A DNA stretch of 32,614 nucleotides from Candidatus Zhuqueibacterota bacterium (GCA_016931775.1 JAFGEC010000003.1:1-32614); one strand, 5' to 3'. Numbered from the stretch's first letter, positions 1 to 32,614 are shown. Notes: generated from the letters alone by a model not told the origin. Program-made: numbers and translations.

Positions 1-1517
1 GAACCGGCATTGATGGATGCAATACTGTATATCAAAAAATCTTCCAGCCTCTCTTTTTTTTCCGTTCGTAATTTGTTAATCGGATCCATTAAAGGGTAGA
101 TCGCTTTGAATTCGGGATCCGAGGGTATTTCTGCCGGATTATCAATATATTCTTGATATTTCGCGGCCCAAAACTTGTGAAACAGGGTTTTCTTTAATAC
201 ATCATTATATTTTTGGGCAAGGGATACCTCGTTGTTCAGCAGACAACTTTTCACAAAATATTTCAAATTTTCTATTTTTTTACCATTATTGATCATATCC
301 TCCATGCACCATCGATAACAATAATTGATCTTTCCGTATTGATAGTAAAACATTTTTCCCGCAATTTCCATCTGTAAAACAGGCTTTCTCGTATGAAATG
401 GTTTGGTTCCATTTTTAAAAGTAAACATTTTATCGCCGGCGATATGCAATTTTCGAAGTGCGAGATATGTATCCATCATGATTAACCTCGTCGGCTCACC
501 TTTCAGATTGCGTGATAAAGATAATACCTCATTCCAATCATTTTCTAAAATGGCCCGTTCCATGGCCAATTCAGTCCGAAAATTCGCATCATCATAAGAA
601 AAATAATATACTCCAAAAATCGTCAATAAAAAAACAAAAGCAGGAAGATAAAAAAATAAACGATGTGGTTTTTGCGGTTTTGATCTCGGCAGGAAATTGA
701 ATACAATACAGATTAAAAAGGTAAAAATGGCCAAAAAAGGCAGCCATAACATATAATCCCCGGTAATCTCATATCCCGGTAATCCAGCAAAATATACATT
801 GGGAAACATAACGTTGACGTAGAAAAACCGGTAAAAAAGAAAGGGAATTCCAAATATAAAAATCAGTGAAAGCATCGTGACAGATAAGTGATCTTTCCAA
901 TCGTTCTTTTTTATCGTTGCGATTTTAAACACCACGAACAAGAAAACCGCCAACAAGGAATAAAATCCGGCTAAATGGAAAAAAATTATAATAAACAATA
1001 GTGAAAATAGCAACCGATAAATGTATCTATTGATATTTCTGTAAATCCAAAAGGCTCCCAGGACAATCATCATCCCCCAAATATTAGAAAATATATAACC
1101 ATCTGCATATATGATATATATATAGTATCCCAATTGTGTTATTGTCAATAATAACAACAAAGAAGGAATAAAAGAAACAGGGTACTGTTTTTTGGACAGA
1201 TTAAATGCTTTTGTCGTTAAAAACTGAATCACAAATAACAAAAAAATTATAAAAAGGCTACCCAGCCAGGGATAATAAAAAAACTGGGTGAAAAACAGTC
1301 CAAGGTAAGATAAAAGGCCACCCGGTGCTTTCACGGTGTCCAGGAAAAACATTTTCGTCGGCACAAACAGGGACAAATCTTGCAGCTTGAAAAGATAACG
1401 ATTGTTATGAAGGACCGTCAGATATAATGTGGAAAGAGTGAAAAGAAAAAACGAGATAATATGAATAAGAAAATACTTTTTATTTAAACCGGAATTTTTC
1501 AATTTTTCATCAATCAC
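1..1517 (-). CDS. DUF6057-like polytopic membrane protein (3' end outside window)
   Basis: An open reading frame runs leftward from a GTG at 1517 to the window edge with no stop, so the C-terminus is missing. An in-frame TAA lies three codons before the GTG, which makes the GTG the first possible start; a weak AAGAG precedes it. The first roughly 350 residues are a chain of hydrophobic segments, probably 8-10 membrane helices. The early region holds an NNRYLF element followed by PGGLLSYLGLFFTQFFYYPW, which resembles the start of Bacteroidota DUF6057 membrane proteins. The visible C-terminal part is soluble and rich in paired aromatic and basic residues (MFYYQYGKINYCYRWCMED), like a helical-repeat domain. 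The family assignment is from memory of the motif pattern; no biochemical function is known to me. No operon partner is visible. Confidence 0.7.
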   Translation of the reverse strand, partial: MIDEKLKNSGLNKKYFLIHIISFFLFTLSTLYLTVLHNNRYLFKLQDLSLFVPTKMFFLDTVKAPGGLLSYLGLFFTQFFYYPWLGSLFIIFLLFVIQFLTTKAFNLSKKQYPVSFIPSLLLLLTITQLGYYIYIIYADGYIFSNIWGMMIVLGAFWIYRNINRYIYRLLFSLLFIIIFFHLAGFYSLLAVFLFVVFKIATIKKNDWKDHLSVTMLSLIFIFGIPFLFYRFFYVNVMFPNVYFAGLPGYEITGDYMLWLPFLAIFTFLICIVFNFLPRSKPQKPHRLFFYLPAFVFLLTIFGVYYFSYDDANFRTELAMERAILENDWNEVLSLSRNLKGEPTRLIMMDTYLALRKLHIAGDKMFTFKNGTKPFHTRKPVLQMEIAGKMFYYQYGKINYCYRWCMEDMINNGKKIENLKYFVKSCLLNNEVSLAQKYNDVLKKTLFHKFWAAKYQEYIDNPAEIPSDPEFKAIYPLMDPINKLRTEKKERLEDFLIYSIASINAG

Positions 1518-1686
1518 GAAATGCTCTTATTTAATCGGACGACAGTATCGTCAGATAATATAAAAAATATGATTAGAAATCAACAATAATTAAATGAGAA
1601 AAGTGCTGAAATAATAATGCCCCGCAATACAGGGGCACTTGAAAATAACCCGACGATTTATTGCCGGATTCTAAACGAAAAAAGTC

Positions 1687-1703
1687 GCGCCCCAGCGGGG
1701 CGC
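1687..1703 (-). terminator. Rho-independent terminator of the lipoprotein gene
   Basis: Read on the minus strand, a perfect 7-bp stem GCGCCCC/GGGGCGC with a 3-nt loop is followed by GACTTTTTTCG, a run of six T. It lies about 100 bases downstream of the stop of the lipoprotein gene at 1804 and is oriented to end its transcript. Confidence 0.75.
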
Positions 1704-1803
1704 ATGCAAAATAAGACTTGAAGTTAAGCGATAAAAATATCCAGAGGATTTATCGGTTTTTGATTTCTATTTCAGCCCCTGCATTCTCAACAATAAATTT
1801 ATA

Positions 1804-2340
1804 TTATCGTGTTGTTGAAAATGATGTATTGAACGAACCGTTGCTTACGCTGACCTGTTCACTTTCAAAATTCTCTGCGGTAAATTGGAAGGTACCTTTT
1901 AAACGTGGGCTTGCTTCGGTCAAGGTAACGGAACCGGATATTGAATGATACATGTCGACATCATTATTAGTTGCCGTAGCTGTAAATACCGCCCAACCAT
2001 CATTTTCAGTGGTTACCGCATCAGGGGCAAGGAGTGGAAAGTTACCTGTACCTTTGTTAATATTGATGGTTATCATCATGTTGTAGGTAATCCCGGAAGC
2101 AGTCATTGCTCCATTTATCGTAACACTATTTGTCACCAGATCTTTTGTTGCCACAACTGCATTCGTGGAATAATTCAGTGTGTATTTACCCGTCACATTT
2201 GCGGCGAAAGTGTTCTTTGTAGTTGATGAACCACCGGGATTGACGACTTTATTATTATCGTCCTTATCATCGGAACACCCCATTGCGAAAAACATACATA
2301 CGCATACCAGCAACAAAACCAGTCTTACTGTCGATTTCAT
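1804..2340 (-). CDS. Small secreted lipoprotein, function unknown
   Basis: The 178-residue product begins with a basic n-region and a hydrophobic stretch ending in FFAMGC, a type II signal peptide with lipidation expected at Cys22. After it comes an acidic, Asn-rich linker (SDDKDDNNK), typical of FCB-group surface lipoproteins. The remainder is rich in Thr, Val and Asn with alternating hydrophobic residues, which suggests a beta-sandwich. A perfect AGGAGG lies six bases before the ATG. It is probably monocistronic, given the strong hairpin terminator at 1687-1703. I do not recognise a named domain. Confidence 0.75.
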   Translation of the reverse strand: MKSTVRLVLLLVCVCMFFAMGCSDDKDDNNKVVNPGGSSTTKNTFAANVTGKYTLNYSTNAVVATKDLVTNSVTINGAMTASGITYNMMITININKGTGNFPLLAPDAVTTENDGWAVFTATATNNDVDMYHSISGSVTLTEASPRLKGTFQFTAENFESEQVSVSNGSFNTSFSTTR

Positions 2341-2550
2341 TTTTTCCTCCTGAGAAAATCGTTGAATTTTTTGATCTAATTCTAGGGCAGGTTGAAATTA
2401 TTAATGTCCCTGTCAACTAGCGGACGAAAATATAATTTAAAAATTTTAAAAAAGCAACAGGTATTTATAGATACTGGCACCTCTGATCCGCTGCATTCAG
2501 CTTAATGCTGAGGTAAAAGGATTCCGTCGAATTGAAAAAAATAGATTTGA

Positions 2551-3108
2551 TTACACAGATTCTGTGCTCTTCAACCAATACATATTTATCTTATCAGCCA
2601 GTTCGAAACCAATTCCCAGGCCTATACCGATCAACAGCCCAAAGGATATATTGGTAAAAAGTTGTTGTGTAAATTGTACCGGCTGAAAAATCAATCTTAG
2701 CAATAATGTTGCAACGAGGTAACCAATCGAAAAAAGCGCAGCGACGGTTAAAAATTTACCAAATTTTAGTTTATCCATTTTCGGCTCGAAATATCGGCAG
2801 AACAGATAAACCGCAATTCCCATGCTTAAAAAAAATACAACATCTCTTACCACAAAGCTTGTTTTTGAGTACATGAATAGAATTTCATGCAGGTAAATCA
2901 TCAGCGCATAAAGGTAAATGGCATTTCGAATTTTAGAGAATTTTAATGTTGAATAAAAAATTGAACAAATTAGCCCAAAAGCTATAAATTGAAAACTAGC
3001 ATCGGCTGTATTGAAAACCTGTAATCCAAAAAAAATTATCCCCACCAAAAAACAACAAATGCTTCCTAAAATGACCGTTAAGACAAAAGATGTACTTTTT
3101 TCGTTCAT
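2551..3108 (-). CDS. Six-helix integral membrane protein, function unknown
   Basis: The 185-residue product is nearly all hydrophobic, with about six predicted transmembrane segments separated by short basic or acidic loops (KFSKIRN, EPKMDKLKFGK). The last helix is Gly-rich (LLIGIGLGIGFELADK). No catalytic motif or known family is evident. There is no good Shine-Dalgarno sequence before the ATG at 3108. The gene lies 200 bases downstream of the five-gene cassette in the same orientation. That gap has no clear terminator, so read-through is possible, but nothing ties it functionally to the cassette. Confidence 0.65.
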   Translation of the reverse strand: MNEKSTSFVLTVILGSICCFLVGIIFFGLQVFNTADASFQFIAFGLICSIFYSTLKFSKIRNAIYLYALMIYLHEILFMYSKTSFVVRDVVFFLSMGIAVYLFCRYFEPKMDKLKFGKFLTVAALFSIGYLVATLLLRLIFQPVQFTQQLFTNISFGLLIGIGLGIGFELADKINMYWLKSTESV

Positions 3109-3308
3109 CGATTTAATTCATTGATATTTTGAATTTGACGATATGTTTGAACAGAGGTGGTTTTATGAGTTACAACTTGTTCAGCAGCACAGAACTTTTA
3201 AAAGTCACGAGAGTAACCTAATGATCTCATCCCTACTCTCCGCTTTAGAAAATCGTTTGCTGATCTTTTTTAAGGACAAGAACATCATTTAAATGAACGA
3301 ATTTAACA

Positions 3309-3983
3309 TCAATCCTTTCCCACGATACAAAAACAGTTATACCAAAAGTTAGTGGGCCATAGAGCATTGCTAATAACTTCACTCGTTATTACACGACGTA
3401 AATCGCTATGAATTTGAAAGCCAGCTTTCTCAAGATTTTTTTTAAATATAACGGTTGTAGGATACCATTGAAAAAATCTACCAGGGCCTCCATAATTTTT
3501 TCCCATTTCTTTACTTGTTTCTATTCGGTGTTCTAGGTGACCGATAATTGCATTTACAAGCATACATCCATTTTTTTTTAATATTTGTCTAAATCTTTTC
3601 AGCACAGAATCAACATTTTCCTTTGGAATGTGAGGAAGAGAGGCGCACACCCATAAGCCATCAAATTCACTATTCCCATAGTCAAGTTCAATCATGTCGA
3701 GTTTACGTGTTTTTATGCGAGGATCCCTCCTTGCAGCGATTCGAAGCATATTTGCAGAGTTATCGATTGCTTCAACCGCAAATCCCTTGTCAATAAAATA
3801 GCTGCTGTAGTGGCCAGGCCCACAGCCAACATCCAGTATTCTATTGCCGTTCAGCATGGTAATAAATTCGTCGGCTAATTGTAGATCGGGCTTCTTCGCC
3901 CATTGTTTTGTGTACTCGTACGCCAGGAAATCATAGGCTTTTCGATTTTGTTCGACAATTGTTCGAACATTAAAGGGACTCAT
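3309..3983 (-). CDS. Class I SAM-dependent methyltransferase (cassette gene 5)
   Basis: The 224-residue protein is a compact Rossmann-fold methyltransferase. Motif I (ILDVGCGPGHY) is at residues 49-59, followed by an acidic motif II (VEAIDNSANML) and a motif IV/V region containing LWVCASLPHIP. The C-terminal part carries GRFFQWY and EKAGF, a layout shared with the methyltransferase domains of cassette genes 2 and 3. The ATG directly follows the TAG of the PfkB-like gene with no intervening base, and GGAG sits eight bases upstream within that gene's end, so translation is coupled. It is the last gene of the cassette. The substrate is unknown; a small molecule is more likely than DNA because no target-recognition domain is present. 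Confidence 0.85.
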   Translation of the reverse strand: MSPFNVRTIVEQNRKAYDFLAYEYTKQWAKKPDLQLADEFITMLNGNRILDVGCGPGHYSSYFIDKGFAVEAIDNSANMLRIAARRDPRIKTRKLDMIELDYGNSEFDGLWVCASLPHIPKENVDSVLKRFRQILKKNGCMLVNAIIGHLEHRIETSKEMGKNYGGPGRFFQWYPTTVIFKKNLEKAGFQIHSDLRRVITSEVISNALWPTNFWYNCFCIVGKD

Positions 3984-4892
3984 CTATAATCTCCGAGAAG
4001 CAGCTTTTCTTACGTTTTCAAGCCACTGATTTGATTCAAAGAGCAATCTTGGATTAATAATATACTGTTGCATAACATGAGCAATAATGCGATCTGTAAA
4101 TCGTAGAGATGCCACAGTGCGGCAGTATGGAATAGTGAAAGCCTTTTTATGCCTCCTATCAGCAATGAAGAAATCACTCTTATCATTTATCCGGATCAAA
4201 CAGAATTCAAAGTCGCTAAGAAGTATTTGGACGGCTTCTTCAGGTCGTAGAGCACCAAGTACCCCGGAGTGGAAAGCGGAAACTGTGTCTATCTCAACAG
4301 CAACACCTTCAGCACAAGAACAGGATTCTACGTATTCTCGCCAAGATATCGTTCGCCATACATCATGAGGAACAATGTCGACAAAAACCTTTGCATTTGC
4401 CGCATGAAATATGTTAGCGATTTTATGAATCGCCGTACACTGATTGTTATCTAATAGCATATAACCCGAAATATAGAGCATATCTGATTTATCGGCAATC
4501 TCTGCGAGTAATTCGACACCAGGAACACGGAAATCACGATTTGCTCCTCTATCCGCAATCATGATGCGGTGATCATCAGGTTGATAGACAATAATTACTT
4601 GTCCTGTATGATGATTGCTCGGTAAGTTGTGGACGACCACTCCATTTTTTTGCATGTGTTCACGCGCCTGTCGTCCGGCAATATCCTCACCAATTGAGCA
4701 CATTACAGTTACATTACTATATCCTGCATCGCACGCAGCTTCCGAAAAAAATACTGCATTTCCTCCCACACTTGAGCTAATAAGATTGTGGAAGCAGGAA
4801 TTCGTTTCACCTCGAAGATAAATATGGGATAAATCTGAGATATAATCTATCGTCACATCTCCAATAATGCAGCAAGATATGCGGCTCTTCAA
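3984..4892 (-). CDS. PfkB/ribokinase-fold protein with degenerate active site (cassette gene 4)
   Basis: I place the start at a TTG (4892) that overlaps the TGA stop of the TIR gene as TTGA, with GGTGGAG just upstream. This gives 302 residues beginning MKSRISCCIIGDVTIDY, as in ribokinase-family N-termini; an ATG 12 codons earlier is possible but lies inside the upstream gene. The substrate-side motif GGNAVFFSEAA matches the family GGNAxNxA pattern. The C-terminal DTxGAGD signature is changed to ASLRFTD: the final Asp (residue 267, the usual catalytic base) is kept, but the Gly-Ala-Gly anion hole is lost. The family phosphorylates sugars or nucleosides. This member may be a weak kinase, a binding protein or a pseudokinase. 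Its place in a TIR/HIT/methyltransferase operon suggests a nucleoside-like ligand, which is inference. Confidence 0.8.
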   Translation of the reverse strand: MKSRISCCIIGDVTIDYISDLSHIYLRGETNSCFHNLISSSVGGNAVFFSEAACDAGYSNVTVMCSIGEDIAGRQAREHMQKNGVVVHNLPSNHHTGQVIIVYQPDDHRIMIADRGANRDFRVPGVELLAEIADKSDMLYISGYMLLDNNQCTAIHKIANIFHAANAKVFVDIVPHDVWRTISWREYVESCSCAEGVAVEIDTVSAFHSGVLGALRPEEAVQILLSDFEFCLIRINDKSDFFIADRRHKKAFTIPYCRTVASLRFTDRIIAHVMQQYIINPRLLFESNQWLENVRKAASRRL

Positions 4893-7483
4893 TTCTCCAC
4901 CCTCTTTCTGCAAATAAAATGTGCCCATTTGGTAGGATAAGGACTGCGATACATAGATGAGGTTTTACTCGTGATTGTCACATCATCCACATAAAATCCC
5001 GCATTCTCAATATATCTCTGGATTTCATCATAATTCGCATAAAATTCAAAAAAACGACCGTCGATTCCGATCAGTGTGTGATCATTAACCTTGAAATTTG
5101 CAAACAAAAACCCATCATTTGAGAGTATTTCATGGAACGAGCGAAGAATTTGAGGCATCAGATTTTTACTTACGTGAAATAATACAGCATCTGCAAAGAT
5201 AATTTTATACGAGTGTTTTAATACTAAACCATCAGATTTAAGTTTGTTAGGAAGATCCTCAATGCTGCCTTGAATGAGCGCATACTTGTCCTTATCGAAT
5301 CCCCCTGCAACCAATTGGGTTTTAATTCGTTTCAGAATCCGACTTGAACAATCGTAAAAATGAACTCGATACCCTTTCGGCAAGAATTCATTGATGGCAT
5401 GGGCTCCGCTACCGCATCCTACATCCAGAATCCAAGAATCAACCCTAGTGTCGACATTCACCAAATAATTAAACAAGTGAAACCACTTTTTGTTAAACTG
5501 GCGGTTCTTATTAATAGCTGTGTTATAATCTGACAGTTTGGTTTCAAAAAATTGTTTTGTATCAAGGATTGATTTATTTACTACTCCTTTCCATTGATGA
5601 TACATTTCCTTTTGTGCCTCAGAAGGGATATAAAATCCTGGAAGCAACTTGGTTATAAAAAGATTTTTTATATCACTAATGGTTGGTAGTAGATTATGGC
5701 CATCCGGAAATTCTTCGAGGAATTTTTGATCTTTGTCTATTTCTTTAAAAAGAAGGGGGACATCCGAATATTCCTGGTGAAAAATCCACAGGATTAGGCT
5801 AAGTAGGTTTCTTTCAGTCGCACCAAAATTTAGAATGTGGTTAACCTGGCTATCTAGCTGTTGAAGTGCTGCAGGTGTAGGTGGTTTACAAATACCAAGT
5901 GCAGATGAAAATGATACTCCATGGGTGAGCATAAACACATTATGGTTGCGAAGTTGTGAAAACAGGATTTCTATCGCTTTTGCAATCTGGGGCGGTTCTG
6001 CTCCACAGCGGGCATTAGCCCACCAGTATTCGGCGGTATGTCCCCAATCAGGATCGACCAGATACCCACCTAATGTACATTGCACAAGACCAGAAGCATC
6101 ACAGTTGTTATGAATTTGGTATAAATCTGTAAAATATGAATCTTTTTCAAGCGGCGTCTCTCCGCTGAGGCTCCATAAGAATGTCAAATTTAACAAGAAT
6201 CCCGAGCCATTTTTAGGATCGGGGTAAGCATCTAAAAAATTTTGGCTTTCATAATTTTCATTATGAACAAGATCACGAATTTTTGGAAGGATATCTTTAA
6301 GATTATTAAGCGCCCTGCGTGCAACATTGGCGCTCGTCATAAAAAAATCGTAATCCAATAAATGTTTAAGAAATGTTATTGCACAATAGATTTCGAATCT
6401 TCGAGCGTCCGAGCGCCCATTCGTTTTTAACTTTAAATACCGTCCATGGTCACAAAGATACCTGCACATGACCTGAAGGCTTCCCAAAAAAGTACGATCG
6501 CAATGGCGAGCTGAAAGAAAATATGACAACAAAAGCACAATAATACCCAGTAATGTGTGATGCAGGTCCGTATCGGGATTACGTTCCCACCGATCAGGTA
6601 TGGCTCCCTCCATGTTAATTCGATCCTGAATATAGCGAATTGCATGCTTTGCAACTTTATTTCGTTCTTCAACTGATTCAATTTCGGTTAATAATTGCTT
6701 AAATGCCTCAGAGTTATGGTCATTCAGGATTTCTTCAGCTCTTTTCCCTTTCCCTATAACACTGCATAATGAACGCGTATAAGTGAGTAAAGCAACACAC
6801 GTAAGATTCATCCCCCCTATCTTTCGCAAGTCAAATCCTCTGGACCTGCCTTCTTCAGTATCGCCTTTTATTCTCTGATACCACATTGGAAGGCTTCGTG
6901 CCCAGCCGCCCGACGGTAATTGTTCGAGCCGTAGAAAAGCATACGCAAGTCTCCATAACACGGCCTCACTTACGGAATTGCCTTCAGTTTGACGTTCGAC
7001 TTTACCAGAATCCCCAGAAGAAAAATCCGGCACACTTACGTCAATGAGTCGAGGTGGTTTTTTACCGGTGATACCCCAGACCAGCCTCTGTACATTTGTG
7101 CTATATGCAGCTTCATCTTGAAAATCAACCGCATTGTATCCAGCTAGAAATTCTGGTAGTTTAGCAATTCGATAAATCACCGGTATCAGATTAAATTCTG
7201 GATTTTCATTTATCCGTAATGTAAAAGCTCGCGAGTACTCCAATTCTACCCAGCGCGATTCCATTGCCTTGGGTGACACAATCAGCACCATCGCATTGCT
7301 GCTCGACAAACCTCGCTCCAGCGCCTTTATAACAAGTTCACCGGGTTTGATTTCATCAACGTCTAACCACACAGTCACATCATAACAAGATAAATCGTTT
7401 TTGAGCTTGATGGCCATTGCTCTATCATCACTTTTATAACTCAAAAATACATCAAATCGATCTTTTTTTATTTCTGAATTCAT
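4889..7483 (-). CDS. TIR domain - alpha-helical toroid-like region - SAM methyltransferase fusion (cassette gene 3)
   Basis: I choose the ATG at 7483: AGGAGG lies nine bases upstream and the gap to the previous stop is 4 nt. A longer reading from 7555 would overlap gene 2. The 864-residue product has three parts. Residues 8-140 form a TIR domain: RFDVFLSYKSDD at the start, WLDVDEIKPG in the middle, and SRWVELEYSRAF carrying the conserved Glu82, which occupies the NADase position (W plus four). Residues about 170-640 are helical with a QW-like EQLPSGGW near 187 and further Trp/His-rich helices, reminiscent of prenyltransferase or terpenoid-cyclase alpha/alpha toroids, though this is tentative. 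Residues 684-864 are a class I methyltransferase (WILDVGCGSG motif I; ADAVLFHV; DGRFFEFY). TIR domains cleave NAD or signal in immunity; fusion to a methyltransferase is unusual. Confidence 0.85.
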   Translation of the reverse strand: MNSEIKKDRFDVFLSYKSDDRAMAIKLKNDLSCYDVTVWLDVDEIKPGELVIKALERGLSSSNAMVLIVSPKAMESRWVELEYSRAFTLRINENPEFNLIPVIYRIAKLPEFLAGYNAVDFQDEAAYSTNVQRLVWGITGKKPPRLIDVSVPDFSSGDSGKVERQTEGNSVSEAVLWRLAYAFLRLEQLPSGGWARSLPMWYQRIKGDTEEGRSRGFDLRKIGGMNLTCVALLTYTRSLCSVIGKGKRAEEILNDHNSEAFKQLLTEIESVEERNKVAKHAIRYIQDRINMEGAIPDRWERNPDTDLHHTLLGIIVLLLSYFLSARHCDRTFLGSLQVMCRYLCDHGRYLKLKTNGRSDARRFEIYCAITFLKHLLDYDFFMTSANVARRALNNLKDILPKIRDLVHNENYESQNFLDAYPDPKNGSGFLLNLTFLWSLSGETPLEKDSYFTDLYQIHNNCDASGLVQCTLGGYLVDPDWGHTAEYWWANARCGAEPPQIAKAIEILFSQLRNHNVFMLTHGVSFSSALGICKPPTPAALQQLDSQVNHILNFGATERNLLSLILWIFHQEYSDVPLLFKEIDKDQKFLEEFPDGHNLLPTISDIKNLFITKLLPGFYIPSEAQKEMYHQWKGVVNKSILDTKQFFETKLSDYNTAINKNRQFNKKWFHLFNYLVNVDTRVDSWILDVGCGSGAHAINEFLPKGYRVHFYDCSSRILKRIKTQLVAGGFDKDKYALIQGSIEDLPNKLKSDGLVLKHSYKIIFADAVLFHVSKNLMPQILRSFHEILSNDGFLFANFKVNDHTLIGIDGRFFEFYANYDEIQRYIENAGFYVDDVTITSKTSSMYRSPYPTKWAHFICRKRVEN

Positions 7484-7487
7484 TCCT

Positions 7488-8978
7488 TCATTCCTCCTGT
7501 TTCCGGCTTTTGCAGAGTAAATAGTGAATCCAATGCTTGGTTCGCTTTTCTCCAAGTGTTCCTATTGTTGTCAATCCCTTCCAGGATTTTATTATCTGAA
7601 ATGAGGCATGCGCAAACAGCTTTTCCAGTTCGGATTTTTGATAATAAATAAACACGCGTCCTTCTCGACGTACTTCCAATGCCGGAATATCCTTACCGGT
7701 ATCTGTATATAATAATCGTGTCGACAAGTATAGCACACCCTGCTCTGCAAGTAATATGCTCAGTGTTTGCATAATTTGGTCAGCCCTTCTTCGTGGAATG
7801 TGGAGCAAAACAGCGCTGAACCATATCGCATCGAAGGGTGCATCAATTATCAATTCAATGTTATCAACCGGAGCTTGTACAAGTGTCACTGCCCTAGATT
7901 TTAGATTATCCGATAAAATATATTTTGCTTCTTGCAGCATTTTATTGGAAGGATCTACTGCTGTGCACCTGAATCCTAAATCGGCAAATAATTTGGTATA
8001 AAATCCAGGACCACAGCCAACATCCAAAAGCCGGATTGTTTCATCAGTACTTCGGTTACAGTCATTTGGAATATGGGAAAGGAAATATCCGACAGTATTG
8101 TACTGTAATGTACCTCGCCATCGTTTTTTAAATTTACCAGCAATTTTTTCGTAGGACCGTGTCGTCAATCCAGTAATAGAAGCTTCAAAGCTGAGCCGAG
8201 GCGGACCATTTTCCATGATAGTTATTCTATAATCAACACTATGCAACCTTGACCACTCTGAGAATGCGTTCCCAACGTTTCGTACTCGGTCTTCAGTAGG
8301 AAACTCGGCCCAATCCCACATTTTATCGTCCTTAACCAATTCGGCAAGCTTCCGCCTGAGGAACTGTGAAGCCAACGTGTGTTCATCAGATACGATAAAA
8401 ACTCGGGATTCCATGGGCAATCCACTCGTTGTTTCTCCGTCGCTGGAGCCATAATGTTCAATATAAAGATACGGAAGATTGCCCACAACAGCCTGTATTG
8501 TGTGTATACCTTTGCATTCACGTCGGTTAGGTAAGGCAAAGTGATCCCACAAATAAATGAGATCTCCATTATGGTTTGGAAAACCCGTACACTGTTTTAC
8601 GACACCGGGATAACAACAAAGATGCGGGTGATAGCAATGCTTGGTATCATCTCTTAATCGTGCACATCCACCTGCTCGACCATGCTCAAAGGATAAACCA
8701 GGGTGTCCATATATATCAATATAGAAAGCTGAAATCATCCCACGCAAAAAAGCCAATTCATCTAAAAGGCCGTACGAAAGCTCGGCAAAGGAAGTGCCTG
8801 GGCCACCATTCATCTTGCACTTATAAGGCGTTATTATCAAATAACCCTCGATTATGGCACCCAAACCAGCGAAAAGATAAAAATTGTCAGACTTGAGTAA
8901 TATTTGATCTCCCTGCCCATGACTCGAGGGATCACAGAAAAGACAAGAAGAGTAGTATTTGCTCATATCCGATATCAT
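7488..8978 (-). CDS. HIT-like domain - SAM methyltransferase fusion (cassette gene 2)
   Basis: The 496-residue protein starts at an ATG overlapping the preceding stop as TAATG. Residues 11-130 resemble the HIT (histidine triad) fold: a CLFC pair at 12-15, NFYLFAGLGAIIEGYLIITP (the GHxLIxP-type strand), SFEHG at 97-100, and an active-site element HPHLCCYPG at 117-125. The second His (119) fits the nucleophile, while the usual third His is Cys121. A linker containing MWDWAEFPTEDRV is also seen after HIT-type cores. Residues 270-496 form a class I methyltransferase with motif I LLDVGCGPGFY at 317-327, LLHIPRRR and EGRVFIYY. HIT enzymes hydrolyse or transfer nucleotidyl groups, so the fusion suggests a nucleotide-linked methylated product. 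The HIT call is by motif and is less certain than the methyltransferase call. Confidence 0.78.
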   Translation of the reverse strand: MISDMSKYYSSCLFCDPSSHGQGDQILLKSDNFYLFAGLGAIIEGYLIITPYKCKMNGGPGTSFAELSYGLLDELAFLRGMISAFYIDIYGHPGLSFEHGRAGGCARLRDDTKHCYHPHLCCYPGVVKQCTGFPNHNGDLIYLWDHFALPNRRECKGIHTIQAVVGNLPYLYIEHYGSSDGETTSGLPMESRVFIVSDEHTLASQFLRRKLAELVKDDKMWDWAEFPTEDRVRNVGNAFSEWSRLHSVDYRITIMENGPPRLSFEASITGLTTRSYEKIAGKFKKRWRGTLQYNTVGYFLSHIPNDCNRSTDETIRLLDVGCGPGFYTKLFADLGFRCTAVDPSNKMLQEAKYILSDNLKSRAVTLVQAPVDNIELIIDAPFDAIWFSAVLLHIPRRRADQIMQTLSILLAEQGVLYLSTRLLYTDTGKDIPALEVRREGRVFIYYQKSELEKLFAHASFQIIKSWKGLTTIGTLGEKRTKHWIHYLLCKSRKQEE

Positions 8979-10129
8979 TATTTCTCTTTATTCAGATTTT
9001 CAAGAGAATGTACCAGCGCCATGGTATCTTCTTCAGTCGTATTGTGACCGAAAGATATCCGTACTGCACCATCCGGCAAAGTCCCCAAGTCGAGATGCCT
9101 TAATGGTGCACAATGAAGTCCTGCACGCGCAAAAATTTGATATTTCACTTCAAGAGCCCGAGCAAAAGAGTGTACGTTCATATGCTTATGTTTTAAAGAA
9201 AATATAGGTACTCGAAAATCCGTACTGAGGGGATTAAATGAAAGAATATTATCCAGCATTAAAATTTTTTTTAACACCTCATCAAAATGTTGCATAATTT
9301 TCCGTACAGACTCTTCTGCTTTAGGTGAAATAGCAAGCTCAAATGCTGGAATAGCCGCTGCAATAGCTGCTATATTGCTTGTGCCGGTTTCCAATCCACC
9401 TGGAATAATACTCTGCGGCAGCGAGTTTAACGTTTCCAGTCCAGTTCCTCCGTCGTAGAGTGGATTGAGCACTGCATCATCGTTGCCGATAACAAGCACT
9501 CCTAATCCAAATGGTCCCTGCAAACCTTTATGAAGGCCTGCTACAAAAAAATCTGCCCCGCAACATAACATCTCGGGACAAAGCCAGCCAGCCGATTGAG
9601 CACCGTCGACTAATACAGGAATTTTCATATCATTAGCCCGTCGGACAATTTCTTTGGTTGGAACAACAGTACCATCAACATTACTTGCGTGAGTTACGAC
9701 GGCAAGTTTGGTTCGATCATTAAAACATTCGACAAATCGTTCAACAAAGTCAGCCAAGCCTGATCTTGCGCGAACCGTCCTTGCGATCACTCCGGCTTCA
9801 CGGAGCTTAACAATTGGACGAATTACGGAATTATGATCAAACGATGAAGCAACGACTTCAGTTTCTGGTTTAAGAATTGACCGAATTACAAGATTAAGGG
9901 CTTCAGTGGCTCCTGAAGTGAATACAATGTGACTTGGCGATCTAGCTTTAAAATATTTACATGCCACTTCCCGTGCTTTGGCAACCACATCATTTGCTGC
10001 GTGTCCCAATCTGTGATCCGATCTGGATGGACTGGCACAAATGTTGTTATAGAATTCCAGTGTTGCCTCGACAACACCAGGGGCTTTTGGTCTTGAAGTT
10101 GTTGCGTGATCGAAGTAGTGGATATTCAT
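8978..10129 (-). CDS. Cysteine-desulfurase-like class V aminotransferase (cassette gene 1)
   Basis: The 383-residue protein matches the IscS/NifS/SufS-like class V fold along its length. It opens with YFDHATTSRP (substrate loop), has FTSGATEALNLVI at 70-82, a PLP-contacting Asp in VDGAQSAG (Asp175), the Schiff-base lysine in AGLHKGLQGP (Lys201), and RAGLHCAP with Cys340 at the position of the persulfide cysteine. It is therefore likely catalytically intact, releasing sulfur from cysteine, or alternatively acting as a related lyase. The stop overlaps the HIT-methyltransferase start. No IscU, SufE or tRNA-thiolation partner is nearby, so a role dedicated to the cassette is more plausible than housekeeping Fe-S assembly. 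The ATG lacks a good Shine-Dalgarno sequence and lies against an inverted repeat. Confidence 0.88.
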   Translation of the reverse strand: MNIHYFDHATTSRPKAPGVVEATLEFYNNICASPSRSDHRLGHAANDVVAKAREVACKYFKARSPSHIVFTSGATEALNLVIRSILKPETEVVASSFDHNSVIRPIVKLREAGVIARTVRARSGLADFVERFVECFNDRTKLAVVTHASNVDGTVVPTKEIVRRANDMKIPVLVDGAQSAGWLCPEMLCCGADFFVAGLHKGLQGPFGLGVLVIGNDDAVLNPLYDGGTGLETLNSLPQSIIPGGLETGTSNIAAIAAAIPAFELAISPKAEESVRKIMQHFDEVLKKILMLDNILSFNPLSTDFRVPIFSLKHKHMNVHSFARALEVKYQIFARAGLHCAPLRHLDLGTLPDGAVRISFGHNTTEEDTMALVHSLENLNKEK

Positions 10130-10156
10130 TGCACACTATTTTAAGGTTTTGTGCAA
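10129..10156 (-). promoter_or_regulatory. Inverted repeat abutting the cassette start codon
   Basis: TTGCACA and TGTGCAA form a perfect 7-bp inverted repeat separated by 14 bases (arms 10129-10135 and 10150-10156). The inner arm ends on the first base of the cassette's ATG. It could be an operator or a leader hairpin hiding the start; no clear -35/-10 pair is visible beside it. Confidence 0.4.
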
Positions 10157-10174
10157 ATTAGTTCGCTATCTGGG

Positions 10175-10588
10175 TTATTCATCACCAATCTTCATATTGG
10201 ATAACTCAATATAACTATTCTTAATAATCGAATTAGACACCATAGTTTTTCCAAGTGGTATCTCATATATTTCCCAATTTTTCCCATCATCTACTGAATG
10301 CACAAGCCCTTGAGGGCCACCTAGCTATAGTCCCTTATTTAAATTTAATGAGTCTGGTACATAATAATCAGAATAGAAACTAGGATTAGAAACTCGAAAA
10401 TTTTAAGTGCTATCAATAAAGCTTTCATATTTATTCCATATTTCACTAAAATCACCTGTGTGAAATAGGCCGGAATCTGATGCCGCCCATAAATCGTTTT
10501 TATTTACTTCAAAATTAAGACTATCTTTCTTTCATGATATATGGTTATTAAGATAATTAAAAATAATAAACGAAATTTAATCTTCATC
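10175..10588 (-). pseudogene. Degenerate BNR/beta-propeller protein fragment with three in-frame stops
   Basis: Reading the minus strand from an ATG at 10588 to a TAA at 10175-10177 gives 138 codons of convincing protein text interrupted by a TGA (10532-10534, probably a former Trp), a TAA (10403-10405) and a TAG (10325-10327). The pieces include NKNDLWAASDSGLFHTGDF and LGGPQGLVHSVDDGKNWEIY. These are the W-aa-s-d-G-L and s-x-D-G-x-x-W patterns of BNR/sortilin-like propeller repeats, which in this group often sit in T9SS-exported or two-component sensor proteins. One continuous frame with nonsense changes only indicates point-mutation decay. The fragment is much shorter than a whole propeller, so it is probably the remnant of a larger gene. 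Confidence 0.72.
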
Positions 10589-10855
10589 TCGAGTTACATA
10601 AGAAATTCTTTTTTATAATTGTATATAATAAATCTAAAAAAAGCAAGCAAAAAACTAGAATTTGGGATTCAAGAATTTTTGATTAGGGCATAAAATTGAT
10701 TACTTACCGGTGCCCGGTTCCCTTTCTAAAACATTAAATATTACGTGGCACGGCCTAAAGGCACGTGCTACACGTTTTTTAAGCAATCAAAATGTATCAG
10801 CTCTATCTATATCATTTTTTGTCCGGTGCCAAATTCATTCGAGCTGATCATTTTT
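10589..10855. other. Noncoding stretch downstream of the GH2 gene, with hairpins
   Basis: No gene is visible. Two structures stand out. GTGGCACGGCC (10745-10755) and GGCACGTGCTAC (10760-10771) form a stem with a 4-nt loop, followed on the plus strand by ACGTTTTTT. ATCAGCTC (10796-10803) and GAGCTGAT (10841-10848) form an 8-bp inverted repeat just after the GH2 stop and may help end that transcript. GGTGCC-type motifs here resemble those near 14118. Confidence 0.45.
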
Positions 10856-14710
<3,855 letters not shown>

Positions 14711-14980
14711 AAATCTCGAATCCCCGATCATTTTCACTCTCAAAATTACCCGAATCCGTTTAATCCACTCACGACTGTCCGCTTCACTATAAAAATGTCC
14801 TATCACGTGATTCTATCAATTTATGACCTACAGGGGCGTTAGGTAAATAAGGTCGTCGACATAGAACAACCGGCTGGCGAATATTCAATCCGTTTTGATG
14901 CCGGAACGATGGCTTCCGGTTTATATTGCTTCAAAATCCGGATGAAGGATTTTGCAGACAGCAATAAGATGCTGTTGTGA
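14711..14980 (+). pseudogene. Orphan T9SS type A sorting domain with an in-frame stop
   Basis: In one plus-strand frame the sequence reads [18 protein letters not shown], continues through IYDLQGR, then hits a TAG at 14840-14842. It resumes as EQPAGEYSIRF and ASGLYCFKIR and ends NKMLL before the TGA at 14978-14980. This is the complete roughly 80-residue C-terminal T9SS sorting domain, matching those of the two intact proteins in this window. There is no open frame upstream to supply a cargo, because stops occur before about 14670. It is the tail of a lost secreted protein, or a fragment left by rearrangement, directly ahead of an intact T9SS protein gene. Confidence 0.8.
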
Positions 14981-15105
14981 CGATGAGTTTTCCTGAACAG
15001 GAAAATCAAAATTCCTATCAGTATATTTTGACCGTTTTTGATAATATAATGGTGGACCTACTATATTCAGACGATAAAACTAACATTTTTTTTAAGGAGA
15101 TGAAT

Positions 15106-18100
15106 ATGGGAATTCAGGTTAACAACATCATCCGTCAGATATTTCTGACGCCAATTCTGATTTTTGTTTTTTTTACGATAACACCGGTTCCATTATTTTC
15201 TTACTGCGACGCCGATTTTAAGGCTGACCAAACCTCCGGGTGTGCAGTCCTCCCGGTTGTGTTTACCGATAAATCCGCTGATGCCACGAACTGGTTGTGG
15301 AATTTTCCGGGCGGAATTCCGGCTTCGGCCACGGGTAAAGGGCCGCATAAAGTAAAGTACGCTTCCCCGGGAGCTTATGATGTCAAGCTTGACATCATCT
15401 GCCCCAATGGAAAGGACACTATTATTAAAGAAAAATATATTGTTGTTACCGACTGTTCCTGCCAGGCCGACTTTAATATCAAAACCATTTCCGATTGTGT
15501 GCCCGGGAAATTTGAATTTACTGATGCTTCAATCGGTGCCTCCAATTGGACGTGGACATTTAGCGGAGGAAGTCCTTCCTCAGCTACCGGTCCGGGTGGG
15601 CATTTGGTGGTCTACAATAAACCCGGCCCCTACGATGTTACCTTAAAAATCAACTGTCAACAAGGTTCGGATGCCATAACCAAAAAAGTCGTGGTGAATG
15701 ACTGTTCCTGTGAAGCAGATTTTTCCGGTACACCCACTTCCGGAACAGCGCCATTTATGGTCGATTTTACCAATCATTCCATCAACGCCACCAGTTGGGA
15801 GTGGAAATTTCCCGGGGGCGAACCCGGATCTTACAATGGGAAACAACCGCCACCGATTGAATATAAACACGAAGGCGATTATTCGGTTTCATTAAAAATC
15901 GAATGCCAATACGGAACGGACAATGAAGAAAAAGTTAATTACATTCATGTGCGCGCACCCTACGATTATGGTGATGCTCCGGAGTCTTATAAAACGTTGC
16001 AAAAGGACAATGGCGCCCGACACAAAATTAAAGATGGCGTTTTTTTGGGAAAACTGATTGATGCGGAAAATGACGCAAAAGCCGACACATTTGCTTTAGG
16101 CGATGACAACAATAACCTTGATGATGAAGACGGTATTTTCATTAATGCGGATATGGTTTTAGGCGACACGGTAATGGCCCACATACATGCTTCTGCCGGC
16201 GGCTATCTCAAAGCCTGGTTCGATTTTAATCGCGATGGCGATTGGGACGATCCCGATGAAATAGTGTGCGACAATATCCAAATCGGTGTCGGCGCAACCG
16301 ATGTGCCGGTCATTGTTCCCAGAATTGCCAAACCCGGCTCCACATTTGCCCGCTTCCGCTACAGCGAAGACCGCATTGAATCGTATAATGGCACCATAAA
16401 CGGCGGTGAAGTTGAAGATTATAAATATGTTCTATTCGAATTCGCACATTACGACTATGGTGATGCACCGGCACCATTCCCCACTACCCTGGCGGACAAC
16501 GGCGCCCGCCATTTCCGCTCAGGATTGTACCTGGGCGACACGGTCGATTGGGAAACCAACGGCCACCCCACCGCCGACGCCAAAGGTGATGACAACCTCA
16601 ATTCCGATGATGAAGACGGAATCACTTTTTATGGTATTTTAGCGCCCGGCAACTGGTTCGAGGTTCAATGTAATGTTTCCGGTGAAGGCTTCATCCACGC
16701 CTGGATGGATTTTAATGATGACGGCGATTGGGATGATGCCGGTGAATATTTCTGGCAAGAACACGTCAGCCCGCCTTATGGCTACGGCAGGTTCTTTGCC
16801 TCGCGGAGTACGGCGATTGGCGAGGTCGCAGCTCGTTTTCGGTTTAGTACCACCGAAACGCTCGACTACGATGGCCCGGCAATCGATGGCGAAGTGGAAG
16901 ATTACATGGTCCGATTCCGCGAAGTAACCGGCTCTTGCACCGGAGATTCGCTGGCTTTGGCTGCGCTCTATCTGAGCACCAATGGCCCGGGTTGGACACG
17001 TCACACCAACTGGTTGACCGGTCTGGTAAGGGATTGGTACGGCGTTACTACCTCTGGCTGCCGGGTTACCGCACTTCGTCTGAGTGACAATAATTTGGCC
17101 GGCACCCTTCCACCGGAAATGGGTAATTTAACTGAACTGGTTACACTGGACCTGAGATCAAATAGCCTCACCGGACCGATACCTCCGGAGATCGGTAATC
17201 TGGGACAACTTATCTTTTTGTTTCTGGGCGGGAATGAATTAACCGGTAGCCTTCCTCCCGAACTAGGGGAATTAACCAATTGTGAGCTTTTGGATGTGGG
17301 AAGCAATTCCCTGACCGGTACAATTCCCACGGAAATCTTTGATCTCACGAATATGTTCAACCTTACGCTTTCCAACAATTCGTTAACAGGCCCGATTCCG
17401 CCGGAAATCGGCCGGTTAACCGAGTTGACCGATCTGTTGATGGACAACAATAATCTGTCCGGCACCCTACCGGCTGAAATCTACACCCTGTCGAATCTTG
17501 CACGGTTTCGAATCGATATAAACCTGTTTTCCGGAACCATTTCCCCGGATATTGAAAATATGGTTAATCTTCAAAAACTCTATCTCCGCGATAATGATTT
17601 TACCGGAGAAATCCCGACTGAAATTGGTACGCTTTTAAATTTGCAGGAATTGATTCTTGATTCCAATGATTTCAGCGGAAGCATTCTCCCTAAAATCTAT
17701 CCATTGACCGAACTGATCTATTTAAGCCTGGGACGTAACGAATTTACCGGCAATATATCTGCTGACATTGGAGGTTTGATCCACCTCAGGTCGCTGTATC
17801 TGGATTGGAATAATTTCACTGGAACGCTTCCGGAAGAACTTTATACTTTAACTGATCTGCGGTATCTGAACCTGAATACAAACAACTTCACCGGAACTAT
17901 TGCTCCGGCAATCGGAAATTTAATCCATTTATACGAATTACATTTGGGGGAAAACACTTTTGCCGGGGCCATTCCGACCGAGATACGATCCCTCAATGAA
18001 TTACGGGCATTATCGGTTTCAGGAAATCAGTTTGTCGATTTCCCGGACATCTCATCCCTGCCGGCATTGAGCCAATTGTATATGAACGATAATTGCTTTA

Positions 18101-18726
18101 CCTTCGAAGATATCGAGACTAACATCGGCGTTGCCTTCATCTTGTATGCCCCGCAGGATAGTGTGGGAAGCGAACAGGATATTTCACTCAATAATGGTGG
18201 AACCCTTCAGCTCTCTGTCACAGTGGGCGGTACCGCGAATGTTTATGCCTGGATGAAGGACGATACGGATATTCCAGGCGCCAATCGTTCCACCCTAAAA
18301 ATCACTCAGGTTTCAAGAGCACATGCCGGGGATTATGTTTGTCGGATTACCAATACTATCGCACCGCATTTAACACTCTACAGCCGGCCTGCCCATGTAA
18401 CGATTATCGGAATTACCGATGTGGATGAGCAGCCCAATGAAATCCCTAAAAAATTTGCGATCTTACAGAATTTCCCAAATCCGTTTAATCCGAACACGAA
18501 AATCATTTACCATTTACCAAAGGAAGAATTTGTCACAATTACTATTATTAATATGCAGGGACAAACCGTTCGCACTCTGGTGAATGCGTCACAGTCACCG
18601 GGCGTAAAATCCATGCAATGGGATGGTCGAAACGAGGATGGAAAGAAAGTGAATTCGGGGATGTATCTCTATCGAATTAAAGCCGGCGATTTTTCCGAAA
18701 CCAGAAAAATGTTGTTGCTCAAATAG
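15106..18726 (+). CDS. Large surface protein: PKD x3, GEVED x2, plant-type LRR x14, Ig-like, T9SS tail
   Basis: I choose the ATG at 15106 because AAGGAG lies six bases upstream and a signal peptide (IFLTPILIFVFFTITPVP) follows at once; the frame is open back to 14977. The 1206-residue product has three PKD domains (about 34-283, with WNFPGG, WTFSGG and WKFPGG and paired Cys), and two GEVED domains (about 286-600) each starting YDYGDAP and ending GEVEDY with Asp-rich, calcium-binding-like DFNRDGDWDD. A capping element (ALYLSTNGPGW, 610-650) precedes about 14 leucine-rich repeats of the plant-like NxLTGxIPxEIG type. An Ig-like domain (GDYVCRI) and a T9SS type A domain with NFPNPFNP complete it. 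It is probably exported by T9SS and anchored outside, binding proteins or glycans. Confidence 0.9.
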   Translation: MGIQVNNIIRQIFLTPILIFVFFTITPVPLFSYCDADFKADQTSGCAVLPVVFTDKSADATNWLWNFPGGIPASATGKGPHKVKYASPGAYDVKLDIICPNGKDTIIKEKYIVVTDCSCQADFNIKTISDCVPGKFEFTDASIGASNWTWTFSGGSPSSATGPGGHLVVYNKPGPYDVTLKINCQQGSDAITKKVVVNDCSCEADFSGTPTSGTAPFMVDFTNHSINATSWEWKFPGGEPGSYNGKQPPPIEYKHEGDYSVSLKIECQYGTDNEEKVNYIHVRAPYDYGDAPESYKTLQKDNGARHKIKDGVFLGKLIDAENDAKADTFALGDDNNNLDDEDGIFINADMVLGDTVMAHIHASAGGYLKAWFDFNRDGDWDDPDEIVCDNIQIGVGATDVPVIVPRIAKPGSTFARFRYSEDRIESYNGTINGGEVEDYKYVLFEFAHYDYGDAPAPFPTTLADNGARHFRSGLYLGDTVDWETNGHPTADAKGDDNLNSDDEDGITFYGILAPGNWFEVQCNVSGEGFIHAWMDFNDDGDWDDAGEYFWQEHVSPPYGYGRFFASRSTAIGEVAARFRFSTTETLDYDGPAIDGEVEDYMVRFREVTGSCTGDSLALAALYLSTNGPGWTRHTNWLTGLVRDWYGVTTSGCRVTALRLSDNNLAGTLPPEMGNLTELVTLDLRSNSLTGPIPPEIGNLGQLIFLFLGGNELTGSLPPELGELTNCELLDVGSNSLTGTIPTEIFDLTNMFNLTLSNNSLTGPIPPEIGRLTELTDLLMDNNNLSGTLPAEIYTLSNLARFRIDINLFSGTISPDIENMVNLQKLYLRDNDFTGEIPTEIGTLLNLQELILDSNDFSGSILPKIYPLTELIYLSLGRNEFTGNISADIGGLIHLRSLYLDWNNFTGTLPEELYTLTDLRYLNLNTNNFTGTIAPAIGNLIHLYELHLGENTFAGAIPTEIRSLNELRALSVSGNQFVDFPDISSLPALSQLYMNDNCFTFEDIETNIGVAFILYAPQDSVGSEQDISLNNGGTLQLSVTVGGTANVYAWMKDDTDIPGANRSTLKITQVSRAHAGDYVCRITNTIAPHLTLYSRPAHVTIIGITDVDEQPNEIPKKFAILQNFPNPFNPNTKIIYHLPKEEFVTITIINMQGQTVRTLVNASQSPGVKSMQWDGRNEDGKKVNSGMYLYRIKAGDFSETRKMLLLK

Positions 18727-19236
18727 AATTCGAAAAAATGTAATTGCGAATTAAAAATCCGTAATATTGAAAGAATTCAAAAGTTATTGCACATAAGCCT
18801 ATCGACTATAAAACTTTATTGATATATTCGTGTCATGCCCGCGCAGCAGGTTAATGTTGTTAAACTCTCGCTCACAAGCTCGTCGTCCGGAGTGTTCCGG
18901 ATCATCGAAAATCATAAAAACTCTGGAGAGGTTAAAATTTTTCGTTTTCCCATTGGCTTGGGAACGAGAGGTGAGTGAAAAGAGATATTAAATCGAACTT
19001 TTAATCTGCAGATTATGCTGTGCTTGGGTCGCAAATAACAATTAAAGCCACGCTTTCCATCCCCCCGCTACTTACATATTACTTAAATTTTTCATTTTTT
19101 CTTTGAAATTAATGATAATTGTATTATTTTCAGTTGCATAAAATTAATTTGATCCATTTGCCGGATTTAAAGGTATTCATCAAATGGGCAATGCCCGGGC
19201 TGGTATTATCACGAACTAAAAATAAAGGGAAATTAT
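18727..19236 (+). other. Noncoding region upstream of the DUF975-like gene
   Basis: No gene is supported. The self-complementary hexamer TCCGGA occurs twice around a GTGT spacer (18886-18901), giving a short hairpin. AATTCG and CGAATT flank an A-rich segment just after the previous stop and may form a weak terminator. The rest is AT-rich. Confidence 0.35.
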
Positions 19237-19866
19237 ATGGCATATTTATCTCAAACGGAAAACGCCGTCTTGACACAAAGGGCCCGCGAGTCGCTTAAAG
19301 ATCAGTGGGGAATGGCAGTCGGAACTGTTGTGGTTTACTATCTTGTATTCTTTGGTATAAGTTTGGTGCCTTTTTTGGGTTCAATCGCCAGTATTATCAT
19401 CGCCGGTCCCATGGTACTGGGATTGGCGTTGTTTTTTTTATCCATTGTCCGCAAAAATCCTCCTGCAAAACTGGAGCAAATTTTTCAAGGCTTTAACAAT
19501 ATTGAAAAGACGCTGCCGGCCTATCTGCTGCAAATGATATTTATTTTCCTATGGTCTCTGTTGCTTTTCATACCCGGCATTATTGCCGCTTATTCCTATT
19601 CGATGATGTTTTATATCATTGCGGACAATCCCGAAATTGGTGCGTTGGAGGCGATAACTAGAAGCAAGCAGATGATGAACGGCAATAAATGGAAACTGTT
19701 CTGCCTCAGTTTGCGGTTTCTCGGCTGGGCGATTTTATGTATTTTTACCTTTGGCATCGGATTTTTATGGCTGTTACCTTACATTTTGACCAGCTATGTA
19801 CATTTTTACGAGGATCTATTAAAGGGAGAACAGGATGAGATTCCACAGGTGATCCAAGGGCTGTAG
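19237..19866 (+). CDS. DUF975-family integral membrane protein
   Basis: The 209-residue product shows the DUF975 pattern: an N-terminal RARESLKDQWGMAVG amphipathic start, several membrane segments, a FQGFNNIEKT cytosolic loop, then LWSLLLFIPGIIAAYSYSMM, ADNPEIGALEAITRSKQMM, KWKLFCLSLRFLGW and a C-terminal FYEDLL. Five or six membrane helices are expected. AGGG lies eight bases before the ATG. It stands alone, about 100 bases ahead of the beta-lactamase-fold gene in the same orientation, with no evidence of a shared task. The family's function is unknown; it is widespread in Firmicutes and also found in the FCB group. Confidence 0.85.
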   Translation: MAYLSQTENAVLTQRARESLKDQWGMAVGTVVVYYLVFFGISLVPFLGSIASIIIAGPMVLGLALFFLSIVRKNPPAKLEQIFQGFNNIEKTLPAYLLQMIFIFLWSLLLFIPGIIAAYSYSMMFYIIADNPEIGALEAITRSKQMMNGNKWKLFCLSLRFLGWAILCIFTFGIGFLWLLPYILTSYVHFYEDLLKGEQDEIPQVIQGL

Positions 19867-19970
19867 ACGATAAAAAGTTCTCAAGCCGGTCAGTTTGTTT
19901 GCCGGAAAATGTCAAAAAAATTATTTCGATATCTGCATACGCTTTGGCTTCATACCAAGGAGGGAAATAA

Positions 19971-21557
19971 ATGATGATATTATACTATAATAATTATCAC
20001 TCAAAAACGGCTTTAAAAAAATTATTGTTTTTTATAGCCTTACTACTGATTTTTACTTTTTTTCATTGCGCTCAAAAGCCTTCTTCCCTTCCCAGAAGCA
20101 CACCGGAAGCCGAAGGCGTATCCTCCACAGCCCTAGAAAGGTTCATCGATGCCGTTTGTAATAGTGAACACGAATTTCACAGCTTTATGCTGCTACGGCA
20201 CGGAAAGGTTATCGCCGAATGCTGGTGGAATCCTTACCGGCCCGATTTAAAACACACTTTGTATTCTGCCAGCAAAAGTTTTACAGCCACGGCGGTTGGA
20301 TTTGCTGTTTCTGAAAATAAGCTCTCAGTCAAAGACAAGGTTATTTCTTTTTTCCCGGAAGACTTGCCGGACACGGTGAGTACTAATCTTTCCGAAATGT
20401 CCGTCGCCGATCTGTTGAGCATGAGTGCCGGCCAGCAGCCCGATCCCACATATGAGGTCGCCGCCAAACATGACAATTGGATAAAAGCCTTTCTCAGCAC
20501 TCCTGTTATTCATGAACCCGGTACCCGGTTTTTATACAACTCTGCAGCCACTTTTATGCTCTCGGCCATCGTCCAAACCGTCAACGGAGAAAAAGTAATC
20601 GATTATTTAACACCCCGTCTGTTTGAACCGTTGGGCATTGAAGAAATAGATTGGGAAACAAATCCAAGCGGCATGAATACCGGCGGATGGGGTTTAAGAG
20701 TAAAGACCGAGGATATGGCTAAATTCGGCCAGCTGTTTCTTCAAAAAGGTATGTGGCAGGGCAAGCAAATTTTGCCGGCTTTATGGATAGAGGAAGCATC
20801 GAGCATAAAAATTGAGCAAGCACCCGATGCAACACAAGCCCGGAAGGATTCCAGTGACTGGCTTCAGGGATATTGTTACCAGATGTGGCACAGCCGCCAT
20901 AATTCATTCCGGGCAGATGGAGCTTTTGGCCAGTTCATTTTAATTTTACCGGAAGAGGATGCCGTCATTGCAATTACCGCTGAAACGCCCGATATGCAAT
21001 CCGAAATCAATCTGGTTTGGAACTATATTTTACCGGCTTTTGATGTGGTACCTTTGCCGGCTGATGAGGATGCATTAAAAAAACTGACAGACAAAATGGC
21101 GGCGTTGGCGTTACCGATCCCCAAGGGTGAAAAATCACCGATGGAATCGACGCTTTCGGGAAAAACCTTTGATTTTGAAACCAACGCAAACGAAATTAAA
21201 TGTGCCGGTTTCACATTTGAGAACGGTTCATGTCAACTGGCTCTCACGATAAATTCCACAGCCTATGGGCTTTTATTTGGTTCAGGCCGCTGGTTGTACG
21301 GTGAGACAACAAAATTCGGCCCATACCTGGCTGGAGCATTCAGAAATAACCGGGTGGGATTGCCGCCCTTCAAGGTCGCCGGAAGTTATTATTGGAGTGA
21401 TCCCAATACACTGGTCTTAACGTTACGGTATATTGAAAGCCCCCACACCGAAACCATCCAATGCCGGTTTGAGCAAGAGAAATTAATTATGGATTTTGAA
21501 GAATCCTTTCGTGCAGGACAAAAAGTGATGACCTGCGCAGGTCAAATGCGAAAATAG
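19971..21557 (+). CDS. Serine beta-lactamase-fold hydrolase, exported
   Basis: The 528-residue protein begins with a hydrophobic export signal ending FTFFHC; the residue before Cys33 is His, so lipidation is uncertain. The penicillin-binding/class C fold motifs are in order: SASK (Ser99, Lys102), YNS (Tyr189) and a C-terminal ADGAFGQF in place of KTG/HxG. The catalytic domain covers about residues 45-360. The remaining roughly 170 residues form an added beta-rich domain, common in FCB-group members of this family. GGAGG lies seven bases before the first ATG. Such proteins are esterases, D-Ala-D-Ala-type peptidases or amidases; resistance to beta-lactams should not be assumed. Confidence 0.88.
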   Translation: MMILYYNNYHSKTALKKLLFFIALLLIFTFFHCAQKPSSLPRSTPEAEGVSSTALERFIDAVCNSEHEFHSFMLLRHGKVIAECWWNPYRPDLKHTLYSASKSFTATAVGFAVSENKLSVKDKVISFFPEDLPDTVSTNLSEMSVADLLSMSAGQQPDPTYEVAAKHDNWIKAFLSTPVIHEPGTRFLYNSAATFMLSAIVQTVNGEKVIDYLTPRLFEPLGIEEIDWETNPSGMNTGGWGLRVKTEDMAKFGQLFLQKGMWQGKQILPALWIEEASSIKIEQAPDATQARKDSSDWLQGYCYQMWHSRHNSFRADGAFGQFILILPEEDAVIAITAETPDMQSEINLVWNYILPAFDVVPLPADEDALKKLTDKMAALALPIPKGEKSPMESTLSGKTFDFETNANEIKCAGFTFENGSCQLALTINSTAYGLLFGSGRWLYGETTKFGPYLAGAFRNNRVGLPPFKVAGSYYWSDPNTLVLTLRYIESPHTETIQCRFEQEKLIMDFEESFRAGQKVMTCAGQMRK

Positions 21558-21634
21558 AGACTATTATTTGAGGGGGATTTGACCGAGTGTTGTGTCCTCT
21601 AAATGTTCTTTACATGTTTAAAAATTTCAGCGGA

Positions 21635-21674
21635 GCACGGTCGCCCGGCCCGGATTGCGGGTCGGGAATCGTGC
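21635..21674 (+). other. GC-rich hairpin in the 5' region of a small gene
   Basis: GCACG and CGTGC (21635-21639, 21670-21674) enclose CCCGGCCCG facing CGGGTCGGG (8 of 9 paired) around a GATTG loop. It stands out as a GC island in an AT-rich intergenic region about 107 bases before the next start. It could be an mRNA leader structure or a mobile palindrome. It has no tail of T, so it is not a typical terminator. Confidence 0.4.
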
Positions 21675-21780
21675 GATACCAACGGAGGATCATATTCAAT
21701 TCGAATAAATGTTAACGAAAAGATATTTAAACGCTATCAAATATATTTAAATAGACTTTGTATCAAAAAAGGAGGATATG

Positions 21781-22179
21781 ATGAAACGAATTTATGTTTT
21801 CAAAGCAAAATCACTGGTTCCTGACGAGTATCAGCCCAAACTCGATAAGAAAGAAATCCAATCTGATTTCCCCAATTACAGTATAATAACAAAATATCAA
21901 AATGATTCTTCTTTGCATTTTGGTGATATTGAACTTTTTTTATCTTCGACAGCAACCGCAATCGTAAACATTAAAAATAAAATTTCTTCATTTATAGAAC
22001 AAGATATTGGAATGAAGACGAGTGAATTCGCTGTATTTGATATAAAACTATTACCGAGGTCCATTTTCATTTTAGGAATAGTTGAATATAAAGCGAAACA
22101 AAAAAGTAAAAAATCAGCCAAACATCCAACCCGGGAAAAAAACAAAGGTTTATTATCTTGGCTGAAATTATGGAAATAA
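21781..22179 (+). CDS. Small protein, function unknown
   Basis: The 132-residue product has no signal peptide. It contains alternating beta-like segments (FGDIELFLSS, FAVFDIKLLP, FILGIVEYK) and ends in a Lys-rich tail with a Trp-containing helix (LLSWLKLWK), which may touch the membrane. AGGAGG is five bases from the ATG at 21781; the ATG three bases earlier would be too close to it. A GC-rich hairpin lies upstream at 21635-21674. It converges with the GH97 gene, with only 12 bases between stops. I do not recognise the family. Confidence 0.6.
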   Translation: MKRIYVFKAKSLVPDEYQPKLDKKEIQSDFPNYSIITKYQNDSSLHFGDIELFLSSTATAIVNIKNKISSFIEQDIGMKTSEFAVFDIKLLPRSIFILGIVEYKAKQKSKKSAKHPTREKNKGLLSWLKLWK

Positions 22180-22191
22180 CGGCAACATGGA

Positions 22192-24138
22192 TTAAGATTT
22201 CGTCAACCTGATCACAAATCCACCCAGCGGTTTGATTTTAACCGTCTTATTCTCACCCGGCAGCACCACGATTTTCTGCGATATAAAGCTGTTTTTCTCC
22301 TGGCCATCCGTGATATATACACCTGAAAATTCAGCATTGCCTAACAACGATAAATTCAATTCCAGCTCTTTTTCTGCCATTTCACCGTTTATACCTGCGA
22401 TATACCATATAGAACTAAAACGGCGGGCAATCACTACAAATTTTCCGGGATAGCCGTCAATAAAACGGGTTTCATTCCATACGACCGGTACATCTTTGAG
22501 GAACTGTTTCGGTTCTTCGGGTAACGCCTGATAAGCCTCCACCCTGTCTGCCATATGCAGCCAGCCCGACTGAAACACCACGGATAAGGCCAACTCGTGG
22601 GCGGAAGACGTTAAATGCGGATACCTGTTATTGGAAAAAGTAACCGGAGTATAATCCATCGGCCCGACAACATTACGTGTAAACGGTAAAATTGTATTGT
22701 ACCACGGCGCAGTTTCCGGATAAGAGCCGTCAAATATATAACACTCGGCCCCGCGAACCGCTTCCATGCTCATCAAATTCGGGTAGGTACGGCTCCATCC
22801 TCGCGGCAGCGTACAGCCGTGAAAGTTGACCAAAAGGTGATAATCGGCCGCATCCCGGAGAATATCGATGTACTGCTGTATTCTGTCCTGCTTGTCACTC
22901 TGAAAAAAATCAACCTTGACACCGCTGATTCCAAGCTTTTGTAAATATTTAAATTCCCTTCTGCGAATACCCCGCTCGTGCATGCGGTCACGCGGCTTTT
23001 CGGTGACGATGTTATGGGCACCACCGGAATTATACCATAACAATATGCCGACATTTTTTTGTTTGCCATAGTCCGCCAGTTGCCGCAGTTTTGACTCGCC
23101 CATTTCATCCCAGTTGGCATCGATAAGAGAATATTCCCATCCCATATCTGCGGCCAAATCGATAAAATCCTTCAGGCGTTTAAAATTTTTTGGACTATCC
23201 TGCTCAGACCACCAGCTCCACGAGACCCGTCCGGGTTTGATCCACGATACATCTTCCAGTGCACAATCAGGATTCAGATCGGTAATTGCCGTCGATTCAA
23301 CAATACTGGCTGGTGATTCACCGAACAAGACGACGCGCCACGGTGTCGCCCACGGTAAAGTGAAAGTGGGCTCGACCTTGCCCACACTCTCTCCTTCACC
23401 CTTGTCCGGAAAGCGGATTTTATAAATATTGTCATTGACCTGCTGTTCCAGCCGTGTACCGCAATAACCGCCATCCATTAAAGCCTCGGTCATTAAAACC
23501 CAGCAACTATTTTCAAGTTCAAACAAAACGGGAAAAGACCATCCGGCTTCGATTGAAGATGCCGTACCAACAGGGATATCCTTTTGGTAAAAAGTTTCAT
23601 ACGCGGGCGTCCACATGGAGGGATTATCATGAGGCTGCATAAAACCAACGGCACCGGCCGGAATTTTGAAACCGGTTTCTTCACCTGTTATTGTATAAAG
23701 TGTACTATCCTCATCCGGAAAACGGTAGCGGAAAGCAATGCCGTCATTAAATGCCCGTACAATAAACTCGAACCGGGTACCAGCCTGATTGGCGAAAAGA
23801 AGTGTGGTTTGAAAGGAAGAAGCGGCACATTCAGTTTTCTTACCGTGCGAAAGTGAATATTTTTCTTCGATAACATCCGGTCCCGTCTTACCCATAAAAA
23901 CCAGAGGCTCCACAAACGACTGGTCATCTCTCTGGATACCCAGAGGTGATTTTTCCACAACCCGGACTTTTCCCGAAGCGGTTTTCAGAATGACATCATA
24001 ATACAACCGGCCGTCCTGCAAAAACACGGACATTTGATGTATTTTATCGGGTGACGTAATAAGCCAGTTGCTGGTTCCGGACATACAGCCCAGGTATAAA
24101 AAAATGAAAAACAAAAAGAAAATGATGTTTTTTGACAT
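22192..24138 (-). CDS. Glycoside hydrolase family 97 enzyme (alpha-galactosidase/alpha-glucosidase), lipoprotein
   Basis: The 648-residue protein starts with a lipoprotein-type signal (FLYLGC). It shows the GH97 order: an N-terminal beta-sandwich with SPDKIHQMSVFLQDGRLYY, a TIM barrel with GRVSWSWWSEQ and YSLIDANWDE, then GVKVDFFQSDKQ with Asp410, NFHGCTLPRGWSRTYPN, and a C-terminal all-beta domain. In GH97 an Asp at this barrel position is the nucleophile of retaining alpha-galactosidases, while inverting SusB-type enzymes use Glu bases. The match of Asp410 favours the retaining type, but I have not aligned it. AAGGAG lies seven bases before the ATG. It acts at the outer membrane or periplasm on alpha-linked sugars. 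Confidence 0.92.
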   Translation of the reverse strand: MSKNIIFFLFFIFLYLGCMSGTSNWLITSPDKIHQMSVFLQDGRLYYDVILKTASGKVRVVEKSPLGIQRDDQSFVEPLVFMGKTGPDVIEEKYSLSHGKKTECAASSFQTTLLFANQAGTRFEFIVRAFNDGIAFRYRFPDEDSTLYTITGEETGFKIPAGAVGFMQPHDNPSMWTPAYETFYQKDIPVGTASSIEAGWSFPVLFELENSCWVLMTEALMDGGYCGTRLEQQVNDNIYKIRFPDKGEGESVGKVEPTFTLPWATPWRVVLFGESPASIVESTAITDLNPDCALEDVSWIKPGRVSWSWWSEQDSPKNFKRLKDFIDLAADMGWEYSLIDANWDEMGESKLRQLADYGKQKNVGILLWYNSGGAHNIVTEKPRDRMHERGIRRREFKYLQKLGISGVKVDFFQSDKQDRIQQYIDILRDAADYHLLVNFHGCTLPRGWSRTYPNLMSMEAVRGAECYIFDGSYPETAPWYNTILPFTRNVVGPMDYTPVTFSNNRYPHLTSSAHELALSVVFQSGWLHMADRVEAYQALPEEPKQFLKDVPVVWNETRFIDGYPGKFVVIARRFSSIWYIAGINGEMAEKELELNLSLLGNAEFSGVYITDGQEKNSFISQKIVVLPGENKTVKIKPLGGFVIRLTKS

Positions 24139-24293
24139 TTAAAATCTCCTTTTTATTTTAAGATCAAAGGTGATGACGGAATTTTATCTAACTCTGATGA
24201 AAATTTTTCCTTCCGGAAGAACATACAATACTATTTTTTATCAAGCTGCATTTTAAGGCACGATCAATTTTTAGCGGCTTTACTCATATTATT

Positions 24294-24815
24294 TCAAAGT
24301 CCTTCTCTCAATTTTGCAAATAAAAGCTGATCGAGTACTTTGCCGCGCTTGACAACATTTGCGCGTAAACGACCTTCCAGGGTAAATCCTGCTTTTTCCA
24401 GCACACGGACCGATGCGATATTATCCGCAAATGGTTCGGCGTATATACGATTCAAGCCGAATTCCCGGAATGCATAATCCGTGACCGCCCGAACGGCTTT
24501 TGTAATGATGCCACGCCCCCAAAAAGGTTCGGCAAGCCAATAACCCATCTCAGCAGAAAAACGGTGCACATCCTTACCGGCCATAAAGCCGATACTGCCG
24601 ATTGCCTCCTCGTGATTGGCAATAGCAAAGTATGTACAGGGATTCATTTCGAGAACTATCGCAAGAAATTTTTCTGCATCTGCCGGTTTATAGGGTGACG
24701 GAAAGGCATCGCGAAGGTTGACGGCGATTTTTGGATTGTCGGCATATTTAAATAATGCCGGAATGTCGGATTTTTGCCAATTTCGGACATAATAATTATC
24801 GATTTTTAACTGCAT
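24294..24815 (-). CDS. GNAT-family N-acetyltransferase (RimJ/RimL-like)
   Basis: The 173-residue protein is a single GNAT domain. It opens with a YYVRNWQKSDIPALFKYADN element typical of the RimJ/RimL subgroup and contains GYWLAEPFWGRGIITKAV, the acetyl-CoA pyrophosphate-binding loop (Q/RxxGxG/A type). It ends with NIASVRVLEKAGFTLEGRLR, the subgroup's hallmark. GAGGTGAC immediately precedes the ATG. It acetylates an amino group on a small molecule or protein N-terminus; the substrate cannot be told from sequence. It is divergent from the CBM9-like gene and separated from it by the repeat-rich noncoding region. Confidence 0.9.
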   Translation of the reverse strand: MQLKIDNYYVRNWQKSDIPALFKYADNPKIAVNLRDAFPSPYKPADAEKFLAIVLEMNPCTYFAIANHEEAIGSIGFMAGKDVHRFSAEMGYWLAEPFWGRGIITKAVRAVTDYAFREFGLNRIYAEPFADNIASVRVLEKAGFTLEGRLRANVVKRGKVLDQLLFAKLREGL

Positions 24816-25095
24816 GTCACCTCATTTTTGTATATTTACTTTTATCTTGAGGCTACTTTGGTTTCACTGGACTGGTCCCGAAAAAACATGTCCATACATT
24901 CAACTTAGGAAAATTAATTCTAATGTTCAACCCAAAAAGTTTTTATATCACAATGTACGTGTATTCCGGTAAAAAAAGAATGTCATGGATGATACCGGAC
25001 CTTACAATATGGCTGAATGCGTATATGAATACTAAACTTTGAGAAAAAACATAACAGCTGAAGTCGATTTATTAAACAAAATTGCCCGGGTAAAA

Positions 25096-25122
25096 TCTCT
25101 GCGCCTCCGCGGCTCTGCGCGA
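25096..25122 (+). repeat. Dispersed CTCTGCG-type repeat
   Basis: The segment reads CTCTGCGCCTCCGCGG and then CTCTGCGCG, followed by a run of A. This sing-song CTCTGCG/CTCCGCG pattern is a short intergenic repeat I have seen in unrelated bacterial genomes, often next to A- or T-rich ends. Only one copy is present in this window. Confidence 0.45.
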
Positions 25123-25210
25123 AAAAAAAAATCACATTAAAGCGCAGAAATCAAGTTGATTGTTTTGGTATTATTATCAATAGTAATAAAATTTTGGGGG
25201 ATACTCTGAA

Positions 25211-25476
25211 GTAACATGTCACTAACCGGGGGGTGGATATGATAATCATTGCGAAAACACCTGTACCAGTGCGATGCACCTGAAAATCTTGAATGTATAG
25301 AAATACCGTCTTCTGTCTGATATTGTATAACGGTGCATCGCACTTTTAAATTTATGCAAAAGATGCAACAAGGTGCGACGCACCGTCAAATATATCTTTT
25401 GCGAGACGGCGATTCTGTTGTTTATTTGAGTGAAGGTGCGTCGCACCGCTTTACCCCTCGGTTAGTGACATATTAC
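25211..25476. repeat. 266-bp nested inverted-repeat element (MITE-like)
   Basis: The ends are inverted repeats of 24 bases with about 22 matches: GTAACATGTCACTAACCG begins at 25211 and its complement, CGGTTAGTGACATATTAC, ends at 25476. Inside are four short palindromes: GTGCGATGCACC (25270-25281), GGTGCATCGCAC (25332-25343), GGTGCGACGCACC (25372-25384) and GGTGCGTCGCACC (25436-25448). The first pair are exact reverse complements of each other, and so are the second pair. CTGAA occurs just outside both ends but is not adjacent on the right. No transposase is encoded. Confidence 0.65.
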
Positions 25477-25731
25477 ACCCTGAATAATATTGCACTTGCA
25501 ATTAATACGGTTTTTGCCTATCTTTTTATAATAAAAAAAGTACGGTAAAGATAAAAAAACCGTCACTTTACGCCCTTAGGTCATCGAACTTGCATTTAAA
25601 TATCGATAACTCTAACTCTATATTCAAAAAAGTGATCTATCATACCCGATCGACCACCCGTGTCTGCAGTCTATATTCTCCAAATAACAGTACTATAACA
25701 AATGTAATTCACTCTTGAAAGGAGACAACAA

Positions 25732-26862
25732 ATGAAAAAAGTGTTACCATTCTTGCTCATCAGTGCAATGGTATTTCCATTTATTGCGGAAACGCAGGAA
25801 TTCAGCATCACGATCGATGCGGAAAAGGACGTATGGTACGAATCATTAACCGGACAGGCGGACGGACTGGTTTTCCTTCCTGCTGCAAGTTATCTCCGGG
25901 ATGTCGGCAGCGCTCCCGACGATGATGCCGATATATCCGCAGTTATCTGGATGTGCTGGGATGCCGATTACCTGTACTTTTACGGAGAAATGAAGGATGA
26001 TTTCGTAACCGCATCAAATACTGAAAGGTATCAGAATGATTGTATTGAATTAAAATTCGATCCGGATCCGAATTCCGGTACCGGTTCAGCAACATCGAAC
26101 TTGCGCCTAACAGCTCTTGACGAAGACCTGGCTGAGCAGCAATCCGGTGTGGATAATTTAAATGGTTCGGGCCATCTGGTTGATCCGGGAGGGAATAAAT
26201 ATGATCCGTTTGAAGAAGATTACGCACGCAGATTAACGGAAAACGGATATGTACTTGAATTTCGTGTTCCTCTGGAATACATTAATGAACCGGAAGACGA
26301 TCGATACATGGTGAGGAATGAGGGAGAGGTCTTTGGCATGGCGATCAACCTGGGAGACAATGATTCCGGCAGCCGCGATCATATGCTGCAGTGGTCAGCG
26401 GGCCATACGGATGCGGCTCACAGTCAGAGCATACATCTTGGTTCTATTACATATCTCGCAGACCACAAGTTGAAATTTGAAGCCGTCAGTCCGCGGGATG
26501 CATCCGTCGTTAATGATAGTGCCGATGTATGGTATACCAATCCATATCCGGTTGCCGTAGATAAGGAACCGATGCCGGTCGAATTTTTCAACCTGCTTTC
26601 AAATTATCCAAATCCGTTTAATCCGGTTACAACAATTCAATATCAAATGAAACGGTCGGAAACGGCAAATCTGACTGTTTATTCGCTTACCGGTGAACCG
26701 GTCAAACATTTAATCGTCAATCAATTTCAAGAGTCCGGTTTATATGAAATCTCATGGAACGGCACAAATGAGAATGGTGAGGCGGTAAGCAGCGGTACTT
26801 ATTTTTACAAACTCTCCACACCGTCAATGGTCGTTACCAACAAGATGCTGCTTTTAAAGTAG
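25732..26862 (+). CDS. Secreted CBM9/DOMON-like sugar-binding protein with T9SS sorting domain
   Basis: The 376-residue protein has a Sec signal (MKKVLPFLLISAMVFPFIA). Its main domain resembles family 9 carbohydrate-binding or DOMON-like modules: SITIDAEKDVWYESL, an acidic DDDADISAVIWMCWDADYLY strand pair, DCIELKFDPD, GYVLEFRVPLEYI and FGMAINLGDND. This is the pattern of the domain that follows xylanases and appears alone in FCB secretomes. A T9SS type A domain (SNYPNPFNP through NKMLLLK) ends it. AAGGAG lies seven bases before the ATG. It is likely exported and displayed as a glycan-binding protein, which fits the hydrolases around it. Confidence 0.85.
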   Translation: MKKVLPFLLISAMVFPFIAETQEFSITIDAEKDVWYESLTGQADGLVFLPAASYLRDVGSAPDDDADISAVIWMCWDADYLYFYGEMKDDFVTASNTERYQNDCIELKFDPDPNSGTGSATSNLRLTALDEDLAEQQSGVDNLNGSGHLVDPGGNKYDPFEEDYARRLTENGYVLEFRVPLEYINEPEDDRYMVRNEGEVFGMAINLGDNDSGSRDHMLQWSAGHTDAAHSQSIHLGSITYLADHKLKFEAVSPRDASVVNDSADVWYTNPYPVAVDKEPMPVEFFNLLSNYPNPFNPVTTIQYQMKRSETANLTVYSLTGEPVKHLIVNQFQESGLYEISWNGTNENGEAVSSGTYFYKLSTPSMVVTNKMLLLK

Positions 26863-26887
26863 AATTAAATACGGCATTAAAAAAGTA

Positions 26888-26934
26888 TGCGGGGCTTTGA
26901 ATAATAAAATCCATAGCTATGTCAGAGTCCCGCA
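26888..26934. terminator. Hairpin between converging genes, possible bidirectional terminator
   Basis: TGCGGGGCTTTGA (26888-26900) pairs with TCAGAGTCCCGCA (26922-26934) with two mismatches that can form G-U pairs. It sits between the CBM9-like stop and the converging sulfatase gene. No long T run follows in either direction, so it may be a factor-assisted or weak terminator. Confidence 0.5.
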
Positions 26935-27048
26935 TCAATTGATTGTCAATTAGACTTGATGACACAGGAGACTCTTTTTTTCTCAGAGACAGGGCACAAT
27001 ATCTTGTCCGGAGATGACTTCGCTTTGATAAAACGGCTGCCTGATGAA

Positions 27049-28593
27049 CTAATGTGCCTCAATATCCGCGTTCTTATCCGGAGGTATACAGAATCTTGCA
27101 AGCTGTTCATCGACAGACAGCGTGTCCGGTATTTGCCGGGCATGGGGATGTGTATTTTTGAACCACTCGAGCAGACGCTGTTTGAGTGAGGATAAAATTT
27201 TTGTATTCCTGGGACCGTCTGCCAGATTCTTTTTTTCGAAAGGATCGTTTGCAACATTATACAGCCGATGTAAAACACCCGAGGGGCCATAGCCGGTGGT
27301 GTAACCCTGTCCAAGGTCACGTTCGCCGGTGGTATAAATGTACTTCCACTCCTTGCTTCGCACCATGGATTTGTTGTCCACAAGGAACTCTGAAAATACA
27401 TAATCTTTATATTCTTTTTTTGAACCATCCAGAACGGCTTTAAAACTCCTGCCCTGAGCGTCCGGCATGGGATCAACATCAAGAATATCGAGGATGGTCG
27501 GCGCCAGATCGACAAATTCAGTCAACGCATCGATTACTCTGGCTGGTCCGTAACGGCCGCCGGCTTGAAAAATCAACGGCGATCTGATGGCCGGATCCCA
27601 CATCATGTGTTTTTCAAATCTTTTATGGTCGCCTATCAGGTAACCCTGGTCGCCGATATAAACAACCAGCGTTTCCGAGTCTAATTGAAGCTCCTCCAGT
27701 GCTGATAATATGAGACCGATGTTCTTGTCCAGATGTTCAACCGATGTATAATAAGAAACAATAATGCCCCGTTTGTCGCTTTCACTCAAGTCACGGAATA
27801 TCTCCGGAATCCAGCGGTCATCCTCAGGACCGGTTTCGGGGAGAGGCATGTTTTCGGGATTGTATTTCTCCATATATTCGATAGGAAAATGAAAGGGTGA
27901 ATGAGGTTCGTGAAATCCAACCCATAAACAGAATTTATTGATCTTATTTTCATGCAAAAATTTGATTGCCTGGTCGGCTAAAAACTTACCCTCGCAGTCC
28001 TTATCGTAATATTCCGAAGGCAGCATATCTGCATTCAACCAGATACGGGCGGGATCGACAAAAGGACGCCATTTTGGACGTGTTTTAATATCCTGTGGGG
28101 GTTTTTGAGGCGGATTTTCCACCAACCAGCGTTGATAATCCCGGGCTGTGATACGAACATTAAATCCGTGCGGTAAATCATCATTAAAATGCGTTTTCCC
28201 GATCACACCTGTCACATATCCTCTTTCCTTTAAATGTTCAGCGATGGTCACCTGATCTGCAGGGAACGGCGTGCGCAACAAGGTAACACCGGTCGCATGA
28301 GGATACCTGCCGGTTAGAAGTGATTGCCGAGATGCACTGCATAAAGGCGCATTGGCAAAAGCCGTCGAAAACCTGACACCCCGCGAAGCCATTTTGTCCA
28401 GATTGGGCGTTCGCACGATCGTGTTACCATAACATCCCAAAACAGAAGCCGCATGATCGTCGCCGATAAGGACTATGACATTCTTTAATTTTTGTTGACC
28501 GGAGCCGCAACGCTCAAACAAGTACGGTACGGACAATCCTGCCGCCGTAAATACACTTGCTGATTTTATAAAGCTCCGTCTTGTTGTTTTCAT
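27049..28593 (-). CDS. Exported sulfatase (alkaline phosphatase superfamily)
   Basis: I choose the ATG at 28593, preceded by AGGAGAAGG; the frame is open further back but overlaps the upstream gene. The 514-residue product starts with a twin-arginine signal (KTTRRSFIKSAS), so it would be exported folded by Tat. Metal ligands appear in VLIGDDHAAS (Asp45, Asp46). The active-site consensus is CSASR (85-89), a C-x-A-x-R form with Cys converted to formylglycine by an FGE-type enzyme, and is followed by LLTGRYPH. Later motifs include GVIGKTHFND, PHSPFHFP and VVYIGDQGYLIGDHKRFEKH. It removes sulfate from a carbohydrate ester, probably within the same pathway as the epimerase and DUF4434 genes upstream. 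Confidence 0.93.
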   Translation of the reverse strand: MKTTRRSFIKSASVFTAAGLSVPYLFERCGSGQQKLKNVIVLIGDDHAASVLGCYGNTIVRTPNLDKMASRGVRFSTAFANAPLCSASRQSLLTGRYPHATGVTLLRTPFPADQVTIAEHLKERGYVTGVIGKTHFNDDLPHGFNVRITARDYQRWLVENPPQKPPQDIKTRPKWRPFVDPARIWLNADMLPSEYYDKDCEGKFLADQAIKFLHENKINKFCLWVGFHEPHSPFHFPIEYMEKYNPENMPLPETGPEDDRWIPEIFRDLSESDKRGIIVSYYTSVEHLDKNIGLILSALEELQLDSETLVVYIGDQGYLIGDHKRFEKHMMWDPAIRSPLIFQAGGRYGPARVIDALTEFVDLAPTILDILDVDPMPDAQGRSFKAVLDGSKKEYKDYVFSEFLVDNKSMVRSKEWKYIYTTGERDLGQGYTTGYGPSGVLHRLYNVANDPFEKKNLADGPRNTKILSSLKQRLLEWFKNTHPHARQIPDTLSVDEQLARFCIPPDKNADIEAH

Positions 28594-28669
28594 GACCTTC
28601 TCCTGTTGTATGGCTTCATATAAAAGTAAGATTTCCAGAGCTGTTTTAAATTCATTTTTGCAATAACCT

Positions 28670-29431
28670 TCACGAAACAATCTTGTCGACAAAATATTCC
28701 GGGACGGCTTTTATTTTTTTCAAAACATCTTGCCACAAACTTTCCGCTTCGATTAAAAATGATTCGGCAGATAAAACCGGACCGGTTTTCAGGGTGGATA
28801 TGCGGACGACATTCTGAATTCGTTCATACCGCTGTTCCCATCCCTTAAAATTATGCTGCAGATACGATTTTCGAATGCTCCGGCCGGATTCGACGACCAG
28901 TTCATATTCCAGCCAGTCTCCGAACAAATACGGCGGCTCGGTTTTTTCTTCGATCGCATGCATGGATGTATTTGGTTTTAATCCACAACCAAGCATAAGA
29001 ATCTGTCCGTTATATTCTGGCAAAATGTGAAATGGTGAAAAAGAACCGCAGGGCGTGTGGTCACGGTGGTGTTGTGCCAGAATTCGTTCAGCCAGAAAAC
29101 CCGTTCCGCAAACCGAATGGGTCGGATGGATGCTTCTTTTTGAGCCCTTACGTTTACGAAAATACTCGGGGATCGCTCCGACACATACGGGCGTTTGTAA
29201 AACATCAAACAGCGGATTTTTCTCATTTACGTTTTCATAACTCAGGGCCGGCATCAGCAGTGTTCCACCGGGACCGAGCGCATCGAGTAATCCACGAATC
29301 ACAGTTTCGGCGCCGCCATTCACATGTCCCATGGATTTTAACGAAGAATGCACCATCAGAACACCACCCGGCCGGACGCCCAGCTCCAGTAAATTTTGAC
29401 GGATTTGATTTTCTTGATTTTCAGAATTCAT
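28670..29431 (-). CDS. AAC(3)-family (aminoglycoside N3-acetyltransferase-like) protein
   Basis: I prefer the ATG at 29431 (253 residues), since homologous sequence begins at ENQIRQNLLELGVRPGG. The frame is open to 29521, where 30 extra residues look non-homologous; neither start has a clear ribosome-binding site. Family motifs are present: LMVHSSLKSMGHVNGGAETV, GTLLMPALSYEN, SIHPTHSVCGTG, DHTPCGSFSPF and LMLGCGL, covering the acetyl-CoA and active-site regions (HPTHS, TPCG). Many proteins of this fold lie in carbohydrate operons and acetylate amino sugars. Its position between an AGE epimerase and a sulfatase makes that more likely than drug resistance. Confidence 0.85.
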   Translation of the reverse strand: MNSENQENQIRQNLLELGVRPGGVLMVHSSLKSMGHVNGGAETVIRGLLDALGPGGTLLMPALSYENVNEKNPLFDVLQTPVCVGAIPEYFRKRKGSKRSIHPTHSVCGTGFLAERILAQHHRDHTPCGSFSPFHILPEYNGQILMLGCGLKPNTSMHAIEEKTEPPYLFGDWLEYELVVESGRSIRKSYLQHNFKGWEQRYERIQNVVRISTLKTGPVLSAESFLIEAESLWQDVLKKIKAVPEYFVDKIVS

Positions 29432-29609
29432 GCAATCAGAACAAAATATGAATAAATGTTTTTTTCGACATCGCCTTGTGAATATATTATACCCAAAATT
29501 ACCTTCATCCATCCTTTTCATGTAGATGACAATATGTCTGCCGGAATCATTGGCTGAAAAATTTACATTTCATTCTGATGCAACAGTGAAAAAAAATAGA
29601 ATCATGTTA

Positions 29610-30788
29610 CTATTGCAAATATTTCAAAATATTCTCAAGACTCCGCCAGCATAAAAGCAGACCTCGCGGAACATGAAAGCAACCTTTCCATTTCCCGCCT
29701 TTTAAGGTCAAAAGAACATCGCCCTGCCTGTTGAGGTATCCATACCATTCACCAAATTGAGGGTCCGGGAAATGGGTCCAGGTATAGTCATGAATCCGAT
29801 TAAACCACTCAAGTGCCGAAAAATTTTGCGTATATTCAAACGCCTTCAACAGGGCAACCAGGGTTTCCATATGAACCCACCATAATTTTTGATCCCATTC
29901 CAATTGTTGGATCGGCCGGTCTTTGGTATCCATAAAATAAAAAATGCCGCCATATTGTTTATCCCAGCTTTTATCGAGTGTATCCAGAATGATTTGAGCG
30001 GCCTTTTGAATCAGTTTTTTATCCTCAAATTGGCGGGCAAAGTCCATTATGAACCACATGGCTTCGATACCATGGCCGGGATTGACCAGCCTTCCTTCCA
30101 TACAATCGGACTCGGTGCCGTCGGGCAGGATGTTTTCCAGTAGTAACCGCAGTTGTGGACGGTAAAACGATAAAATTTCATTGGGTAATTTTTCCAAAGC
30201 CCACAACAGCATTTCAGAAGGCAATATTTCCCGCAACTCCAGGGTCAGGTTGCAAAGGATCATGGGCAAAGCGAGATTTTTAAGCGGCCGGGTACCGGGA
30301 ACAGTTTTTGAATAGTTACCCTTGGGATTTTCCCTACGCGTTAAAATACGACAATAAGTATTGCGCGCCAGATCAATCGCCCATTCCTGATCAGCTGCAA
30401 TACCAAATTGAAAGAAAGCCATGGCGGCAAAACAATCGGAAAAAATATTATATGGTTGCACAAGCGGCCTGCCGTCCCGTGTCAGCGCAAAATACCAGTC
30501 CCCGTTGCTGTCCCGACCAAATTGACGTAAAAATCCGGCGCCGATGCGGGCACATTCCAGCCAATCCGGGTTTTTCTGAACGGTATTGTACAGTTTGCTA
30601 AAAGTCCATACCTGGCGGGTTTGCAGCCAGATGAATTTATCGGTATCGAAAACCCGGCCGTCCCTTTCCAAACAAGTGAAATATCCGCCATACTCACGAT
30701 CAATGGAATTTTTCAACCAGAATGGTAATACATCGCAAAGCAAAGCATCCCTGTAAACGGGTATCAATGTCGCCAAATCCTCAAACAT
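29610..30788 (-). CDS. AGE-family sugar epimerase/isomerase (N-acylglucosamine 2-epimerase-like)
   Basis: The 392-residue protein is an (alpha/alpha)6-barrel of AGE type. Characteristic elements are REYGGYFTCLERDG near the start, KFIWLQTRQVWTFSKLY, NPGHGIEAMWF (a catalytic-type His), WDQKLWWVHMETLVAL (second His) and KGCFHVPRGLL (third His) near the end. GGAGG lies nine bases before the ATG, inside the end of the DUF4434 gene, with an 8-base overlap. Members interconvert GlcNAc/ManNAc, glucose/mannose or related sugars, or act on beta-1,4-mannobiose. The exact substrate is not clear. In this operon it would recycle sugars freed by the sulfatase and hydrolases. Confidence 0.92.
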   Translation of the reverse strand: MFEDLATLIPVYRDALLCDVLPFWLKNSIDREYGGYFTCLERDGRVFDTDKFIWLQTRQVWTFSKLYNTVQKNPDWLECARIGAGFLRQFGRDSNGDWYFALTRDGRPLVQPYNIFSDCFAAMAFFQFGIAADQEWAIDLARNTYCRILTRRENPKGNYSKTVPGTRPLKNLALPMILCNLTLELREILPSEMLLWALEKLPNEILSFYRPQLRLLLENILPDGTESDCMEGRLVNPGHGIEAMWFIMDFARQFEDKKLIQKAAQIILDTLDKSWDKQYGGIFYFMDTKDRPIQQLEWDQKLWWVHMETLVALLKAFEYTQNFSALEWFNRIHDYTWTHFPDPQFGEWYGYLNRQGDVLLTLKGGKWKGCFHVPRGLLLCWRSLENILKYLQ

Positions 30789-31716
30789 GGCGGGTTTCCT
30801 CCAGGTACCGCTGATAAAGATTGTGCGCCTGGGGATAACATGATTGGGGACTCATAAAATGTGAAAATTCAAATGTGATCGCTTTTTCCACTCCTGCTTT
30901 TTCCGCGGCCAAAAGTTTTAATCGCATTTTTTCCCATTTAATGGGCAAAAATTTTATAGGCATATCGCGATCGAATGACTCACAATTCGTCCAGCAACGC
31001 AGCCCATGCTTGGCAGCCAAATCGCTGTTCACCGACAAATAATCAGCCAGTTTTTCATATTCCACATGACCGTCCTGAAACGCCACAATATCGACAGCGC
31101 CGTGAATAGCTGACATAATGTCATTCCATTCTTTTTCATGCTGCTCAAGAGATACAGTATCCTCTTTAATAAGCTGAGAAGACAAGGACGAAACATTCTT
31201 AATGCCATCAATATAAGGTGAGATAAGAACAGGTAAATGATTTGAGACCGCTTTGCAGTGATAACCCATTTTAGAATAAATATCAACGATTCCCGCAAAA
31301 CGGCGGCTGACCTCCTGAGAGAGATACCAGCCGCAAAATGCCGGAGATTGTCCGTAAAACCGCCATACCTCATCGATGACAGCCAGATTAATTTCCACCT
31401 CCTTTTTTTGCTGTCCGTCATGCCAGTAAGATCCGGAATCATAAAGGCCAAAGTAAAAGGCCATATCGTGTTTTTCACTTAATTCCAAAAACATTCTCAC
31501 CAAATCAACCGGAGGTTCATAACAATTCTGACTCTTCAAAAGAATTTTCGACGGATACGTCAGCCATTTTTTATATCCGCAACGAATGAGAATGACCGTA
31601 TCGATGCCGATTTTCCGCATAAAATAAAAATCACGGTCCCACTCCTCCCTGCTCCAATTCTGGTGTGGGATGTCGTGGCTGATTTCATCTAAAAAAGTGC
31701 CTGTAATTTTTTTCAT
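30781..31716 (-). CDS. DUF4434-family TIM-barrel protein
   Basis: I choose the ATG at 31716, preceded by AGGA, which gives 311 residues starting KKITGTFLDEISHDIP, the characteristic DUF4434 opening; an ATG 11 codons earlier lacks support. The family motifs continue: NWSREEWDRDFYFMRKIGID, TVILIRCGYKK, FYFGLYDSGSYW, GWYLSQEV, DIVAFQDGHVEYE and TFEFSHFMSPQ. DUF4434 proteins resemble glycoside hydrolases of the TIM-barrel type. Glu in YLSQEV and Asp/Glu near AFQDG and FEFSH could be catalytic, but activity is not established. No signal peptide is evident, so it is cytoplasmic with this start. It is the first gene of an operon with the AGE epimerase. Confidence 0.85.
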   Translation of the reverse strand: MKKITGTFLDEISHDIPHQNWSREEWDRDFYFMRKIGIDTVILIRCGYKKWLTYPSKILLKSQNCYEPPVDLVRMFLELSEKHDMAFYFGLYDSGSYWHDGQQKKEVEINLAVIDEVWRFYGQSPAFCGWYLSQEVSRRFAGIVDIYSKMGYHCKAVSNHLPVLISPYIDGIKNVSSLSSQLIKEDTVSLEQHEKEWNDIMSAIHGAVDIVAFQDGHVEYEKLADYLSVNSDLAAKHGLRCWTNCESFDRDMPIKFLPIKWEKMRLKLLAAEKAGVEKAITFEFSHFMSPQSCYPQAHNLYQRYLEETRHV

Positions 31717-31742
31717 ATTTTCCTGTTTCACAAATAAATCCC

Positions 31743-31771
31743 TTGACAATAAATATTTAAATAAGTATATT
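31743..31771 (+). promoter_or_regulatory. Sigma-70-type promoter of the ArsR-family gene
   Basis: TTGACA (31743-31748) and TATATT (31766-31771) are separated by exactly 17 bases. Transcription would begin near 31778, leaving a leader of about 16 bases and no Shine-Dalgarno sequence before the ATG at 31794. Confidence 0.75.
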
Positions 31772-31787
31772 AGTAAAAGCTAATATA
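31766..31787. promoter_or_regulatory. ArsR-type operator overlapping the -10 box
   Basis: TATATTAG and CTAATATA form a perfect 8-bp inverted repeat with a 6-base spacer. It covers the -10 element and probable start site, the usual position for autorepression by ArsR/SmtB proteins. It also lies about 50 bases before the divergent DUF4434 start, so it could control both directions. Confidence 0.7.
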
Positions 31788-31793
31788 AATATT

Positions 31794-32069
31794 ATGACGA
31801 ACATAGAAGAAACCTCAGAAATTTTCAAAGCACTTTCGGACCCAACCCGTCTGAAAATACTAAAAATACTCGGCAAAAGCAACAGCATGCTGTGCGTCAA
31901 TGCCCTGACGGCGCAACTGGGCATCACACAATCCGCTGTATCACAGCATTTAAAAATACTTCGTCAGGCAGGTCTGGTAAACGCTGAACGCCGCGGCTAT
32001 TTTATTCATTACCAGATGGATAAAAAAGCTCGTGAAAAAGTACAATTTTTGATAAAAGAAATACTGTAG
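31794..32069 (+). CDS. ArsR/SmtB-family winged-helix transcriptional regulator
   Basis: The 91-residue protein is a single winged-helix domain: EIFKALSDPTRLKILKIL at the start, a recognition helix in GITQSAVSQHLKILRQAGLV and a wing with ERRGYFIHYQM. The alpha-3 region reads MLCVNALTAQL, similar to the ELCVCDL metal box of ArsR but with only one Cys, so an arsenic- or cadmium-type site is incomplete and the inducer is unknown. It is expressed from a clear promoter with an overlapping palindrome. A 55-residue Cys-containing gene lies 61 bases downstream, preceded by a related palindrome. Confidence 0.92.
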   Translation: MTNIEETSEIFKALSDPTRLKILKILGKSNSMLCVNALTAQLGITQSAVSQHLKILRQAGLVNAERRGYFIHYQMDKKAREKVQFLIKEIL

Positions 32070-32094
32070 CGCTACTTTTTTTTAACTAGTATAT

Positions 32095-32112
32095 AAGTAT
32101 ATCATAATACTT
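32095..32112. promoter_or_regulatory. Second palindrome resembling the ArsR operator
   Basis: AAGTATATCATAATACTT has 6-bp inverted arms (AAGTAT/ATACTT). The sequence TAAGTATAT (32094-32102) recurs exactly at 31762-31770, beside the first operator. It lies 18 bases before the next start codon, suggesting a second site for the same regulator. Confidence 0.55.
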
Positions 32113-32130
32113 TTAAAAAGAGGTGAAAAA

Positions 32131-32298
32131 ATGACCGTAAGCTGTCAACCGCACACAAAAGGCCACGCCATGAGCATCTGTCCGTGTATGTGGAGTACGC
32201 AAAAAAAAATAGATGTTCTGCAGCAAGAACTGGAGGTGATGGACGAGCGTAAAGATGAGATCAAAATACTCATCGATCAGCTTAAAGCTGAGAAATAA
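32131..32298 (+). CDS. Small Cys-containing coiled-coil protein (55 residues)
   Basis: The reading frame ATG 32131 to TAA 32296-32298 is preceded by AGAGGTG at a good distance. The N-terminal half holds SCQPHTKGHAMSICPCMW, with three Cys and two His in 17 residues, a plausible metal-binding or redox patch. The second half is a charged amphipathic helix (QQELEVMDERKDEIKILIDQ), probably a coiled coil. It follows the ArsR gene, has its own operator-like palindrome and ends just before a strong hairpin. It may be the regulator's main target, for example a metal or sulfur sensor or carrier. I do not recognise a named family. Confidence 0.65.
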   Translation: MTVSCQPHTKGHAMSICPCMWSTQKKIDVLQQELEVMDERKDEIKILIDQLKAEK

Positions 32299-32308
32299 TC
32301 ATTCGAAC

Positions 32309-32332
32309 CGGGATGCCTCTAAAGGCATCCCG
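32309..32332. terminator. Hairpin terminator after the small Cys protein gene
   Basis: CGGGATGCCT (32309-32318) and AGGCATCCCG (32323-32332) form a perfect 10-bp stem with loop CTAA, followed by TTGTTAAT. It lies 10 bases after the stop and faces the converging thioredoxin-like gene, so it may act in both directions; the T run is weak. Confidence 0.75.
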
Positions 32333-32419
32333 TTGTTAATAGTTCCACATTGAAATCTGATCTGCGATCATCTGTGGCGTGCTAAAATACATTTCTAAAA
32401 TACTGATTTCACCAGCCGT

Positions 32420-32614
32420 TCATTTATTATCCGCATAATACCGCCCAAGATACCCGACAATTGCCTTTTTAACCTCACTGGGCGTTATTCCGCCCATATT
32501 TTTATAAAGAACTTTGCCGCCGGGTGCGATGAGCATGGTATATGGCAAGGCGCCCTGCCATTCCTTATCCACAGCTTCAATCAATTGATATTTGTCGTCG
32601 GAATCAAAAAGATA
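32420..32614 (-). CDS. Thioredoxin-like (TlpA/AhpC-TSA) protein, C-terminal fragment
   Basis: The last 65 codons of a minus-strand gene enter from the right edge; the start and the CxxC active site lie outside the window. The visible part reads LIEAVDKEWQGALPYTMLIA, then PGGKVLYKNMGGITPSEVKK and a helix ending GRYYADNK. W-x-G-x-L-P-x-T with the cis-Pro, followed by a G-K-V-x-Y turn and a final helix, is the standard C-terminal half of TlpA/ResA-like thioredoxin folds. It is probably an exported thiol-disulfide oxidoreductase. Confidence 0.82.
   Translation of the reverse strand, partial: YLFDSDDKYQLIEAVDKEWQGALPYTMLIAPGGKVLYKNMGGITPSEVKKAIVGYLGRYYADNK

Follow-up and report, generated by a model that had tools for sequence, protein, structure and literature searches.

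Five same-strand genes in a Candidatus Zhuqueibacterota genome (GCA_016931775.1 JAFGEC010000003.1:1-32614) raise the question of what kind of pathway would bring together a cysteine desulfurase-like enzyme, a HIT domain, a TIR domain, a PfkB-like protein and three methyltransferase domains. Throughout, the window means the whole 32,614-nucleotide stretch that was analysed. The initial annotation offered two answers, a modified and possibly sulfur-containing nucleotide or a conflict response. We put at about even the chance that the genes form a horizontally acquired enzymatic cassette for making or processing a nucleotide-like molecule that is methylated and possibly bears sulfur.

Gene structure and domain composition

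The five ORFs are intact and lie head to tail on the minus strand, from 10129 to 3309 in the window:

8978..10129, minus strand: class V PLP enzyme, type II cysteine desulfurase / selenocysteine lyase-like, 383 aa
7488..8978, minus strand: HIT domain (CWF19/CwfJ-like, residues ~1-300) fused to a SAM methyltransferase (~310-470), 496 aa
4889..7483, minus strand: TIR domain, all-helical "toroid-like" region and SAM methyltransferase, 864 aa
3984..4892, minus strand: PfkB/ribokinase-like protein, 302 aa from TTG
3309..3983, minus strand: stand-alone SAM methyltransferase, 224 aa

In gene order the junctions are TAATG, TGA-AGGA-ATG (a 4-nt gap), TTGA and TAG-ATG, exactly the arrangement that had first been described. 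Two starts were refined. The TIR gene is taken to begin at the ATG at 7483, which has a GGAGG-like site upstream, with a longer TTG ORF beginning at 7555. The PfkB-like gene is taken to begin at the TTG at 4892, preceded by the ribosome-binding-like site GAGGGTGG (302 aa); an alternative ATG at 4928 gives 314 aa. The PLP desulfurase-like, TIR, ribokinase-fold and three methyltransferase domains of the initial annotation were all recovered by Pfam, with matches to Aminotran_5, TIR_2 and PfkB and to a methyltransferase family in each of the three proteins concerned.

The PLP protein matches Aminotran_5 at 9.5e-64. Its best NCBIfam model is TIGR01977 (EF2568 cysteine desulfurase family), at 273 bits, below the cut-off of 377. 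Matches to SufS structures reach 4e-35, and both the PLP lysine (HK) and the cysteine of RAGLHCAP align, so that the two residues which mark type II cysteine desulfurases (SufS/EF2568) are present. Judged from its sequence the protein is desulfurase-like, with the catalytic Lys and Cys in place. It is 30% identical over its whole length to a PLP protein on the Lactococcus plasmid pUC06C.

Pfam finds the methyltransferase domain of the second protein (SAM motif DVGCGPG at 319), while the HIT-like domain that had been claimed falls below its thresholds and is supported by homology instead, through tblastn and a family profile searched against the PDB. With the window protein as query, tblastn found an annotated HIT protein on pUC06C (23.5% identity, 5e-6), which passes the Pfam HIT cut-off by itself. 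Searched alone against the PDB the window protein gave no match. A profile of ten relatives (A5), with invariant G, E, G, H, P, Y, Q, R, A and W, matched solved HIT/CWF19 structures, the best being CWF19L1 over positions 8-196 at 2e-12. Since this alignment takes in the C-terminal QFxRxxA...DW segment, the family belongs with the CWF19/CwfJ-like HIT subfamily and not with plain Hint proteins; at the level of the family profile both the HIT core and the CwfJ C-terminal extension are found. One homologue (L122) has a sub-threshold match to CwfJ_C_2 (4.4e-4). HIT enzymes work through a nucleotidyl-histidine intermediate. The superfamily motif HxHxHxx reads HPHLC at 117 in the window protein, which keeps the nucleophile position and has Cys for the third His. 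In Lactococcus and Streptomyces the triad is HAHNH or HAHLH, with all three His kept in L034 and L051. In another locus (L079:7556-8848) an N-terminal transmembrane segment and a helical region are followed by a CWF19-type HIT domain in one fusion.

The third protein matches TIR_2 at 1.3e-22 and has a methyltransferase domain with the SAM motif DVGCGSG at 687. The solved TIR domains nearest to it are 7uxr, 3h16 and the TIR-SAVED structure 7qqk, and AbTIR is also matched. The glutamate that catalytic TIR domains carry in a conserved helix is found in the segment SRWVELE, which aligns with 7uxr and 3h16; residue 82 (W+4) is the putative catalytic Glu, and the domain looks catalytically competent. 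The TIR and methyltransferase parts of the proposed TIR-toroid-methyltransferase architecture therefore stand. The toroid itself is tentative: a low-confidence AlphaFold model (mean pLDDT ~40) shows only helices here, the sequence carries a QxxxGGW-like motif, and the region has no relative in Pfam, the PDB, plasmids or phages. The AlphaFold models were built on two-sequence alignments and were too poor in quality for a fold search. A LanC-like reading of the region, prompted by the kinase fusion in the relative described below, was provisionally set aside, no conserved zinc-ligand pattern being seen by eye.

For the fourth protein the assignment to PfkB holds (1.9e-14), with the match confined to the N-terminal half (profile positions 3-171 of 302), and one correction is needed. 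The GAGD anion-hole/catalytic motif of PfkB/ribokinase proteins is missing: aligned with four intact PfkB proteins, DxxGAGD becomes ASLRFTD, with a sole Asp left. The loss of this motif and the half-length match make ordinary kinase activity doubtful, and the protein is probably non-canonical or inactive as a kinase. The stand-alone methyltransferase matches Methyltransf_25 at 8.7e-17, has the SAM motif DVGCGPG at 51, and is the top within-genome match of the methyltransferase domain in the HIT fusion (31% identity).

Distribution and origin

A second five-gene locus was not found in 82 genomes of the phylum, in 396, 395 and 393 genomes sampled around the genome of the relative L035, on PLSDB plasmids, among INPHARED phages or in IMG/VR. 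The proposal that the same set might recur in the same order across phyla thus fails for the five genes as a whole and holds for three sub-sets: the HIT-methyltransferase with an X-helical-methyltransferase protein; the desulfurase with HIT; and PfkB with desulfurase, HIT and methyltransferase.

None of the phylum's other 81 genomes has the helical region, and in a sample of 395 genomes from the class to which L035's genome belongs it occurs once, in L035 itself. The GC3 of the cassette is 0.315-0.372, against 0.46-0.49 in the genes to its right, while the genes to its left are likewise low (0.34-0.39). Rarity and GC3 are both consistent with horizontal acquisition, for which composition alone is a weak argument given the low values on the left.

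The cassette's neighbours in the window encode a beta-galactosidase, a secreted LRR/PKD protein, DUF975, beta-lactamase-fold, GH97, GNAT, CBM9, AAC(3)-like and GlcNAc-2-epimerase-like proteins. The gene at 28670-29521, for an aminoglycoside 3-N-acetyltransferase-family protein (Antibiotic_NAT, 9.9e-53), lies in a carbohydrate-related neighbourhood.

The closest relative and the question of defence

A single scan of genome contigs gave one relative, L035, which lies on a phage-like contig that was binned into a MAG named "uncultured Bacteroidia bacterium". Its HIT-methyltransferase is 39% identical to that of the window over its length and is further fused to a ThiL/AIRS-type domain (ThiL-type kinase). 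The next gene encodes an APH-helical-methyltransferase protein, 31% identical to the helical-methyltransferase region of the window over ~700 residues, and a UDP-GlcNAc-pyrophosphorylase-like gene follows (4e-40 to a solved enzyme). The order of HIT-methyltransferase and X-helical-methyltransferase is that of the window, but X is an APH-type kinase and not a TIR domain, and the ThiL-type fusion and the pyrophosphorylase-like gene are further differences. No PfkB or lone methyltransferase gene was seen adjoining, and a PLP search of the contig found no desulfurase. A TIR domain has thus been swapped for a kinase on one helical-methyltransferase chassis, an exchange which favours small-molecule handling and equally fits exchangeable effectors.

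Phage families are well represented on the 54.9-kb contig, among them a head-maturation protease (7.5e-38) and a phage-type DNA ligase. One end of it (L057:6397-13945) holds TmtA-like and PDC-S11 defence genes, ~16 kb from the cassette, and also encodes a possible restriction-type protein. A rival reading is anti-phage (abortive) defence, in which the HIT, desulfurase and methyltransferase enzymes would make or remove a nucleotide signal on infection and the TIR domain would then destroy NAD. TIR domains are common immunity markers and uncommon in biosynthetic clusters; that of the window is nearest to bacterial NADase/immune TIRs and has the catalytic Glu, and the cassette is rare and patchy in distribution. 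Yet scanning proteins from the rest of the window turned up no recognised defence gene, the relative on the phage-like contig has the APH-type kinase where the TIR would be, and the core relatives lie in biosynthetic-looking clusters. We consider defence unlikely, if a reading to be taken seriously, and the conflict half of the initial annotation is left with a competent-looking TIR in its favour and with the same two observations on window and relative against it.

The desulfurase-HIT pair on plasmids and chromosomes

On Lactococcus pUC06C, a class V PLP gene and a HIT gene (4-nt ATGA overlap) stand with a gene for an EamA-like transporter/exporter, with IS elements around. On a second Lactococcus plasmid (L054:7442-8643) the PLP gene is shortened and the HIT gene interrupted; both lie between IS elements, apparently as decaying copies of the pair. 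The exporter would also suit resistance or detoxification. Here the HIT-methyltransferase would act on a nucleotide antibiotic in the way that MccH-type HIT hydrolases inactivate processed microcin C, with the remaining enzymes modifying the drug. MccH-type enzymes cleave phosphoramidates in nucleotide antibiotics, and resistance to peptide-nucleotide antibiotics through HIT hydrolases is known (PMC7157772). Such a role leaves the desulfurase, the three methyltransferases and the TIR domain unexplained, and the HIT triad of the window has Cys for its third His; we regard it as very doubtful.

Two Streptomyces plasmids, pSMg1-2 and NBC_01278 unnamed2, carry genes for a DCD-like (dCTP-deaminase-like) protein, HIT, an uncharacterised protein of 313-314 aa and a NifS/IscS-type cysteine desulfurase. 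Their loci (L051:6431-12743 and L053:4455-10747) also have MazG-like, exo/endophosphatase-methyltransferase and LysR genes in common, and one of the two lies near a phage portal gene.

Rhizobium leguminosarum pRL1 (L070:37-9353) holds an unannotated biosynthetic cluster of nucleoside type, with inositol-1-phosphate-synthase-like, DJ-1, dTMP-kinase-like, PRPP-synthetase-like, SDR and RidA-like genes, then PfkB (intact DPTGAGDAF), a NifS/DndA-type desulfurase, a HIT gene overlapping the desulfurase gene by 4 nt, TrpD, a methyltransferase and a PhyH-like dioxygenase. It shares with the window PfkB, a class V cysteine desulfurase, HIT and a SAM methyltransferase in one same-strand gene run. It differs in its intact GAGD, in a desulfurase of type I, in having neither TIR nor helical region, and in the added inositol-phosphate-synthase, PRPP-synthetase, TrpD and dTMP-kinase homologues and the dioxygenase. 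No description of this cluster was found in the open-access literature; its composition suggests a carbocyclic or otherwise unusual nucleotide as product.

In a genome of the window's class (L122:9064-10228) a full-length CWF19-type HIT gene (1.5e-37) is directly followed by a nucleoside-2-deoxyribosyltransferase-like gene. The partners of this HIT subfamily other than desulfurases are nucleotide enzymes, namely dCTP-deaminase-like, nucleoside-deoxyribosyltransferase-like and MazG-like. Three Bacteroidota loci (L080:6413-10153, L081:7168-10881 and L082:1742-5445) have a conserved order of CWF19-type HIT, small membrane protein and a protein of 826-839 aa. By eye this last protein resembles ATP-grasp enzymes of the PEP-synthase/PPDK kind, and one copy has a weak MazG-like match.

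Counting plasmid records in which the HIT match covers ~80% or more of the Lactococcus query, five of six have a class V desulfurase gene or its remnant in the same gene run, the Parabacteroides record being the one without. With chromosomal relatives included, the pairing is seen in 4 of ~9 independent lineages of the HIT family. The paired desulfurases come from two different subfamilies, which argues for functional selection and not for simple co-inheritance. What recurs at these loci, which span several phyla, is a CWF19-type HIT enzyme paired with a cysteine desulfurase, each time among nucleotide, sugar-phosphate, transporter or methyltransferase genes.

Proposed function

We prefer the synthesis or processing of a modified nucleotide-like molecule because the core relatives in Rhizobium, Lactococcus, Streptomyces, L035 and L122 sit in nucleotide-type gene clusters, and because the genes flanking the cassette in the window are for glycoside hydrolases and secreted proteins and not for defence. 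The nucleotide half of the initial annotation gains in the same way from the desulfurase and HIT genes in Lactococcus, Streptomyces and Rhizobium, the last with PfkB and methyltransferase as well. In such a pathway the desulfurase would mobilise sulfur from cysteine. The HIT domain would form a nucleotidyl-histidine intermediate and pass the nucleotidyl group to a small acceptor, possibly sulfur, and the methyltransferases would methylate the product. The TIR-helical-methyltransferase protein might release an ADP-ribosyl-type precursor from NAD or gate the pathway; from its sequence, the TIR domain could supply an NAD-derived ADP-ribosyl donor or act as executioner. The PfkB-like protein may bind a nucleoside or sugar, perhaps without phosphorylating it.

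Several observations count against this function. The whole set was found once, and desulfurase and HIT are linked in only 4 of the ~9 lineages. In the window the cassette lacks an exporter, a resistance gene and any evident scaffold-forming enzyme, and the PfkB protein looks inactive. Cysteine desulfurases can also serve FeS or tRNA chemistry, and the present one might do so instead, and a TIR domain would be unusual in a biosynthetic cluster.

A more specific proposal is that the CWF19-type HIT enzyme and the cysteine desulfurase build a P-S (or other sulfur-bearing) methylated nucleotide, with the TIR domain supplying or gating an NAD-derived precursor, as an undescribed kind of system. We think this rather improbable. 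If true, an immune-type TIR would work in the synthesis of a metabolite or in a new signalling pathway. Hardly any small natural products with P-S bonds are known, a review counting two reported cases besides S-phosphocysteine and DNA phosphorothioation (PMC6429109). HINT1, a HIT enzyme, is reported to release H2Se by hydrolysing a nucleoside selenophosphate, and the thiophosphate was compared in the same work (PMC8775712). Given this chemistry and the recurring desulfurase-HIT pair, the reverse reaction is directly testable. Sulfamate nucleoside clusters (ascamycin, nucleocidin) were considered and set aside, the published cluster descriptions searched having no HIT or desulfurase.

Comparison with known systems

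No named system with this gene set was found in the open-access literature, including a reappraisal of DNA phosphorothioation and work on conflict systems, which agrees with the first reading of the locus. Family model searches of the cassette proteins also bore out the claimed absence of Thoeris ThsA, a CBASS cyclase and, apart from a superfamily-level match of the desulfurase, Dnd/Ssp components. Thoeris combines a ThsB-type TIR with ThsA (SIR2/SLOG) or another effector. The window shares with Thoeris and other TIR NADase systems the TIR fold and the catalytic Glu, but ThsA was matched by none of the six proteins scanned, no other effector is present, and the TIR is joined to a helical region and a methyltransferase. 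Matches to ThsB models are weak (47.6 bits for ThcB4 of Thoeris type III, cut-off 220). For CBASS of the TIR-SAVED type only the TIR part matches, with no CD-NTase or SAVED among the cassette proteins, and for the multi-gene MADS set only generic methyltransferase matches to mad2 were seen (~110-150 residues).

Dnd/Ssp systems pair the desulfurase with a DndC/SspD-type ATP pyrophosphatase and DndD/E or SspB/C, of which only the desulfurase (SspA/DndA) is matched, at superfamily level. This family-level likeness, and the fact that CWF19 proteins function in RNA metabolism, would allow the cassette to thiolate and methylate DNA or RNA as a distant analogue of phosphorothioation. With no DndC/SspD-type sulfur-activating ATPase or nuclease, and with methyltransferases closer to small-molecule types than to DNA methyltransferases, we find nucleic-acid modification highly improbable.

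With CWF19/CwfJ proteins such as CWF19L1 the family shares the HIT core and the C-terminal extension, whereas the relatives described here are bacterial and sit in nucleotide-enzyme operons, and the window copy is fused to a methyltransferase and has its altered triad. The loci tie bacterial mobile elements to CWF19-type HIT proteins, a group known otherwise from RNA metabolism in eukaryotes.
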